Of a stretch of DNA of 64,000 nt, positions 1-64,000 are shown one piece after another; the first letter of the stretch is position 1, and the number at the start of each line of letters is the position of its first letter. The notes beneath the pieces were generated by a model. The model saw only the letters and a program-made list of their open reading frames with translations. It was not told the origin of the DNA and made no database searches. The position numbers and the translations under genes are program-made. This DNA comes from Thermoflexus sp. (lineage in GTDB: Bacteria > Chloroflexota > Anaerolineae > Aggregatilineales > Aggregatilineaceae), in contig DYGX01000005.1 of NCBI GenBank assembly GCA_020724465.1, positions 186,001-250,000 on the forward strand. The letters are read 5' to 3'.

Positions 1-163
1 AAGCAGCTAAGGGCAGCGAAAAGCAGCAATATACCGTAGAATAACGGCCGGACGACGCAAATTTCGCTGTCTTTACCTGTCTTTCGCTGTTCTTCGCTGT
101 TTCTAGCTGCTTCTAGCTGCTTCTAGCTGTTTCTAGCTGCTCTTTGCTGTTCTTTGCTGCTTC
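1..163. repeat. Array A of 10-nt repeats with inverted arms
   Basis: A left arm (1-30) carries three CAGC-type units. A non-repeated centre (about 31-62) is followed by a right arm (61-160) of about ten consecutive 10-nt units matching YTTYNGCTGY, in the opposite orientation. The period is exactly 10 nt over the right arm. The array ends just before the ribosome-binding site of the next gene, and its left end may be cut by the window edge. The same unit family recurs at 16811-16980 and 44821-45030. Function is unknown. Confidence 0.85.
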
Positions 164-176
164 CAGGGAGCGTGCC

Positions 177-962
177 ATGGTGGTGATCAGCAGCCCGCAC
201 AACGAGCGCGTCAAGCTGGTGAAGATGCTTCAGACCCAGGGCAAGGCGCGGCGCAAGCACCGACGGCTGGTGCTGGAAGGCGTGCGCCTGATGCAGGACG
301 CGCTCGACGCGGGGGCGCGGCCCGACTTCGTGCTGCACGTGCCCGACGCCGACGCGCCCGGCACGCCCGCGTGCGACCTGCTGGAGCGCCTGCGCGCAGA
401 GGGGGGCCGGGTGCTGGCTGTCACGCCGGAACTGATGGCTACGCTGTCGGACACCGAAACGCCGCAGGGTATCCTCGGCGTGTTTCCCTGGCCGGAGCTG
501 CCCGTACCCGCCGATCCCGCGCTGGTCGTGGTGGCGGATGGCTGGCGCGACCCCGGCAACCTCGGCACGCTGATCCGGACCGGAGCGGCGGCGGGGGTGG
601 ACCTGCTGCTGTTGACGCGCGGCACGGTTGACCCGAGCAACCCCAAAGCGATCCGCGGCGCGATGGGCGCGCACTACCGCCTGCCGCTGCGCACGCTCGA
701 CTGGGACGCCATCGCGCGGACGTACGCCGCGCACCGCTTCTATCTGGCGGACGCCGCCGGCGAGCAGCTTTACACCACGGTCGACTGGCGGCAGCCCTCG
801 GTGATCGTCGTGGGCGGCGAGGCGCACGGCTTCGCTGCGGCGGCAACAGCGATCCCTCACACCCGCGTGCGTATCCCGATGGTGTCCGGCGCCGAGTCGC
901 TCAACGCGGCTGTGGCTGCTGCGATTCTGATCTATGCGGCGCGCGCGCATACCTTCGGGTGA
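177..962 (+). CDS. TrmH/SpoU-family RNA 2'-O-methyltransferase
   Basis: This is a 261-residue SPOUT-class RNA methyltransferase that would use S-adenosylmethionine to methylate a ribose 2'-OH in rRNA or tRNA. The N-terminal part (about 1-90, starting MVVISSPHNERVK) is the substrate-binding domain of the RlmB/TsnR type. The SPOUT domain follows, with the RDPGNLGTLIRT motif 1, GGEAHG motif 2 and a C-terminal IPMVSGAESLNAA motif 3 that forms the trefoil knot. ATG 177 is chosen because GGGAG lies 6-10 nt upstream; an in-frame TTG at 144 lies inside the upstream repeat array and is less likely. The exact RNA target cannot be told from sequence. Confidence 0.9.
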   Translation: MVVISSPHNERVKLVKMLQTQGKARRKHRRLVLEGVRLMQDALDAGARPDFVLHVPDADAPGTPACDLLERLRAEGGRVLAVTPELMATLSDTETPQGILGVFPWPELPVPADPALVVVADGWRDPGNLGTLIRTGAAAGVDLLLLTRGTVDPSNPKAIRGAMGAHYRLPLRTLDWDAIARTYAAHRFYLADAAGEQLYTTVDWRQPSVIVVGGEAHGFAAAATAIPHTRVRIPMVSGAESLNAAVAAAILIYAARAHTFG

Positions 963-1121
963 GAATTTCGCTCTTTTTCACAAAATTCAGCGGCAGAGCC
1001 GTGTATACTGGAGGCGGACAAGGCGTGCCCTGGTGATGGACACGCCGCGCTCGCGATCCGCGGGTGGGGATGCGCTTGTTGGCGGTGCCGGACAACCGGC
1101 GTATCTGGAGACCGATCAACC

Positions 1122-2447
1122 ATGCCCACCCCTTCCCCATCGCCTGAGGTGGCGCGCGCCGCGGAGCTGCTCAAAGCCCGCCAGCGCAACGCAGCCGGGC
1201 ACCTGCTGAAGTCCTACCTGACTCGCAATCCGCGCGATGCAGACGCCTGGTGGCTGATGTCGCACGTCGTGTCGGATCCGGCGAACGTGCGCACCTGCCT
1301 GGAACGTGTGCTTCGTCTGCGCCCGGACGATGCCCGCGCGCGGGCGCGCCTGGCGCAGCTTGATCCCCTCGACGAGCCAGACGACTCGTTCTTTGTCGTC
1401 AGCCGTCCCATCACCGGCGACGCGGCCCGCACGCCCCCGTTTGTCACTGCGGTGGACGACCTGCCCGCTTCTGCCGAACCGGCCCGCCGCGAGCCGTCGC
1501 GGTTCGATCCCTGGGCGGACCTGGGCGAGTTCGATCCGTTCGCGGGGATCGACACCGGCGAGCAGAACCCCTTCGCGGCACCCCACGCCGGTCAGGCTCC
1601 GGGGACGGGCAGGCAGCCAGACTGGGGTCCGGGGTTGGGCTTTGTCAGCGACGCAGCGGCGGCCGGCGAGGGGATCGTGCCTGGCCGCGTGCACGACTAC
1701 CCTGGCCGGCGCGAGCCGCGCGAGGGTGGAGCGTCCGGCATGCTGGTCGGCATTGTGGTGATCGGCTTCGCGCTGATCGCGCTGGTGGCGGTGCTGGTGG
1801 TGGTGGCCAAGCAGCGCGGCTGGTTTGGCCTGGGCGGCCTGCCGGCGATGCAGACGCTGGATGGCTGGACGTTCACGCTGGAGTTTCCTGAGAAATGGGG
1901 CGGGATCTGCAAGGCGGATCCGCAGGGTTATCCCGTCTGCGGCATCGCCAACGACCCGCGCTTCAATGAGGTCGATTTCTACACCGGGCAGGCGTTCGAT
2001 CCCGGCCAGATGATCAGCAGTGCGATCGGCGGCCTGCTCGATTTCCGCGATCCGCCCAATCTGATGCTGTCTATCATCGCGATGGACGTGCTGGAATCCT
2101 CGCCGCGCTACAGCCGGGTAAGCCAGGCGCAGACGCTCTACCAGGCGTTCACGGAGTATGGCGGCCTGGAAGCCGACGACTACGTTGTGGACTATAAGGC
2201 GCGCGAGCAGGTGATCGACGGCTACGACGCGCGCGTGTACCGGCTGAGTGTCAAGAGCAAGTCCGGCGGCTTGAAGAACTTTGTGCTGGGGAATGACGGC
2301 GATTGGGCGCTGTACGATGTTTACGTGCCGCACGATGGGCGCATGTTCTGGCTGTCCGTCCAGGCGTTTTCCAACCAGGGCCGGGCGGAACTGCCGCTGG
2401 ACACGATCGAGCACATAATCGACTCGATCCACTTCAAGGCGACCTGA
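1122..2447 (+). CDS. TPR-like, single-pass membrane protein of unknown function
   Basis: The protein has 441 residues. Residues about 5-85 are a helical repeat region resembling TPR units (AAELLKARQRNAAGHLLKSY and a second helix pair ending RLRPDDARARARLAQL). An acidic, proline-rich linker follows to about residue 200. One strong transmembrane segment lies at about 206-229, and a C-terminal domain of about 210 residues lies beyond it and is probably outside the cell. That domain begins with a pattern (GWTFTLEFPEKW) typical of PsbP/DcrB-like folds. The architecture of cytoplasmic TPR, membrane helix and sensor-like ectodomain recurs elsewhere in this window. No catalytic motif is visible. Confidence 0.75.
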   Translation: MPTPSPSPEVARAAELLKARQRNAAGHLLKSYLTRNPRDADAWWLMSHVVSDPANVRTCLERVLRLRPDDARARARLAQLDPLDEPDDSFFVVSRPITGDAARTPPFVTAVDDLPASAEPARREPSRFDPWADLGEFDPFAGIDTGEQNPFAAPHAGQAPGTGRQPDWGPGLGFVSDAAAAGEGIVPGRVHDYPGRREPREGGASGMLVGIVVIGFALIALVAVLVVVAKQRGWFGLGGLPAMQTLDGWTFTLEFPEKWGGICKADPQGYPVCGIANDPRFNEVDFYTGQAFDPGQMISSAIGGLLDFRDPPNLMLSIIAMDVLESSPRYSRVSQAQTLYQAFTEYGGLEADDYVVDYKAREQVIDGYDARVYRLSVKSKSGGLKNFVLGNDGDWALYDVYVPHDGRMFWLSVQAFSNQGRAELPLDTIEHIIDSIHFKAT

Positions 2448-2498
2448 CCACGCCGCCGTTGAGCCGGCGGCCCGCCGGCATGTGGCGCGACCGCCGGT

Positions 2499-3326
2499 TT
2501 ACGAGCCAGACGAGGATTCCGGCCTGGAAGACAGTTTCCGCTCCCGCGCCCGGCAGACGGGGCACCAGCGCGGATCGTTGACCTGGATGTCCGCCAGCAC
2601 CGCCTCGACGTAGTCCGCAGCCAGCAGCGTGTTGATGATCCGCACGCGCTCGTCTTCGTTGTGCGCGAAGGCGATCACAATCGCCTTTGGCTCGTTCTCA
2701 AGGATGATCTCGACATGGTCGGCGTCGATCCCGGCGCGCGCCAGCGTCTCAATCAGCTCGGCGCGCCGCGCCAGCGTTGGGTCGGCTGCCGTGTTGGGTT
2801 TGTCTTGGTCGTTCGCCTGCTCAGAGGGCACGGCCCGAGGGGGCGCTCCCCAGGGATTGAACAGGGCTTCCCGGCCGGGACGCGGAGCCGGCGCGGCGGC
2901 GGACTGAGTTCCGTTGGCGACGAGGGGGTAATAGGGACGGCCCGCTTCCCAGGAATTAAAGCGTCGCAGCAGCTGTTCCAGAAACGTCCGCTGCCGGGCC
3001 GCTTCCCAATATTGCGGTGAGGTGGGCCGACCCCGGCGCCAGCGCAGCGCCGGATGGCTGGTTGCCGCTTCCAGGCGGCGGATCTGCGCCATCAAGGCCG
3101 CGCGCAGCGGCAGCCCAGGGTTGGCGTGCTGTTGCTGTTCGAGCAGCGACAGGATCAGCGCGCGCTCCGTCTCGGCGGCGCGCAGCCTGGCGTCGAGGCC
3201 CTCTGCTTCCAGCGCGTTGTGACTGCCCCGGCGGGCGCTCTGGAGACGTGCGATCTTGTGCTGAACCTCAGCCAACTGTGCCTGAAGAAAATCCCGTTCC
3301 TGCTGAAGACCTTCCCTGTTGTCCAT
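2499..3326 (-). CDS. Hypothetical coiled-coil protein with C-terminal CxxC
   Basis: The product is about 275 residues long and not recognised as a family. The first 80 residues are strongly helical and charged (ERDFLQAQLAEVQHKIARLQ), consistent with a coiled coil. A Pro/Ala-rich middle region precedes a compact C-terminal segment of about 90 residues that ends with WCPVCRARER, a possible zinc or redox CxxC pair. There is no signal peptide or membrane helix. ATG 3326 is used; an in-frame GTG at 3380 would add 18 residues, and neither has a convincing ribosome-binding site. The gene converges on the upstream plus-strand gene. Confidence 0.65.
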   Translation of the reverse strand: MDNREGLQQERDFLQAQLAEVQHKIARLQSARRGSHNALEAEGLDARLRAAETERALILSLLEQQQHANPGLPLRAALMAQIRRLEAATSHPALRWRRGRPTSPQYWEAARQRTFLEQLLRRFNSWEAGRPYYPLVANGTQSAAAPAPRPGREALFNPWGAPPRAVPSEQANDQDKPNTAADPTLARRAELIETLARAGIDADHVEIILENEPKAIVIAFAHNEDERVRIINTLLAADYVEAVLADIQVNDPRWCPVCRARERKLSSRPESSSGS

Positions 3327-3671
3327 CGTCGTAACTGAAAGCCCGATCTGGCCGGTGATGCGATTGCGAATGCGCCCCACCTGTTAGGGGGCGAAGGGAG
3401 CGGCGTTCAGGTGGAAAGGCAGCTGCCGAAACCACCACCAGCCAACAAAACAGGCGGTGCGAGCTGGGGCCAGCACCGCCCGTGATGGCAGATGTACACC
3501 ATGCGCGGCAGCATCGTGTTCGGTTGGTAAATGCCCCACCCAATACTACCCGGCTTCCCCGGCCTGTCAAGGCAAAGTGGCGTGGATGCGCGGGACGGGG
3601 CACGCGCACTATAATCTGGCTGAGGATAGGCCGCATACCCGGCGGCGCGCCCGGTGACCAGGGAGACCGGC
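3327..3671. other. Intergenic region with hairpin and -10 element
   Basis: This 345-nt divergent spacer has an 8-bp inverted repeat at 3453-3460/3473-3480 (GGCGGTGC and its complement, 12-nt loop). A TATAAT at 3610-3615 fits a -10 box for the plus-strand gene at 3672; no good -35 hexamer is visible. Nothing else coding is seen. Confidence 0.45.
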
Positions 3672-4397
3672 ATGACCATGTTTGCGCGTTTCACCATCCC
3701 GCTCGAAACCGGATCGGCAGAGGCAGTGCGCGTGCCAGCGGGTGCCGATCCGCATGCGGCGCTGGCCGCGCTGAGCCTGCCCGGTTACCGGGCGGCGGTG
3801 GTCATCCACGGCGGCGCGGGGGGCATGGACCCCGCGCTGATCGACGCCGTGCGCGACTTGTTCGCGGCGAGCCTGGCCCCTTTCGCCGAGCGCGAGCGCG
3901 TGGTGATCGTGGATGGGGGCACGCAGGCGGGGACTATGGCGGCGATGGGCGCGGCCCGGCGCGCCGTGGGCGGGACCTTTCCGCTGATCGGGGTCGTGCC
4001 GCTCGGAGCGGTTCGCTTTCCGGGCAGCGGCGAGCCGGACGCCGGACGCCCGCCGCTTGATCCCGATCACTCGCATTTTCTACTGGTCGAGGGTGATAGC
4101 TTTGGGATCGAAAGCCCGCTGCTGGTCGGCTTGCTGGGGGCGACGGGGGTTCCTGGCGCGGCGCTGGTGGTCAACGGGGGGCCGATTGTGCGCGAGGAAA
4201 TCGGCGCGCAGGCCGCTGCCGGGAACCCTGTGATCGTGGTCGCCGGGTCAGGCCGCGCTGCCGACGAGCTGGCCGACCCACACAGCGACCTGCGCCGCGC
4301 AACGCCAGGTCTGCGGCTGGAAATCGCGCATCTGGCGCAGCCGGCAAGCCTGACTGCGGCGCTGGAGCGCCTGCTGCTGGGCCGCTCCGAGCCGTAG
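3672..4397 (+). CDS. LSDAT/SLOG-like nucleotide-binding protein
   Basis: This 241-residue protein resembles the prokaryotic LSDAT branch of the SLOG superfamily, the fold found at the N-terminus of TRPM channels and related to lysine-decarboxylase-like/DprA folds. Visible signatures are the early VVIHGGAGGM glycine loop, VVIVDGGTQAGTMAAMG, LIGVVPLGAV, a central DHSHFLLVEG segment and a late VNGGPIVREEI loop. Family knowledge suggests binding of a nucleotide-derived ligand, with no defined enzymatic reaction. ATG 3672 has AGGGAG 8-13 nt upstream; a GTG at 3654 is in frame but worse placed. It stands alone, convergent with the thioredoxin gene. Confidence 0.7.
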   Translation: MTMFARFTIPLETGSAEAVRVPAGADPHAALAALSLPGYRAAVVIHGGAGGMDPALIDAVRDLFAASLAPFAERERVVIVDGGTQAGTMAAMGAARRAVGGTFPLIGVVPLGAVRFPGSGEPDAGRPPLDPDHSHFLLVEGDSFGIESPLLVGLLGATGVPGAALVVNGGPIVREEIGAQAAAGNPVIVVAGSGRAADELADPHSDLRRATPGLRLEIAHLAQPASLTAALERLLLGRSEP

Positions 4398-4409
4398 ACG
4401 CGGCGCGAC

Positions 4410-4814
4410 CTAAAGCCCTCGAAGCTGCTGCCTCAACTTCTCCGTGCCGGTGACCCCCCGGTTAACCTGGCGCAGCGTGCCGCGCCCGTCGAGAACGAAC
4501 GTGGTGGGGATGCTAAGCACTCCCCAGCGGCTGGCTGCGTCGGGCTGGTTGAGCGCATTGACCTCGATGACCTGCACGCGGCCGTTCAATTCGTCGAGCA
4601 GGCGCTGGATGGCCGGGCGCTGTTGAGTCTGGCAGGGGATGCAGGTTGGCGCGGTGAAGTACACAATCGCCGGGATGCCTGGTCGCAGCCCGTCCAGCAG
4701 CGGATCGTGCCCGGCGGCGCGCGCGGCACGCCGGACCTGCCACAGGCGCAGCGCCTGCCACGCCAGCACCCCCGCCCCCGCGATCAGCGCCAGGATCAGC
4801 GCCCGCTCAATCAT
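4410..4814 (-). CDS. Membrane-anchored thioredoxin-like protein
   Basis: The protein has 134 residues. Residues 1-22 form an N-terminal membrane anchor, and the rest is a thioredoxin fold with the redox centre Cys58-Ile-Pro-Cys61 after FTAPT and the cis-proline region SIPTTFVLD. It should act as a disulfide oxidoreductase on the outer face of the membrane. Its start overlaps the stop of the upstream DUF4395 gene by 4 nt (ATGA), so the two are translationally coupled. Pairing of DUF4395 proteins with thioredoxins is a recurrent arrangement. Confidence 0.87.
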   Translation of the reverse strand: MIERALILALIAGAGVLAWQALRLWQVRRAARAAGHDPLLDGLRPGIPAIVYFTAPTCIPCQTQQRPAIQRLLDELNGRVQVIEVNALNQPDAASRWGVLSIPTTFVLDGRGTLRQVNRGVTGTEKLRQQLRGL

Positions 4815-5269
4815 CGCGACACCTCAGAGCGCGAGTGGCTAAAGCCCGGCACGCCGAGCCGGTTGAGCCAGTAATAGAGCGTGCAGCCGGCGCACCAGCC
4901 CGCGAACAGGTTGAGGCTCGCCAGCCCAATCACGACGATGATCAACGCCCAGCCGGCGGTCGCAACGCCGGCCAGCACCAGCAGCGTCCCCGTCGTGACC
5001 ATCAGGCCGCCCAGAAGCTGGGCGAAGCGGTGCGGCTCGGGGTTGTCCGGAACGACGCGTGGCCGGACGATCCCGGCCGGTTTCAGCAGGTGGTGGTAGA
5101 TCCGCGTGAACAGCCCCAGCGGCGGAACAGCCGCCGAGATCAGCATAATCGCGCCCGTTACACCGCTGAGCAGCGGGGCGGACAGCACAAAGGCCAGCAC
5201 CAGCAGCGTGATCGTAGACGCCTGGTTGGTGCGGATGACGCTTTGATCGACAACACGTTCGGTGGTCAT
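4811..5269 (-). CDS. DUF4395 membrane protein
   Basis: The product has 152 residues and about four transmembrane helices, matching the DUF4395 family (start MTTERVVDQSVIRTNQ, then ITLLVLAFVLSAPLLSGV). Near the C-terminus it carries a membrane-embedded CAGCTLYYWL CxxC pair, which could pass electrons to or from the coupled thioredoxin. ATG 5269 has AAGGAG 8-13 nt upstream; longer in-frame reading upstream lacks a signal. Function is inferred only from the CxxC and the partner gene. Confidence 0.8.
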   Translation of the reverse strand: MTTERVVDQSVIRTNQASTITLLVLAFVLSAPLLSGVTGAIMLISAAVPPLGLFTRIYHHLLKPAGIVRPRVVPDNPEPHRFAQLLGGLMVTTGTLLVLAGVATAGWALIIVVIGLASLNLFAGWCAGCTLYYWLNRLGVPGFSHSRSEVSR

Positions 5270-5601
5270 TGAAGCTCCTTGCCTGCGTGCACTTGCCGGA
5301 TATGCAAACGGCCAACGCGCCAAACAAAAACGTGGCATCGCCCGGTGAGCGCGAGCAGAGTCTCTGCCCGCTTTGGGGGGCGTGTGCCACGCCGTTCAGC
5401 CGTTGGCCGGATCGTTCGCCGTGCGGTCGTCAGGTCTGAAGACGGTGGCTCAACGCCCCCGCTTCAGACACATGCAGACCTGATAGGTTCTCATCGTCTC
5501 GTGTCTCGACGTCATGTGGTCCATTCGCACGCGATTATACGAATTCTTCGCATGGACGTCAACATTAACGCGCGAGCCGGCCTGAGAGCCGGCCGGCTGC
5601 C
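5270..5601. other. Intergenic region with long hairpin
   Basis: This 332-nt gap lies between two minus-strand genes. A perfect 8-bp inverted repeat (GTCTGAAG at 5434-5441 and its complement at 5462-5469) encloses a second GC-rich partial stem, giving a strong hairpin without a T-tract. It superficially resembles a tRNA T-arm plus acceptor but does not complete a cloverleaf. No gene is seen. Confidence 0.45.
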
Positions 5602-6546
5602 TTACAGTGTGCGGGCGTAGAGGTGCTGCGTATACGGCTCGCGCTCCAGTTCGATCTCCATCTGCGCAAGAATATAGTCCCAAACAAACGTTACCAGTTC
5701 GGTGTAGCCATGGCCGGCGGCCCAGTCGCGCAGGGCCATGATCAGCAGCGGGCTGAGCGGGCGGCGCGACCAGACAGCCACATGCGCGCGCTGGGCGTGG
5801 TCGCGGTCCTGCTGCACCAGGGCATAGGCTTCCTGCCCGGTGACGGTGAGGTGCAGGCGTGCCGTCTCGATTTCCACAATCTCGGGCACGCTGTTCCAGA
5901 AGCCCGGCGGCATGCGGTCCCATTCCTGCCGGGCGTTTTGATAGCGTCCGAACGGCATGTGCCACCCGTCGATCTGGCGCGGATCGAAACTGGCCAGCTC
6001 GGCGGCTTTGTAGAATACGCGCCCTTCCTGAGCCTTGAACACGACGCGCTGCCCAACGTGCGCGCGGGTGAAGCGGTGATGCTCGTAGAGGGCGGCGTCT
6101 GACGTGCCATCGGCGACCGTCACGCGCTTGCAGCGGATCGCCTCGCCGATCTGCTGGATGTAAGTCAGCAGGGCGCTGCCCAGGCCGGCCTCGTCGATGT
6201 CCGGGTGCACGACCAGCTTGGCGATGTTGATATGATGGCCAAACGGCTCCGGCTCGTTGCCGATGTAGACTTCAGCCTCGGCCCCCACCCGCCCGCCAAC
6301 CTCGGCCACCAGCGGGATGCCGTCGCTGCCGCGCAGCAGATTCGCCAGATGTACGGCGCACATTTCGACGCTGGCCCACGGCCCGGCGTTCTGCCAGCGC
6401 TCGAACAGCGTCAGCTCGTCGTAATCGGCTTCAATCAGCTCGCCGCCGGCCGTGCGCCGCGTCCAGGTCGGGACGTTGGCCACGACCAGCGCCGTGATCG
6501 CGCTCGCGTCGGCCAGGTTGGCTTGCCGCACCGTGATTTGAGACAT
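5602..6546 (-). CDS. GNAT-family N-acetyltransferase
   Basis: The 314-residue protein has an N-terminal GNAT domain. It starts MSQITVRQANLADASAITALV; beta-4 is INIAKLVVHPDIDEAGLGSALL, the pyrophosphate-binding loop of the acetyl-CoA site. The YEHHRFTRAHVGQRVVF segment at about 150-170 completes the fold. About 130 C-terminal residues are not recognised. The acceptor substrate is unknown. A second GNAT gene lies 59 nt upstream on the same strand, so the two may be cotranscribed. Confidence 0.8.
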   Translation of the reverse strand: MSQITVRQANLADASAITALVVANVPTWTRRTAGGELIEADYDELTLFERWQNAGPWASVEMCAVHLANLLRGSDGIPLVAEVGGRVGAEAEVYIGNEPEPFGHHINIAKLVVHPDIDEAGLGSALLTYIQQIGEAIRCKRVTVADGTSDAALYEHHRFTRAHVGQRVVFKAQEGRVFYKAAELASFDPRQIDGWHMPFGRYQNARQEWDRMPPGFWNSVPEIVEIETARLHLTVTGQEAYALVQQDRDHAQRAHVAVWSRRPLSPLLIMALRDWAAGHGYTELVTFVWDYILAQMEIELEREPYTQHLYARTL

Positions 6547-6605
6547 AGCTTTACTCCTGCGGATAAGTCTATTCTCTCACTGCCGCCTGCAATCCAGCCC
6601 TGCCC

Positions 6606-7889
6606 TCACAGCAGATCGGCCAGCGCGATCTTCGGATCCCCTGCCGGGAACAGCACGCGCAGCAGGGGCAGGTGGCGTTCGTGATAGCCCGTGTCCAGAT
6701 GATCGGCCCCGTACCAGCCCGTGATCAGCCGCACCAGAACGGTCGCCGGGACCTCAAGCTCGACCAGTTCCGCGTCGCCCTCGCCCAGAACGACCTCGGA
6801 CTGATCGCTTTCCGTGCTGATCTGCAGCCGGAAGGCGCGGGTGGCAAAGGCGCTGTCCAGCCGGCGCTGCTCCAGGGTCGGGTAGAGCTGGGCGAGGGCT
6901 TCATCCAGGTCGTGCAGGCGCACCAGCCCGGCACCGGTGAACGCGCGCAGGGTCCCGCCGCGCGCCAGCGCGTGCTGCATCAGGGCGCTTTGCGGGTGGA
7001 TGTACAGCCCGATGCGCTCCTCGCCGAAGGTCAGCGCGGTGTGCGCGATCGCTGCCATCAGCGCCTCGACCCCGTCGGCGTGATCGCCGGCCGCCTCGAT
7101 CACGCAGAACGAGGCCGCGTCACTCTCGCGGAACCAGTTGACCGGCCCCTGCGTGATCAGGCGCGCATAGGCGACGACCGTGCCATCCACTTCTGCCACC
7201 AGGAAGTCATCCGGCTCGTTGCGGCCAATACGCGCCAGATAGTCAAGCTGCCATTCCCACAGCGCCTCGTCCCGCGCGATGAGATAGTGCCCGCGCGCAC
7301 TGGCTGCCTCGTACAGCGCCGCCACATCCGCCAGGTCCCCCGCGTGATAGCGCCGCACCGTCACCGGCTGGCCGCGCGCGCCGAGCCGCTCGGCGGTGCG
7401 CCGCTCGTAGCTGTGAGCCGGGTCCCAGCGCCCGGCTTTGAGCATCGCCTCGGTGGCGATCTCGGACTCGAAGCTGGTCAGATACAGCCCGACGGCGTAC
7501 TCGTACTGCCACTTCTCGCCCAGGTCGGGGAACCCGATCAGCAGGCCGAGCGCGGCGCCTTGCTCGGTCAGGCGGGCGTGTGCCGCTTCGCACAGCGCGT
7601 GAAGCAGACCGTGCTGCGCGGGCAGGTCCGGATCGGCAGACAGGGTCAGCTCGCCGGCGGGCAGCAGGCTGGCGCCAATGCGAAGCTGCCGGGGAATGAT
7701 CGTCGCGTGGGCGGCTATCTCGCCGTCGTCGCCGTCGATCACAAAGCTGCCGTCCGGATCGAATCCGGGAAAGGTGCCGTACCAGGCGCCGATCAGTTCG
7801 CCATCGCTCGGTCCGTGTGCCCGGCAAAAGTGATCAACCAGTGCGGCGCGATCGTCGGGCCAGCGCAGAGGGCGGACCTCGTTTGGCAT
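6606..7889 (-). CDS. Eis-like tandem GNAT acetyltransferase with SCP2-like C-terminus
   Basis: The 427-residue protein matches the Eis architecture: an N-terminal GNAT domain (from VRPLRWPDDRAALVDHF), a second GNAT domain, and a C-terminal sterol-carrier-like domain (about 320-427, ending LLRVLFPAGDPKIALADLL). Eis proteins N-acetylate amine-bearing molecules, including aminoglycosides and peptides, but the substrate here is unknown. An ATTATA at 7935-7940 on the plus strand reads as a TATAAT -10 box for this gene. Confidence 0.75.
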   Translation of the reverse strand: MPNEVRPLRWPDDRAALVDHFCRAHGPSDGELIGAWYGTFPGFDPDGSFVIDGDDGEIAAHATIIPRQLRIGASLLPAGELTLSADPDLPAQHGLLHALCEAAHARLTEQGAALGLLIGFPDLGEKWQYEYAVGLYLTSFESEIATEAMLKAGRWDPAHSYERRTAERLGARGQPVTVRRYHAGDLADVAALYEAASARGHYLIARDEALWEWQLDYLARIGRNEPDDFLVAEVDGTVVAYARLITQGPVNWFRESDAASFCVIEAAGDHADGVEALMAAIAHTALTFGEERIGLYIHPQSALMQHALARGGTLRAFTGAGLVRLHDLDEALAQLYPTLEQRRLDSAFATRAFRLQISTESDQSEVVLGEGDAELVELEVPATVLVRLITGWYGADHLDTGYHERHLPLLRVLFPAGDPKIALADLL

Positions 7890-7934
7890 ACGGATATCCC
7901 ACCTGAGCAGCGTGAGCCAGCCAGTTTATCCCGC

Positions 7935-7940
7935 ATTATA
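7935..7940 (-). promoter_or_regulatory. -10 box for the Eis-like gene
   Basis: The reverse strand reads TATAAT here, about 46 nt upstream of the ATG of the Eis-like gene. No clear -35 hexamer is seen. Confidence 0.4.
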
Positions 7941-7997
7941 ACGTCCCTGCCCGCAAGCGTGCTATTCGAGTCCGCGCCCGTAAACCCGATCGTAAGG

Positions 7998-8025
7998 TTG
8001 CGCCGCACCGCAGCAGCGGTAAAGT
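7998..8025 (+). promoter_or_regulatory. Possible promoter for prs
   Basis: TTGCGC (7998-8003) and TAAAGT (8020-8025) are separated by 16 nt and lie 45 nt upstream of the prs start. Confidence 0.35.
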
Positions 8026-8069
8026 AGAGAGGCATCGTGGACCGGTAGACGGTGTGAAGGAGGTCAAGC

Positions 8070-9062
8070 TTGACTGCGGAAGGCCCTTACATTTTCGCCG
8101 GGACGTCCAATGAGCCGCTAGCCCGGGCGATTTGTGATCATCTCGGCGTGCCACTCCGTCCAACCCGCATCGAGCGTTTTAGCAATGGGACGCTGCGCGT
8201 CCAACTGGGCGAGAGCGTTCGCAACAAGGATGTCTACATCATCCAGTCCCTCACCAGCCCCGTACACCGCCACATGATGCAAATGTTGATGATGCTTGAC
8301 ATCGCGCACATGGGCGATGCGGCGCGGGTCACGGCAGTCATTCCATACTACTCGTATGGGCGCTCGGACAAAAAAGACGCCCCGCGCATCTCCATCACGG
8401 CCAAACTGGTCGCCAACCTGATCCAGACGGCGGGCGCCGACCGCGCGATCGCGATGGCGCTCCACTCGGCGCAGACGCACGGTTTCTTTGAAGTGCCGCT
8501 CGATCATCTGACGGCCCTGCGCGTGATCGCCGATCACTACAAAAAGCAGGACCTGACCGACACAGTCGTGGTGTCGCCGGATGTCGGTTACGCCAAGCAG
8601 GCGACCAAGCTGGCTTACGCGCTGCAGCTTCCGCTGGCAGTGGGCAGCAAGGTCCGTTTGGGCGACTCGGAGGTGGAGATCGCGACGGTGCTGGGCAGCG
8701 GCGGCCCGACGCCCAAGCGCGCGATTGTGATTGACGACGAGATCGCCACCGGCGGGACAATGGTTGAGATCGTGCAGGCGATGTCGCAGCAGGGGGTCGA
8801 GAAATTTTCGCTGGCCTGCACCCACGGGCTGTTCACTGGCAACGCGATCGAGCGCCTGAACGCGCTGTCGTGCGTGGACGAGATCGTCTGTACGGATACG
8901 GTCTACGCGCCGCACGCGATCAAGGGCCTGCGCAAGCTGCGGATCGAGTCCGTCGCGCCGGTCATTGGCGAGGCGATCCGCTGCAACCACGAGGGGCGCT
9001 CGGTGGGCGAGTTGTTCGCGTTCTGGACCGAAGACATGCCCCCGGAGAGCTGGTTCGGATAA
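8070..9062 (+). CDS. prs: Ribose-phosphate pyrophosphokinase (PRPP synthetase)
   Basis: The enzyme transfers pyrophosphate from ATP to ribose-5-phosphate, making PRPP for nucleotide, histidine, tryptophan and NAD synthesis. The 330-residue product has the N-terminal FSNGTLRVQLGESVRNKDV region, the ATP-loop signature IPYYSYGRSDKKDAPR, MALHSAQTHGFF and the PRPP-binding loop AIVIDDEIATGGTM. The start is TTG 8070, supported by a strong AAGGAGG 6 nt upstream; no closer ATG is available. The PRPP loop departs slightly from the usual DDIIDTAGT, as in divergent bacterial Prs homologues. Confidence 0.93.
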   Translation: MTAEGPYIFAGTSNEPLARAICDHLGVPLRPTRIERFSNGTLRVQLGESVRNKDVYIIQSLTSPVHRHMMQMLMMLDIAHMGDAARVTAVIPYYSYGRSDKKDAPRISITAKLVANLIQTAGADRAIAMALHSAQTHGFFEVPLDHLTALRVIADHYKKQDLTDTVVVSPDVGYAKQATKLAYALQLPLAVGSKVRLGDSEVEIATVLGSGGPTPKRAIVIDDEIATGGTMVEIVQAMSQQGVEKFSLACTHGLFTGNAIERLNALSCVDEIVCTDTVYAPHAIKGLRKLRIESVAPVIGEAIRCNHEGRSVGELFAFWTEDMPPESWFG

Positions 9063-9101
9063 GCTTCCCGGCTGCGGCACGGCAGCAGAAAGCGATCGTC
9101 G

Positions 9102-9545
9102 ATGGGTGAGCCATATCGCGGTCAGGGGTTTGCGCTGGATGTGCCGGTTGGGTGGACGGTCAGTGCAAGCGCGGCGTCTGGGGAGACCGTGTTCGCCGGC
9201 CCGCCGGAAGCCAGCGCGCGTCTGAGCGTGACGCGCCTGATCCTGCCGGAGCAAGACGCGAGCGAGGCTCTCGCCGCGCAGGCGGACGCTCTGCAGGCGG
9301 CCCGCTTCCCCGGCTGCGATCTGGTCGAGGAAGCGGTGTTTGAGGGCGAGGACGGTTCCCCGGCGCTCCACCGCGTGCTGCGCCAGGGCGAGGCGCAGGT
9401 CGAGCTGCTGCTGGTGCGCGGACCGGCGGCGTTGTTCGCCGCCGTCGCGGAGCATCCCGGCGGGCTGGCGCCTGAGGCATCCGAGCGTGTCGAGCGTGAC
9501 CTGATGCAGATGCTCGCCTCGTTCGCGCTCGACCGGGCCGGCTAG
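9102..9545 (+). CDS. Small DcrB/PsbP-like protein of unknown function
   Basis: The 147-residue protein begins with a strand pattern (GQGFALDVPVGWTV) typical of PsbP/DcrB-like folds and ends in an amphipathic helix. No signal peptide or catalytic residue is visible. It sits 39 nt after prs and 2 nt before the next gene and so is probably cotranscribed with both. Confidence 0.6.
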   Translation: MGEPYRGQGFALDVPVGWTVSASAASGETVFAGPPEASARLSVTRLILPEQDASEALAAQADALQAARFPGCDLVEEAVFEGEDGSPALHRVLRQGEAQVELLLVRGPAALFAAVAEHPGGLAPEASERVERDLMQMLASFALDRAG

Positions 9546-9547
9546 CG

Positions 9548-10438
9548 GTGACCGGGGCGCATGTGGCGCGGCGCAGAACGATCGCGACACTGGCGTTGCT
9601 GGCCGCAGTCGTGGCGCTGGCGCTGGTGTGGAGCGTTGTCCGGGAGCAGCGCGCGGTGAGGGGCGTCACCGGCTGGGTCAGCCCGATCCGGCGCAACCGG
9701 CTGCGGGCCATCTACGAGGCGGGCACGGCGCGCGGCAACCTGCCGGGCGTCTTTACCGTGGTGGGAGACAGCATCAGCGCGGACGCGCGCTTTCTGCAAC
9801 CGATTGGCCGGGGCGACTATGACCTGGGCGAGTACGGCGCGCTGCAGGCGGCGATCGACGCGTTCTGGCAGCCGAACGGGCGCGGCGAGCCGCCTTTCGC
9901 GGCGCGATCGTGGGCGGTGGCGGTCGGCTGGACAACCGCAGACGTGCTCGACCCGGCCTGGGGCGTGTTCGGCGTGTGCGGCGCGGACGAATCGCCGCTG
10001 GCGTGCGAGTACCGCACCGCCCGGCCCAGCGTCGCCCTGATCATGCTGGGGACCAACGACCTGGCGGCGGGGCGCCCGGTGGAGAGCTACCGCGCTAACC
10101 TGCAGCGCATCCTCGACCTCTCGCTGGAGATGGGCGTGATCCCGGTATTGAGCACCATTCCCCCCCAGCCTGTCAGCGCCGAGCGCGACGCGCGCGTCAG
10201 CGATTTCAACGCGGTGGTGCGCGAGCTTGCTGCCGAGTACGCGATCCCGTTGTGGGATTACTGGCGGGCGCTGCAAGACCTGCCGGAGCGGGGCATCAGC
10301 CCCGACGGCGTGCATCCCAACGGCCCGCCCGATGGCCGCGCCGCCGTGTTCGACGACGAACACCTGGCCTACGGCTACACGGTGCGCAACCTCGGCGCGC
10401 TGGATGCGCTTGAAACCGTGCGGCGCGCTCTGGGTTAG
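9548..10438 (+). CDS. SGNH/GDSL-family hydrolase, membrane anchored
   Basis: The protein has 296 residues from a GTG start. An N-terminal membrane anchor (about 8-30) is followed by an extracytoplasmic SGNH hydrolase domain. Visible blocks are VVGDSISADARF (nucleophile Ser), LIMLGTNDLAAG (block III Asn) and SPDGVHPNG (catalytic Asp-His). The family removes or transfers acyl/acetyl groups on carbohydrates and lipids; the substrate is unknown. The start lies 2 nt after the previous stop, indicating coupling. Confidence 0.83.
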   Translation: MTGAHVARRRTIATLALLAAVVALALVWSVVREQRAVRGVTGWVSPIRRNRLRAIYEAGTARGNLPGVFTVVGDSISADARFLQPIGRGDYDLGEYGALQAAIDAFWQPNGRGEPPFAARSWAVAVGWTTADVLDPAWGVFGVCGADESPLACEYRTARPSVALIMLGTNDLAAGRPVESYRANLQRILDLSLEMGVIPVLSTIPPQPVSAERDARVSDFNAVVRELAAEYAIPLWDYWRALQDLPERGISPDGVHPNGPPDGRAAVFDDEHLAYGYTVRNLGALDALETVRRALG

Positions 10439-10468
10439 CACCCGCTTCTTCGCCGCATGGAGCCTGCT

Positions 10469-12337
10469 ATGCTGATCACCGCCCGGCCGCACACCCCGAC
10501 GCGCTCGCTGATGTGGGCGCTGCTCATTTTGCTGCTGGCGGCGGCGCTGCGCGTCTCCGGCGCCGGTCACCGCGCCGTGTGGACCGACGAAGGCTGGACG
10601 GCCTGGGCCGCGCGCGATCACCGCCCGGCCGTGATTCTCGACAGGCTCGCTCACGACCGCCACCCGCCGCTGTACTATCTGACGCTCAGCGCGTGGTGGA
10701 CGCTGGCGGGGCCGTCGCATCTGGCGCTGCGCTTCCCGTCGATCGCTGCCGGGCTGCTGAGCGTGGCGCTGACATACCGCATCGGCGCGGACTGGCTGGG
10801 GCGGCGTGCGGCGCTCTACAGCGCGCTGCTGCTGGCGGCGCTGCCCCTGGCCGTGTACTACACCACCGAGATCCGCACCTACGGCTGGCTGCTGCTCGGC
10901 ACGGCGCTGACGTCCTTTTTCTTTCTGCGGGCGCTACGCCGGCCCGGCGGGCGCTACGCCGCGCTCTACGCGCTCAGCGCCGCGTTCATGCTGTACACGA
11001 TCTATCTGGGCGTGCTGGTGCTGGCCGTGCAGAGCGCGGTCGGGCTGGTGCTGTGGCGCGGATCGCTGCGGCGGAAGGGGGTGCTGGTCGCGGCGTGGCT
11101 GGGCGCGCTGGCGCTGTTCGCCCCCTGGCTGGCCGTGATCGTGACCGTGCAGGCGCGCGATCTATCCGCCGGGATCGGCGGCTTTCCGGGCAGCATCGAG
11201 ACCTCGCTCGACACGCTGCTGCCGGTGGCGCGCACCGTCTTCAGCGGGCAGGCGGCGCTGATCGGCGGCGCGTACCTGCTGGCGGTTGTGCGGCGGTGGC
11301 GCACCCCGCGCGCGCTGCCGGACGTGGCCTGGGCGTACATGGTGCTGGGTGGGGTGGGCGTGCTGGTGGGGATGATCGTCGCCAACCTGTGGTTCGGCGT
11401 GCTGGCGCCACGCACGCTGGCGTTTTTGACTCCCCTGCTGATGTTGGGGGCCGGGCTGGGCCTGAGCCTGCTTGACCGGCGCGCCGGGGCGATCCTGGCG
11501 CTGGCCTGGCTGGCGGTGATGGTTGCCGATCCGGGCACGATCCAGCCGCGCCTTGCTAGCGACCGCGCCGCCGCCGTGCTGGCACAGAACTATTCGCCCG
11601 GCGACGTGATCGTGCTGGAAACCGGCTGGGACGACAACGCCTTTCTCTACGAGATCGAGCGCGCGCTGGCCGATCCCGGCGCGCGCGTGATCCGCACGCT
11701 GCCCTGGGTCGATCACACGCGTCCGGTGCGCGAGTCGCCACTGGACCACCTCGGCGGGACGCTTGAGCGATCGCGCCGGGTGTGGGTGGTGCAGTGGCTC
11801 CAGCCGGGGCAGGTGCTGGCTGCACTGGACGGCGGCGCGTTTGGCTACCGGCGCGTGCAGACGGTCGAGGTGCCGGTCGGCGCAGAGTACGCCGCGCTCT
11901 ATCCCGATCATCCGGTGATCCTGGTGGCGCTCTTTGCGCGGGCCGATCCGGCGACGTCCCCGCGGGTGTTTGGGGATGCCCTCGCGCTGCGCGACGCGCT
12001 GCTGCCGCCGCGTGTCGCGGCAGGCGGTCGCCTGCACGTCGATCTGTGGTGGACGGCCCAGGGGCCGTTGGAACGCGATTACTCGGTCGGGGTCTACCTG
12101 ATGCCGCCTGACGCGGACATCGTGATCGCGCAGGACGACGCGCCGCCCGGCGATGTGCCCACTAGCGCGTGGGTTGCGGGTGCGCTGGTGTTCGACCGGC
12201 ACACGCTGCGGCTGCCGGCTGACCTGGCGCCGGGCACGTATCGCGTCGCAGTGAGCGTCTACTGGTTTGGGGACGGGCAGCCGCTGCCGGTCGAGGGCGC
12301 GCCCTATGCCGTGGTCGGCACGATCGCGGTGCGCTAG
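10469..12337 (+). CDS. GT39/ArnT-type membrane glycosyltransferase-like protein
   Basis: The 622-residue polytopic protein belongs to the GT-C superfamily. After the first transmembrane helix it shows the acidic loop WTDEGWTAW, containing the Asp-Glu pair typical of polyprenyl-phosphate-sugar-dependent transferases, then HDRHPPLYYLTL and about ten hydrophobic helices. The C-terminal part (about 430-622) is a soluble beta-rich domain. The likely role is transfer of a sugar from a lipid carrier outside the membrane. ATG 10469 is preferred over ATG 10457 because GGAG lies 7-10 nt before it. Confidence 0.78.
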   Translation: MLITARPHTPTRSLMWALLILLLAAALRVSGAGHRAVWTDEGWTAWAARDHRPAVILDRLAHDRHPPLYYLTLSAWWTLAGPSHLALRFPSIAAGLLSVALTYRIGADWLGRRAALYSALLLAALPLAVYYTTEIRTYGWLLLGTALTSFFFLRALRRPGGRYAALYALSAAFMLYTIYLGVLVLAVQSAVGLVLWRGSLRRKGVLVAAWLGALALFAPWLAVIVTVQARDLSAGIGGFPGSIETSLDTLLPVARTVFSGQAALIGGAYLLAVVRRWRTPRALPDVAWAYMVLGGVGVLVGMIVANLWFGVLAPRTLAFLTPLLMLGAGLGLSLLDRRAGAILALAWLAVMVADPGTIQPRLASDRAAAVLAQNYSPGDVIVLETGWDDNAFLYEIERALADPGARVIRTLPWVDHTRPVRESPLDHLGGTLERSRRVWVVQWLQPGQVLAALDGGAFGYRRVQTVEVPVGAEYAALYPDHPVILVALFARADPATSPRVFGDALALRDALLPPRVAAGGRLHVDLWWTAQGPLERDYSVGVYLMPPDADIVIAQDDAPPGDVPTSAWVAGALVFDRHTLRLPADLAPGTYRVAVSVYWFGDGQPLPVEGAPYAVVGTIAVR

Positions 12338-12418
12338 GCGCGCCTGCGCTACAATAGAGCTTGAGCGGGCCAGAGGCCGGTTCGCGTGCGAATGTATTTT
12401 TGCGAGGGGAAGAGAGCT

Positions 12419-14140
12419 TTGCACCACATCACCGATCATCCGCTGGCGCTTGGCCGCCAGGAACTGATGCTGACCGATGTGATTCAGGTGGCGCGGCAAG
12501 GGCGGCCGGTGGAGCCGCTGCCGGCGGGCAGCCCGGCCAACGGCGCATCCGGGGCGCGGCTGGCGCGCGTGCTGCGCAGCGCGGCGTGGGTCGAGCAGGC
12601 GCTGGGCGAGATCGAAGCCGCCGCGAGCGAGGGCCGCGAGCCGCTGGTCATCTACGGCGTCAACACGGGCTTTGGCGACAACGCCGGACGAGCCGTCTTC
12701 CGCGATCGCGAGCTGGCCGGGCGGCTGAGCCGCAACCTGCTGCTGAGCCACGCGACCGGCGTCGGCGCGCACCTGCCGCCGGACGTCGTCCGGGCCGCGC
12801 TGCTGATTCGCGCCAACACGCTCGCCCAGGGCTATAGCGGCGTGCGGCGCGAGGTGATCAACACGCTGGTCGCCATGCTCAACCGCGGCGTGATCCCGGC
12901 CATGCCCGCCCAGGGATCGCTCGGCGCGTCCGGCGATCTGGCGCCGCTGGCGCATCTGGCGCTGGTACTCAGCGCGCCTGCGCCCGGCGAGGATCCGCAC
13001 CCCGGCGCCAGCGGCCAGGCCTACTGGCAGGGCGTGCTGGTCGATGGGGCCGAGGCGATGGCCGCGGCGGGAATCCCGCGCGTGACGCTCGGCGCGAAAG
13101 AAGGCGTGGCGCTGATCAACGGCACGGCGGTGAGCGCGGCGATCGGCGTGCTGGCGTGGCACGATGCATTTCGGGCACTGGCCGCCGCCGAGATCGCGCT
13201 GGCCCTGTCGCTTGAGGCGCTGCGCGGCTATCGCGACGCGTACCTGCCGCACCTGCACGCAGTGCGCGGGCATCCGGGCCAGGCACGGGTGGCGGCGTTT
13301 GTCCTCGATCTGCTGGCGGGCAGCGACCTGGTGCGCGGCGATGCGGACCGCGACCTGGACCCGGCTGAGGGTCCGCCCCAGGACCCCTACTGCCTGCGGG
13401 CGGCGCCGGTCGTGTTCGGCGCGGTGCTGGACACGCTGGAATATGTGCGCGGCGTGCTGGAGCGCGAGATCAACGCCGTGACCGACAACCCGCTGATCTT
13501 CGCCGACGACGACGGCCCGCTGCACCTGCCACGCCTGAATAAGGCGGTGTCGGGCGGCAATTTCCACGGGGCGCCGGTCGGCTACGCAATGGACTTCATG
13601 AAGATCGCGCTGGCGGACCTGGCGAGCATCTCCGAGCGGCGCACCTTCATGCTGACCGATGCGCGGCTGAATCGCGGTCTGCCCCCCTTCTTGATCACCG
13701 ATCCGCCCGGCGAGGAAGGGGTAAACAGCGGCCTGATGCTGGCGCAGTACACCGCCGCCGCGCTGGTCAGCGAGAACAAAGGGCTGGCGCATCCGGCCAG
13801 CGTCGACAGCATCCCCAGCAGTGCCAACCGCGAAGACCACGTCAGCATGAGCACCATCGCCGCGCGCCAGGCGGCACAGATTGTGGCGCACACGCAGACG
13901 GTGATCGCGATCGAGCTGCTGTGCGCGTTTCAGGCGGTCGAGCTGCGGCTGGCGGCGGACCCCGATCGGCGGTTGGGGCGTGGCACGGCGGCAGTGCGGG
14001 ACGCGCTGCGCAGCGTCGAGATCGCGCCGGGCGTGCCGCTGCGCCCGATCACGCGCGATGTGCCGCTGGGGCCGTATATCGACGCGCTGGTCGAAGTGGT
14101 GCGCCGGGGGACGTTGCTCGATATCATTCACGCGCTGTGA
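12419..14140 (+). CDS. hutH: Histidine ammonia-lyase
   Basis: HutH deaminates L-histidine to trans-urocanate. The MIO electrophile precursor is Ala170-Ser171-Gly172 in GSLGASGDLAPLAHLA. Other family signatures are YGVNTGFGDNAGR, LLSHATGVG, QDPYCLRAAP, TDNPLIFAD, SGGNFHGAP and SSANREDHVSM. TTG 12419 (573 residues) is preferred because GAGGGGAAGAG is just upstream and it places the LALGRQELMLTDV segment as in other HutH proteins; GTG 12386 and ATG 12392 are alternatives. No hutU, hutI or hutG lies nearby, so a stand-alone role or another aromatic substrate cannot be excluded, although the motifs favour histidine. Confidence 0.87.
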   Translation: MHHITDHPLALGRQELMLTDVIQVARQGRPVEPLPAGSPANGASGARLARVLRSAAWVEQALGEIEAAASEGREPLVIYGVNTGFGDNAGRAVFRDRELAGRLSRNLLLSHATGVGAHLPPDVVRAALLIRANTLAQGYSGVRREVINTLVAMLNRGVIPAMPAQGSLGASGDLAPLAHLALVLSAPAPGEDPHPGASGQAYWQGVLVDGAEAMAAAGIPRVTLGAKEGVALINGTAVSAAIGVLAWHDAFRALAAAEIALALSLEALRGYRDAYLPHLHAVRGHPGQARVAAFVLDLLAGSDLVRGDADRDLDPAEGPPQDPYCLRAAPVVFGAVLDTLEYVRGVLEREINAVTDNPLIFADDDGPLHLPRLNKAVSGGNFHGAPVGYAMDFMKIALADLASISERRTFMLTDARLNRGLPPFLITDPPGEEGVNSGLMLAQYTAAALVSENKGLAHPASVDSIPSSANREDHVSMSTIAARQAAQIVAHTQTVIAIELLCAFQAVELRLAADPDRRLGRGTAAVRDALRSVEIAPGVPLRPITRDVPLGPYIDALVEVVRRGTLLDIIHAL

Positions 14141-14166
14141 GCCGTTTTGCCGACCTGGAGCAGACG

Positions 14167-14742
14167 ATGATGGCCCAACCCAAAGCCATTCTGCGCGATT
14201 TCCCTGACCACCTCGAAACGGAACGGCTGATCCTGCGCGCGCCGCGCCCCGGCGATGGTGTGGCAGGCAACGAGGCGATCCACGAGTCGGCACGCGAGCT
14301 GCAGCCCTGGATGCCCTGGGCCAACCCGCTGCCCGCGCCGGAAGACACCGAGGAAGTGTACCGGCGCATGGCGGCGCAGTGGCTGACGCGCGAAAGCCTG
14401 CCGCTGATTCTGCTGCGCAAAGAGGACGGCCTGTTCGTCGGGGGCAGCGGGTTGATGTGCCGCGACTGGAACGTGCCCTTTTTCGAGATCGGCTATTGGG
14501 TGCGAACCAGCCTGCAAGGGCAGGGCTACATCACCGAGGCGGTGCTGGCGCAGACGCGCTTCGCGTTCGACGTGCTGGGCGCGCGGCGGATCGAGATCCG
14601 GTGCGACGCGCGCAACACGCGCAGCGCTCGCGTCGCCGAGCGCGCCGGGTACACGCTGGAAGGGCGGCTGCGACATTTCGCGCGCGCCGTGGATGGCACG
14701 CTGGCCGATATCTTGATCTACGCGCTGACGGCAGACGACTGA
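14167..14742 (+). CDS. RimJ/RimL-type GNAT acetyltransferase
   Basis: The 191-residue protein is of the RimJ/RimL type. It opens DHLETERLILRAPRPGDG, has EIGYWVRTSLQGQGYITEAV as the acetyl-CoA loop, then RIEIRCDARNTRSARVAERA and GYTLEGRLRHF. Relatives acetylate N-termini of ribosomal proteins or small amines; the substrate is not evident. GGAGCAG lies upstream of ATG 14167. The gene follows hutH by 26 nt. Confidence 0.88.
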   Translation: MMAQPKAILRDFPDHLETERLILRAPRPGDGVAGNEAIHESARELQPWMPWANPLPAPEDTEEVYRRMAAQWLTRESLPLILLRKEDGLFVGGSGLMCRDWNVPFFEIGYWVRTSLQGQGYITEAVLAQTRFAFDVLGARRIEIRCDARNTRSARVAERAGYTLEGRLRHFARAVDGTLADILIYALTADD

Positions 14743-14748
14743 CCGGCG

Positions 14749-15150
14749 CTAGCGGTTCGTGTTCATCGAAAGCAGCAGCGCGGGATGCGTTGCGATGCGG
14801 TGCAGGGCTTCGTCGCGCGTCTGGCAGAACACAAAATCGTGCTTGGCCGCGATCAGCCCCAGGCTGATGGCAAGCGCGCGCAGGTAGGGGTTGGCGCCAA
14901 CCACGCCCACCACACTGACCCGCTCGTCGCTGACGACACGCGACTGTTGCAGCGGGGCGAACAGCTCGGCGGGGATGGTGAGCAGTTGAGTCAGGTCCAG
15001 CACGACCGCGACGCGACTTCCCGGGCGGATGGCGTCGAAATAGGGCGTTTCACGCTCACGCAGCGTTTCCAGATCGTGAAGGGTAATACGTCCGCTGAAT
15101 TCGTAATAAAGCAGGGGTCCCGATTCGAGGTATTCGACGGTGATTGGCAT
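14749..15150 (-). CDS. STAS-like (SpoIIAA-type) protein
   Basis: The 133-residue cytoplasmic protein has the STAS-like pattern: strand ITVEYLESGPLLYYEFSGRIT, helix LETLRERETPYFDAI, strand VAVVLDLTQLLTIPAE and an amphipathic helix. Such proteins act as anti-anti-sigma-like or lipid-binding modules. No conserved phosphorylatable serine is obvious. The gene is convergent with the upstream acetyltransferase and divergent from hisS. Confidence 0.6.
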   Translation of the reverse strand: MPITVEYLESGPLLYYEFSGRITLHDLETLRERETPYFDAIRPGSRVAVVLDLTQLLTIPAELFAPLQQSRVVSDERVSVVGVVGANPYLRALAISLGLIAAKHDFVFCQTRDEALHRIATHPALLLSMNTNR

Positions 15151-15275
15151 AGCTGACGGGCGTCCTTCGCTGGCTGATAGTAGTCTATTGTAGGCGAAAC
15201 GCGTGCGCGCGACAAGCTGGCTGTCCAGCGATCGTTCCAGACAGCCTGACTTCTGCGGGCTTCTCAGGCGGGCGC

Positions 15276-15304
15276 TTTACAACCCCAGGCAGGCCGTCTA
15301 TACT
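15276..15304 (+). promoter_or_regulatory. hisS promoter
   Basis: TTTACA (15276-15281) and TATACT (15299-15304) are separated by exactly 17 nt. Transcription would start near 15311, about 10 nt before the ribosome-binding site of the leader peptide. This is the best sigma-70-type promoter in the window. Confidence 0.75.
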
Positions 15305-15334
15305 TGAACAATGCAGCTACGAGGAGAATATCAC

Positions 15335-15376
15335 ATGCGCCGTCCTGTGCCGCACTCCCATTCCGCGCTTGCATGA
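15335..15376 (+). CDS. Histidine leader peptide of hisS attenuator
   Basis: A 13-codon ORF, MRRPVPHSHSALA, starts at ATG 15335 with GAGGAGA upstream. Two histidine codons (15353 and 15359) sit in the middle. The sequence CGCTTGCATG at its end (15366-15375) can pair with CATGAGAAGCG (15401-15411), which would take away the 5' base of the downstream terminator stem. A ribosome stalled at the first His codon leaves this pairing free, whereas one reaching the stop would cover it. Two His codons in 13 is fewer than in the classical enterobacterial his leader. Confidence 0.65.
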   Translation: MRRPVPHSHSALA

Positions 15377-15407
15377 CGATCAGGCGACGCGTGCGCGATG
15401 CATGAGA

Positions 15408-15437
15408 AGCGAGGGCACCGGGCGCCCCGCTTTTTTT
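15408..15437 (+). terminator. Intrinsic terminator in the hisS leader (attenuator)
   Basis: The arms AGCG-A-GGGC (15408-15416) and GCCC-CGCT (15423-15431) form a GC-rich stem with one bulge. The stem runs into a tract of seven T residues (15431-15437), 42 nt before hisS. Being upstream of the gene it can only serve conditional termination. Confidence 0.75.
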
Positions 15438-15479
15438 GTGTCCCCGCCCGGACCAGACAGGCGATATGGAGAACGAAGC

Positions 15480-16810
<1,331 letters not shown>

Positions 16811-16817
<7 letters not shown>

Positions 16818-16980
16818 AAGCAGCAGTGAAGCAGCTACAGGCAGCAAAGAACAGCCAACAGCAGCAAACGGCAGCGAAATGCAGCAGGGCGATCGAGGCG
16901 GTCGCCCTGCTTTCGCCTCCGCCTGTTGCTGAAAAGCGTTCTTTTGCTCTTGGGCTGTTCTTAAGCTGCTTTTCTGCTGC
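16811..16980. repeat. Array B of 10-nt repeats with inverted arms
   Basis: Eight CAGC-type units start at 16811, 16821, 16832, 16842, 16852, 16862, 16872 and 16882, a period of 10 to 11 nt. They form the left arm, and the hisS stop codon lies in the first unit. A perfect hairpin sits in the centre. The right arm (about 16945-16980) has three to four inverted GCTGYTTNTN-like units and is more degenerate. The array occupies the whole gap between convergent hisS and the DinB gene. Confidence 0.8.
16884..16910 (+). terminator. Hairpin between hisS and DinB gene
   Basis: A perfect 9-bp stem (GCAGGGCGA at 16884-16892 and its complement at 16902-16910) with a 9-nt loop is followed by TTTCGCC. It is suited to end transcription of hisS and possibly of the converging gene, but the T-tract is short. 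Confidence 0.55.
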
Positions 16981-16991
16981 TCTTTGCCCGG

Positions 16992-17489
16992 CTATGCCTG
17001 CTCCCACAGATAGAGCATAAAATCCTGCTCCAGTGTGGGAGCGCCGGCGCGGTGCAGGATGGGCAGGATCTGCGCGCGGTGATCGGTGCCGTGGTTGACG
17101 ACGTGGAGCAGAATCTCCCACACCGTGTTCGTGACCGGCTCCGGGCGGCGCGAGATGGGAAACGTCACCGGGCGGTGCAGATCCGCGTCGGTCAGCCCGT
17201 CGAGGAAGGCTTTAAAATGGGCCTCGATTTCATCCCATTTCGCCCGCGCTGCGGCCCTGGTCGGATAGTCGTTGTAGTTCAGGCGGTCGGGAAGCGGTGT
17301 GCCGGCCACGCGCGCAAGCCACCGCTGCTCGACGCTGGCGAGGTGAACCATATGATTTCGCACCGAGCCGATCGAGTAGTTCACCGGCGCGACGAACTGC
17401 TCGTCGGTCAGGTGATCGATGCACTCCCAGATGCGGCGGTGCAGCGCAAAGTGATACGCAAACAGCCTGCGCAGGTCGTCGGCGTTCAT
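16992..17489 (-). CDS. DinB/YfiT-family protein
   Basis: The 165-residue four-helix-bundle protein of the DinB superfamily carries metal-binding histidines in SVRNHMVHLASVEQRW and HVVNHGTDHRAQI, the usual triad positions. Relatives are thiol-dependent S-transferases or metal-dependent hydrolases. It overlaps the upstream DUF4919 gene by 4 nt, indicating translational coupling. Confidence 0.83.
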   Translation of the reverse strand: MNADDLRRLFAYHFALHRRIWECIDHLTDEQFVAPVNYSIGSVRNHMVHLASVEQRWLARVAGTPLPDRLNYNDYPTRAAARAKWDEIEAHFKAFLDGLTDADLHRPVTFPISRRPEPVTNTVWEILLHVVNHGTDHRAQILPILHRAGAPTLEQDFMLYLWEQA

Positions 17490-18079
17490 GGCGTCTCATC
17501 CTTCGACGCGGCCTCGTGCGCGTCCATCCGTCGGTTGAGCCAGGCATAGGGCAGATCGATGTTGAAGTAGATCTTGAACGGCGGCGTGCCGTCGGGGGCG
17601 TGCAGCGGGCGGACCTCGAACATATCCACCCGCCGTCCTTGGTAATCGATCAGCGACTGGCGGCCGGGTTCCAGCCCGACGATCCGCATGATGGTGTACT
17701 CTTCCGGAATGTCGATTACGATGAAGGCGCTGTCCGGCTCGCGGCCTGTTCCTGTGTTGAGGATCGCCTCGATCAGCCCCTTGGCGAAGGCGTGATGGTA
17801 GGCGGCGCGCTCGACGTTCTCGCGCATGGTGTGGACGTAGGCCGCCGCCATGTGCGCTTCGATGTCAAGGTAATTGGCGTGCAGCAGCTGCTCGGCGGCC
17901 TGGAGCGCGCCGTCCAGATCCGACGAGCGCAGCGCCGTATCCAGCGCCGCGATCAGGCCGCGCTGCTGCGTGTAGGGCCGGTATTGGTCGGAGCGCACGT
18001 AGGCCATGCGCAGGGCGTGAAAATCGGCGCTATAGGGATCAGCCTGAGCAGCGGCCAGCAACTCGGCATAGGTGGTCAT
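17486..18079 (-). CDS. DUF4919 protein
   Basis: The 197-residue helical protein resembles DUF4919, with YAELLAAAQADPYSADFHALRMAY at the N-terminus and FKIYFNIDLPYAWLNRRM near the C-terminus. Function is unknown. ATG 18079 is chosen over an upstream in-frame start because the family homology begins there. It is coupled to the DinB gene by an ATGA overlap. Confidence 0.7.
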   Translation of the reverse strand: MTTYAELLAAAQADPYSADFHALRMAYVRSDQYRPYTQQRGLIAALDTALRSSDLDGALQAAEQLLHANYLDIEAHMAAAYVHTMRENVERAAYHHAFAKGLIEAILNTGTGREPDSAFIVIDIPEEYTIMRIVGLEPGRQSLIDYQGRRVDMFEVRPLHAPDGTPPFKIYFNIDLPYAWLNRRMDAHEAASKDETP

Positions 18080-18138
18080 GGGCGGGGGTCCTCCGGCCAG
18101 GGTGCGGTGCTCCAATCATAACCCGCCCGTGCTGCCTG

Positions 18139-20391
18139 TCAACGCCGCCGCAGCGCCACTACGCCTGCTGCCGCCCACAGCGCCCAGCCGGCGGCGGAGA
18201 TCGCCGCGCCCGCAAAGAAAGACGTTGGCCGGTAAGTGAAGGTGACCGTATGCTCGCCGGGCGGGACGCACACCGCGCGGAGCGCGACATCGGCTCGTGC
18301 TATCTCCATGCGCTCGCCGTCGACCTCGGCGCGCCAGCCGGGGTAGAACTGGTCGCTGAGCACCAGCACGCCGCCCGCGCCGGTCGTTTCGATCCGCACC
18401 TCGTTCGCCTCGTACGAGACGATCTCCGCCTCGCCGCCGCCCGCCGGGCAGTCCAGCGCCCGGTCGAGGAAGACGGTTGCCCGCAGGTCGGTGGCCGGGT
18501 CGGCAAGCTGCGCGAGTACCGCGCCGTCATCCGGCTCGACGCGCACGTCGGCTGCGATCCAGGCGCGAGGGAACGGATCGGTTCGCTCGTAATAGAAGCT
18601 GTCGTACGCGATCCCGATCAACTTGTAGTGATCAGCGTTGTCGAGCGGCTCGGTTGCCAGCACATAGCGCACGCCAAGGAGCGTATTCAAGCGACTCTCT
18701 GGATCGTCCGAATCGCCAAGCTGCTGGAATTTGTCGAATGACGCGATCAGCAGCGGGTCGTAGCCCAGGACGTGATAGTGTCCGGTGACGCTGGCGCCGT
18801 TGACCGGCCCGCCCCAGGGCAGCCGCTCCAGCACGCGCCCGGCGTCGTCCAGCGGGATGTTCGCCCGCGCGCCCGTCCAGATCGGGGCTTCGGACGCCGG
18901 GCCGACTTTGATCAACGGCGTCGCGCCGTGCCAGGCGTCGAGGATGACAAAGGCGGCGGTCAGCGCCAGCGCCCAGCGTCCGAGCGCCGGGTCCGGCTGC
19001 GTCCACAGCCAGAGCGCGGCCCACACGCCAAGCGCGAACACGCCCGCCAGCGCCAGCGCCCCGGCGACCAGATAGGCGCGCAGGGGCATCGGCTCGACGT
19101 GGCTCGACGCGGCGTACCAGCCGGTGAAGAAGATCGCCAGCGCAAAGAGCAACGCAATCAACACGGGCAGCCACACGCGCAGCGCAGGGCGGAGCAGCGC
19201 GATCCGTTCCTCGACCGTCGCGCGCTGAAGCTGAGTTACCAGCAGCGCCGCCAGCCCGGCCAGCCCGATAACAACCAGCAGCAGGCCCCGCGCGGGCACG
19301 CGGAACGAGGTCCAGCCGGGGACCCAGTGCGCCACGACCGGCATCAGCCCGCCCTCGATCCCGACGCTGTAGATCGCGCCGAAGGCGATCAGCGCCAGGA
19401 AGTAGAGGTTCTCGCGCCGCGCCCGGCGGAAAGCCAGCGGGATCGCCAGCAGAGGCAGCAACCCGGCGTAGGCGGTGTATTCCTCGACGAAATCCGCGCC
19501 CCAGTAGTAATACGGCCCGGTCTGCGGGTTGCCGAACAGCCCCGGCACAACCAGCGTCAGCAGGTTGGCGGGCGGCAGCGCGTACAGATTGGCGAAACCC
19601 AGGCCCGCGCCCTCGCGCACGGACAGGCGCCCCAGCTCAGCCGCCGGGAGCGCCATCCCCGCGCCCAGGATCAGCGCGCCCGCGCCGGTAGCAACTGCTT
19701 TCCATGCGCCATGCCACGCGGCGCGGCGGCGCTCGCCTTCCGGCGCGGTGGCGGTGTGGTACAGCCAGAGCAAGACCCACGCCAGCGCCAGATAGATCAG
19801 CAGCGGGGGATAGCCCGCCAGCAGCGCGATGCCCAGCACACCGATTCCCGGCAGCAGCGCGTGCCATGTGCGGCTGTGAAGCGCGTGGCGGTAGGCAACG
19901 ATGCCCCACGGCACCCACCCGGCGACCAGCATCAGGTTATAGTGGCCGGCGTAATAGCGCGCCCCGGCCCAGCCGCTCGTGGCGTAGATCACCCCTGCCA
20001 GCAGCGCGCCGCTGTACGTGCTGCCGAACGAGCGCGCGACCCGCGCCATGCCCCACGCGCCGAGCCAGGTATGCAGCGCCAGCATCAGCGCCATGGCCCG
20101 CTGCGTATCGGTCAGCCAGACGAACCACGTGCCGGGATAGAGCAGCGCGGCGTGCGGATTCCCGACAAAAGGATGGCCGATGAACTGGTGCGGGTTCCAC
20201 AGCGGCAGCGTCCCAGCGCGGATCATCTGGCCGGTCGCCTGGTTGAGCGGGTAGAACATGTCGAGCAGGTCTTTGCCATTGAGCCGGTCGCCGGGCTGGA
20301 GCGGGACCAGCGCGGGGCGCAGCAGGACCAGCACCAGCGCGGCCAGGACGACCGGCAGCAGCCAGGGCCGGCGTTCGAAGGCGTTTTCCAC
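18139..20391 (-). CDS. YfhO-family polytopic membrane protein
   Basis: The 750-residue protein has about 12-13 transmembrane helices, an early acidic loop (GDRLNGKDLLDMFYPLNQ) and LWNPHQFIGHPFVGNPHAAL typical of YfhO/GT-C membrane proteins. A large C-terminal extracytoplasmic domain carries the characteristic DQFYPGWRAEVDGE segment. YfhO relatives are implicated in glycosylation of lipoteichoic acid or other surface glycans. The last transmembrane helix lies at the extreme C-terminus. Confidence 0.8.
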   Translation of the reverse strand: MENAFERRPWLLPVVLAALVLVLLRPALVPLQPGDRLNGKDLLDMFYPLNQATGQMIRAGTLPLWNPHQFIGHPFVGNPHAALLYPGTWFVWLTDTQRAMALMLALHTWLGAWGMARVARSFGSTYSGALLAGVIYATSGWAGARYYAGHYNLMLVAGWVPWGIVAYRHALHSRTWHALLPGIGVLGIALLAGYPPLLIYLALAWVLLWLYHTATAPEGERRRAAWHGAWKAVATGAGALILGAGMALPAAELGRLSVREGAGLGFANLYALPPANLLTLVVPGLFGNPQTGPYYYWGADFVEEYTAYAGLLPLLAIPLAFRRARRENLYFLALIAFGAIYSVGIEGGLMPVVAHWVPGWTSFRVPARGLLLVVIGLAGLAALLVTQLQRATVEERIALLRPALRVWLPVLIALLFALAIFFTGWYAASSHVEPMPLRAYLVAGALALAGVFALGVWAALWLWTQPDPALGRWALALTAAFVILDAWHGATPLIKVGPASEAPIWTGARANIPLDDAGRVLERLPWGGPVNGASVTGHYHVLGYDPLLIASFDKFQQLGDSDDPESRLNTLLGVRYVLATEPLDNADHYKLIGIAYDSFYYERTDPFPRAWIAADVRVEPDDGAVLAQLADPATDLRATVFLDRALDCPAGGGEAEIVSYEANEVRIETTGAGGVLVLSDQFYPGWRAEVDGERMEIARADVALRAVCVPPGEHTVTFTYRPTSFFAGAAISAAGWALWAAAGVVALRRR

Positions 20392-20412
20392 TGTTGGACT
20401 CCTGGCCGCGGG

Positions 20413-21003
20413 TTAGCTGCCGAGCAGCTTGCGCTTGGCTGCCTCGAACTCGTCGTCGGTCAGATGGCCCTCGCGGTGCAGGCGGGCGAGCCGCTCGAGC
20501 CGGGCGACCAGGTCCTCTTCCGAGGGGCGCGGGCGCTGCGTCTGGCTCATGCGCACCAGGCCCTTGATCTGCTGGATGTAGGGCTGCACCTGCGTATAGG
20601 ATTTCTGGTCGAAGAAGAAGTGATACGGGTGCGCCTGCTGGGCTTCCTGGTCGAACAGGAATGTCAGCGTGGTGTCGGAGAACGGCATGGCGTGATCGCG
20701 GGTGGTGATCCACAGGCAGGGGATGGGCCGCTGCTCGTGCTGGTACACATCCAGATCGGTGATCTCGTCGTAGCGGCAACTTGCCGCGCCGAACACGTGA
20801 ATGAAGATCAGGCGCGTGTCCAGCGCCACCAGGGCGCCATGCTCGGTCAGCGAAAGCTCGACCGTCTGCATCCGCTGCCAGTCCGGGCGAGGGTTCTGGT
20901 TCTGGATGCAGAACAACACCTGTTCGTCCGGCTGCTTGAGCGATTCGAAGATACGTCGCTCGTTTCCGTGAAGAACCTCGACGCCGCCGATTGCCGTCGT
21001 CAT
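20413..21003 (-). CDS. PH-like protein with C-terminal SHOCT domain
   Basis: The 196-residue soluble protein has an N-terminal beta-rich region (about 25-125) resembling bacterial PH-like domains. It ends in a SHOCT helix pair (LARLHREGHLTDDEFEAAKR), a short oligomerisation module. It lies 21 nt upstream of the YfhO gene on the same strand, so an operon is likely. Role unknown. Confidence 0.7.
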   Translation of the reverse strand: MTTAIGGVEVLHGNERRIFESLKQPDEQVLFCIQNQNPRPDWQRMQTVELSLTEHGALVALDTRLIFIHVFGAASCRYDEITDLDVYQHEQRPIPCLWITTRDHAMPFSDTTLTFLFDQEAQQAHPYHFFFDQKSYTQVQPYIQQIKGLVRMSQTQRPRPSEEDLVARLERLARLHREGHLTDDEFEAAKRKLLGS

Positions 21004-21129
21004 AACCGCGCGCCACCTTTCACAATAAAGTGCATGCGCAAAACATTGTTCGCCGGTGCCCGCCAGGATCTCTGGCTGGCTGGATAGGTGTTCCCATTAT
21101 ACGGCGTTATCACTCCGCTGGCATCCGAC

Positions 21130-21654
21130 CTAAGGCGGACTCTGGTTGCTCTCCACCGTGCGCTGCAAGCCCAGGATCAGCGCCTCTTTCTCCGCGTCGC
21201 TGAGCCGGGCCGCCGGGTTGCCCAGCCGGTAGGTGCCGGGCGGCATCGCCCCGCTGCGGATCTCGTCGGCGATGCGCTCGGCCAGCGGCTTGGGCGCGAA
21301 CGGCTCGTCCGGGTCGATTGCGACGGCGTGCCGGTCCCACTCCGAGAAGTTGAGTGCCTCGCGCCCTTCGCTAACATCGTAGGCTAGTACCCACGAGATC
21401 GGTGCGATGCGCGCGTACCACGGCCAGTTGGTCTCGTTGCTGTGGCAGTCGTAGCACGCCAGAACGGTCAGCGCGCGCGTTTCGGGCGAGTCCCAGACCG
21501 GCTCGCGCACGACGGGCGGGTTGTCTTGCCGGACGGGGATCAGTTGAATGGCCGCCGCGACGATCAGCACGATCCCGGCGTTGATCAGCAGCGTTTGTCG
21601 CCACCAGTGGCGATCCGGCTGGGTGGGAAGGCGGGTCAGATGAATGCGGCGCAA
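21130..21654 (-). CDS. Membrane-anchored haem-binding-domain protein (CxxCH)
   Basis: The 174-residue protein has one transmembrane helix (about 21-40) and a periplasm-facing domain with CYDCH at 67-71, a c-type haem attachment motif, followed by NETNWPWYARIAPISW. It matches the haem_bd family of single-haem proteins. TTG 21654 is chosen because GGAAGGA lies 6 nt upstream and a TATAAT lies at 21702-21707; an earlier in-frame start would overlap this promoter. Probably an electron carrier or haem sensor. Confidence 0.8.
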   Translation of the reverse strand: MRRIHLTRLPTQPDRHWWRQTLLINAGIVLIVAAAIQLIPVRQDNPPVVREPVWDSPETRALTVLACYDCHSNETNWPWYARIAPISWVLAYDVSEGREALNFSEWDRHAVAIDPDEPFAPKPLAERIADEIRSGAMPPGTYRLGNPAARLSDAEKEALILGLQRTVESNQSPP

Positions 21655-21701
21655 CGTGAATCCTTCCGGGAGCCAGGCACGGGCGAACGGGATTGGCCTC
21701 A

Positions 21702-21707
21702 ATTATA
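21702..21707 (-). promoter_or_regulatory. -10 box for haem-binding protein gene
   Basis: The reverse strand reads TATAAT about 50 nt upstream of the TTG start. No strong -35 hexamer is seen. Confidence 0.4.
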
Positions 21708-21853
21708 AAGTCTTTGCCGGAGAATGCGCACCGCTCGACGTGCTGCACGGCGGGCCACAAGCGAGGCCCAGGGCAGGCGAGCATGCGCCTATGCAGCGGG
21801 GCGCCCCGTCCCGCGCGAGGCGCCCCGTGTGCTTTGGTATGCGAGCGGAGGGC

Positions 21854-22573
21854 TTATCCGCCGTTCTTGCCCGGTTTCCAGACCTGCCAGACTTTGCCAA
21901 CCAGGTCCGGGCCGGGCTTGAGGGTCGGCTGGCCGGGCTGCCAGCCCGCCGGCAGCACTTCGCCGGTCGCGCGGTTGTGCTGAAACGCCTTGACCTGCCG
22001 GATCAGCTCGGAGATGTTGCGGCCAACGGGCGGCGTCATGACTTCCATCGCCTGGATCACGCCGTCCGGGTCGATCAGGAAGCGCCCGCGAATATCGACC
22101 CCGGCGTCTTCGTCGTAGACGCCGTAGACGGTGCCGATCCGCCCGCCCGCGTCGGAGAGCATCGGGAACGGCACGCCGCCGTCGATCATCTTGGACAGCT
22201 CTTCTTCCTGCCAGATTTTGTGAGTAAAGTGACTGTCGGTGCTGACCGAGAGGGCGTGGACGTCGAGCGCCTGAAGCTCCTCATAGTGGGCGGCAACTGC
22301 CGCCAATTCGGTCGGTCAGACGAAGGTGAAATCGCCGGGGTAGAAACACAGCAGAACCCATTTCCCGGCGTAGTCCGAGAGGCGGATCGTCTTGAACGTG
22401 CCCTGGTGGTAAGCGGTCGTCTCGAAATCCGGGGCGGGTTTGCCCACACGTGCGATCATACGCGGTACCTCCTGAGGTGCGGCTGAACCATCATCGCCTG
22501 CGGCGGCCTGCTCCGGGGACAGAATCGGCCCCACGGTCGGCGGTCGGGCGCAGGAACTCAGCGGATCGGTCAT
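21854..22573 (-). CDS. Selenocysteine-containing peroxiredoxin (AhpC/Prx type), UGA at the active site
   Basis: Read through one in-frame TGA at 22316-22318, this is a full 239-residue AhpC-type peroxiredoxin that reduces hydroperoxides. The TGA is codon 86 and falls exactly at the peroxidatic cysteine: GDFTFV-TGA-PTELAAV, where the family has FTFVCPTE. The frame is intact on both sides, with [19 protein letters not shown] before and [15 protein letters not shown] and [11 protein letters not shown] after. A stem-loop follows the TGA at a distance typical of bacterial SECIS elements. The family's C-terminal resolving Cys (EVCP) is replaced by Leu (GEVLPAGW), so a 1-Sec mechanism with an external thiol is expected. 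ATG 22573 has AAGGAG 8-13 nt upstream. A point-mutated pseudogene is the alternative. Confidence 0.85.
22289..22304 (-). promoter_or_regulatory. SECIS-like stem-loop downstream of UGA
   Basis: In the mRNA, GGCGGC (22304-22299) and GCCGCC (22294-22289) form a perfect 6-bp stem closed by the tetraloop AGTT. The loop begins 17 nt after the UGA and has G as its second base. As I recall the bacterial SECIS consensus, this spacing (about 16-37 nt) and a G in the first two loop positions are required for SelB-directed insertion. The lower stem is mostly unpaired. Confidence 0.65.
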
Positions 22574-22921
22574 GCCTTGCTCCTTGCTGATTTGGCCTGA
22601 CAGACTGCCTCTGCCCCTAGTATAGATCTGTTTGTGACCGATCGCACAATCTCTGGCGCGTGTGACGCACGCGACGGGAAGCGGCGGTGTGGGATGTTCT
22701 TGCCGGGGCGACGCTGGCATTGCCTGCTGCCCCACCAGCACGTTTGACGCCGTCTTTCGCATGGGCCGAACCAGCCGGCCCCCAAGCGTGGTGCTGGCTT
22801 TCTTCCCACGGTCGGGCCTGCAGACTTCATAACAGCCTCCAGCGCGCGAAACGGCGCTCGAATTCACGGCCAGATGGATTATTATAGGCGGGTGTTTCGT
22901 TTGCCGAGGGGAGATCAGAGC
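22574..22921. other. Divergent promoter region, peroxiredoxin/SDR
   Basis: In this 348-nt spacer the reverse strand has TATACT at 22619-22624, with a weak TTGTGC 19 nt further upstream, a possible promoter for the peroxiredoxin. An A/T-rich patch near 22877-22886 precedes the SDR gene and GGGGAG lies just before its ATG. No additional gene is supported. Confidence 0.4.
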
Positions 22922-23692
22922 ATGGGACGTGTTGAGAACAAGGTTGCGCTGGTTACTGGCGGCGCGCTGGGGATTGGCCGGGCGATCTGCGAGCTGTTCG
23001 CGCGGGAAGGGGCGGCGGTGGCCGTGACCGACATCCTCGAAGCCGAAGGGCAGGCCGTGGTCGATGCGATCGCGTCGGCTGGGGGCCAGGCGGTGTTCTG
23101 GCGGATGGACGTGGCGCAGGAAGCCAGCGTGCGGCAGACGGTCGCGGCGATCGCCGCGCATTTCGGACGGATCGACATTCTGGTCAACAACGCGGGCATC
23201 TCCGGCGCCGACAAGCCGCCGCACGAGATCAGCGAGGAAGAGTGGGACGCGGTCTTCGCGGTCGATGTCAAGGGCGCGTTTTTCTGCACCAAGCACGTCG
23301 TGCCGCTGATGCTGGCGCAAGGCGGCGGCTCGATCGTCAACATCTCGTCGATCTACGGCGCCATCGGCTCGGCGGATGTGCCGCCCTATCACGCTGCCAA
23401 GGGCGCGGTGCGCCTGATGACCAAGACTGACGCCATGTACTACGCGCGGCACGGCATCCGGGTGAACTCGGTGCATCCCGGCACGATCATGACCGAGCTG
23501 GTCCGGGGCATGGCTCAGAATGCGCCGGAAGGATACGAGGCGTATATGGCAGGTCGCAACCAGATTCACCCCATCGGCCACCCCGGCGAGCCGATCGACG
23601 TGGCCTACGGCGTGCTGTACCTGGCGTCCGACGAGGCCAGGTTCGTCACCGGCAGCGAGCTGTACATCGACGGGGGCTACACGGCCCAGTAG
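22922..23692 (+). CDS. Short-chain dehydrogenase/reductase
   Basis: This 256-residue classical SDR has the NAD(P)-binding [10 protein letters not shown] near residue 12, VTDI after beta-2 (an Asp favouring NAD), NNAG in beta-4, catalytic Ser in ISSIYGAIG and Tyr-x3-Lys in [10 protein letters not shown], ending [13 protein letters not shown]. It oxidises an alcohol or reduces a ketone; the substrate cannot be assigned. Confidence 0.92.
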
Positions 23693-23780
23693 CGCCGCGC
23701 GTGGGCTGCGCGAGAAGTTGCAGAATCGTGTATGATCGGGCCGGGTGATGGGGCCGAGGCTCGCTGCGAAGGAACGGCTT

Positions 23781-24812
23781 ATGATCAACCGGGTGGAAGA
23801 CGAGCTGGTCGACCACGTGCGGCGCGTGATCGAGACGGCGCTCAGCCGCGAGCTGGACGTGCCTGTCGATCTGGAGCAGATCATGCCGCTGCAGGCGGCC
23901 CAGGCGTTTCTGGAGCGCCTGGCCGCGTATGTCGGCGAGCACCGCGCGCGCGAAGCCTTCGCACGCAGCGAAGCCGGGGCGGAGGTGGATCCCTTCGCGC
24001 AGCACCCGCGCAACCGCCTGAACGAGCTGACCGGCGCGGAATGGCTGTGGTTCACCAAGTCGGTGATGCGCACCAGCTATCCGTCGATCCTGGGGCACGA
24101 GTTGCGCAAGCGGCAGGGGGGCAACAAGCCGCCCCAACTGATGCAGGAACTGATCGAGTTCTTCAGCAAGCGCGGCGAGCTGGTGCTCGATCCGTTTGGC
24201 GGCGCGGGCGGGACGGCTCTGGGCGCCTATCTGGCGGGGCGGCGCTCGCTGAGCATCGAGCTGAACCCGGAATCGATCGCGATCTATCACGCGGTCTGCG
24301 CGCAGGAACACCTGACGCCGCATCGCTTCATCCAGGGCGATTGCCGCGAGGTGCTGCCGACGCTGCCGGATAATTCGGTCGATTTCATCGCCACCGATCC
24401 GCCCTACAGCCCCGAACTGGAACAAACCATGTCCGGCGAGCATCCTAGTGTCAGATACGGGCGCTCGAACCGGCGCAGCGGTTACATCACCTACAGCAAC
24501 GACCCGCGCGATCTGAGCAAGTGCACCTCGTTCGAAGCGTTTTTCGACGCGCTGGACGAGGTCGGTGCGCAGATGCTGCGCGTGCTGCGCCCGCGTCGCT
24601 ATCTGGCGCTGATCCTGCGCGACGCCTATCAGAACGGCGAGTATGTGCACACCTCAGCGATCGTAGCGGAGCGGTATCGCGCGCTGGGCTGGCGCTTCAA
24701 GGGCGAGAAGATCTGGTACAGCACCGGGACGCGCATCCGCCCCTACGGCTATCCGAGCGCCTACGTGCCGAACATCATCCACCAGAACATCCTGATCTTC
24801 CGCAAAGACTGA
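23781..24812 (+). CDS. N6/N4-type DNA methyltransferase, orphan
   Basis: The 343-residue SAM-dependent methyltransferase carries [20 protein letters not shown] (SAM-binding motif I) at about 138-157. Further on it has the catalytic [10 protein letters not shown] (motif IV, DPPY) at about residue 210, followed by a hydrophobic helix and LILRDAY. Motif I precedes motif IV. DPPY predicts amino-group methylation of adenine or cytosine in DNA. No restriction endonuclease lies next to it, so it may be regulatory. ATG 23781 follows AAGGAA. Confidence 0.78.
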
Positions 24813-24890
24813 AGGCGAAGGCTTGGCGCGGGCTTGCATTTGGCCTAAAAACTAGGGTAAGAACACGAGTCACACGGGGCGTAAACGGCG

Positions 24891-26483
24891 ATGGATCCAC
24901 ATGTCGGCAGGCAGTTGGGGCAGTATGAAATCCTGGAGTTGATCGGCAAAGGCGGGATGGCGACGGTCTACCGCGCGCACCAGCCGAGCATGGATCGCGA
25001 TGTGGCGATTAAGATCATCAACGCGGAGCTGGCCGCCGAGCCGGAATTCGCCGAGCGGTTCGAACGCGAAGCGCGCATCATCGCCCGCCTGCAACACCCG
25101 CATATCCTGCCGGTGTTCGACTTCGGGCGCGAGGGCGACGTGACCTTTCTGGTCATGCGGCTGATGGAAGGCGGCAACCTGGCGCGCGAGCTGCGCGACG
25201 GGGCGCTGCCGGTCAAACGCGCGGTCGAGCTGACGCGCCAGATCGCCTCGGCGCTGGATTACGCCCACCTGCGCGGCATCGTCCACCGCGATCTCAAGCC
25301 GACCAACGTCCTGCTGGACAACCTGGGCAACGCCTACCTGACCGACTTCGGCATCGCCAAGATGCTCGGTGGCGGTCCGACCACCGGCCTGACGGCTACT
25401 GGCGCGGTGATGGGCACGCCCACCTATATGGCCCCGGAGCAGTGGCGCGCCGAGCCGATCGACGGCCGGACGGACATCTACGCCCTGGGCGTGATCCTAT
25501 ACCAGATGCTGGTGGGGCAGGTGCCGTTTTCCGCCGAGACGCCGCACGGCCTGATGTACCAGCATCTGGACATGGAGCCGCCGCGCCCGCACACGCTCAA
25601 GCCCGATCTGCCGCTGAGCATCGAGCCGGTGATCGCCAAGGCGCTCGCCAAGCGCCCCGAAGACCGCTTCGCCTCGGCCAGCGAGCTGGCGATCGCGCTG
25701 GAGCAGGCGATCCAGCAGCCGGCGCGCCTGCCCGAGCAAACGCTCTTCGAGCAGGGGCGCAGCGGCGTGACCGCCGCCGAGCTGGACGCGCTGGAAGATC
25801 GCCGGGTGGAAGAGGAAATGATCCGGCACGGGGCCGGGGCCGAAGCGCCCGACGAAGCGCCGACCATGCCCGAGGAACGGGTGCCTGCCCCGGCGACTAT
25901 CGCGGCGCCGCCGCGCTACGTCCCGCCACCCCCGCCGCAGCCGGTCCAGCCGCCGCCCACCTATCAGCCGCCGGTCCAGCCGCCCGCCTACACGCCCCCC
26001 TACAGCGGCTACGACTACCAGCCGGAGCCGGAGCGCATGGCGCTGGGGCGCTGGCTGTGGGGGATCGCCATCGCCGCGGCGGTGATCGTGGCGCTGGGCG
26101 TGATCGTGGTGCTGGCGACCGGTCTGCTGGGCGGAAACGATGGCGAGCGCGGCACCACGCCGACCGTGCCGGTCGAGTCGCCCACGCCGCTGTACCGGCC
26201 CAGCGCGTCGATCCAGTCTCCGCCCAACAACACGCAGGTCGAGCTGGGCGATACGGTCGAGATTCAGTTTACGGTGCGCGATACGCAGGGGCTGACGCGC
26301 GTCGAGCTGCGGCGGCTCAACCGCGTCATCACCAGCACGCCGATCGGCGGCCAGCAGCTTTACCAGGGCTATTTCACCTACGAGCCGGATAGCACCGGCA
26401 CCCACACGCTGGAGATCGTGCCGTGGCGGGATGATGTGCGCGGTGATTCGGCGACTGTGACGCTTCAGATCGTCGCGCCCTGA
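24891..26483 (+). CDS. Membrane Ser/Thr protein kinase with Ig-like ectodomain
   Basis: The protein has 530 residues. The N-terminal PknB-type kinase (about 10-275) has GKGGMATVY as glycine loop, VAIKI with Lys41, HRDLKPTN with catalytic Asp134, DFGIAK and GTPTYMAPEQ. A Pro-rich juxtamembrane segment precedes one transmembrane helix (about 388-410). The external C-terminus (about 430-530) is a beta-sandwich of Ig-like type (SPPNNTQVELGDTVEIQFTV), not PASTA repeats. All catalytic residues are present, so it should be active. Confidence 0.92.
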   Translation: MDPHVGRQLGQYEILELIGKGGMATVYRAHQPSMDRDVAIKIINAELAAEPEFAERFEREARIIARLQHPHILPVFDFGREGDVTFLVMRLMEGGNLARELRDGALPVKRAVELTRQIASALDYAHLRGIVHRDLKPTNVLLDNLGNAYLTDFGIAKMLGGGPTTGLTATGAVMGTPTYMAPEQWRAEPIDGRTDIYALGVILYQMLVGQVPFSAETPHGLMYQHLDMEPPRPHTLKPDLPLSIEPVIAKALAKRPEDRFASASELAIALEQAIQQPARLPEQTLFEQGRSGVTAAELDALEDRRVEEEMIRHGAGAEAPDEAPTMPEERVPAPATIAAPPRYVPPPPPQPVQPPPTYQPPVQPPAYTPPYSGYDYQPEPERMALGRWLWGIAIAAAVIVALGVIVVLATGLLGGNDGERGTTPTVPVESPTPLYRPSASIQSPPNNTQVELGDTVEIQFTVRDTQGLTRVELRRLNRVITSTPIGGQQLYQGYFTYEPDSTGTHTLEIVPWRDDVRGDSATVTLQIVAP

Positions 26484-26490
26484 CGCCGTC

Positions 26491-27435
26491 TCAGCCGGTC
26501 AGGATGCGCGCCATCGTCGGGCCGTCGATGTTGCCGCCGGAGAGGATCACGCCGACGCGCCCGCTCGCCTGGATCGCGCCGCTGAGCAGCGCCGCTACGC
26601 CGAGCGCGCCCGATGGCTCGACGACCAGCTTGGTGCGATAGAACAGGAAGCGCACCGCCTCGATGATCGCGTCCTCGCTGACCGTCCGCATGTCGTCCAC
26701 GTATTCGAGCACCAGCGGGAACGTCACCGCGCCGAGCGACGGCGTGCGCGTCCCGTCGGCGATGGTCGGCGGGTTGTGGACGGTGTGCAGGGTCCGCGTG
26801 TGGAACGAGCGCGTCGCGTCGTCGGCGACTTCCGGCTCGATCCCGACCACGCGGCAGCCCGGTGCCACCCCCTTCGCCGCGATGGCCGATCCGCTGAGCA
26901 ATCCCCCGCCGCCGCACGGCACCAGCAGCCAATCGAGCGCCCCGGCGTCCTGAATGAGCTCGAGCGCGGCGGTCCCTTGCCCGGCGACGATGTTCGGGTC
27001 GTCATACGGTGGAATGATCGTATAGCCGTGCTCGGCGGCGAGGGCTTCCGCGATCTGCTTGCGGTCGCCGGTGGCGGGGTCGTAGGGGACGACGCGCGCG
27101 CCGTAGCCCTCGGTGGCAGCGCGTTTGATGGCGGGCGCGTTGTCCGGCATGACGACGGTCGTCTGCACGCCGAGCAGCCGCCCCGCCAGCGCGATCGCCT
27201 GGGCGTGGTTGCCGGACGAGTAGGTGATCACGCCACGCGCGCGCTGCTCGTCGGAGAGCAGGCTCAGCGCGTTGAACGCGCCGCGAAACTTGAACGCGCC
27301 GCCGCGCTGGAAGTTCTCGCACTTGAGCAGGACTTCAGCTCCGGCGAGGGCGTCCAGCGTGCGGGAGTGGTGGATCGGCGTGCGGTGCGCGTGTCCGCGC
27401 AGGCGCTCGGATGCGGCAAGGATGGCGGGGAACAT
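26491..27435 (-). CDS. PLP-dependent threonine/serine dehydratase-type enzyme
   Basis: This 314-residue fold-type II PLP enzyme has the PLP lysine in FKFRGAFNAL, SSGNHAQAIA as substrate loop and the phosphate-binding glycine loop PCGGGGLLSG. It lacks the C-terminal ACT-like regulatory domain of IlvA, resembling catabolic threonine dehydratase or serine racemase. It deaminates Thr/Ser to 2-oxoacids or racemises Ser. ATG 27435 lacks a clear ribosome-binding site; an in-frame TTG at 27465 is possible. It converges on the kinase with 7 nt between. Confidence 0.85.
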   Translation of the reverse strand: MFPAILAASERLRGHAHRTPIHHSRTLDALAGAEVLLKCENFQRGGAFKFRGAFNALSLLSDEQRARGVITYSSGNHAQAIALAGRLLGVQTTVVMPDNAPAIKRAATEGYGARVVPYDPATGDRKQIAEALAAEHGYTIIPPYDDPNIVAGQGTAALELIQDAGALDWLLVPCGGGGLLSGSAIAAKGVAPGCRVVGIEPEVADDATRSFHTRTLHTVHNPPTIADGTRTPSLGAVTFPLVLEYVDDMRTVSEDAIIEAVRFLFYRTKLVVEPSGALGVAALLSGAIQASGRVGVILSGGNIDGPTMARILTG

Positions 27436-27514
27436 GGCGCTAGTCCAGTATGCTGGCGAGGTCAAACCGGCGATTTTAACCTGAAAGAAATGCGAACTGT
27501 ACTTATTCTGAACA

Positions 27515-27542
27515 GAACATACGGTCTATTGTATCCTATAAT
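27515..27542 (+). promoter_or_regulatory. Promoter/operator of LexA-like gene
   Basis: TATAAT at 27537-27542 is a good -10 box, 33 nt before the ATG. A GAAC-ATAC-GGTC sequence at 27515-27526, one mismatch from GAAC-N4-GTTC, lies around the -35 position and could serve as an operator for autoregulation. Confidence 0.5.
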
Positions 27543-27574
27543 GGCTTTAGGCGGGTTGGTGAACGGGAGAAGAA

Positions 27575-27799
27575 ATGAATCACCCTCAAGACACTACGCA
27601 AGCCGTTTACGATTTCATTCGAGCATATTACCGGGAAAATCGAAAATCCCCCAGTATTCGTGAGATCGCCTCGGCGTGCTACGTGTCAGTCGGGACGGTC
27701 TTTCGCCACCTCGACCGGCTGGAAATGAAGGGCTATATCCAGCGCGAGCCTAACCAGGCGCGCAGCATTGTGCTGCTAAAAGAGGACGGCAACCCCTGA
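27575..27799 (+). CDS. LexA-type winged-helix protein without peptidase domain
   Basis: The 74-residue protein corresponds to the LexA DNA-binding domain: AVYDFIRAYYRENRKSPSIR, then the recognition helix region SVGTVFRHLDRLEMKG, then YIQREPNQARSIVLL. This is strikingly like Gram-positive LexA. It ends where LexA would continue into the linker and the Ser-Lys autoprotease domain, and the downstream sequence does not encode one. It therefore cannot be inactivated by RecA-stimulated self-cleavage. A perfect double LexA-type box lies 17 nt downstream. GGGAGAAG precedes the start. Confidence 0.82.
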   Translation: MNHPQDTTQAVYDFIRAYYRENRKSPSIREIASACYVSVGTVFRHLDRLEMKGYIQREPNQARSIVLLKEDGNP

Positions 27800-27815
27800 A
27801 AATCTCCTCTAAAAA

Positions 27816-27843
27816 GTGAACAAATGTTCGAACATTTGTTCAC
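27816..27843. promoter_or_regulatory. Double SOS-type operator, 28-bp perfect palindrome
   Basis: Two GAAC-N4-GTTC boxes abut with no spacer (GAACAAATGTTC then GAACATTTGTTC), flanked by GT and AC, giving a perfect 28-bp palindrome. GAAC-N4-GTTC is the known Gram-positive-type LexA box. It lies between the LexA-like gene and the M23-type gene. The dyad has no loop and no T-tract, so it is not a terminator. Confidence 0.8.
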
Positions 27844-27930
27844 CATTTCGGAGACCGAATCCGATACCCTAAAGGCTAACGACCACCGGTGGTCTGCAAA
27901 AGCCAATCAGTCGAAATGAGGGTATCAAAC

Positions 27931-28926
27931 ATGGCTATCACGTTTAAGTTCGTAACCGGTAATGAGGCGCCTGGGCCATTAGGTGTGTTGGCGATAGCTG
28001 AGTATCCGAATCTGATGGTAGGAACAGACTGTGACACTCCGGCTGACGTCAAGCTTCTCTCTAACTGGCACTTTCGCGTCGAAAATGTGCCCGAAGTTGA
28101 CGTATTTCCGAGATATTTGTATGGCCCTGCCCCAGCATACGGAACCTGGTACAATCCAAGCGCAACTTCGCAACGCGCTGACTTCAAATGTAACGATGAC
28201 TTCAATTGGCCAATGCACGTTGTGCAATCCTCTGGTGCCAACGGCTATACTTGGGATATCTTTGTGGCGCCATACCTGGGTGGCAGCTACATCCCCGGTA
28301 TTGAACCGATGTTGCCTCTTCAAGGCACTGGATTCACGCTAGAACTCGCCCGGGGTTCAGAGCACTACATGCTCGTCCTCTCTGAGGCTATCCCTCTCTT
28401 GTTCCCGATCTTTGGCGGAGCCAGGGGTGGCAAGAGCCATGCCGCCTTTTATCCTGCGCTCTTTGGATGGACCTACAAGGACCCAACCCATCCTGACGGA
28501 CCAACGGCACATGCGGCAGTCGATATTATCCCGCGTGGTCTATTTGCCAGTGGGGATCCTGGAGCAGATTGGGATTTAGTCCCCGCGAATGCGACATACA
28601 AAAACGTATACGCGGTCGTTAGCGGAACTGTGCTGCTTGAGGATGTTCCGGGACAACCGGGCCTCAAAGATGTGATCATCGTCACAGACGCTAGTTCGCT
28701 GTTTCCTAACTTGCAGTTCATTCATGCCCATATTGAGCCGGCTCCGTCACTCACTCACTTCGGTGCAGTGCAGACTGGTGATCTGATAGGAACGATTCTC
28801 AATCACACGGAAGATGAACGTAGCGGGAAAACCCATCTTCATTTCGAAGTGAAAAGAAGAGTGACAAGTGATGATCCTGTAGATGCTCGCCAGTTTATCT
28901 ATCCCGGATTGACACCTAGTCCGTAG
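27931..28926 (+). CDS. M23-type metallopeptidase-like protein without signal peptide
   Basis: The protein has 331 residues. The C-terminal half matches the LytM/M23 fold: zinc-ligand motif AHAAVDI (HxxxD), VYAVVSGTVLL, a HAHIEPAP loop, VQTGDLIGTI and the second zinc motif THLHFEVK (HxH). M23 enzymes cut peptidoglycan cross-bridges. The N-terminal 190 residues are not recognised. No signal peptide or membrane helix is visible, unusual for a wall hydrolase. Base composition looks lower in GC than flanking genes, suggesting transfer. ATG 27931 follows GAGGG at a slightly long spacing. Confidence 0.75.
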   Translation: MAITFKFVTGNEAPGPLGVLAIAEYPNLMVGTDCDTPADVKLLSNWHFRVENVPEVDVFPRYLYGPAPAYGTWYNPSATSQRADFKCNDDFNWPMHVVQSSGANGYTWDIFVAPYLGGSYIPGIEPMLPLQGTGFTLELARGSEHYMLVLSEAIPLLFPIFGGARGGKSHAAFYPALFGWTYKDPTHPDGPTAHAAVDIIPRGLFASGDPGADWDLVPANATYKNVYAVVSGTVLLEDVPGQPGLKDVIIVTDASSLFPNLQFIHAHIEPAPSLTHFGAVQTGDLIGTILNHTEDERSGKTHLHFEVKRRVTSDDPVDARQFIYPGLTPSP

Positions 28927-28939
28927 GTTGCAGAAAACG

Positions 28940-28964
28940 GGGTGTGGCGAGCGTAGCCACACCC
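28940..28964. terminator. Bidirectional hairpin between convergent genes
   Basis: GGGTGTGGC (28940-28948) and its exact complement (28956-28964) form a 9-bp stem with a 7-nt loop, in a 50-nt gap between convergent genes. A CCCCTTTT stretch follows about 6 nt later. It could also be a copy of a dispersed palindromic repeat. Confidence 0.6.
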
Positions 28965-28976
28965 TACTATCCCCTT

Positions 28977-30113
28977 TTACTCCGCCACCGCCCAAACTTC
29001 TATCCGGTTGGTAACGGTTTCATCGTAAGCCGACACGAGCATCAGCGTCCCCGCCGGGTTGAACGAGACACCTAGCACGGCGTCTTCACCAAAGGCTATT
29101 TCACCGACAACCTGGCGGCTGTCATAGTCGAGAAAAACGATAGTCTTTTGATACACTTGATCGAGCAAGCTGACCGCAAGCAATACTCCGTCCGGGCTGA
29201 AGGTTACGGTTTTTGCCGTGTGATCGTCTACCGGTATGGTGCTGAGATTCAGAGTGGTCAAGTCGAGCAAGGCGACCGGGGCAATATCCCGGAAGACTCC
29301 GGTAAACAGAGAGAATGCCGCGGCATCTCCATCCGGCGAAAACGCAATATGCTGGGGTGGGTTGACCAGGAAATTCAGCGGGGTGTTTACGTCGAAGGCC
29401 GCCAGCCCTGTGCCCGTTTGGGTATCCCACACGCGCACGGTGGTATCGTTCGGGTCATGGCTGGTCCCGCCATTTCTACCGCCGGAGATCAGGCGTGTGC
29501 CGTCGGGTGAGTATGCCAGCGCGCCCACGCGAATATGCCCGCGCAGCGCTGCCAACGGCTCGCCGGACGTAGCATCCAACAGATAGATGCTCCTGCTGTG
29601 CAGGTAAGCGAGCGCCCACTGCGAGAGGTCCGGGCTGATCGCCGCAAGACCGGTATAGCGTTCCAAGTCGTCGATCTCAGCCCGCGCGGGAGTCGTCTTG
29701 ATCAGTTGGGCGTCTGCCAACGACCAGAGTTGCAGCGCGCCATTGGTGGGATCGACCAGCGCCAGGGCCGTGCTGTCCGGGCTGAACGCCAGCGCCCCTG
29801 AACGCTCGAATGGCCCATCAGCGGTCGGCGGTAGGGCCAGCGGCGCACGTTCTGTGTCGAGATCGTGCACCCAGATTGCCTGTGGCGTGCTGATGGCGAG
29901 ATACCGTCCGTCCGGCGACCAGACCAGCTCCACTGGCGTGTCGCACTCGAACGAGACGACCGGCTCCAACTGGTCGAGCGTATCGCGGGTGATCGGTGCA
30001 ACCTGTCCGCGCGGCCATTGCTCCGGCGCACAGGTTGGCTCCGGCGGCTGCGCGTTTCCGGCCAGGGCCAGCGCGTGCAGCGCCAGGATAACGGTGAGCA
30101 GCAAGCTCGACAT
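28977..30113 (-). CDS. Secreted WD40 beta-propeller protein
   Basis: The 378-residue protein has an N-terminal signal peptide (LLLTVILALHALALAGNA). About seven WD40 blades follow, seen as repeated SPDG turns (WSPDGRYLAI, FSPDSTALAL, YSPDGTRLIS, FSPDGVLLAV) and WD-type ends (VRVWD). It is probably an exported scaffold or ligand-binding propeller; no enzyme motif is present. It lies 15 nt after the larger propeller gene on the same strand, so the two form an operon. Confidence 0.83.
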   Translation of the reverse strand: MSSLLLTVILALHALALAGNAQPPEPTCAPEQWPRGQVAPITRDTLDQLEPVVSFECDTPVELVWSPDGRYLAISTPQAIWVHDLDTERAPLALPPTADGPFERSGALAFSPDSTALALVDPTNGALQLWSLADAQLIKTTPARAEIDDLERYTGLAAISPDLSQWALAYLHSRSIYLLDATSGEPLAALRGHIRVGALAYSPDGTRLISGGRNGGTSHDPNDTTVRVWDTQTGTGLAAFDVNTPLNFLVNPPQHIAFSPDGDAAAFSLFTGVFRDIAPVALLDLTTLNLSTIPVDDHTAKTVTFSPDGVLLAVSLLDQVYQKTIVFLDYDSRQVVGEIAFGEDAVLGVSFNPAGTLMLVSAYDETVTNRIEVWAVAE

Positions 30114-30128
30114 GGCGAAATCTCCTTT

Positions 30129-32033
30129 CTATCCCTCCACCTTCTCCAGCGTCAGGATGTACTCGCCGCGCCCGCCGAAGCGCGTCGCCTCGATGGTGTA
30201 CGTCCCCGGCCCGCTGAGCGCGAATTCCAGCACCGCGTCGCGCTGGCTGAACCCTTCCGGCGCGAGCGACCCCACGTCGTCGTTGACTGCCAGCTCGCGC
30301 TGGTCGCGGCCCAGCAGGCGCACCAGCGGGTCAAGCTGTCCCTGGCCGCTGGCATCCCGCATGGTGATGCGCACGCGATCCCCCGCCGCCGCCTCGAAGG
30401 TATAGCGATGCACCGGATAGCGGTTGTTCAGCGCGCCGCGCACCGTCTGGCCATAGCTGATTTCCCCGCCACCCGCTGCCGGATCGACCGCGAAAGCGTC
30501 AGCCGCATCCCCGGCCAGCGCCTCGCGCGCCAGGGGCAGGTTGCCGTCGCCCCGGAAGCTGAACGCCTGCACCTGCGAATAGCCGGTTACCGGGTTCGTC
30601 TCGGTCGCGTAGACGATGCCGGTCGGCCCGACGACCAGCCCGGCCGGGCGCAGGTATTCGCCGTGCAGGAACTCGCCGCCGCGCTCCTCGTCGTAAGGGA
30701 AGCCGAACAGGTCCAGCAGCCGCCCGCCCGTGCTGAACTCGGCGAAGCCATAGCCTTCCAGCCCCGGCGCGGCCAGCGCGAGGATGATGCTGTCGTCCGG
30801 CGCGATGGCGATGTCGAGCGGCGTTAAGCCTTGCAGCACCTCTTCCGCCAGGCTGACTACCAGCGGCTCACCGTCCGCGTCGATCACGTTGATCGCGCCC
30901 GCCGCGCCGGTCAGATAGAGCGCGCCGGTCGAGTTGTTGTAGTCGATGCGGATCCCGGTCAGGTTCGGGTTGATGGTGTCCAGATCGACGGACAGCAGCA
31001 GGTTGCCGACCGCGTCGAAGCGGTAGAGGCGGTTGCGGGGGCCGGTGGCGTGCCCCTCGGAGACGGCCCACACGTCGCCCTGCTGTGTCACGGCGATGGT
31101 GCGCGGCATCCCCGGCGCGAACTCGCCCTCGCCGTCGCCGCGCCGGCCCCAGACGCGCACGAAGTTCCCCGCGCGGTCCACGACCGTGATCGCGCTGTCG
31201 GTTCCGGCGGCGTTGGCCAGGTACAGACGCGTATCAGGTCCAATCGCCACGTCTCCATAGTCCGCCTCGCCCCAGGGACCCATATAGCTGATATGGGAGC
31301 CGTTGGTCATGTTGAGCGTCAGCACGCCGCCCGGACCGGCAGCCAGATACATGACGTCGAACATGTCGTACGTCAGGCCGCCCAGGACGACCGGGCGCCC
31401 GTCCGCGGGGGGCGGTGCCTGATAGTGCCACATCACGCCGCCGTCGTGGGCGTTGACGGTGTTCACGAGATCCCGGTCGCGCTCGGGCAGGCTGAACTCA
31501 AGGGACCGGGCGAGGGCGTCAAGCTGCGCGCCGGCGCCCGCCTGCCAGACGGGGGTGGGGGCCATGCCGCGCACGATCGCGACGCGCCCGCCCGCCACCG
31601 CCAGCAGCGCCACGCGCGTGGTCAGCCCGTCACGCTCCAGCGTGATCTCCGTCTGATAGCCGCTCAGGGCGTTGCCCCAGGCGGCCGGCTGCGCGGGCGG
31701 GACGGATGCGACGGGGCCCGCCAGGCGCGCCAGCAGATCGGGGAGCTGCCCGGCGTCGGTGATCCCAAGCTGGCTGAACGTGCCGAAGATGATGCGCAGC
31801 ACCAGACCCTGCGGGGTGACGCCCTCGCGCGCGGCGGCGAGATCGTCGGGCGCAGCGGCCAGCAGCCCGCTCTCCGTCGCTTCGACCTGCCAGCCGGCGG
31901 GGAGATCGAAAGCGACGCCCAACTGCGGGTTGTCGTAGCGCGAGCCGTCTTGCGCCTGAGCATGCCGCAGCGTCGCGGCCATCAGCGCGGCCAGGCAGAC
32001 CAGCGCCAGCAGTCGGAAGCGGCGAGTGCTCAT
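30129..32033 (-). CDS. Secreted NHL-type propeller protein with C-terminal PPC domain
   Basis: The 634-residue protein starts with a signal peptide (MSTRRFRLLALVCLAALMAA). A PsbP/DcrB-like domain (about 30-190) follows, then an NHL-like beta-propeller (about 210-510, with DVAIGPDTRLYLAN and PRTIAVTQQGDVW repeats). A C-terminal bacterial pre-peptidase (PPC) domain (about 540-634, ending GTYTIEATRFGGRGEYILTL) completes it. Probably a surface binding protein. ATG 32033 follows AGGAGCAGGA. First gene of a two-gene minus-strand operon. Confidence 0.8.
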   Translation of the reverse strand: MSTRRFRLLALVCLAALMAATLRHAQAQDGSRYDNPQLGVAFDLPAGWQVEATESGLLAAAPDDLAAAREGVTPQGLVLRIIFGTFSQLGITDAGQLPDLLARLAGPVASVPPAQPAAWGNALSGYQTEITLERDGLTTRVALLAVAGGRVAIVRGMAPTPVWQAGAGAQLDALARSLEFSLPERDRDLVNTVNAHDGGVMWHYQAPPPADGRPVVLGGLTYDMFDVMYLAAGPGGVLTLNMTNGSHISYMGPWGEADYGDVAIGPDTRLYLANAAGTDSAITVVDRAGNFVRVWGRRGDGEGEFAPGMPRTIAVTQQGDVWAVSEGHATGPRNRLYRFDAVGNLLLSVDLDTINPNLTGIRIDYNNSTGALYLTGAAGAINVIDADGEPLVVSLAEEVLQGLTPLDIAIAPDDSIILALAAPGLEGYGFAEFSTGGRLLDLFGFPYDEERGGEFLHGEYLRPAGLVVGPTGIVYATETNPVTGYSQVQAFSFRGDGNLPLAREALAGDAADAFAVDPAAGGGEISYGQTVRGALNNRYPVHRYTFEAAAGDRVRITMRDASGQGQLDPLVRLLGRDQRELAVNDDVGSLAPEGFSQRDAVLEFALSGPGTYTIEATRFGGRGEYILTLEKVEG

Positions 32034-32250
32034 GAATCCTGCTCCTTCGTGTGCGAACTCTGCCGGATACGGCGTCTTCCGCGGTGCGCCCATTCGAGGG
32101 CTTCGCGCAGATTGTACCCGATCCGGCGGGGCGGTAGGCGGATCGTCGGGCAGCCGTCCGGCAGACGCCCGCCAAGTAGCCTTGTGACTCGCTCTTCGCG
32201 TGCGGCGTACATAAAACTGAATTTTTTGTGAAAAGCGTCAATAGGGGGGC

Positions 32251-32280
32251 TTGATCGCAGATTAAGACTGGGTCTATACT
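32251..32280 (+). promoter_or_regulatory. Promoter of the Cys-rich small protein gene
   Basis: TTGATC and TATACT with an 18-nt spacer, in a locally A/T-rich stretch. Confidence 0.6.
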
Positions 32281-32392
32281 GTTAACTGTTAAAACTTTAA
32301 ATGAGGTCCTTTAACATTTGTCCGTTGTGGGGGGATGGGCAGCCAACCGTCACAGAAGCTTCGTCGCACAAACCAACGGTTCTTCGGGGGGG

Positions 32393-32420
32393 CCGCCCCG
32401 GCAGCCACTGTGCCGGGCGG
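32393..32420 (+). promoter_or_regulatory. Leader hairpin upstream of 32446
   Basis: CCGCCCCGGCA pairs with TGCCGGGCGG (one C bulged) around a 7-nt loop, ending 25 nt before the ATG. The absence of a T-tract argues against a terminator; it may control translation or mRNA stability. Confidence 0.45.
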
Positions 32421-32445
32421 TGCATGACACAAAGGATCAATCCGG

Positions 32446-32808
32446 ATGTACACCAAAAATGAGCTGATGTTTCCGCACTATGTGATCCCGCATCTGCGCG
32501 AGGCGCGGGATGGGTCTTGGGAAAGTCTGATCGACCGCGTGCTGAGCCTGCCCGAAACACATGAAGAAGTGCTGGCGTTTATGCTGACGATGATCCGCCT
32601 GAACGGCTGCCTGCCCTGCGAGACAGACAGCTACCGGGCGATGCGCGGCTGCGCCATGTGCTCGCTGCAGACGCTGCGCCGCTTCAAAGGCAGCGATGCG
32701 GAGCTGCTGGCCGCTTACGATCAGGCGCTGGAAGATGTCCGCCGCTACCTCGACCGCTCAGAGCCCGCCTTTGTGCCTGCTCCGGTGTCTGTTGCTCAGG
32801 CGGTCTGA
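32446..32808 (+). CDS. Small protein with two CxxC motifs, unknown
   Basis: The 120-residue cytoplasmic, helical protein has two closely spaced CxxC pairs in the middle (NGCLPCETD and RGCAMCSLQ, 12 residues between them) and a conserved-looking FKGSDAELLAAYDQALEDV helix. The cysteines could bind zinc or an Fe-S cluster, or be redox active as in AhpD-like helical proteins. I do not recognise the family. AAGGA lies upstream of ATG 32446. Confidence 0.7.
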   Translation: MYTKNELMFPHYVIPHLREARDGSWESLIDRVLSLPETHEEVLAFMLTMIRLNGCLPCETDSYRAMRGCAMCSLQTLRRFKGSDAELLAAYDQALEDVRRYLDRSEPAFVPAPVSVAQAV

Positions 32809-32987
32809 CCACATCGCAACCTCTCGCCACCCGTCATAATCTGCATTATAATTCCATTGAGATCAGCGTTCGGATGCGACCCGGTTCAGCCGGGTTCGCG
32901 TGCCTGCTGGCCGCTGCGGGCACCGACGGGTCGCCCGGACGCAGGCCCTCTCATTTCGTCAGTTACTCGCATGACCGGGCATCGCCT

Positions 32988-34049
32988 ATGCAGATCCAAT
33001 CGGACTCCGGCGCGCAGCGCGATCCGCAGCAGGCATTTCCGACCCTCTATCATGCCGTGCACTGGGATAGCGTGAACCGCGTCAAAGACTATCTGTACCA
33101 ACAGCTTGCGCCGCTGCTGGACGACGCGCTCGAACGTCTGGAGAGCGCCGATCGCGCCGAGATCGCGAGGGGGCGCACGGCGCTGGTGCCGGTGGTGCAG
33201 CGGCTGGCGTTGGCCCGGAATGCGCTTGCGGCCTGGGCGGCGCTGATCACGGTTGAAAGCGGCGGCATGGTGCCCGAAGCCAAGCGACTGCCGCTCGCAC
33301 CGGCGATGCTGCCTGCCTGGCTGCTAGATTACGTGCGCGCCCGGACGACCCTGTTGGTGGACTACACGCGGCCCGTGTACGTGCATGCCGAGGTGTTCTA
33401 CGAGACACTGGTGCTGTTCAGCCAGGTCGGGGACGAGATCGGCGCATTGCTATCGATCACGCTGGCGGATGCTGCCGAGCTGCCGCGCGGTGTCTGGCTG
33501 CGTGCGGTGTTCGTCCCGCCGCCGCCCGGCCCATACAGCAGCATCAGCACGATGCTCAACGCGCTGGCGTCGCGGCGCGATACGGACGACATCGCCTTCC
33601 GCCTGAAATTCGCCGCCAGCCTGCTGAAGATCAACGAATCGCGGCTGGTGCTTCAGAACAACCGCAAGACCGGCGAGCAGGCGCTGGCCGCGCTGCTGCC
33701 CACGTTGACGGCGGACGATCTGCGTGCGGCCCACGGCGACGCCCGGCGGCAGCGGTTGCGCCTGGTCCGGATCGCTGCGCCCGCCGGGTCGCTCGACGCG
33801 GCATCATCGCCGCGCCTCACCCCGCTCCAGCCGCCCGTTGATCCCGATGACAGCGCGTCGGCCCAGCCGGGCAGGACCGGCCCGTTAGGACCGTTCTGGC
33901 TGGATGATGAACCGGCTGCCGATCCCGGCACCCCGGTCCCCGCGTTTCCGCCCGGCGCGCTTGAGACGTGGCTGGATGACGACCTGCTCGAAGCCGCTAA
34001 CGGCGACCCCCCGCAGGGAGATGGCCTGTCCCCGCCCGCCCAACCCTGA
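32988..34049 (+). CDS. Hypothetical protein
   Basis: The product has about 353 residues and is not recognised. Residues 1-250 are mostly alpha-helical with a beta stretch around residues 130-190; the last 100 residues are Pro/Asp-rich and probably disordered. No signal peptide, membrane helix or catalytic motif is seen. A TATAAT at 32847-32852 may drive it. The start is uncertain: ATG 32988 has no clear ribosome-binding site, and ATG 32873 would add a low-complexity N-terminus. Confidence 0.6.
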   Translation: MQIQSDSGAQRDPQQAFPTLYHAVHWDSVNRVKDYLYQQLAPLLDDALERLESADRAEIARGRTALVPVVQRLALARNALAAWAALITVESGGMVPEAKRLPLAPAMLPAWLLDYVRARTTLLVDYTRPVYVHAEVFYETLVLFSQVGDEIGALLSITLADAAELPRGVWLRAVFVPPPPGPYSSISTMLNALASRRDTDDIAFRLKFAASLLKINESRLVLQNNRKTGEQALAALLPTLTADDLRAAHGDARRQRLRLVRIAAPAGSLDAASSPRLTPLQPPVDPDDSASAQPGRTGPLGPFWLDDEPAADPGTPVPAFPPGALETWLDDDLLEAANGDPPQGDGLSPPAQP

Positions 34050-34179
34050 CGCGCTGCCCGTATCCGTGATCTCCCGTCGCTGACGCGTGATGTGCAGTGT
34101 GCGCGGCCTTTTTTTCGTGCCGGCGTCCGCGGACACGCTATACTGCCTGGGTTGAACGGCTTGGATGTGGGGGTGTGGC

Positions 34180-35262
34180 ATGCGGTCGAAACTCAACCCG
34201 ACGACGACGCTGTTTGCCGGTCTGGCGGCGCTGGAACCGGGGCAGCATATCCTGCTACTGAACTGCGGCGATCCGGCCCTGGCTCGTTGGGCGATTGAAG
34301 CGGTGGCGCCCGATGGGCGCGTGATCGCGCTGCACAGCTCGCACCGCGCGCTAACGGCGCTGGCGCGCGTCCCCGGCCTGGAAACGTCCGACAGCGTCTA
34401 TCCGGACCCGGCGCGGCACGGCCCGGCGGATGTTGCGCTGCTGGAAATTGCGAAGGGGCGCGAGGCGAACCGTGCCTGGCTGTGGACCGCCGCGCAAAGC
34501 GTGCGGCCGGGCGGGAGCCTGTATCTGGCCGGGGCGAATGCTGCCGGCGCGAAGTCCACCCTGAGGGATGCCGAGGCGCTGCTGGGCGCGGCGCCGGTGT
34601 TGGGGCACAAGGGCGGTCACCGGCTGGCGCTGGCCACGCGGCCCGACACCCTGGCGCTGCCGCCGGCCTGGGGCGCTACGCGCCCCTGGGAAGCGCGCCC
34701 TATCCAGTTGGCGCGACCGGACCGCACGGTCACGGTGATGACCATGCCCGGCCTGTTTAGCTGGGACGAACTGGACGAAGGGACCGCGCTGTTGCTCGAC
34801 CATCTGGAGTCGGGGGAGGTGCGCGCCGGGATGCGCGTTCTGGATGTGGGCTGCGGGTACGGCATCGTCGGGCTGGTGGCTGCGCAGGCCGGCGCTCAGG
34901 TGACTCTCGTGGACGACGATTTGCGCGCCGTGGCCTGCGCGCGCGCGAGTGTGCGCCTGAATCACCTGGAAGACCGCTGCACGGTTCTGGCCGGGGATGT
35001 TACCGAAGGCATGGCCGGGCAGCAGTTCGATCTGGTGCTGTCCAACCCGCCTTTTCACCACGGGGTTGACGTGGCAACCGGCACGGCGCAGCAGATCGTG
35101 CGCGAGGCGCGCGAGGTGCTGCGGCCCGGCGGGCGGCTGGTGATTGTTGCCAACCGCTTTTTGCCCTATCACCGAACCATCGCGGACGTGTTCGGTGCGG
35201 TGCGCATCGTGAGCGAAACCTCGCGCTATTATGTGCTGGAAGGGGTGCGCGCTGCCCCGTAA
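34180..35262 (+). CDS. RsmC/RlmG-like rRNA (guanine-N2)-methyltransferase
   Basis: The 360-residue protein has a tandem Rossmann architecture. The degenerate N-terminal domain (LLLNCGDPALARWAIEA) lacks a full SAM motif. The active C-terminal domain carries VLDVGCGYGIVGLVAA (motif I) and LVLSNPPFHHGVD (catalytic NPPF). This is the layout of RsmC (16S G1207) and RlmG (23S G1835). The exact nucleotide is not certain. ATG 34180 follows GGGGGTG; ATG 34165 is the alternative. Confidence 0.82.
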   Translation: MRSKLNPTTTLFAGLAALEPGQHILLLNCGDPALARWAIEAVAPDGRVIALHSSHRALTALARVPGLETSDSVYPDPARHGPADVALLEIAKGREANRAWLWTAAQSVRPGGSLYLAGANAAGAKSTLRDAEALLGAAPVLGHKGGHRLALATRPDTLALPPAWGATRPWEARPIQLARPDRTVTVMTMPGLFSWDELDEGTALLLDHLESGEVRAGMRVLDVGCGYGIVGLVAAQAGAQVTLVDDDLRAVACARASVRLNHLEDRCTVLAGDVTEGMAGQQFDLVLSNPPFHHGVDVATGTAQQIVREAREVLRPGGRLVIVANRFLPYHRTIADVFGAVRIVSETSRYYVLEGVRAAP

Positions 35263-35387
35263 GCGCGGTGGCCGAATGCGCCCCATTTGCGCTAACCTTT
35301 GGATGGAAGCATCGGCGCATTTCCGCAGTGAGCCTGCAAGCCTGCGATTCATAATTCCTGGCGACACAATATAAGGAGCAACTGCCC

Positions 35388-36791
35388 ATGGCACAAGAGT
35401 ATGATGTCGTTGTCCTGGGTGCGGGGCCAGGCGGCTATATCGCCGCGATCCGCGCCGCTCAGTTGGGCTTGAAGACGGCCATCATCGAGAAGCAGTGGTG
35501 GGGCGGTGTTTGCCTGAATGTCGGATGCATCCCGTCCAAAGCCTTGCTGCGCAACGCAGAACTGGCGCATATCTTCCAGCACCGCCTGAAGGAGTTCGGC
35601 TTCCACGCCGAGGGCGGCGTGTCGGTGGACTACAGCGTGGCCTACAAGCGCAGCCGCGAGGTCTCGAACCGCCTGACGAAGGGCGTCGGCTTCTTGATGA
35701 AGAAGAACAAGATCGACACCTACCAAGGCTGGGGCACGATCCAGGACAAGGCCACGGTGTCGGTTGAGCTGGAAGACGGCAAATCCGAAACGCTGAAGAC
35801 CAAGAACCTGATCATCGCCACCGGGGCCGAGACGCGCCTGCTGCCGGGCACACAGCTTTCCGACAACGTGATCACCTACCTGGAAGCGATCATGTCCGAC
35901 ACGCTGCCCAAGAGCATCATCATCGCCGGCGCCGGGCCGATCGGGATGGAATTCGCCTATGTGATGCATGCCTACGGCGTCGATGTGACGGTCGTGGAAT
36001 TCCTGGGGCATCTGCTGCCGCTGGAAGACGAAGAGATCTCGACGGAAATCGAGCGCCAGTACAAGAAGCTGGGGATCAAGTTCATGACGGGCACGCGCGT
36101 CGAGGGGATCGAAGACACCGGCAAGGGCGTCAAGGTCACTGTGAGCAAGGACGGCGAGTCGCAGGTGCTTGAGGCGGAGAAGGCGATGCAGGCCATCGGC
36201 TTCAAGCCGCGCCTTGAGGGCTATGGCCTGGAGAACATCGAGGGCCTGGCGATCAACGATCGCGGCGCGATCGAAATTGACGAGCACATGGCGACGAATG
36301 TCCCCGGCGTGTGGGCCATCGGCGACGTGACCGGCAAGCTGATGCTGGCGCATGTCGGCAGCGCGCAGGGGGTCATCGCGGCGGAGTCAATCGCCGGGGT
36401 CGAGACGACCACCCTCGATTACACCATGCTGCCGCGCTGCACCTACTGCCAGCCACAGGTCGCCAGTTTCGGGTATACTGAAAAGCAGGCGCGCGAGCTT
36501 GGCTACGATATCGAAGTGGCCAAGTTCCCCTTCCAGGCGAACGGCAAGGCACTTGGCCTGGGCGAGCCGGTCGGTTTCGTCAAGCTGATCAGCGACAAGC
36601 AGTACGGCGAGCTGCTGGGCGGCCATCTGATCGGCCCGGACGTCACCGAGCTGCTGCCCGAGCTGACGCTGGCTCAGAAGTGGGAGCTGACCGCCTACGA
36701 GCTGGCGAACAACGTCCACGCCCATCCGACGCTGTCCGAAGCCCTGATGGAAGCCGCCCATGGCCTTGAGGGTCATATGCTGAATCTGTAA
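35388..36791 (+). CDS. lpdA: Dihydrolipoyl dehydrogenase
   Basis: The flavoprotein (467 residues, usual length) reoxidises dihydrolipoamide of 2-oxoacid dehydrogenases or the glycine cleavage system with NAD+. [13 protein letters not shown] binds FAD, Cys42-LNVG-Cys47-IPSK is the redox disulfide, [17 protein letters not shown] binds [13 protein letters not shown] binds FAD again, and the C-terminal [10 protein letters not shown] holds the catalytic His-Glu pair. No E1/E2 genes lie nearby. AAGGAG precedes ATG 35388. Confidence 0.95.
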
Positions 36792-36828
36792 ACTGTGATC
36801 GGGGCAGAAAGCCGGCCAGGTTATGTGA

Positions 36829-38601
36829 ATGGATAAGACGCGCAGTATTCTCGATGCGCCTGATGGGGCGACATTTGGCGAGCCAGATGCGCGCCGGCTA
36901 ACCGGTCCGGAAACGCCCTATGTCAGCCAGCAGGAACTGCGTGTCGCGCTGGATGAAACCCTGCGCGACACGCTCCGTCCCCTGACGCTGGGGCTGAGCG
37001 GCAGTTATTTCATCCTCGCGCTCGGCACGCTGATCTTCGGTGTCGGCGCCGAGCACCCCGTGGTCCCCATCACTACCTTCGTCACCAGCGCGATCATGCT
37101 GGGCGCTCATTTGGCGCTGCGCCGGTGGACGCTGCCCACGCGCTGGATTTATCCCTTCGGGTTGGGGCTGGTGATCCTGTTCCTGGCCGTCAATTCGCTG
37201 CTCCATCTGGAGCTGCGCGCCGGCCAGGTGACCAACTACGCCCTGCTGATCGCCGCGGCGGGATTCTTTGTCCTGTCGCTGCGCTGGCTGCTGGTCATCC
37301 TGGCGCTGTCCGCGGCGACCTGGCTGGTCGTCGTGTGGCAGCTCTACCCGGACACCAACCCCATGCAGGTGGCGCTCTCGCTGCTCGGATCGCTTTCGGT
37401 CGCGCTGATCATCCACTGGACGCGCGTGGATACGCTGCGCCGTTTGCAGCGGCTGCGGCTGATCAACATGCGCGGCAAAGCGGAACTCGAGCGCAGCGTC
37501 GCGGAGCTGCTGCAAAGCGAAGAACGCTTCCGGCAGCTTGCCGCGGCAACCTCGGAAGGCATCGCGATCCACCACGACGGCGTCATTGTGGACGCGAACC
37601 CCGCGCTGGCGGAGATGTTCGGCTATTCCCTTGACGAGCTGATCGGCCGCCCGGCGCTCGGCCTGGCAGCGCCCGAATCGCGCGACGCGATGATCCGGCG
37701 GCTGCATAACCTGGAGCCGGCGATGGAAGTCGTGATCGGGCTGCGTAAGGACGGCAGCCAGTTTCCGTTGGAACTGCGCAGCGCCCGTGCGCCAAGCCAG
37801 GGTCATATGGCGCGCGTGGTGTCCATGCGCGATATCACCGAGCAGCAGGCGGCGGCTGCCGAACGCGAAAAGCTGATCCAGGAACTGGACGCTTTTGCGC
37901 ACACCGTCGCGCACGATCTGAAAAGTCCGCTGAGCCTGGCGCTGGGCTTTGCCGAGATGCTGCACGACGAGTACCAGTCGTTCAGCGAAGAGGAGCGCCA
38001 GCACTACCTGGGGCTGATCGTGCAGGGCGTGCAGAAGATGAACACTATCATCAACGAGCTGCTGCTGCTGTCGCAGATGCGCAGCAGCCAGATCGCGGTC
38101 CGGCCGCTGGATATGGCCGCGATCGTGCGCGAAGCCCAGGCGCGGCTGGCCTACCTGATCGAGGAGCAGCAGGCGACGGTGGTGCTACCGGCCTCGTGGC
38201 CGGTGGCGCTTGGGTACGCGCCCTGGATCGAAGAGGTCTGGGTCAACTATCTGAGCAATGCGCTGCGCTACGGCGGCACGCCCCCGCACGTCGAGCTTGG
38301 CGCGACGGTGCTGGACGATGGCCGCGTGCGCTTCTGGGTCCGCGACAACGGCCCCGGCCTCAGCCAGGAACAGCAGGCCAAGCTCTTCACGCCGTTTACC
38401 CAGGTCGGCGAGGTCAACACCAAGGGGCACGGCCTGGGTCTTTCGATTGTGCTGCGCATCATCGAGCGGCTCGGCGGCGAGGTGGGCGTCGAAAGCGCCC
38501 CCGGCCAGGGCAGCGTCTTCAGCTTCACGCTGCCCGCCGCCCCTCAGGCGTCCGAACCGGTTGTGTCTGACGCCGCGCCCGCGCGCCAGCACACCCCCTG
38601 A
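36829..38601 (+). CDS. Membrane PAS sensor histidine kinase, orphan
   Basis: The protein has 590 residues. About five to six N-terminal transmembrane helices (about 50-190) are followed by a PAS domain (about 230-340, DGVIVDANPALAEMFGYS). The kinase core has His362 in AHTVAHDLKSPLS, the N-box NYLSNALRYG, DNGPGLS and the GHGLGLSIVLRII G2 box. All catalytic boxes are intact. No response regulator is adjacent. The integral-membrane N-terminus without a clear sensor domain leaves the signal unknown. Confidence 0.9.
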   Translation: MDKTRSILDAPDGATFGEPDARRLTGPETPYVSQQELRVALDETLRDTLRPLTLGLSGSYFILALGTLIFGVGAEHPVVPITTFVTSAIMLGAHLALRRWTLPTRWIYPFGLGLVILFLAVNSLLHLELRAGQVTNYALLIAAAGFFVLSLRWLLVILALSAATWLVVVWQLYPDTNPMQVALSLLGSLSVALIIHWTRVDTLRRLQRLRLINMRGKAELERSVAELLQSEERFRQLAAATSEGIAIHHDGVIVDANPALAEMFGYSLDELIGRPALGLAAPESRDAMIRRLHNLEPAMEVVIGLRKDGSQFPLELRSARAPSQGHMARVVSMRDITEQQAAAAEREKLIQELDAFAHTVAHDLKSPLSLALGFAEMLHDEYQSFSEEERQHYLGLIVQGVQKMNTIINELLLLSQMRSSQIAVRPLDMAAIVREAQARLAYLIEEQQATVVLPASWPVALGYAPWIEEVWVNYLSNALRYGGTPPHVELGATVLDDGRVRFWVRDNGPGLSQEQQAKLFTPFTQVGEVNTKGHGLGLSIVLRIIERLGGEVGVESAPGQGSVFSFTLPAAPQASEPVVSDAAPARQHTP

Positions 38602-38689
38602 GCCGGTCTCACGGCCCTGCCACATGCTGTCACTCGCGCTATAATTCCCCAGGCTGACGGCCGTGGCGCACAAGGGGGTCGCCCGGACG

Positions 38690-39739
38690 ATGTATAAGAT
38701 CGCGGTGTTTGGGTTCTACGAGCCGGATCAGGCACGTGTCGTGCCAGACTGTGAAGAAACGTATCTGTCCCCGGTCGATACTGAATCGTTCATGCGGCTG
38801 GTCTGGGAGATGGAGCCAGCCGAATCGCGTATTGGACGGGGAAGCGCCGCCCCGTGTTTCGTCAAGCTGACAGGTGTGGCTTCGCAGCCCGTCTATGTCC
38901 AGTCGCTCAGCGACCGGATGGCGCCGGGCGCGGCGCTGCTGCGTTGCGACGGTTACGTCGTGATCATCGACGCGGTCAAGATCCTCGCCCCGCGTGCGAT
39001 CGGCACTGCGCTACGCCGGATCGCTGCGCAGCACCCAGACGCGCACGTGTTCATTGCTGCCGGGCGCCAAAACGAGCCGGACGCGCTGTCTTCGGTCGAG
39101 ATTCGTCAGATCCTCGGCCTGCATCCCGATCTACCGGTCTATCCCTATGTGCCTACCGAGCCGAAAACCGTGCAGCGCCTGATCCGGCGGCTGGCACGCT
39201 ATATCGACGACCCGCAACGGTGCGCGCCGCCGATTTTCGCCGGGGAAGTTCTGGCGGCTGCTCCCAGGCCGGAGCGCGTCCCCGGGCCACACCCCGCCCC
39301 GGAAGACACGCCCGCCCCGGCGCTGCCGCAGGTGCACGGCATCACTCAGGTGGGGATCGCGGTGGCGGACCTGGCGCGGTCGCTCGACTTCTATCGCGGT
39401 CTGCTGGGGTTTCGCGTGCTGGGCGAGTTCGACTGGCCGCCAACGGGGCTGACCGTCACGCATCTGGCGGCCGGCCGGACGCTGCTGGAACTGGTTAGCG
39501 GCGGCGCAGTGACAGGGGAGCCGGATCCGCCGGGCGACCCGATCCGGCCCGGCGCGCGGCATATCACGCTGCATGTGACCGGCCTGGATGCGATCGTTGA
39601 GCAGTTGGTCTGCGCGGATGTGCCGCTGATCTACGAGCCGGACCGCCTGATGGATGGGGTTCGGCTGGCCGTCGTCGCTGACCCCGACGGGACGCCGGTG
39701 GTGCTGGTCGAAGGCGAGATCGTCTATACCCGGCGCTGA
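38690..39739 (+). CDS. Degenerate GTPase-like domain fused to a VOC/glyoxalase domain
   Basis: The protein has 349 residues. Residues 1-185 follow the order of small Ras-like/MglA-like GTPases (KIAVFGFYEPD strand, GYVVIIDAVKI, then FIAAGRQNEPDALS at the NKxD position). However, the first loop lacks the Walker A GxxxxGKS lysine, so GTP binding is doubtful. After a Pro-rich linker, residues about 220-349 form a VOC domain (ITQVGIAVADLARSLDFYRG, ending TPVVLVEGE). The combination is unusual. A TATAAT lies at 38640-38645, 45 nt before the start. Confidence 0.65.
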   Translation: MYKIAVFGFYEPDQARVVPDCEETYLSPVDTESFMRLVWEMEPAESRIGRGSAAPCFVKLTGVASQPVYVQSLSDRMAPGAALLRCDGYVVIIDAVKILAPRAIGTALRRIAAQHPDAHVFIAAGRQNEPDALSSVEIRQILGLHPDLPVYPYVPTEPKTVQRLIRRLARYIDDPQRCAPPIFAGEVLAAAPRPERVPGPHPAPEDTPAPALPQVHGITQVGIAVADLARSLDFYRGLLGFRVLGEFDWPPTGLTVTHLAAGRTLLELVSGGAVTGEPDPPGDPIRPGARHITLHVTGLDAIVEQLVCADVPLIYEPDRLMDGVRLAVVADPDGTPVVLVEGEIVYTRR

Positions 39740-39763
39740 GCGCCGCGCATTGTGAGAGGGAGC

Positions 39764-40600
39764 ATGATGCCACTGCACCGCTTTTCCCCTAACGGGGCAA
39801 TCCCGGCGGATTATCACCTGCACACGGTCGATAGCTGCGATTCGGACGCGAGCATGACAAGCATGTGCGCGCGCGCAGTCGAGCTGGGGCTGGCCGAGAT
39901 CGCCTTCACCGAACATTACGATCTGAACCCGCAAGACCAATGTCCAGGGTTCTACCAGCCGGCGCGGTTCTTCGAGCGGCTGGAAGCGGCGCGGACGGCG
40001 TTTGGCCCGCAGGGTTTGACCATCCGCGCCGGGGTCGAGCTGGGCGAACCGCATCTGTACCGCTCCGCCCACCAGGCGACACTGGATGCCTGGCCGTACG
40101 ATTTCGTGCTGGGCAGCCTGCACTGGTGCGGCCCCTGCAACGTCTTCGACCCGAACTACTACGCGGCGCGCAGCCCGGCCGAAGCGTTCGCGCCCTATTT
40201 TGCGGAGCTGGCCGGGATGATCCGGGGCGGCGGGTTCGAGATTCTGGCGCATGTCGACGTGATCAAGCGCACCGGGTTCGACGTGTACGGGCGCTTCGAC
40301 ACGCGCGAGTGGGAAGACCTGTACCGTCCGGTCTGGCAGGCGTGCATCGAAACCGGGATCGCGGTTGAGATCAACACGGGCGGCTACCGGCGGCGCGTTT
40401 CCGAGCCGCATCCCGCGCTCGAGGCGCTGCGCTGGTATCGCGAGATGGGTGGCGAGCTGCTGACACTGGGCAGCGACGCGCACCGCCCCGAGCACATCGC
40501 CCACCGGTTCGGGGATGCGCTGGCGCTGGCGCGTGCCGCCGGGTTCGAACGGGTATGTACCTTCGAAAGACGCCGCGTCGCCGGTTGGGTGATGCTCTAG
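39764..40600 (+). CDS. PHP-domain phosphoesterase, histidinol-phosphatase (HisK/HisJ) type
   Basis: The 278-residue PHP metalloenzyme has ADYHLHTVDSCDSDASM (first metal motif HxH), EIAFTEHYDL, GVELGEPH, DFVLGSLHW, EILAHVDVIKR and LTLGSDAHRP as the successive metal-binding motifs, all intact. The family hydrolyses histidinol phosphate, the penultimate step of histidine synthesis; other phosphoesters remain possible since no his genes are adjacent. GAGAGGGAG precedes the start. Confidence 0.85.
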   Translation: MMPLHRFSPNGAIPADYHLHTVDSCDSDASMTSMCARAVELGLAEIAFTEHYDLNPQDQCPGFYQPARFFERLEAARTAFGPQGLTIRAGVELGEPHLYRSAHQATLDAWPYDFVLGSLHWCGPCNVFDPNYYAARSPAEAFAPYFAELAGMIRGGGFEILAHVDVIKRTGFDVYGRFDTREWEDLYRPVWQACIETGIAVEINTGGYRRRVSEPHPALEALRWYREMGGELLTLGSDAHRPEHIAHRFGDALALARAAGFERVCTFERRRVAGWVML

Positions 40601-40670
40601 GTGCTGCAGTCGCGCGGGAGAGCAAACCGGTCCATAATGACAGCCATTCTGCAGCGCAGGGAGGAGACCC

Positions 40671-41183
40671 GTGCAAGACTCAACCAGCGACCAAGAACAG
40701 AGCGTGCAGGTTTGCGCCCACTGCGGAAATGAGAATCGGGCAGGGACCACCTTCTGCGAGCGGTGCGGGGTTGCGCTGGTGCCGGTTCCGCTGGCAACCC
40801 GCCAGCTCGCCGTGGACGAGGCGGCGCGGCTGTCGAGCAGCACCCTCGGCCCGGACGGTTTGATTATCATTCAGGTTGGCTCTCAAACTGTCCCGATCAT
40901 GGTCCGGGTCAAGAAAGAGGTCATTCTGGGGCGCGTGACCGATTTCTCGGAAGGGGTGACGTACATTAACCTGACGCCATACGGCGCCGAAGAAGGCGGC
41001 GTCTCGCGGCGTCACGCCCGCCTGATGCGCGACAACAACGCGCTGTATCTGATGGACCTCAACAGCACCAACGGCACGCGTCTGAACGGCGAGGCGCTGC
41101 CGGCTTCCGTCGAGCGGCGCGTGCAGGACGGTGATGAGATTATGTTGGGCCGCCTGAAAGTGTATGTCTACTTCAGCCCCTGA
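40671..41183 (+). CDS. Zinc-ribbon plus FHA domain protein
   Basis: The protein has 170 residues from a GTG start with GGAGGAG upstream. An N-terminal zinc ribbon (VCAHCGNENRAGTTFCERCG) precedes a FHA domain (about 70-168) with VILGR, the conserved GVSRRHARL and NSTNGTRLNG. FHA domains bind phosphothreonine, so this is a candidate partner or substrate of a Ser/Thr kinase such as the one at 24.9 kb. It is very close to the lipoprotein gene that follows. Confidence 0.9.
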   Translation: MQDSTSDQEQSVQVCAHCGNENRAGTTFCERCGVALVPVPLATRQLAVDEAARLSSSTLGPDGLIIIQVGSQTVPIMVRVKKEVILGRVTDFSEGVTYINLTPYGAEEGGVSRRHARLMRDNNALYLMDLNSTNGTRLNGEALPASVERRVQDGDEIMLGRLKVYVYFSP

Positions 41184-41196
41184 GCGACGCGCGCGT

Positions 41197-42447
41197 ATGC
41201 CTGTTCGACGTCCTCGTTTTCAGGGTGTGTTGCTTGGCGCGGCGCTGGTGCTCGGCCTGTTGCTGAGCGCCTGCGGCACGGCCGGGGGCAGCCGCGCGCC
41301 GGTCTATCAGATGGCGACGCCGATCCCGCCAGACGCCGGGTTTGTCAGCTACCGGCACGCGTCGGGTGTTTTCACCGTGCGCACCCCGCCGGACTGGATC
41401 GCCAGCGAGCTGCCCGATCGCGACGGCGTGCGCGTCCAGTTCACCGCCGTCGAAGCGGGGCAGGCCGTCGCGCGGCTGAGCGTCTACATTGTCAACACCG
41501 GCCAGCCGATGACGCCGGAAGCCTTCGCCCAGGCAGCCGGCGCCTACCAGCCGCCCGAAGATCTGGCCGCTTTTACCTGGCAGGAGATCGACCGGACCGA
41601 TCAGCGCGACGGCAGCCGGCGCCTGACCGGCGTGCGCACCTATCCCACGCTTGGCGCGCGGGTCCTGAACATCTTCTTGCAGGGCGACGGCACGTTTTTC
41701 AGCGCCCTGGAAGTGGACCTGACCGGCGCCAGCGAGGCCCAGCTTGCCACGCTGCAGGCGGTGGTCAACACCTTCAGGGTCAACCCGAATGCCGAGCTGG
41801 CGATCGGGACGGTCCAGCAGGCGGCGGCAGGCGTAACCTCGTCCAGCGGCGTGATTGCGTTTACCGGCTACCTTGACTGGACCGACCCGAGCGGGATCTT
41901 CCACCTGACCGGCGAGGCGATCAACACCGCCCACTACCCGCTGGAAGCGATCCGGCTATCCGGCGTGCTGTTCGATAACCAGGGTCGCCGGCTGGCCGAG
42001 CAGTCCGACATCCTCTCGGTGGATGTGCTGGCGCCGGGCCAGGGTGTGCCGTTCGATTTGCGCTTTGAGGGGGGCCGGCCCGCCAGCTTCGTGCGCTACG
42101 AGTTGCAGGCTGCCGCGCGCGCCGCCGATTTTCTGCTGGCCAGCTTCTACGGCCCGGAGAACTTCGTTATCGCCAACGATGAGGCGGTGTTCAGCGCCCA
42201 GCAACATCTGGTGATCCGCGGCCAGCTGGCGAACGTGGGTCCGCAGATCGCCGAGCAGGTCAAAGTCATCGCCGCGATCTGGGACGACGCCGGGCGCGTG
42301 GTGGGCACCGAGACGTTGTTCATCGTCCAGCCGCAGCTTGTCCCGCAGGAAGCGGCTACCTTCGAGATCCCCTTCTACGCGCTGGGTGGCCCGGCCGTCA
42401 GTTATACGCTGACGGTGGTTGGAACGGCTGCCGCCGAATCGCCCTGA
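41197..42447 (+). CDS. Lipoprotein of unknown function
   Basis: The 416-residue protein has a lipoprotein signal peptide and lipobox (LLLSAC, lipidated Cys at about 27). A PsbP/DcrB-like domain follows (about 45-200, GVFTVRTPPDWIAS). A beta-sandwich region of FxLYD-like type (about 225-416, LTGEAINTAHYPLEAIRLSG) completes it. ATG 41197 gives a compact signal peptide; ATG 41164 would overlap the FHA gene by 20 nt and is also possible. Probably anchored on the outer face of the membrane. Confidence 0.75.
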   Translation: MPVRRPRFQGVLLGAALVLGLLLSACGTAGGSRAPVYQMATPIPPDAGFVSYRHASGVFTVRTPPDWIASELPDRDGVRVQFTAVEAGQAVARLSVYIVNTGQPMTPEAFAQAAGAYQPPEDLAAFTWQEIDRTDQRDGSRRLTGVRTYPTLGARVLNIFLQGDGTFFSALEVDLTGASEAQLATLQAVVNTFRVNPNAELAIGTVQQAAAGVTSSSGVIAFTGYLDWTDPSGIFHLTGEAINTAHYPLEAIRLSGVLFDNQGRRLAEQSDILSVDVLAPGQGVPFDLRFEGGRPASFVRYELQAAARAADFLLASFYGPENFVIANDEAVFSAQQHLVIRGQLANVGPQIAEQVKVIAAIWDDAGRVVGTETLFIVQPQLVPQEAATFEIPFYALGGPAVSYTLTVVGTAAAESP

Positions 42448-42474
42448 ACCTGCCTGGCCTGTTGGAGGTCGCCC

Positions 42475-43821
42475 ATGCAGCCTATCACTCGCACCCTGGC
42501 GACGCTGGCTCTGTGTCTTGTTCTGCTTGCCGGGGCGCGGGCCGGAACGGCCCCCGCCCAGGACCCCGGCCCCTACACCCCCGGCCCGACGTTGGGGCGC
42601 GGATTGTTGCGCAGCGTCGCGTGGAGTCCGGACGGCGGCGCGATCGCGGCAGGCGGCGCGCTGGGCATCTGGCTCTACACGCCCGAACTGGACGATCTTG
42701 GCCGGCTGCAAGGGCACACGCGCGCGGTTTACGATCTGGCGTGGAGTCCGGACGGGGCGCGGCTGGCGAGTGCCAGCCACGATCTGACGGTGCGCGTCTG
42801 GGATCGGGCGACGCTGGCCGAGCAGTGGACGCTCGAAGGGCACACCGACCTGGTGATCGCGGTGGCGTGGAGTCCCGATGGGCGCACGCTGGCGAGCGGC
42901 GGGCACGATGGGACGATCCGGCTGTGGGACCCGGCGACCGGCGTGCCCGGCGCGGTTATCGACGCGGAGCAGGGCTGGGTCACCGATCTGGATTTCAGCC
43001 CGGCGGGCGACTGGTTGCTCAGCGCGGGGCAGGATGGGACGGCGCGCCTGTGGGACGCGGACACGCTCGCCCCAGGGATGCGCCTCGATGCCGGAAGCCC
43101 GCTCAGCGCCGCGCGGTTCAGCCCGACCGGCGCGCAGATCCTGACCGCGAGCGCGGATGGCACGCTGCGGGTGTGGGATGTGGCGTCCGGCGAGCTGCAG
43201 TATGCCGGGGTGCTGCATCCCGGCGGTGTGGCCGACGCGGCGTGGAGTCCGGCGGGCGGCGTGCTGGCCGCGACGTGGCGGCTCGGCGGCGGGATGGGCG
43301 CGCTCGATATCTACGCCCCGCAGAGCACGGGCGACGCGGCGAAGCCGCTCGGCCATATGGTCGGCCACCTGGGCGACCGGCTGAGCTGGTCCCCACAGGG
43401 CGATCTGATCGCGGCGCTCGGCTGGGATTCGATGCTGAGCGTGTGGAGCGCCCTGGCCTGCGCGCCGAAGCTGTACCGCTTCGAGCACACCGACTGGATC
43501 ACGGCGGTCGGCTGGAGCGCGGACGGCCAGCAGGTGATCGGCGTCAGCAGTGACGGGCTGGCGCGCCGCTGGGATGCGGCGAGCGGGGCGCTGCTTGGCA
43601 CGTCGGTGTACGAGCCGGTTGAGCCGGCGGCGGATGCGCTCCGCCCGGATGGGGCGCGGCGCGCGGTTGCAGGTGCGGACGGCGTCGCGATCCACGACAC
43701 GGCCAGCGGGGTGCTGATCGCGCAGTTGCCGGGCGCGGCCAACGCCATCGCGTGGAGTCCGGATGGGATGCGGCTGGCGGTCGCCCTGCGCAACGGGACG
43801 ATCCGCATCTGGGAGGAGTGA
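42475..43821 (+). CDS. Secreted WD40 repeat protein
   Basis: The 448-residue protein starts with a signal peptide (MQPITRTLATLALCLVLLAG) and has about eight to nine WD40 repeats marked by VAWSPDG, LASGGHDGTIRLWD and similar segments. The repeats are encoded by near-identical DNA around each AWSPDG turn (GCGTGGAGTCC), suggesting internal amplification. It overlaps the next gene by 1 nt (TGATG). Likely an exported scaffold. Confidence 0.88.
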   Translation: MQPITRTLATLALCLVLLAGARAGTAPAQDPGPYTPGPTLGRGLLRSVAWSPDGGAIAAGGALGIWLYTPELDDLGRLQGHTRAVYDLAWSPDGARLASASHDLTVRVWDRATLAEQWTLEGHTDLVIAVAWSPDGRTLASGGHDGTIRLWDPATGVPGAVIDAEQGWVTDLDFSPAGDWLLSAGQDGTARLWDADTLAPGMRLDAGSPLSAARFSPTGAQILTASADGTLRVWDVASGELQYAGVLHPGGVADAAWSPAGGVLAATWRLGGGMGALDIYAPQSTGDAAKPLGHMVGHLGDRLSWSPQGDLIAALGWDSMLSVWSALACAPKLYRFEHTDWITAVGWSADGQQVIGVSSDGLARRWDAASGALLGTSVYEPVEPAADALRPDGARRAVAGADGVAIHDTASGVLIAQLPGAANAIAWSPDGMRLAVALRNGTIRIWEE

Positions 43822-44828
43822 TGAGCCTGCGAGGGCGTGTGAGCTGGTTCGAGGCGGTCGCGCTGGTGGCGCTTGGCGCGGCGGGGGCGCTCGTGGTGGC
43901 GGGGCAAGCCAGCGCCGTGGCCCTGATCGCGCTGCTGGTGCTGATCTACTTCGTGTGGATGGCGCGGGGCATGATCGTGCAGGCGCGGCGCTACCGGCCG
44001 GTCGAGCCGCCCGGCACATGGGCGATCACGCTGTGGGCGAATCTGGCGCTGACGGCGCTGGGGCTGGGCGCGTTCGGCTGGTATCTGGCGGGCGGGGGTG
44101 TGCGGGCGTGGGTCCCGTTTCTGATCTTCATCGCCGGGGTGATCGCGTTGCGCTGGTGGCGGCGCGGCGTGGTCGCCCGGTTGTATAGCTGGCGGACGCC
44201 CGCGCTGGTGTTGCTCCAGCAGGGCGAGTATCGCAAGCTGGTGCGCGAGCTGGAAGCCGAGGCGACCGCCGGGCGCGGTCACCCGGACAAGCTGGCGATG
44301 GTTGCCCTGGCGTATATCGAGCTGAACAAATGGGATCGGGCCGGCGCGCTGCTGGAACAGGCGCGCGCCCTGGCGCCCGATTACGCTTCGGTCAACGGGG
44401 CGCTCGGCTCATTGCGACGCCACCAGGCGCGCTACGCCGAGGCCGCCGATGCGCTGGAGCGCGCGCTGCGCTTTGAGGACAGCGCCAACACACGCTATTA
44501 CCTGGGGCTGTGCCGCTTCCTGGCCGGGGACTACGCCGCCGCCCGCCCCGCGCTGCAAGCTGCTCTGGCCGACCCCACGCTGCTGCGCACCGGCCAGGTG
44601 TACGGCGCGTTTGCGCTGGGGCAGATCGCGGAGAGCGAGGGGGACGCCGCTGCCGCGCGGGCCTGGTACGAGCGCATGGCCGAGGCGGCGCCGAAGGCGC
44701 TCCCCGTGCTGGAAGAAGAAGCGCGCCGCCACAAACAGACGCCCTACGGCGACACGCTCAAAGAGCACGTGCGCGCCATGCAGCGCATCATCGCGCGCCG
44801 CCCGCTTGAAGAAGCAAAAGGCAGCTAG
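43821..44828 (+). CDS. Membrane protein with C-terminal TPR repeats
   Basis: The 335-residue protein has two transmembrane pairs (about 10-50 and 65-110). A cytoplasmic-type TPR array follows (about 125-310: AMVALAYIELNKWDRAGALL, ANTRYYLGLCRFLAGDYAAA). Likely a scaffold working with the preceding lipoprotein and propeller. Its stop codon TAG falls inside repeat array C. Confidence 0.8.
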   Translation: MSLRGRVSWFEAVALVALGAAGALVVAGQASAVALIALLVLIYFVWMARGMIVQARRYRPVEPPGTWAITLWANLALTALGLGAFGWYLAGGGVRAWVPFLIFIAGVIALRWWRRGVVARLYSWRTPALVLLQQGEYRKLVRELEAEATAGRGHPDKLAMVALAYIELNKWDRAGALLEQARALAPDYASVNGALGSLRRHQARYAEAADALERALRFEDSANTRYYLGLCRFLAGDYAAARPALQAALADPTLLRTGQVYGAFALGQIAESEGDAAAARAWYERMAEAAPKALPVLEEEARRHKQTPYGDTLKEHVRAMQRIIARRPLEEAKGS

Positions 44829-45030
44829 AATCAGCAAAGAGCAGCAAGGAACAGCAAGGAACAGCAAAGAACAGCGAGGAACAGCAAGGAACAGCAAAGA
44901 GCAGCCTGTTTCTCGCTGTTTCCAGCCGCTTATAGCCGCTTATAGCTGCTTATAGCTGCTTTTGGCTGTTTTTGGCTGCTTTTAGCTGTCTCTGGCTGTT
45001 TTTAGCTGCATCTCGCTGCTTTTGGCTACA
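44821..45030. repeat. Array C of 10-nt repeats with inverted arms
   Basis: This is the clearest copy. Nine consecutive 10-nt units of RCAGCAARGA type (44821-44910) are followed without spacer by twelve units of TTTNGCTGYT type (44911-45030), the complement of the left arm. Period is exactly 10 nt throughout. The arms can pair into a hairpin of up to about 90 bp with mismatches. The upstream gene's stop lies in the first unit, and the downstream gene's ribosome-binding site begins right after the last one. Confidence 0.9.
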
Positions 45031-45047
45031 ACAAGGAGCAAACATAG

Positions 45048-45941
45048 ATGGCAACGGTGGGCTATATCGGCCTGGGGATCATGGGCGCGTCGATGGCGCG
45101 CAACCTGATGAAAGCCGGGCACACGCTGGTTGTGCACAATCGCAGCCGCGCGATTGTCGACAGGCTGGCAGCGGAAGGGGCCGTCCCCGCCTTTTCCCCG
45201 CGCGAAGTGGCCGAGCAGGTCGAGTTCGTCTGCACCAACCTGCCGGATTCGCCGGATGTCGAGCAGGTCGTCCTGGGACCGGACGGCATCATCGAGGGCG
45301 CACACGACGGGCTGGTGTACATCGATAACAGCACCATCAAGCCGGAGACGGCACGCTACCTGGCCGGGCGCCTGGCGGAACGCGGCGTCCCGGCCCTCGA
45401 CGCGCCGGTGAGCGGCGGAGACATCGGGGCGCGGGACGGCACGCTGACGATCATGGTCGGCGGGCCGTACGACGCCTTCGAGCGCGCGCTGCCGCTGTTC
45501 GAGGCGATGGGCAGGACCGTCACCTGGATCGGCGAGAGCGGGGCCGGGCAGATCGCCAAAGTCGCCAACCAGATCATCGTGGCCGGCACGATGGTCGCCA
45601 TGGCCGAAGCGCTGGTCCTGGTGCAGAAGACCGGCGTCGATCCGGCGCGGGTGGCGCAAACCATCAGCCGGGGCGCGGCTCAGTGCTGGGCGCTCGACAA
45701 CAAGCCGCCCAAGCTGTTCAAGCGCGATCTGTCGCCCGGCTTCAAGGCGTACATGCAGGCCAAGGACCTGAAGATCGTGATGGACACGGGCCGCACCCAC
45801 CATGTCCCGCTGCCGCTGACCGCGGTGGCGCACCAGCTTTACGAGGCGATGGTCGCCATGGGCAACGGCGAGCTGGACAACAGCGCCGTGATCACCGTGC
45901 TGGAAGCGCTGGCCGGGGTGCAGATCGGCAGCGAGGGATAG
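45048..45941 (+). CDS. Beta-hydroxyacid dehydrogenase (3-hydroxyisobutyrate/tartronate semialdehyde reductase family)
   Basis: The 297-residue NAD(P)-dependent enzyme has the N-terminal GLGIMGASMARNLMKAGH dinucleotide loop, APVSGGDIGARDG substrate motif, and GAGQIAKVANQI with the catalytic lysine, then a helical C-terminal domain (KDLKIVMDTGRTHHVPLP). Substrates of the family include 3-hydroxyisobutyrate, tartronate semialdehyde and related acids; which one is not evident. AAGGAG precedes ATG 45048, immediately after repeat array C. Confidence 0.9.
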   Translation: MATVGYIGLGIMGASMARNLMKAGHTLVVHNRSRAIVDRLAAEGAVPAFSPREVAEQVEFVCTNLPDSPDVEQVVLGPDGIIEGAHDGLVYIDNSTIKPETARYLAGRLAERGVPALDAPVSGGDIGARDGTLTIMVGGPYDAFERALPLFEAMGRTVTWIGESGAGQIAKVANQIIVAGTMVAMAEALVLVQKTGVDPARVAQTISRGAAQCWALDNKPPKLFKRDLSPGFKAYMQAKDLKIVMDTGRTHHVPLPLTAVAHQLYEAMVAMGNGELDNSAVITVLEALAGVQIGSEG

Positions 45942-46019
45942 GCGCCGGCCCCAGCCGCAAGGGGACAAAAGCCGTTTGTGCAAGCAAAACAGAAGATTCC
46001 ATAACGTCAGGATTAAGCC

Positions 46020-46047
46020 TGGACACCCGCCCCGGCCCCGCTATAAT
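46020..46047 (+). promoter_or_regulatory. Promoter of the deaminase gene
   Basis: TGGACA (46020-46025) and TATAAT (46042-46047) with a 16-nt spacer lie 43 nt upstream of the GTG start. Confidence 0.55.
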
Positions 46048-46089
46048 ACGTCGGGCCAAAATGATGGGTAAGCGAGTGGGGATTTTGGG

Positions 46090-46635
46090 GTGGAGAGTCA
46101 ATCTGAGACGGAACATTTTCTGCGCCTGGCGCTTGCTCTGGCGAAACAGGCTCGCGCCCAGGGCAACGAGCCATTTGGCGCTGTTCTGGTGTATGACGGC
46201 ATCGCCGTACACCAAGCGACCGACCGGACGCTTGAACTCTGCGATCCGCTGATGCACGCCGAGATCGCCTGCATCAGCGAGTATTGCCAGACCTCGCACC
46301 AGATTGCGCTGGAGAACTATACGCTCTACACAAGCTGCGAGCCATGTGAAATGTGCGCGGGCGCGATTCGCTCGGCGAAGATTTCGCGTGTGGTTTTCAG
46401 CGTCTCGCAGGCGATGTTTGACCAGCTACGCGCCGGTAGCCCCAACTGCGGCGGCACCCGACTGCTGGTTGAGTCCGGCTCTCCGGTCGAGGTGATCGGG
46501 CCGCTGCTGGCAGACGAGGGTCTGGCCGTCTTCGAGGGCTATGTGTTTGAGTCCAAGCAGGCGCGCTACCACCGCCGCATGGCAGCCGGGGGACGCGAGG
46601 ACGCACCCGCCGGGCCCGAGGCGCCCGGCCGGTAG
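46090..46635 (+). CDS. Cytidine/guanine deaminase-type nucleoside or base deaminase
   Basis: The 181-residue zinc deaminase has the catalytic HAEIACI (His and proton-shuttling Glu) and SCEPCEMCAGAI (two Zn-binding Cys), with the N-terminal NEPFGAVLVYDG strand. It groups with the TadA/guanine deaminase family rather than cytidine deaminase proper; the substrate could be guanine or another purine or pyrimidine. GTG start with GGGG upstream. Confidence 0.85.
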   Translation: MESQSETEHFLRLALALAKQARAQGNEPFGAVLVYDGIAVHQATDRTLELCDPLMHAEIACISEYCQTSHQIALENYTLYTSCEPCEMCAGAIRSAKISRVVFSVSQAMFDQLRAGSPNCGGTRLLVESGSPVEVIGPLLADEGLAVFEGYVFESKQARYHRRMAAGGREDAPAGPEAPGR

Positions 46636-46671
46636 AGGCACAGATGCAGGCGCGCGCCTGACGGAATCGCG

Positions 46672-46701
46672 AACGGCGGGGGGTATGCTCCCGCCGTTTT
46701 T
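46672..46701 (+). terminator. Intrinsic terminator after deaminase gene
   Basis: AACGGCGGG (46672-46680) pairs with its complement (46690-46698), followed by a T run to 46701. Typical Rho-independent terminator, 37 nt after the stop codon. Confidence 0.85.
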
Positions 46702-46741
46702 GCTGATTTCTTACACTGTTTTTACGCGCTGTCGAGGCTCA

Positions 46742-46762
46742 TCTTACACGGATGTGGTAAGA
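46742..46762. promoter_or_regulatory. Dyad upstream of htpG
   Basis: TCTTAC and GTAAGA are separated by 9 nt, and a direct copy of TCTTACAC lies at 46709-46716. The 9-nt spacer recalls CIRCE (HrcA operator) geometry, but the half-sites do not match CIRCE. A heat-shock operator is possible. Confidence 0.35.
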
Positions 46763-46840
46763 ATCTCGCGTTACAGATGGAGCAGGTCGAATCCGATGCG
46801 CTGCAGCAGCCCGGCGCGTCATGGTGGGAGGAGACGGTCC

Positions 46841-48733
46841 ATGGCAGAAGAAACCGTTGAGAACGCGCAAACCTATACCTTTCAGGCAGAAATCCAGCAG
46901 CTTCTTCGCATCCTGGTTCACTCCCTCTATACCCAGAAAGAAATCTTCCTGCGCGAGCTGATCTCGAACGCCTCGGATGCTTTGAACCGTGTCCAGTTCG
47001 AGATGCTGACGAATGCGAACGTGCTCGATCCCGATGCCGAGCTGGGCATCTGGATCGCGGTCGATAAAGACGCGCGCACGCTGACCATTACCGACACCGG
47101 GATCGGAATGGACCGCGACGAACTGATCGACAACCTGGGGACCATCGCCCAGTCCGGCGCGGCGCGCTTCCTCAAGCGCCTTGAGGAAGAAGCGCCCGAC
47201 TCAGCCGTGCGAATGAGCGATCTGATCGGGCAGTTTGGCGTCGGGTTCTATTCGGTTTTCATGGTGGCCGAGCGGGTGCGCGTGGTGTCGCGCTCGGCGC
47301 GGCCGGATGCCACCGCCTGGGCCTGGACCTCGGACGGCAGCACCACCTACACGATTGAGCCGGCGGACAAGACCACGCGCGGGACCGAGATCACGGTCTT
47401 TCTGAAAGAAGACGCCGAAGAATTCCTGCGCCCGTACCGGCTACGCGAGGTGATCAAAACGCACTCCGACTTCATCCCGTTCCCGATCCGGCTGGATGGC
47501 GAGATCGTCAATCAGCGCACCGCCATCTGGCGGCGGCCCGCCGGCGAGCTGAGCGAGGACGACTACCGTGCCTTCTACAACCAGCTCACGCTCGACTTTC
47601 AGGATCCGCTGCTCCATCTGCACATCGCCTCGGACGCACCGGTCCAGTTCTACAGTCTGCTCTACATCCCATCCAGGGCGAACCGAGGCATTCTTTCCGC
47701 GCGGACCGATCATGGCCTGAAGCTCTACGTGCGCAAAGTGCTGATCCAGCAGCACAACAAGGACTTCCTGCCTCACTACCTGCGCTTTGTGGACGGCGTG
47801 GTGGACTCGGAAGATCTGCCGCTCAACGTCGCCCGCGAGTCGATCCAGGCGACGCGCATGATCAAGCGCATCGGCGCGTCGATCAAGGGCAAGCTGCTCG
47901 GCGAGCTGGAGCATCTGGCCGAGACTGACCCGGCGCGCTATCTCGAGTTCTGGCGCGAGTTTGGCGTTTTCCTCAAAGAGGGCATCGCGACCGAGCCGGA
48001 CGATGTCGAGCGCCTGGCCCCGCTGCTGCGCTTCCATTCCACGCTCAGCGACGGCGAGCAGCCGACCGTTTCGCTGCGCGATTATGTGGGGCGGATGGCG
48101 GACGATCAGACCGAGATCTATTACGTGCTGGCGGACGATCTCAAGTCTGCGGCGAGCAGCCCGCACCTGGACCCGTTCAAAGCGCGCGGGCTGGAAGTGC
48201 TGTACATGATCGACACGGTGGACAGCTTCATGCTGCTCAACCTGCGCGAGTTCGACGGGAAGCGCCTGCGCAATGTCGACGACGCCGGGCTGGAGCTTCC
48301 GCAGCGCGAGGAGGCCGATGCCGAAAGCGACCGGCCAGCCCTGGACGATGACGCCTTTGAACAGGTGCGCAAGCGTTTCGCCGATGTGCTGGGCGAGCGC
48401 GTGCTGGAAGTGCGCGCCTCGCAGTTGCTGACCGAGAACCCGGTCCGCCTGGCGACGCCGGAAGGGCAGCTCGACCGCAACGTGCAGCGTGTCTATCGCC
48501 TGCTGGAGCGCGAGTATCACGTCCCGCAGCGTATTCTGGAGCTGAACCGGCGCCACCCGCTGATCCATAACCTGGCGGCCTGGATTCGCGAGGAGCCGGA
48601 CGCGCCGATCATTAATGAGGCGATCGAGCAGTTGTATGCGGGGGCGCTGTTGGTGGACGGGCTGCACCCCAACCCGGCCGAGATGGTGTCGCACATCCAC
48701 ACGTTCATCGAGCGTGCCACCCGCCGCGCCTAG
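46841..48733 (+). CDS. htpG: Hsp90-family chaperone HtpG
   Basis: The 630-residue protein is full length for bacterial Hsp90. The N-terminal GHKL ATPase domain has LRELISNASDALNR, DTGIGM, LIGQFGVGFYSVFMV and GTEITVFL. The middle domain carries the catalytic-loop region DLPLNVARE(S)IQ, and the C-terminal dimerisation domain ends AEMVSHIHTFIERA. It refolds or stabilises client proteins under stress. ATG 46841 has GGGAGGAG 8-15 nt upstream. Confidence 0.96.
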   Translation: MAEETVENAQTYTFQAEIQQLLRILVHSLYTQKEIFLRELISNASDALNRVQFEMLTNANVLDPDAELGIWIAVDKDARTLTITDTGIGMDRDELIDNLGTIAQSGAARFLKRLEEEAPDSAVRMSDLIGQFGVGFYSVFMVAERVRVVSRSARPDATAWAWTSDGSTTYTIEPADKTTRGTEITVFLKEDAEEFLRPYRLREVIKTHSDFIPFPIRLDGEIVNQRTAIWRRPAGELSEDDYRAFYNQLTLDFQDPLLHLHIASDAPVQFYSLLYIPSRANRGILSARTDHGLKLYVRKVLIQQHNKDFLPHYLRFVDGVVDSEDLPLNVARESIQATRMIKRIGASIKGKLLGELEHLAETDPARYLEFWREFGVFLKEGIATEPDDVERLAPLLRFHSTLSDGEQPTVSLRDYVGRMADDQTEIYYVLADDLKSAASSPHLDPFKARGLEVLYMIDTVDSFMLLNLREFDGKRLRNVDDAGLELPQREEADAESDRPALDDDAFEQVRKRFADVLGERVLEVRASQLLTENPVRLATPEGQLDRNVQRVYRLLEREYHVPQRILELNRRHPLIHNLAAWIREEPDAPIINEAIEQLYAGALLVDGLHPNPAEMVSHIHTFIERATRRA

Positions 48734-48837
48734 TGCCCGGCCTGAGCGGCAGAGAGGTTTCTTGTAAGATCGCGCCTAGTGTTACGGTGTTGTAAGTAAG
48801 GACACCGGGGACAGGCGCGTTTGCGCTCTCAACAGAG

Positions 48838-48895
48838 GAGGGCGAACCCGGTCCGTGCGCCGTCTTTCAGGCGGCGCCAGAGGCGGGTTTCCCTC
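48838..48895 (+). other. Two-tier RNA hairpin candidate
   Basis: GAGGG-CG-AACCCG (48838-48850) pairs with CGGGTT-T-CCCTC (48884-48895). Within it, GCGCCG (48857-48862) pairs with CGGCGC (48872-48877) around a 9-nt loop. It lies in the 271-nt gap between htpG and the sigma-factor gene, which otherwise holds only a weak TATAGT-like -10 box near 48962. No T-tract follows, so it is not a standard terminator. Confidence 0.5.
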
Positions 48896-49004
48896 ACGGT
48901 TTGATGCCCTTCTCCGAACTGCGGCGCGGCGCGGACTTCGCGCGAACCACCGTTCCGGTTTATAGTGGGGGCGTCAATCCGAAACTGTTGCCGAACCGGA
49001 GTCT

Positions 49005-49586
49005 ATGTCCGAAACCCCTGAACGCGAGCTGATCGCGCGCGCCCAACAGCGCGATCGCGAAGCCATCGCCGAGCTGTATCGCCGCTATGTGCAGGCTATA
49101 GCCCGGTACATCGCGTATCGGGTGACGGATGAGGCGACGGTCGAGGACCTGACCGCAGAAGTCTTTCTGCGCATGATCGAGGCACTGCCCCACTACCAGG
49201 TCACCGGCGCGCCTTTTGAAGCCTGGTTGTATCGTATTGCGGCGGCGCGCATCGCCGACTACTACCGTCAGACCGGCCGCTATCCGCAGGACGAGCTGAA
49301 CGATGGACTGAGAACAGGCCATCCGGCGCTGGAAACGTCTATCGAGCAGCGGGAAGAGATCGAGGCTCTGCGCGCGGCGCTGAGCAAGCTCTCGGTCGAG
49401 CACCAGACGATTCTCGTGTTGCGCTTCATCGAGCGCAAGAGCCACGACGAGGTGGCGCGTATCATCGGCAAAAGCCCCGAAGCCGTCGCCACGGCCCAGC
49501 ATCGCGCCCTCAAGCAGTTGGCCCAACTTCTGGGGACAGACAAAGCCGACCGCCACTATCTGCGGGGAAACATGCATGATACCTGA
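49005..49586 (+). CDS. ECF-type RNA polymerase sigma factor
   Basis: The 193-residue sigma-70 family factor has region 2 with AIAELYRRYVQAIARY, VEDLTAEVFLRMIEALPHY and FEAWLYRIAAARIADYYR. Region 4 has LSVEHQTILVLRFIERKSHDEVARIIGKSPEAVATAQHRALKQL. It directs transcription of a stress or envelope regulon. The gene overlaps the next one by 11 nt, consistent with a sigma/regulator pair. Confidence 0.93.
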   Translation: MSETPERELIARAQQRDREAIAELYRRYVQAIARYIAYRVTDEATVEDLTAEVFLRMIEALPHYQVTGAPFEAWLYRIAAARIADYYRQTGRYPQDELNDGLRTGHPALETSIEQREEIEALRAALSKLSVEHQTILVLRFIERKSHDEVARIIGKSPEAVATAQHRALKQLAQLLGTDKADRHYLRGNMHDT

Positions 49587-50688
49587 ATCCCCCAAACACT
49601 CTGATGATCTGCGGCGCCGTCTGGATCGGGCCGTCCCGCCGGGCACGCGCAACCTTCCGCCGCGCACGCCCGAGGATGACGATCCGCTGGTGGACGTGGC
49701 CCGCCGGCTGGCGCGCGCGCCGCATATCACGCTCTCCGAGCAAGCCGTCGAGCGTATCCAGGCACGCCTGATGGCCGAACTCGCCGGAAGCGCCGGGCGC
49801 GGGCAGCGCCACGCCTCGCCCATCCTCCGCGCTACACGCTGGCTGGCGTTGGCGGCGGCTGCTTTTGCCGTGCTGGTGATGCTGGCGGGCGGCGCCGCGA
49901 TCGCGTCCGCGGACAGCCTGCCCGGCGAGCCGCTCTATCCGGTCAAGCGGGCGGTTGAGCGGGTGCAGCTTGTCCTCGCGGCGCGGGCCGACGAGCCGTC
50001 GCTGCGCGTCGATCTGGCCGCGCGGCGCGTGGACGAGTTCGCCGCGCTGCTGGAACGCGACCGGGTCTATCCCCAGGCGCTCGAAGAATCGTCCGCCGAA
50101 CTGGAGCGCGCCCTGGAGCTGGCCGGTCCCACCGTGTCGGATCCGCTGCAAGAGCGCATCACGACTCTCGCGCTGGAGCAGGAAGCGTTGAGCATCCAGG
50201 CGCAGGCGCACGCCGTCGCAACCGAAACCGCGCAGCTTGAAGCAGTGATCCAGCGCAGCCGCTCGATCCGCGCGCGCGTGGCGCAGCCCGGCGAGCCGCC
50301 AGCCGGTTCGGGCGGGCGCCCGCCGGTCACGGTGACGGCTCCGCCCGTGCTCACGCCGTCGCCCACGGCCACGCTTACCGCGACGGCAACTCTGACGGCC
50401 ACCCCAACGCCCACCGCGACACCGACCTGGACATCCACGCCCAGCCCGACGCCGACGGTCACGGTGACCCAGACGCCCACTCTGACCCCGGATCTGCTCT
50501 CGCCAGGACCCGATCTGCCCGTCCCGCCGGGGAGCGGCCCACCTGCTCCACGATCCGGCACGCCGACCCGCACGCCGCCCGGCTGGGGTCCGACGCCGGG
50601 CCTGGGTAATAACCCGCCGGGATTGGGTGGCGAGCATCCCGGTGTCGGGAACCAGGGCCGCCCCCCTCGGTCTGATGACAAGCGCTGA
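49576..50688 (+). CDS. DUF5667 membrane protein, probable sigma-factor partner
   Basis: The 370-residue protein has a cytoplasmic N-terminus (about 1-90, LSEQAVERIQARLMAELAG) and one transmembrane helix (about 93-115). An extracytoplasmic DUF5667 domain follows (SADSLPGEPLYPVKRAVER, helical to about 230), then a Thr/Pro-rich low-complexity tail of TPTATPT type. Overlap with the sigma gene and topology suggest an anti-sigma or sensor role. No zinc-binding anti-sigma motif is visible. Confidence 0.8.
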   Translation: MIPESPKHSDDLRRRLDRAVPPGTRNLPPRTPEDDDPLVDVARRLARAPHITLSEQAVERIQARLMAELAGSAGRGQRHASPILRATRWLALAAAAFAVLVMLAGGAAIASADSLPGEPLYPVKRAVERVQLVLAARADEPSLRVDLAARRVDEFAALLERDRVYPQALEESSAELERALELAGPTVSDPLQERITTLALEQEALSIQAQAHAVATETAQLEAVIQRSRSIRARVAQPGEPPAGSGGRPPVTVTAPPVLTPSPTATLTATATLTATPTPTATPTWTSTPSPTPTVTVTQTPTLTPDLLSPGPDLPVPPGSGPPAPRSGTPTRTPPGWGPTPGLGNNPPGLGGEHPGVGNQGRPPRSDDKR

Positions 50689-50732
50689 CGGGAATCAGCG
50701 CCGGCGAGCACCACGCCCCAGCAGACACACAG

Positions 50733-50758
50733 AGGGCCGGATCGCGCGATCCGGCCCT
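50733..50758. terminator. Perfect palindrome between convergent genes
   Basis: AGGGCCGGATCGC and its exact complement make a 26-nt palindrome (11-bp stem, 4-nt loop) in the gap between convergent genes, followed by TGTCGCTTCTT. Likely bidirectional terminator. Confidence 0.7.
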
Positions 50759-50793
50759 GTCGCTTCTTGGGCTGGTGTGCAGTCGCCAGGCGC

Positions 50794-52323
50794 CTACTGA
50801 GCCGCCGGCGTGTAGTCAAGGAACCACTTGTAATAGAGGTAGTCGAGGAAGCCGTCGGTCTTCATGCTGGCGATGGCTTCGTTGATCGGCTCGACCAGCT
50901 CGCTGCCCTTGGGGAAGATGAAGCCCATCTCGTCTTTGGAGATCGGGTCGCCCACCAGCTTGACTTCCTCGCCGGTGGTGCTGATGAACCCGGCAGCAGC
51001 GGACGCGTCGGCAGGCATGGCGTCGATGTCGCCCACGATCAGCGCCTGGACCAGCGCGCCGAACTCGTTGTAGACCACGCGCCGCTCGTCGGGCACCACC
51101 CCGTCCGTCACGAAGAAGCCTGCTGTGCCGGCCTGCACGCCCAGGATCAGGTCGTCGTTGGCGGCGAACTCCTCGATGTTGCTGAAGCGGTCCTCGTCAG
51201 CGCGCACCAGCAGGTACTGGTCGAGGTTGATGTAAGGGTCGCTGAAGTCGACGATCTCGCGCCGCTCAGGGTAGATGCTGATGCCGGTCATGCCCATGTC
51301 GTACTGGCCTTCGCCGACGGACTGGATCATGGCTTCCCAGCTGACGTTGTGATAGACCGGCGTGCAGTTGATGCGCGCGCACAGCTCCGCCACCATGTCG
51401 TACTCGTATCCCATCACCTCGCCGGTGGTGGCCTCTTCAAACTGGAACGGGATATACAGGTTCTCAACCGCGATCGCGATTTCGCGGCCTTCCAGGTCCG
51501 GCAGGCCCGCGTACAGCTCGCCGGTCTCGGGCGAGTAGTTGATGAACCACTTGTAATAGAGGTAGTCGAGGAAGCCGTCGGTCTTCATGCTGGCGATGGC
51601 TTCGTTGATCGGCTCGACCAGCTCGCTGCCCTTGGGGAAGATGAAGCCCATCTCGTCTTTGGAGATCGGGTCGCCCACCAGCTTGACTTCCTCGCCGGTG
51701 GTGCTGATGAACCCGGCAGCAGCGGACGCGTCGGCAGGCATGGCGTCGATGTCGCCCACGATCAGCGCCTGGACCAGCGCGCCGAACTCGTTGTAGACCA
51801 CGCGCCGCTCGTCGGGCACCACCCCGTCCGTCACGAAGAAGCCTGCTGTGCCGGCCTGCACGCCCAGGATCAGGTCGTCGTTGGCGGCGAACTCCTCGAT
51901 GTTGCTGAAGCGGTCCTCGTCAGCGCGCACCAGCAGGTACTGGTCGAGGTTGATGTAAGGGTCGCTGAAGTCGACGATCTCGCGCCGCTCAGGGTAGATG
52001 CTGATGCCGGTCATGCCCATGTCGTACTGGCCTTCGCCGACGGACTGGATCATGGCTTCCCAGCTGACGTTGTGATAGACCGGCGTGCAATTGATGCGCG
52101 CGCACAACTCCGCCACCATGTCGTACTCGTACCCCATCACCTCGCCGGTTTGCGGATTCTCGAACTGGAAGGGGGTGTAGAGGTTCTCGACGGCAATGTT
52201 AATGGCGCGGCCTTCCAGATCCGGCAGTTCGGGGTAAATCGGCCCGGCAGCAGAGGCCGGGATCAACGAGGCCGCCAGCGTCACAAGCAGCAGGCCCGTC
52301 ACCACAAGTCTCTTGCCAAACAT
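50794..52323 (-). CDS. Tandem-duplicated extracellular amino-acid-type solute-binding protein
   Basis: The 509-residue protein has a signal peptide ([20 protein letters not shown]) and two complete family-3 solute-binding domains. Each contains [40 protein letters not shown] and [20 protein letters not shown]. Residues about 59-260 and 300-501 are almost identical. Such proteins deliver polar amino acids to ABC importers, but no permease or ATPase gene is nearby. The double-domain form could bind two ligands. Confidence 0.9.
50821..51426 (-). repeat. Copy 2 of 606-bp internal tandem repeat
   Basis: Aligned by eye with 51544-52149 at a constant offset of 723 nt (241 codons). Only three base differences were found, all near the far end, and identity stops abruptly on both sides. 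Confidence 0.95.
51544..52149 (-). repeat. Copy 1 of 606-bp internal tandem repeat
   Basis: Encodes the N-terminal binding domain of the same protein; see the partner copy at 50821-51426. The segments outside the repeat (linker and domain edges) have diverged, so the near-identity looks like gene conversion or a very recent event. Confidence 0.95.
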
Positions 52324-52535
52324 GCGCTGTTCTCCTCATGCTCACCTGTACACATTGTTGGACTGCATGCTTAGTTTAGTGTCCAACCTGCGCTTCTGCA
52401 AGCAATCCTCTTAGAAGATGCGCCCAAAACCGCCCGGCTGGCGCGCCCCCTCGGGGGTGGATCAATGGCAACCTGCCACGTGACTTACGGCACTGTGAGC
52501 GGGCTTGCCCGCGATCTACCATAGTCGCGATAACG

Positions 52536-52557
52536 ATTTGTGAAGGAGATCACAAAT
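52536..52557. promoter_or_regulatory. CRP-type dyad over the hydrogenase operon RBS
   Basis: ATTTGTGA and its exact complement TCACAAAT flank AGGAGA. The core TGTGA-N6-TCACA is the CRP/FNR-superfamily (CRP-type) operator. The spacer is also the Shine-Dalgarno sequence, and the right arm runs into the ATG (52556) of the first hydrogenase gene. As RNA it would form an 8-bp hairpin presenting the Shine-Dalgarno sequence in its loop. Confidence 0.65.
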
Positions 52558-53125
52558 GGTGTACGCAGGGCTGGGGATCGCGGCTGTGTTGTGCGCGATC
52601 CTGGCAATTCGAGCAACCCGTCTTCTCTCGGCGGCGCTGTGGCTGGCCGGGGTGAGCGCGCTGGTGTCGATTCTGCTCTACGAGCTGGGCGCGCGCCAGG
52701 TGGCCGTGATCGAGCTGAGCGTTGGCGCCGGGCTGGTGACGGTGCTGTTTGTGTTTGCGATCAGCATTGCCGGCGACGACGCCCTGGGCGAGCGCACCGC
52801 GCTGCCTCGCTGGCTGGCCGCCGGCGCGGTCGGCGCGCTGGTGATCCTGCTGGTGGGCATGGCGCTGCCCGTGGATGATGCGACGGTCGAGGCTGCCGGG
52901 GGGTCGGTGCAGGCGGCGCTGTGGGATCAGCGGGCGCTGGATGTGCTGATCCAGATCGTGCTGATCTTTACCGGGGTGCTGTGTTTGCTGGGTCTGCTGG
53001 CCGAAACCCGGCCGCTGGCGTTTGCTCCCCCGGCGGCGCGATCGATCGCGCGCCAGGACGCGCTGCCCGCCGGGCACGAGCAAGTCGAGCCGGTGCGCGA
53101 GCCGGCGCTGGAGGAAGTTCGATGA
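52556..53125 (+). CDS. Hydrogenase membrane subunit, MbhD/NuoJ-like (DUF4040 type)
   Basis: The 189-residue protein has about five transmembrane helices. The segment ARQVAVIELSVGAGLVTVLF is the signature of the MbhD/MrpA-C-terminal (DUF4040) module, the counterpart of NuoJ. It would form part of the ion-translocating membrane arm. It is the first gene of the operon and its stop overlaps the next start by 4 nt. The C-terminal 35 residues are polar and Pro/Ala-rich. Confidence 0.78.
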   Translation: MVYAGLGIAAVLCAILAIRATRLLSAALWLAGVSALVSILLYELGARQVAVIELSVGAGLVTVLFVFAISIAGDDALGERTALPRWLAAGAVGALVILLVGMALPVDDATVEAAGGSVQAALWDQRALDVLIQIVLIFTGVLCLLGLLAETRPLAFAPPAARSIARQDALPAGHEQVEPVREPALEEVR

Positions 53126-53427
53126 GCACGCTGGAAATCATGCTGGTCAGCGCGTTTGCTCTGGTGGGGGCGGGGCTGTATGGCCTGCTGATCACCCGCA
53201 ATCTGATCAAGGTTGTCATCGCGCTCCAGATCATGGTCAAGGGCGCGCTGGTGGCGCTGGTGGCTGCCGGGCAGGCCAGCGATCAACTCGCGCTGGGGCA
53301 GAGCCTCGCCATGACCGTGATTGTGGCGGACACGGTTGTCGCGGTGATCGGGCTGGCGTTTGCCGTCCAGGTCAAGCGCGTGCGCGGCACGCTCGATCTG
53401 CGCGCGCTGGCGGAGCTGCGGGGGTAA
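53122..53427 (+). CDS. Hydrogenase membrane subunit, NuoK/MrpC-like
   Basis: The 101-residue protein has three transmembrane helices, of the NuoK/MrpC/MbhG type (GAGLYGLLITRNLIKVVIAL, then a third helix with VIVADTVVAVIGLAFAV). It carries proton-path residues in the membrane arm and bridges antiporter-like subunits. It overlaps the upstream gene by 4 nt and leads the NuoL-like gene by 4 nt. Confidence 0.85.
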   Translation: MSTLEIMLVSAFALVGAGLYGLLITRNLIKVVIALQIMVKGALVALVAAGQASDQLALGQSLAMTVIVADTVVAVIGLAFAVQVKRVRGTLDLRALAELRG

Positions 53428-53431
53428 GGCG

Positions 53432-55180
53432 ATGGCGGACTGGCTTATCGGGTTGACGATCGGCCTGCCCTGGATCGGGGCGCTGGCCGTCTGGCTGGCG
53501 GGCGATCGCCGCGCCGAGATGCAGCACCGGCTGGCGGTTGTGTTCTCGGTGGCGGCGGGCGCGGCGGCGCTGCTCCTGCTGCCATCCTATGGCGACGCCC
53601 CGGCGCTGAGCATCGAGGTCGGTAGCGTGTTTGGCACGCTCACCTTCGTGCCGGACGGGCTGGGCGTTTTTCTGGCGGCGGTGGCGACGGTTGTCGGCAG
53701 CCTGGCCGTGATCTTTTCGGTCGATTACATGCGCGGCGAGGCGAGCCTGGGCCGCTATTACGCGCTGGTGCTGCTGTTCATCGGCGCGATGGTCGGGCTG
53801 GCGCTCAGCGGCAGCCTGTTCCTGCTGTTTGTGTTCTGGGAAATCACGGCGCTGTGCTCTTACGCCCTGATCGCGTTCTACAACGACGATCCGAAGGCGG
53901 TCGCGGGCGGCCTGCGCGCGCTGATCATCACGCAGTTCGGCGGGCTGGGGCTGCTGGCCGGCGCGCTGATCGCTTACGCCTATTTCGGCGATACGCAGAT
54001 CAGCACCTTCCTGGCGCGGGCAGACACGCTGCCCGAATCGATGCTGGCGCTGATGGCCTTCGGGGCGCTGGCAGCGGCGGCGGCCAAGTCTGCCCAGGTG
54101 CCGTTCCACACCTGGCTGCCGGGCGCGATGGAAGCGCCGACGCCGGTCAGCGCGCTGATCCACGCCGCGACGATGGTCAACGCGGGCGTGTACCTGCTGG
54201 CGCGCTTCTACCCGGCGTTCGAGGGTGTGGCGGGCTGGACGACGGCGGTCATACTCGTTGGGCTGCTGTCGGCCTTTCTGGCGGCGCTGATGGCCCTGGT
54301 GGCAATCGATCTCAAGCGCGTGCTGGCCTATTCGACCATCAGCCAGCTTGGCTACATGGTCTACGCGGTGGGCGTAGGCGGCGTGTTCGCCAGCCAGTTC
54401 CACCTGCTCAGCCACGCAGTCTTCAAGGCGCTGTTGTTTCTGGCGGCAGGCGCGGTGATCCACAGCGTCGGCACGCGGGACATGCGCCAGATGGGCGGGC
54501 TGCGCCGCGAGCTGCCTTTCATCCGGACGGTGTTTGTGATCGGCGCGCTGGCGCTGGCCGGGCTGCCGCTCCTCAACGGCTTCTGGAGCAAGGAGTTGGT
54601 GCTCGAAGACGGGCTGCATCACGGGCCGGTGTGGGCCTATGCCGGGATGCTGCTCGCGGCGGGCATCACCGCGCTGTACACCTTCCGCATGGTGTGGTTG
54701 GTCTTCTACGGCGAGCGGCGCGGCGCAGGGCACGTCCACGCGCCGGGCCTGGCGATGAAGCTGGCGACCGGCATCCTGGCGGCGGGCACGCTGACGTCCT
54801 GGCTGCTGGCCGGCGGGTTTGGGAAGATGCTGGCCGAGAGCCTGCCCTTCCACGACCTGCACGCGCCCGCCGCGCTCGACCTATACGAGACGATCGTGAC
54901 CGCCCCGGCGACATACCTGGCGCTGGCGGTCATCGCGCTGGGGCTGGCGGCGTGGTGGTGGCGCGACCGGTTAGCGGGAGCGCGCGACGCACTGGCGCCG
55001 CTGGCACGCGCCGCCGAGGCGGATTTTGGCTTCGAGGCGCTCAACCGGCGCATCGTGACCGCGACGGCGGCAGCCGCCGAGTCATTGCGCGCAACGCAGA
55101 CCGGTCTGCTCAACTGGAATGTGCTGGGCATCGTCGGCGGGCTGGTGATTGTGCTGGCCGTGCTGGCGTTGGGAGCGTGA
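53432..55180 (+). CDS. Hydrogenase antiporter-like subunit, NuoL/EchA-type
   Basis: The 582-residue protein has about 16 transmembrane helices. It has the proton-conducting transporter signatures VFWEITALCSYALIAFY (conserved Glu of TM5) and AAAKSAQVPFHTWLPGAM (conserved Lys of TM7), followed by EAPTPVSALIHAATMVNAGV. It should pump H+ or Na+ coupled to the redox reaction. The long C-terminal lateral helix of true NuoL is short here. Confidence 0.9.
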   Translation: MADWLIGLTIGLPWIGALAVWLAGDRRAEMQHRLAVVFSVAAGAAALLLLPSYGDAPALSIEVGSVFGTLTFVPDGLGVFLAAVATVVGSLAVIFSVDYMRGEASLGRYYALVLLFIGAMVGLALSGSLFLLFVFWEITALCSYALIAFYNDDPKAVAGGLRALIITQFGGLGLLAGALIAYAYFGDTQISTFLARADTLPESMLALMAFGALAAAAAKSAQVPFHTWLPGAMEAPTPVSALIHAATMVNAGVYLLARFYPAFEGVAGWTTAVILVGLLSAFLAALMALVAIDLKRVLAYSTISQLGYMVYAVGVGGVFASQFHLLSHAVFKALLFLAAGAVIHSVGTRDMRQMGGLRRELPFIRTVFVIGALALAGLPLLNGFWSKELVLEDGLHHGPVWAYAGMLLAAGITALYTFRMVWLVFYGERRGAGHVHAPGLAMKLATGILAAGTLTSWLLAGGFGKMLAESLPFHDLHAPAALDLYETIVTAPATYLALAVIALGLAAWWWRDRLAGARDALAPLARAAEADFGFEALNRRIVTATAAAAESLRATQTGLLNWNVLGIVGGLVIVLAVLALGA

Positions 55181-55184
55181 GACG

Positions 55185-56678
55185 ATGGGTGAGATGACCG
55201 CTTTAACCTGGATGATCGCGCTGCCGCTGCTGGCGACGCCGGCCATCTATCTGATCGGGCGGCTGGCGCGCGACAGCAGCCGCGCCGCGCGGTGGACCGC
55301 CCTGATCGCGCTGCTGCTCGCGTGGATACCGTTCGCGCAGGCGGCGGCGGACCTGCATGACAGCGGGACGCAGATCTATACCCTGGGCGCGATCGCGCTG
55401 CGCCTGGACGATTTCGCCCTGCTGCTGGCGGCGCTCTCGCTGGGGCTGGGCACGCTGGTGACGCTCTATTCCGGCCCGTACATGCAGGCCGAGGACGGTC
55501 AGGAGAAGTACTACGCCTCGCTGGTGGCGGTCGTCGGCGTGATGATCGGCCTGGGCTGCGCGGCGGACCTGTTCAACCTGTGGGTGTGGTTCGAGGCGAT
55601 GGCGGTGGGGACCTTCCTGCTGGTCGCCTTCTACCACGAGCAGCCCGCCTCGCTGGAAGCAGGCGTCAAGTATCTGGTGCAGAGCGCGGTCGGCTCGGTG
55701 CTGGTGCTGCTGGGAATCGCGCTGGTGCTGGCCGAGACCGGCACGCTCGACCTGGCCGCGATCCGCGCGGAAGCGAGCAGCACAACGCTGCTGCTGGCGG
55801 CGGGCGCGCTGATGACGATTGGGTTCGGCGTCAAGGTGGCGATGGTCCCCATGCACACCTGGCTGCCGGACGCGCACTCGCAGGCGCCCAGCGGGATCAG
55901 CGCGATGCTCTCCGGCGTGGTGATCGAGGCCGGGCTGGTAGCGCTGCTGCGGGCGCTCGGCGCGCTGGGCGGGGTAACCGGCTCGTGGGGCGAGCTGCTG
56001 ATGCTGTTCGGCGCGCTGAATATGGTCGCCGGGAATCTGCTGGCGCTGCGCCAGCAGCAGGTCAAGCGCCTGCTGGCGTATTCCAGCCTGGCGCACATCG
56101 GCTATATGCTGCTCGGCGTGGGGATCGCGGTCTACGCCCGCGAGGCTGCCGGGGCGCAGGGCGCGCTGTTCCACATGCTCAACCACGGGCTGATGAAGGG
56201 GCTGGCCTTTCTGGCAGCCGGCGCGCTGCTCTACACGCTGCACATCGCCGCCGGCGATCACGGCCCGCTGACGGTGCGCGATCTGGACGGCGCCGCGTCG
56301 CGCTACCCGCTGATCGCGCTGGGCCTCAGCGTGGCCGTGCTGGGCCTGGGCGGTCTGCCGCCGCTGGCGGGCTTTATGTCGAAATGGCAGATTTTCGCCG
56401 CCGGGTTCGAGACGCGCAATCACTGGATCGAGGCGCTGGCGATCTTCGCCGGGCTGAACAGTGTGCTCTCGCTGGGGTACTACGCGCCGCTGGTGAACGC
56501 GGCCTACCGGCACGCGCCGTCCGAGGCGGTGCGGCGGGGCAAGCCGGTCCCGGCGCTGCTTCAGGTCCCGGTCATCGCGCTGACGGTCGCGGTTGTGGCG
56601 GTGGGTGTCTGGCCGCCGCTGCTCCAGTGGCTTTCGGAACCGGCGGGACGGGCGCTGCTGGCAGCGTTTGGCTTCTAG
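55185..56678 (+). CDS. Second antiporter-like subunit, NuoM/N- or MrpD-like
   Basis: The 497-residue protein has about 14 transmembrane helices. Key features are NLWVWFEAMAVGTFLL (Glu), GFGVKVAMVPMHTWLPDAHS (Lys) and QAPSGISAMLSGVVIEAGLV, the MrpD/MbhH-type signature. Having a second pump subunit makes this a larger complex than six-subunit Ech. ATG 55185 lies 4 nt after the previous stop; ATG 55194 is also possible. Confidence 0.9.
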   Translation: MGEMTALTWMIALPLLATPAIYLIGRLARDSSRAARWTALIALLLAWIPFAQAAADLHDSGTQIYTLGAIALRLDDFALLLAALSLGLGTLVTLYSGPYMQAEDGQEKYYASLVAVVGVMIGLGCAADLFNLWVWFEAMAVGTFLLVAFYHEQPASLEAGVKYLVQSAVGSVLVLLGIALVLAETGTLDLAAIRAEASSTTLLLAAGALMTIGFGVKVAMVPMHTWLPDAHSQAPSGISAMLSGVVIEAGLVALLRALGALGGVTGSWGELLMLFGALNMVAGNLLALRQQQVKRLLAYSSLAHIGYMLLGVGIAVYAREAAGAQGALFHMLNHGLMKGLAFLAAGALLYTLHIAAGDHGPLTVRDLDGAASRYPLIALGLSVAVLGLGGLPPLAGFMSKWQIFAAGFETRNHWIEALAIFAGLNSVLSLGYYAPLVNAAYRHAPSEAVRRGKPVPALLQVPVIALTVAVVAVGVWPPLLQWLSEPAGRALLAAFGF

Positions 56679-56708
56679 CCGCGCCACAGACAAGGGAGAG
56701 ACGAAGCG

Positions 56709-57026
56709 ATGGAAGACATTCTGCTGGCGCCGCCGATCGCCTTCTGCATCTACCTGGTGCTGGTCGGCGTGCTGTCCGGGTTTGGGCGGCTGCTGGCTGG
56801 ACCGGCCAGCGCGCCGTCGGACATCAAGGTGAGCACTTACGCCAGCGGTGAAGAGGCGCCCGTGCGGCCGGCCGTGCCCGGCTATCGCCAGTTTTTCGCG
56901 ATCGCGCTGTTCTTCGCGGTGCTGCACCTGGGCGTGCTGATGCTGGGCAGCAGCGATCTGTCGGCGGCTGCCGCGGCGTATCTCGTTGGGCTGATCCTGG
57001 CGTTGCTGGCGCTCATTCTTGGCTAG
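56709..57026 (+). CDS. Small hydrogenase membrane subunit, NuoA-like
   Basis: The 105-residue protein has three transmembrane helices: PPIAFCIYLVLVGVLSGFGR, a conserved loop STYASGEEAP at the position of the NuoA KxxxYECG loop, then FFAIALFFAVLHLGVLML. Probably links the membrane arm to the hydrophilic module. GGGAG precedes the start. Alternatively a lineage-specific subunit. Confidence 0.7.
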   Translation: MEDILLAPPIAFCIYLVLVGVLSGFGRLLAGPASAPSDIKVSTYASGEEAPVRPAVPGYRQFFAIALFFAVLHLGVLMLGSSDLSAAAAAYLVGLILALLALILG

Positions 57027-57050
57027 CGGGCCGTAGGTAAGGGGAGCGGA

Positions 57051-57632
57051 ATGACACTCAAACTCGACCAATCCTGGCAGGCGGCGCTCGACAAGCTGAA
57101 GACCTGGGCGCGGATCAACTCGCCCTGGGCCATTCACTTCAACAGCGGGTCGTGCAACGGCTGCGACATCGAGATCCTGGCGACGCTCACGCCGCGTTAT
57201 GACGTGGAGCGCCTGGGGATCAAGTTGCAGGGCAGCCCGCGCCACGCCGACGTGCTGATCTGCACTGGCCCGGTAACGCGCCAGGCGCGCGACCGGCTGG
57301 TGCGCATCTACGAGCAGATGCCCGAACCGAAGTTTGTAATTGCCGTCGGGTCGTGCGCGCTGTCGGGCGGTGCCTTTCGCGGTTGCTACAACATCCTGGG
57401 CGGCGTCGACCAGGTCATCCCGGTGGATGTTTATGTGCCGGGCTGCCCGCCCCGCCCAGAGGCGATTATCGACGGGGTGGTGAAGCTGCTGGCGAAGCTG
57501 CGCGGCGCTGACCCCTCCGACACGCCGGTGGTGTTCGATCCGGACAGCGCCGGAGAGGCCGCGATCCTGGCCGGTGAAGACCCGGTCGAGGGCCCGGCGC
57601 ACGCGCAGCAAGAAGAAGAGGCGATCGCGTGA
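57051..57632 (+). CDS. [NiFe]-hydrogenase small subunit, group 4 (NuoB-like)
   Basis: The 193-residue protein holds the proximal [4Fe-4S] cluster. All four cysteines are present: NSGSCNGCDIEILATLTPRY (two), AVGSCALSGG and VPGCPPRPEAII. The CNGCDIEILA motif is that of Ech/Mbh/Hyc-type small subunits. It passes electrons between the ferredoxin-like subunit and the nickel centre. A polar C-terminal tail is unrecognised. Stop and next start overlap. Confidence 0.92.
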   Translation: MTLKLDQSWQAALDKLKTWARINSPWAIHFNSGSCNGCDIEILATLTPRYDVERLGIKLQGSPRHADVLICTGPVTRQARDRLVRIYEQMPEPKFVIAVGSCALSGGAFRGCYNILGGVDQVIPVDVYVPGCPPRPEAIIDGVVKLLAKLRGADPSDTPVVFDPDSAGEAAILAGEDPVEGPAHAQQEEEAIA

Positions 57633-58090
57633 TGGAAACCGACACCTGTTTGCAGAAGGCTGCCGAGCTGCTCGCGCCGTGGGCGCAAGAGACGATCGAG
57701 CCGGAACCCGGCCGCGTGGATGTGGCCGTCGCGCCGGGCGACCTGGTCGCGGCGGCGCGCGCCCTGATGGACGCCCGCTGGGGCTATCTGACGGCCATCA
57801 CGGGGCTGGACCCCGGTGAAGAAGACGGACGCCTTGAGGCGCTGTACCATTTCGCGTGCGGCGCGGCAATCGTCACGCTGCGCGTGCGCGTCCCGCGCAC
57901 CCGCCCCGCCGTCCCGTCCCTGATCGACGTCATCCCGTCGGTGAGTTTCTACGAGCGCGAGCTGATGGAGATGTTCGGGATCGTGGTCGAGGGCACGCCG
58001 AACACCGACAGGCTCTTCCTGCCGGAAGACTGGCCGGATGGCATCTACCCGCTGCGCAAGGACTTTCGCATGGAGCAGTTGGGCGGGTAG
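57632..58090 (+). CDS. Hydrogenase subunit, NuoC-like (30-kDa type)
   Basis: The 152-residue subunit is of the NuoC/EchD/HycE-N family, with SVSFYERELMEMFGIVVEGT and DWPDGIYPLRKDF as the family signature near the C-terminus. It clamps the large and small subunits. The start is ATG 57632, overlapping the previous stop, or GTG 57629. In Hyc-type enzymes this domain is fused to the large subunit, but here it is separate. Confidence 0.9.
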   Translation: METDTCLQKAAELLAPWAQETIEPEPGRVDVAVAPGDLVAAARALMDARWGYLTAITGLDPGEEDGRLEALYHFACGAAIVTLRVRVPRTRPAVPSLIDVIPSVSFYERELMEMFGIVVEGTPNTDRLFLPEDWPDGIYPLRKDFRMEQLGG

Positions 58091-58102
58091 GAGACACGAG
58101 CG

Positions 58103-59272
58103 ATGGCAAGCGAGAAATTTGTGATCCCGATTGGTCCGCAGCACCCCGCGCTCAAAGAGCCGGGGCACTTCGAGTTCAACGTCGATGGCGAGATTGTCAC
58201 CGATGCCAGCGTGCGCCTGGGGTATGTGCATCGCGGCATTGAGAAAGGGGCCGAGACGCGCAACTTCGTGCAGGCGGAATATCTGGTTGAGCGCATCTGC
58301 GGCATTTGCTCGCACGTCCACGCGACCGCGTTCTGCCTCGGCGTCGAGCGGCTGGCGGGGGTCGAAGCGCCGCCGCGCGCCCAGGCCATCCGCCAGATCG
58401 TCGCCGAGCTGGAGCGCATCCACAGCCACCTGCTGTGGGTCGGTGTGGCGGCGCACGAGGCCGGTTTTGATACGCTGTTTATGTACACCTGGCGCGACCG
58501 CGAGACGGTGATGAACCTGCTGGAAGGCATCACCGGCAACCGCGTCAACTACTCGGCCAATGTGCTGGGCGGCGTGAAGTGCGACATCGGGCCGGAGCAG
58601 GCCGAGGCGATCCAGATCGGGCTGAACTTCCTTGAGGAGCGCACGCGCCACTATCTGGAAGTGGTTTCCTCCGACGCGATGTTCCTGCGGCGCACGCGCG
58701 GCATCGGCGTGATGACACGCGAGGACGCCGAGCGGATGGGTGTGGTCGGTCCGACGGCACGCGCCTCGGGCGTGCCGCGCGATGTGCGCATCGACGCGCC
58801 CTATCTGCTCTATGCCGAGCACCCTGTCGAGCTGGTGATCGAGGAAGCGGGCGACCTGGAAGCGCGCTTCAAGGTGCGCGTGCGCGAGCTGTTCGAAAGC
58901 TATCGCGTCATCCGCGAGCTGCTGACCGCGCTGCCCGAAGGCGAGCTGACCGCGCGCATCCCGCGCCGCATCAAGCCTGCCGAAACGATCAGCCGCGTCG
59001 AGGCGCCGCGTGGTGAGCTGTTTTACTTCATCAAGAGCAATGGCACGGACTCGGCAGAGCGCGTCAAGGTCCGTACGCCGACCCTGCCCAATATGGCCTC
59101 CGTTCTGGCGCTGTCGGTGGGACACCAGCTCGCCGACGTGCCGATGATCCTGGCCGGTATTGACCCGTGCTTCTCCTGCAACGACCGCATGGCTGTCGTC
59201 AAGCGGAATGGCGACGAGCAGGTGTGGACGTGGGAGCAGCTTAGGCAATATGGGATTGAGTACTACCGATGA
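58103..59272 (+). CDS. [NiFe]-hydrogenase large subunit, group 4 energy-converting
   Basis: The 389-residue NuoD homologue keeps both nickel-binding pairs: Cys66 and Cys69 in ERICGICSHVHA (L1) and Cys356 and Cys359 in DPCFSCNDR (L2). This distinguishes a hydrogenase from complex I. After Arg362 comes a 27-residue extension starting MAVVKRNG, matching the C-terminal peptide removed from HycE between Arg and Met by HycI. IGPQHPALKEPGHFEFNVDG is the shared N-terminal fold. It should catalyse reversible H+ reduction to H2 with ferredoxin-derived electrons. Confidence 0.95.
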   Translation: MASEKFVIPIGPQHPALKEPGHFEFNVDGEIVTDASVRLGYVHRGIEKGAETRNFVQAEYLVERICGICSHVHATAFCLGVERLAGVEAPPRAQAIRQIVAELERIHSHLLWVGVAAHEAGFDTLFMYTWRDRETVMNLLEGITGNRVNYSANVLGGVKCDIGPEQAEAIQIGLNFLEERTRHYLEVVSSDAMFLRRTRGIGVMTREDAERMGVVGPTARASGVPRDVRIDAPYLLYAEHPVELVIEEAGDLEARFKVRVRELFESYRVIRELLTALPEGELTARIPRRIKPAETISRVEAPRGELFYFIKSNGTDSAERVKVRTPTLPNMASVLALSVGHQLADVPMILAGIDPCFSCNDRMAVVKRNGDEQVWTWEQLRQYGIEYYR

Positions 59273-60192
59273 GCACGCTAACTGCGTTGATGGCGCTGCT
59301 GTTCTTTCCGGGCGGGCTGATCATTCTGCTGGTGGGGCTGGCCTATGAATGGGCCGACCGCAAGCTGGTGGCCCGCTTCCAGAACCGGATCGGGCCGCGC
59401 TGGTTCCAGCCGCTGGCCGATATCGTCAAACTCCTCGCCAAAGAAGAGGTCGTGCCTCAGGGCGTGCATCCGGGCCTGTTCGTGACCCTGCCGGTGATTG
59501 CGCTCTCCGGCGCGCTGACCGCGGCGCTGTATGTGCCGGTGTTTGGTCTGGCGCCGTCCTACAGCTTCTCTGGCGATCTGATTGTGACGGTCTATCTGCT
59601 CAGCCTGCTGACGCTGTGCACAGGGCTGGCCGGGGCCAACACGCTGAACCGCTTCTCGCTGATCGGGGCGACGCGCACGCTGACCCAGCTTTTCTCGTAC
59701 GAAGCGCCGTTTTTGCTGGCGCTGCTTGGCCCGGCTCTGGCGGCCGGAAGCTGGCGCATCAGCGCCATCGCGGACTACGGCGCCGACCGCTGGCTGATTC
59801 TGGCGCAACCGGTCGGCTTCGTGGTGGCGCTGATCGGCCTGATGGGCAAGCTGGAGCTGCCGCCGTTCGACGCACCCGAAGCCGAGACGGAGATCGTCGC
59901 CGGTGCGCTGACGGAGTACAGCGGGCGTGGGCTGGCGCTTTTCCGCCTGGGCAAGGGCGTGGAGTTGGTCGTCGGCCTGACGCTGGTTGCGGCGTTCTAT
60001 CTGGGCGGGGTGGCGAACCCGATCGCGTTCTTTGCCAAGACGCTGGCGCTGCTGGGGGTGCTGGCCGGCCTGCAATCGCTGCTGGCGCGCCTGCGCATCG
60101 ACCAGACGGTCGGGCTGTGGTGGCGCTACGGCACGATCCTGGCGCTCGTCCAGTTCCTGATTTTGATCGTGTGGAAGGGGTTGGCGGCATGA
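59269..60192 (+). CDS. Hydrogenase membrane anchor, NuoH/EchB-like
   Basis: The 307-residue protein has about eight transmembrane helices and the NuoH signatures ADRKLVARFQNRIGPRWFQP, KLLAKEEVVPQG and the acidic loop ELPPFDAPEAETEIVAG. It connects the hydrophilic module to the membrane arm at the quinone-site equivalent. It overlaps the large-subunit stop by 4 nt and the next start by 4 nt. Confidence 0.93.
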   Translation: MSTLTALMALLFFPGGLIILLVGLAYEWADRKLVARFQNRIGPRWFQPLADIVKLLAKEEVVPQGVHPGLFVTLPVIALSGALTAALYVPVFGLAPSYSFSGDLIVTVYLLSLLTLCTGLAGANTLNRFSLIGATRTLTQLFSYEAPFLLALLGPALAAGSWRISAIADYGADRWLILAQPVGFVVALIGLMGKLELPPFDAPEAETEIVAGALTEYSGRGLALFRLGKGVELVVGLTLVAAFYLGGVANPIAFFAKTLALLGVLAGLQSLLARLRIDQTVGLWWRYGTILALVQFLILIVWKGLAA

Positions 60193-60608
60193 AAGTGATG
60201 ACGATGTGGCGGGACGCGCTCGACGGGCTGGTCAAATCGCCCGCGACGCAACGCTACCCGTTTGTGCGCGCAGTGGCGCCGGATCGGCTGCGCGGGCAAC
60301 TGCACTGGAACCCGGAAAGCTGCACCGGCTGTGGCCTGTGCGCCAAAGACTGCCCGGCCGAGGCGATCGAAGTCATCGTGCTGGATAAGAAAGCCAAGCG
60401 CTTTGTCTTCCGCTATCATGTCGATCGCTGCACATTCTGCGCGCAGTGCGTGGCAAGCTGCCGCCAGGGCTGCCTGGAGATGGCCAGCGACGCGTGGGAG
60501 CTGGCCGCAACCGATAAAGACGATTTCCTGGTGCACTATGGGGCCGAGGAAGATGTCGAGGCCGTGCTGGCAGGCGCGCCTGCGGCAGACGCTCCGGTCG
60601 CGGAGTAG
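60189..60608 (+). CDS. Polyferredoxin-like hydrogenase subunit, NuoI/EchF-like
   Basis: The 139-residue protein has two [4Fe-4S] motifs, CTGCGLCAKDCP and CTFCAQCVASCR, about 30 residues apart. It is the electron entry or exit point, expected to exchange electrons with soluble ferredoxin. No NuoE/F/G genes are present, so NADH is unlikely to be the direct donor. The C-terminal 30 residues are acidic and Ala-rich. Confidence 0.92.
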   Translation: MKVMTMWRDALDGLVKSPATQRYPFVRAVAPDRLRGQLHWNPESCTGCGLCAKDCPAEAIEVIVLDKKAKRFVFRYHVDRCTFCAQCVASCRQGCLEMASDAWELAATDKDDFLVHYGAEEDVEAVLAGAPAADAPVAE

Positions 60609-60618
60609 CGCGCCGCGC

Positions 60619-61059
60619 GTGGCCGTCGTCGGCGTGGGGCACGAGCTGAACGGCGACGACGCCGCCGGGATCGCGGTCGCCCGGTCGCTGGCCGGGCTGG
60701 CGGCCCCGCACGACCGCCTGCTGGTGATCGACGCGGGACCGGCGCCGGAGAACACGACCGGGCTGCTGCGCCGTTTTGGGCCCGACCTGGTGCTGCTGGT
60801 CGACGCGGCGCAGATGGGCGAGCCGCCCGGCGCGATCCACTGGCTGGACTGGCGCGAGACGGACGGCATCAGCGCCTCGACCCATACCCTGCCGCTGCAC
60901 CTGCTGGCGCGCTATCTGGTGGCGGAGCTGGGCTGTGATGTGGCGCTGCTCGGCATCCAGCCCGCCGCCAACACCCTCGATGCGCCGCTTTCCCCGGCTG
61001 TATCACAGGCCGTCGCGTCCATCGTCGCGGACCTGGGCGCGGCGCTGGTGCCCGCCTGA
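60619..61059 (+). CDS. hycI: HycI-type hydrogenase maturation endopeptidase
   Basis: The 146-residue nickel-dependent protease trims the C-terminus of the large subunit after Ni insertion. Signature residues are visible: GVGHELNGDDAAG (first metal Asp), VIDAGPAPENTTG (second Asp), STHTLPLHLL (metal His) and LGIQP near the end, all as in E. coli HycI. GTG 60619 is the likely start, 10 nt after the previous stop. No hypABCDEF genes lie in the window, so other maturation factors must be encoded elsewhere. Confidence 0.88.
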   Translation: MAVVGVGHELNGDDAAGIAVARSLAGLAAPHDRLLVIDAGPAPENTTGLLRRFGPDLVLLVDAAQMGEPPGAIHWLDWRETDGISASTHTLPLHLLARYLVAELGCDVALLGIQPAANTLDAPLSPAVSQAVASIVADLGAALVPA

Positions 61060-61063
61060 ACGC

Positions 61064-61816
61064 TCAGTCGAGCGCAAGCCGCGCCGCAGCCGCCTCGTCC
61101 ACCATCCACACCAGCCGCCCGGCAACAGGCCGGATGCGCTGCGCAGGCAGATCGTCCGGCCGGGGCGGTCCCTGCACCACCGCCGCCAGGGTGTGCGCTT
61201 TCCCTGCTCCCTCAACCATGAACACCACCCGCCGCCCGGCGTTGATCGCCGCCGCGGTCAGCGTGATGCGCCAGGTGTGCAGTTTTGGCACGAAGTTCGC
61301 CACCACCCAGCGATCGGGGTCGGCAGCGGCCAGCGCCTCGGTGCCCGGAAACAGCGAGGCGGTGTGGCCGTCCGCCCCGATCCCCAGGTGAACATAGTCG
61401 AAGCGCGGCTGCGGCTCGCCGGGCGCAGCGGCGCCGAAAAAGCCATGCAGCAGGCGGTCGTAAGCATCGGCGGCCGCATGCGGATCCAGCTCGCCCTGCA
61501 TGCGGTGAATCTGCGCGGGCGGGATCGGCACGCGGTCCAGCAGCCGGGCGCGCGCCTGCCCGTAGTTGCTGTCGGGATGGTCCGGCGGGACGCTGCGCTC
61601 GTCGCACCAGAAGACGTACACGCGGTCCCACGCGATCCGGTCGCGGAAGGGGGGCGATGCCAGCGCGTCGAAGAGCGGGGCGGGCGTCGAGCCACCGGAG
61701 AGCGCGATCGCAAACCGCCCGCGCCGGGCGATCGCGTCCTGAGCACAGGCGGCGATGTCTTCCGCCACCGCCTGCGCGAGTGCTTCGTGACTGGGAAAGA
61801 CTTTAATCAGGTCCAT
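61064..61816 (-). CDS. pgl: 6-phosphogluconolactonase
   Basis: The 250-residue DevB/Pgl-type enzyme hydrolyses 6-phosphogluconolactone after glucose-6-phosphate dehydrogenase. It has [28 protein letters not shown] and [15 protein letters not shown], the family's sugar-phosphate-binding and catalytic segments. ATG 61816 has AGGGG upstream and overlaps the zwf 3' end by 14 nt; ATG 61828 is an alternative. It ends 4 nt from the convergent hydrogenase operon. Confidence 0.92.
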
Positions 61817-63281
61817 CCGTCCCCTCATAGCCGTGGCAACCGCGCCGCCACACGCGGCCATCGCGCGCGATGAACGTCTCGGCCTCGGCTGGTCCCTCGC
61901 TGCCGCGCCGGTAGGTGGGCAGCGGGTCGCGCTGCGCGTCGGCGGCGCACAGCAGCGGGTCGATCAGCCGCCACGCCGCTTCGATTTCGTCGGCGCGGGT
62001 GAACAGCGACGCGTCGCCGTTGAGCGCGTCGAGTAGCAGCCGCTCGTAGGCATCCGGCAGGGCATCGCCGCCAAACGACGAGCGGTAGTGAAACTCCATA
62101 TTCACCGAGCGCGTCTCCTGGCCGGACCCCGGCACCTTCGCCTCGAACTGCAGATGAATCCCCTCGTCCGGCTGGATGCACAGCGACAGCACGTTGGGCG
62201 AAAAGCACGCTTCGTCCGGCTCCCGTCCGAACATCATCACCGGCGGGCAGGCGAACTCGACGATGATTTCGCTGACCTTATCGGCCAGCGCCTTGCCCGA
62301 GCGCAGATAGAACGGCACGCCCTGCCAGCGCCAGTTATCGATCATCAGCTTCAGTGCGGCGTAAGTCGGCGTGCGCGAGTCCGGCGCGACGCCCTTCGCC
62401 TGGTGATAGTCCTCGTATTGCGCCAGCACCGCATCGCCGGGATCGATCGGGCGGATCGAGTTGAGCACCTTGACCTTTTCGTTGCGCAGCGCGTCGGCGC
62501 TGAACGAGGCGGGCGGCTCCATCGCGATCAGGCTGAGAAGTTGCAGCAGGTGGTTCTGGAACATATCGCGTACCACGCCCGCCGCGTCGTAGTACCCGCC
62601 CCGATGCCCGATATCGACCGTTTCCATCACCGTGATCTGCACGTTATCCACGTAGTTGCGGTTCCAGACCGGCTCGAAGATCGTGTTGGCGAAGCGGAAG
62701 AACAGGATGTTCTGCGCAGTCTCTTTGCCCAGGTAGTGGTCGATGCGGTAGATCTGGCTCTCGTCGAAGGCGTGATGCAGGATATCATTCAGCTTGCGCG
62801 CGGAGTCCAGGTCGTGCCCGAACGGCTTCTCGACTACGATCCGCCGCCACCCGCGAGACTGGTCGGTCATGCCCAGGCGCCCCAGATGCTCGATGATCGG
62901 CTGGTAGAGCGAGGGCGCCACGGCCAGATAGCACAACCGGTTCGCCTGGCGGGTCCCCTCGATCGTTTCCAGGAAGGCCTCAAGCTGCTGGTAGCTGTCG
63001 TCCACCAGGACGTCGTGCGGCTGATACCAGATCCGCTGCGAAAACGACTCCCACAGCGCCTCGTCGGACGCGGAGCCGTTGCCGTCGATCAGGCGTTTGC
63101 GCAGGTGGCTGCGGAACTCGTCGTGCGAATAGGGTGAGCGCGCGGTGCCGACGATGTGCAGGTTGTCCGGCAGGCGATCTTTCGCGTAGAGGTTGAACAG
63201 CGCCGGGATCAGCTTGCGCTCAGTCAGATCGCCGGACGCGCCGAAAATCACGATGGTGGTGCTTGACTCGGGTCGAGTCAT
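61803..63281 (-). CDS. zwf: Glucose-6-phosphate 1-dehydrogenase
   Basis: The 492-residue enzyme oxidises glucose-6-phosphate with NADP+, the entry to the oxidative pentose phosphate path. [13 protein letters not shown] binds the coenzyme, VEKPFGHDL and RIDHYLGKE form the active site with the catalytic His, and FYLRSGKAL completes the substrate site. ATG 63281 has AAAGGA upstream. It is translationally coupled to pgl by a 14-nt overlap; no gnd gene is adjacent. Confidence 0.96.
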
Positions 63282-63369
63282 CGGTCCTTTACTCTCCACA
63301 GACAAAACCCATCCATGCCGGCGCAACTATAGCGAAGCGTAGGAGTCGTGTCGAGCGGCGGCCAGGCGT

Positions 63370-64000
63370 TCAGCGGGGAATCAGTGCATAGATCACAAAG
63401 CCGTGGGCCGGGTCGTGATAGTCGAGCGCGGACTGCACCCCGGCGCGGGCCAGCGCGTCCAGCCAGGGCGCCGCGTGCCCGGCCGAGGGCGCGGCGAAAT
63501 AGCGCGTGTCCACCCGCCCGGCCATTTCGGCGGCCAGGGCTTCGGGCTGCGGACTGTAGACGACGAGCGCGGCGGGTTGCTCGCCCAGGTAGAAGGCCAG
63601 CTCCCAGCCCAGATCGTGCTCGTAGATCACCGCGCCGGTCCGCTGGCGGTTGAGGTAGTCCGCCAGAGCGTCGATCCCGGTGTGGCGGCCCCGGTCGCCC
63701 CCCAGCGGCGCCTGACCGCGCAGCGCGCCGAGCACGCCGGGCGACATCGCCACGCTGGCCAGCGCCAGCAGCCCAAGCGACGCTGCCGGGTTGAGACGCG
63801 CCGCCCGCACCGCGCGCACAGCTCCCCGCGCGCCGAGCAGCAGCAGGAACGGGACGAGCGTGTGTAGATAGCGATCGTAGGTGTTGACCGCGATCAGCCA
63901 GTGCGCCGCCAGAAACGCGACCGCCCAGGCCGCGATCGCGCGGTCGGCGGCTGCGGCGCGGGTGCGCGCCCGCCCGCCGATCGCGATCCCGGCAGCCGCG
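63370..64000 (-). CDS. 3' part of a GT39-type membrane glycosyltransferase-like gene (partial)
   Basis: The reading frame is open to the window edge, so the N-terminus is missing. The visible part has several hydrophobic helices, the TYDRYLHTLVPFLLLL segment typical of the C-terminal helices of GT-C family proteins, then a soluble tail with IYEHDLGWELAFYLGE. Similar in type to the protein at 10.5 kb. It lies 88 nt upstream of zwf on the same strand. Confidence 0.7.
   Translation of the reverse strand, partial: AAAGIAIGGRARTRAAAADRAIAAWAVAFLAAHWLIAVNTYDRYLHTLVPFLLLLGARGAVRAVRAARLNPAASLGLLALASVAMSPGVLGALRGQAPLGGDRGRHTGIDALADYLNRQRTGAVIYEHDLGWELAFYLGEQPAALVVYSPQPEALAAEMAGRVDTRYFAAPSAGHAAPWLDALARAGVQSALDYHDPAHGFVIYALIPR

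Follow-up and report, generated by a model that had tools for sequence, protein, structure and literature searches.

An array of decamers downstream of a TPR protein gene

The DNA analysed here (the window, 64,000 nucleotides) contains a spacer between two genes on the same strand that is occupied over its whole length by tandem decamers. What kind of element is this, and what might it do? The initial annotation described 21 units at 44821-45030, nine purine-rich and twelve of the complementary type. TRF, direct reading and a PWM scan all confirmed this array, which the PWM placed at 44816-45024, reaching slightly further to the left. With a step of 10 nt, nine NARRRRCAGC units come first and twelve GCTGYYYYTN units second. 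The features of the locus are:

43821-44828, + strand: upstream gene, TPR protein (gene call, Pfam TPR)
44816-44905, - strand: purine arm, nine NARRRRCAGC units on the + strand (GCTGYYYYTN on the - strand) (PWM scan, TRF)
44905-45024, + strand: pyrimidine arm, twelve GCTGYYYYTN units on the + strand (PWM scan, TRF)
45048-45941, + strand: downstream gene, 3-hydroxyisobutyrate/6-phosphogluconate dehydrogenase family (ORF, Pfam NAD_binding_2 and NAD_binding_11)

The TAG stop codon of the TPR gene (44826-44828) falls within the second repeat unit (GCAGCTAG). The ATG of the dehydrogenase-type gene is found 23 nt past the end of the array, and an AAGGAG ribosome-binding site occupies part of this gap. 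Three successive units of the pyrimidine arm (44931-44960) read GCTTATAGC and carry a TATAG word each 10 nt; being just 5′ of the dehydrogenase gene, these words are possibly a promoter within the array.

Two further intergenic sites of the same family had been reported in the window, and the PWM scan identified both as bipartite arrays:

8-165, no strand assigned: second array, at least two purine units and ten pyrimidine units
15480-16817, + strand: histidyl-tRNA synthetase (HisRS) gene (Pfam tRNA-synt_His)
16794-16985, no strand assigned: third array, nine purine units and at least three pyrimidine units, degenerate

The purine arm of the array at 8-165 extends leftward beyond the edge of the window (G000:C10:185968). 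The array at 16794-16985 lies between convergent genes, and the stop codon of the HisRS gene is inside it.

Motif and genome-wide distribution

The PWM was trained on tandem pairs and represents the motif G C T G Y (T/c)(T/c)(T/c) T N. Decamer arrays are not a chance occurrence; approximately 150 positions in 850 kb exceeded a 3-unit score of 18, and none did so in shuffled or in reversed sequence. Over the whole genome (4.42 Mb, 56 contigs), three consecutive GCTGYYYYTN units were matched 265 times and the reversed pattern not once. The dispersed, intergenic 10-nt family with large inverted repeats that the initial annotation proposed is supported. Arrays were present in 32 spacers of the 1.64 Mb sampled, corresponding to roughly 85 arrays per genome.

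The step between units, taken over all arrays, was 10 nt in 650 cases, 11 nt in 30 and 9 nt in 8. The initial annotation related this step to helical phasing, which it may serve; tandem duplication of a decamer would produce it equally. The GCTG core and the T at position 9 were 93-99% conserved over 818 units, and the variable positions switched almost solely between C and T. Arrays had a median length of 160 bp, and the lengths of their arms varied widely and independently (r=0.2).

Several known kinds of repeat were compared with this distribution. The decamers do not behave as a DNA uptake sequence (DUS/USS), which is an exact word scattered singly, coding regions included. The single unit GCTGYTTNT was found 128 times in 850 kb against 83 times for the reversed word, and this excess came largely from the arrays. 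Fixed terminal inverted repeats, target duplications and near-identical copies, the marks of a MITE or other insertion-derived element, were not found; copies of the array had only the decamer motif in common, and their lengths and units differed at every site. A role based purely on A-tract curvature also seems unlikely, as T runs are frequent but C and T are mixed at each position of the tract.

Position and orientation relative to genes

Arrays were compared with flanking genes in two sets, using gene calls from a simple custom caller rather than a published one. The first set comprised 69 arrays of at least four units, drawn from two surveyed samples together with sites chosen by pattern, and the second comprised 17 more arrays from an independent 790-kb sample. 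The purine arm preceded the pyrimidine arm in 68 of 69 and in 17 of 17 arrays respectively (85/86 in all). Gene 3′ ends facing an array lay within 15 nt of it in 74 of 95 and 12 of 20 cases (86/115 in all), the corresponding figures for gene 5′ ends being 5 of 40 and 0 of 13 (5/53 in all). The stop codon often fell in one of the first two units. The intergenic inverted repeats of the initial annotation stand, to which the position at 3′ ends, the start at stop codons and the fixed order of the arms, all absent from it, have now to be added.

In the unbiased samples of the first set, arrays were found in 9 of 63 convergent spacers and in 7 of 388 others (P=6e-5); in the second sample the numbers were 5 of 54 and 11 of 400 (P=0.03). 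Same-direction and divergent spacers are far commoner than convergent ones, yet poorer in arrays. Ordinary hairpins were often present in the array-free convergent spacers of the same genome. The HisRS gene served as a flank for comparing the same 3′ site among genera: the sister species has an orthologous array at the HisRS 3′ end (L155), and another genus has a classic bidirectional terminator there, AAAAACGGGGAC...GTCCCCGTTTCG (L160).

A few arrays had a single detectable arm or lay between divergent genes, and two of the 17 clusters of the second sample were inside genes, where they are probably chance runs of codons. Several arrays, that of the window included, stop only 9-24 nt ahead of the next start codon. 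The possibility that arms are of two discrete types, oriented in a set way with respect to genes, was considered and rejected, no polarity being seen in tandem contexts. Arrays were also observed to run into coding 3′ ends (L126:4858-4933 and G000:C24:113154-113186). Proteins encoded at such array-invaded 3′ ends finish in repeat-encoded tails (e.g. SKEQQKAAKNS), with a stop codon supplied by a unit.

Predicted RNA folding

The long RNA stem envisaged in the initial annotation was also predicted here. The array of the window gave predicted folding energies of -97.0 and -85.7 kcal/mol on its two strands (z = -5.0 and -4.1), and the median z over 50 arrays (100 strands) was -6, with 98% of strands below -2. 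On both strands a GC-rich stem-loop is predicted just 3′ of the stop codon, as in an intrinsic terminator. A scan for consensus terminators found no site in the window array, and the stem is not followed by a long, uninterrupted run of U; what recurs each 10 nt in the array is a short Y/U tract, 4-5 nt in length.

For arrays between genes of the same direction, the sense RNA was predicted to be more stable than the antisense RNA in 17 of 23 cases (P=0.035), which may be taken as a modest sign of selection at the RNA level. A bias towards G.U over A.C pairs according to arm composition was not significant (P=0.12).

Mismatch between the arms of an array

If the stem were maintained base pair by base pair, the arms should covary, as the initial annotation had expected. 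The opposite was found: arms of the same array were significantly less complementary than arms paired at random. Identity between opposite arms at the variable positions was 0.445, compared with 0.504 (sd 0.009) when arms were swapped between arrays (P<0.001), and C frequencies at positions 5, 6 and 7 were negatively correlated between arms (-0.57, -0.68 and -0.69). The longest exact inverted match had a mean of 9.95 bp and a maximum of 17 bp, the mean for swapped arms being 12.45 bp; no match of 18 bp or more was found in 42 arrays, as against 10.3% of swapped arms. Both of the species tested showed the mismatch separately, as did convergent and same-direction contexts. Five new arrays showed mismatch in the same direction (P=0.05-0.06).

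SbcD is encoded in the genome of the window and in every genome of the family, and loss of SbcCD as a condition permitting long palindromes was accordingly rejected. The minimum stem for cleavage by SbcCD is 8-16 bp, and heterodimers of REP sequences have been proposed to be protected from SbcCD by mismatches (PMC3733652). This stem minimum and the presence of SbcD, together with the mismatch of the arms, suggest that perfect palindromes are purged from the arrays.

The main alternative to purging is that perfect hairpins drop out of short-read assemblies, so that their avoidance would be an artefact of sequencing or assembly. A sister-species contig does end within the orthologue of the window array (L219). 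However, none of approximately 34 inspected contig ends of the window's genome was in an array, the ends falling in other repeats, tRNA genes or plain sequence, and exact direct repeats of up to 56 bp within arms did assemble. The mismatch is also position-wise at the variable sites (r from -0.57 to -0.69 at positions 5-7) and is seen when G000 is taken alone. An artefact therefore appears improbable.

Conservation of sites and turnover of units

Synteny allowed 11 sister-species arrays to be located on the genome of the window, with a flank identity of about 94% (91-98%), and all 11 sites had an array in both species. Unit number and sequence were so divergent between these orthologous arrays that their alignment scores overlapped those of unrelated arrays; the decamers have been almost completely turned over at shared sites. 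Inversion of whole arrays between the sister species was rejected: three sites looked flipped, with alignment scores inside the null distribution for unrelated arrays. Exact direct repeats of up to 56 bp inside arms are the mark of recent tandem duplication. The retention of sites, the conserved core and the restriction of variation to C and T together suggest that selection acts on the motif and on how units are arranged rather than on exact sequence.

Taxonomic distribution

A two-unit pattern was found 55 times in the genome of the window. The remaining two genomes of the genus had 25 and 8 occurrences, and each of 58 genomes from other genera of the family and order had only 0-1. Among 84,980 GTDB species, the three-unit pattern occurred on several contigs only in one MAG, 'Anaerolinea sp.' (Tomsk_5_66_7). 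There was one match in an Anaerolineae MAG (SJ484), and the remainder were isolated matches in unrelated organisms. Judged from these pattern counts, the family appears to be essentially restricted to one genus of Anaerolineae-like Chloroflexota. Approximately 320 kb from four other genera contained no comparable arrays of any motif. A viral origin was also considered and rejected, IMG/VR giving two single matches only. The sister-species contig breaks within the orthologue of the window array (L219:1-110), and fragmented MAGs probably under-count these arrays.

Possible functions

The position at gene 3′ ends, the purine-first order of the arms and the strong predicted folding make a bidirectional terminator or 3′-end hairpin the best-supported role. 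We therefore favour, with a probability of about 0.57, the reading that the arrays are genus-specific bipartite 3′-end elements, each a bidirectional hairpin built from decamers and probably acting as a terminator, from which perfect palindromes have been purged. RNA made from either strand would contain the purine-rich arm first, as its 5′ arm, and the U-rich arm second. It would form a long stem with 4-bp CAGC/GCUG clamps every 10 nt and purine-pyrimidine steps between them. With the opposite arm order, which is essentially absent, the hairpin is equally good but the U-rich side comes first. Each decamer would place a short U tract behind the growing hairpin, giving a ladder of weak intrinsic terminators, and the array would halt RNA polymerase from both directions, prevent convergent read-through and form a cap at the 3′ end of the mRNA. 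Tandem duplication of decamers would let arms lengthen and shorten, and arm pairs that had become long perfect palindromes would disappear, for instance by SbcCD cleavage or replication slippage, so that mismatched arms remain.

The evidence against a terminator is that there is no long U run, that the arms anti-covary, that the sense bias (P=0.035) is weak and that some arrays are one-armed or lie between divergent genes. Where arrays end 9-24 nt before a start codon, a full terminator would leave too little space for a promoter behind it, and such arrays may attenuate transcription rather than stop it. We put forward tentatively a more specific form, a modular ladder in which each 10-nt repeat combines a clamp with a short U tract and is about as long as the RNA-DNA hybrid in RNA polymerase. 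Evolution would maintain arms that are complementary in motif but actively kept mismatched at the level of single positions, giving a functional RNA without a perfect palindrome in the DNA. If the arrays are terminators, this lineage has swapped ordinary terminators for a fast-evolving repeat architecture at dozens of sites. The many independent pairs of inverted arms form a natural experiment in which the limit on palindrome length (<18 bp exact) can be read directly, and a testable case of selection on RNA, which must fold, opposing selection on DNA, in which a perfect hairpin is not tolerated.

Much of the same evidence can be read at the level of DNA, as a BIME-like platform phased at about one helical turn and recognised by gyrase, a nucleoid protein or a genus-specific factor where convergent transcription accumulates positive supercoils. 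The convergent preference, the exact 10-nt alternation of GC-rich (GCTG) and AT-rich (YYYYT) halves and the dyad layout with its median of 160 bp would suit such a platform, and avoidance of exact pairing by the arms would imply that the RNA or cruciform stem is not itself the conserved thing. Gyrase sites have a GC% that is periodic to either side of the cut, and they occur in BIME-2 elements (PMC6379681). Their period of 10.75 bp (PMC6379681) is, however, close but not equal to 10.0, and it is stop codons, not a fixed spacing, that mark where arrays begin, with independent arm lengths (r=0.2). Better folding of sense than of antisense RNA in tandem contexts is not predicted for a DNA site, and the binding protein is hypothetical, leaving this reading rather unlikely.

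Selfish or neutral expansion, in which a slippage-prone decamer spread through permissive spacers and its position reflects tolerance of insertion, would explain the very fast turnover of units, the higher-order duplications within arms, the genus restriction and the lack of cargo. It is hard to reconcile with 93-99% conservation of GCTG and T9 over 818 units and variation almost only between C and T, with the fixed order of the arms, with the scarcity of arrays in the numerous same-direction and divergent spacers, and with sites that outlast their sequence, and we regard it as improbable. A Rho-dependent or RNase-targeted 3′ end, for which the pyrimidine arm and its periodic YC pattern would serve in loading or processing, is very unlikely. 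Rho is encoded in the genome and the 3′ arm is rich in pyrimidines at a regular step, but predicted folds pair this arm with the purine arm, two G's are kept in every unit, and other genera encode Rho yet are without arrays.

Comparison with known elements

The initial annotation knew of no described element with this structure. Consistent with this, Rfam gave no match in the window, and no published description of such decamer arrays was found in the literature searched, the coverage of which did not extend to subscription journals. The arrays share their position and presumed role with intrinsic terminators and with REP/BIME sequences, but fail the definition of each, in unit or U tract. Bidirectional intrinsic terminators between convergent genes resemble the arrays in their general pattern (PMC1590033): a 3′-end stem-loop, A- or purine-rich sequence before and U-rich sequence after the stem on both strands, and convergent preference. 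They differ in length (30-50 bp, compared with approximately 160 bp) and in their long U run; the arrays consist instead of two decamer blocks with imperfect arms, and their sequence turns over by unit.

REP/BIME sequences, especially heterodimers, are likewise dispersed, intergenic, 3′ of genes and arranged as inverted pairs (PMC3733652). REP units are palindromes of 20-40 bp, each with a GTAG or CGTC tag, whereas GCTGYYYYTN is a non-palindromic tandem decamer and the palindrome exists only between blocks. Genes for the Y1 transposase (Y1_Tnp, RAYT) are present in the genome, and to the same extent in genera that have no arrays. They showed no link to arrays and are not specific to the genus, which gives no support to mobilisation by RAYT. 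TAACTGA heptamers of Beggiatoaceae, cyanobacteria and Bacteroidetes (PMC4679880) are similarly lineage-specific short tandem units at many intergenic sites. These heptamers are invariant, lie mostly just 5′ of start codons and have no paired inverted blocks (PMC4679880), in contrast to the degenerate decamers found at gene 3′ ends.

A second interspersed repeat of approximately 100 bp (cccctcaccccaa..ctctccctcttgcgactgcgtcgcggggagaggggctttga) was noted in the course of the analysis. It was not enriched within the window. Copies were observed in convergent spacers at G000:C24:56156, C24:62959 and C24:154948, and one copy lay in the centre (loop) of a decamer array at L119:8080-8304.
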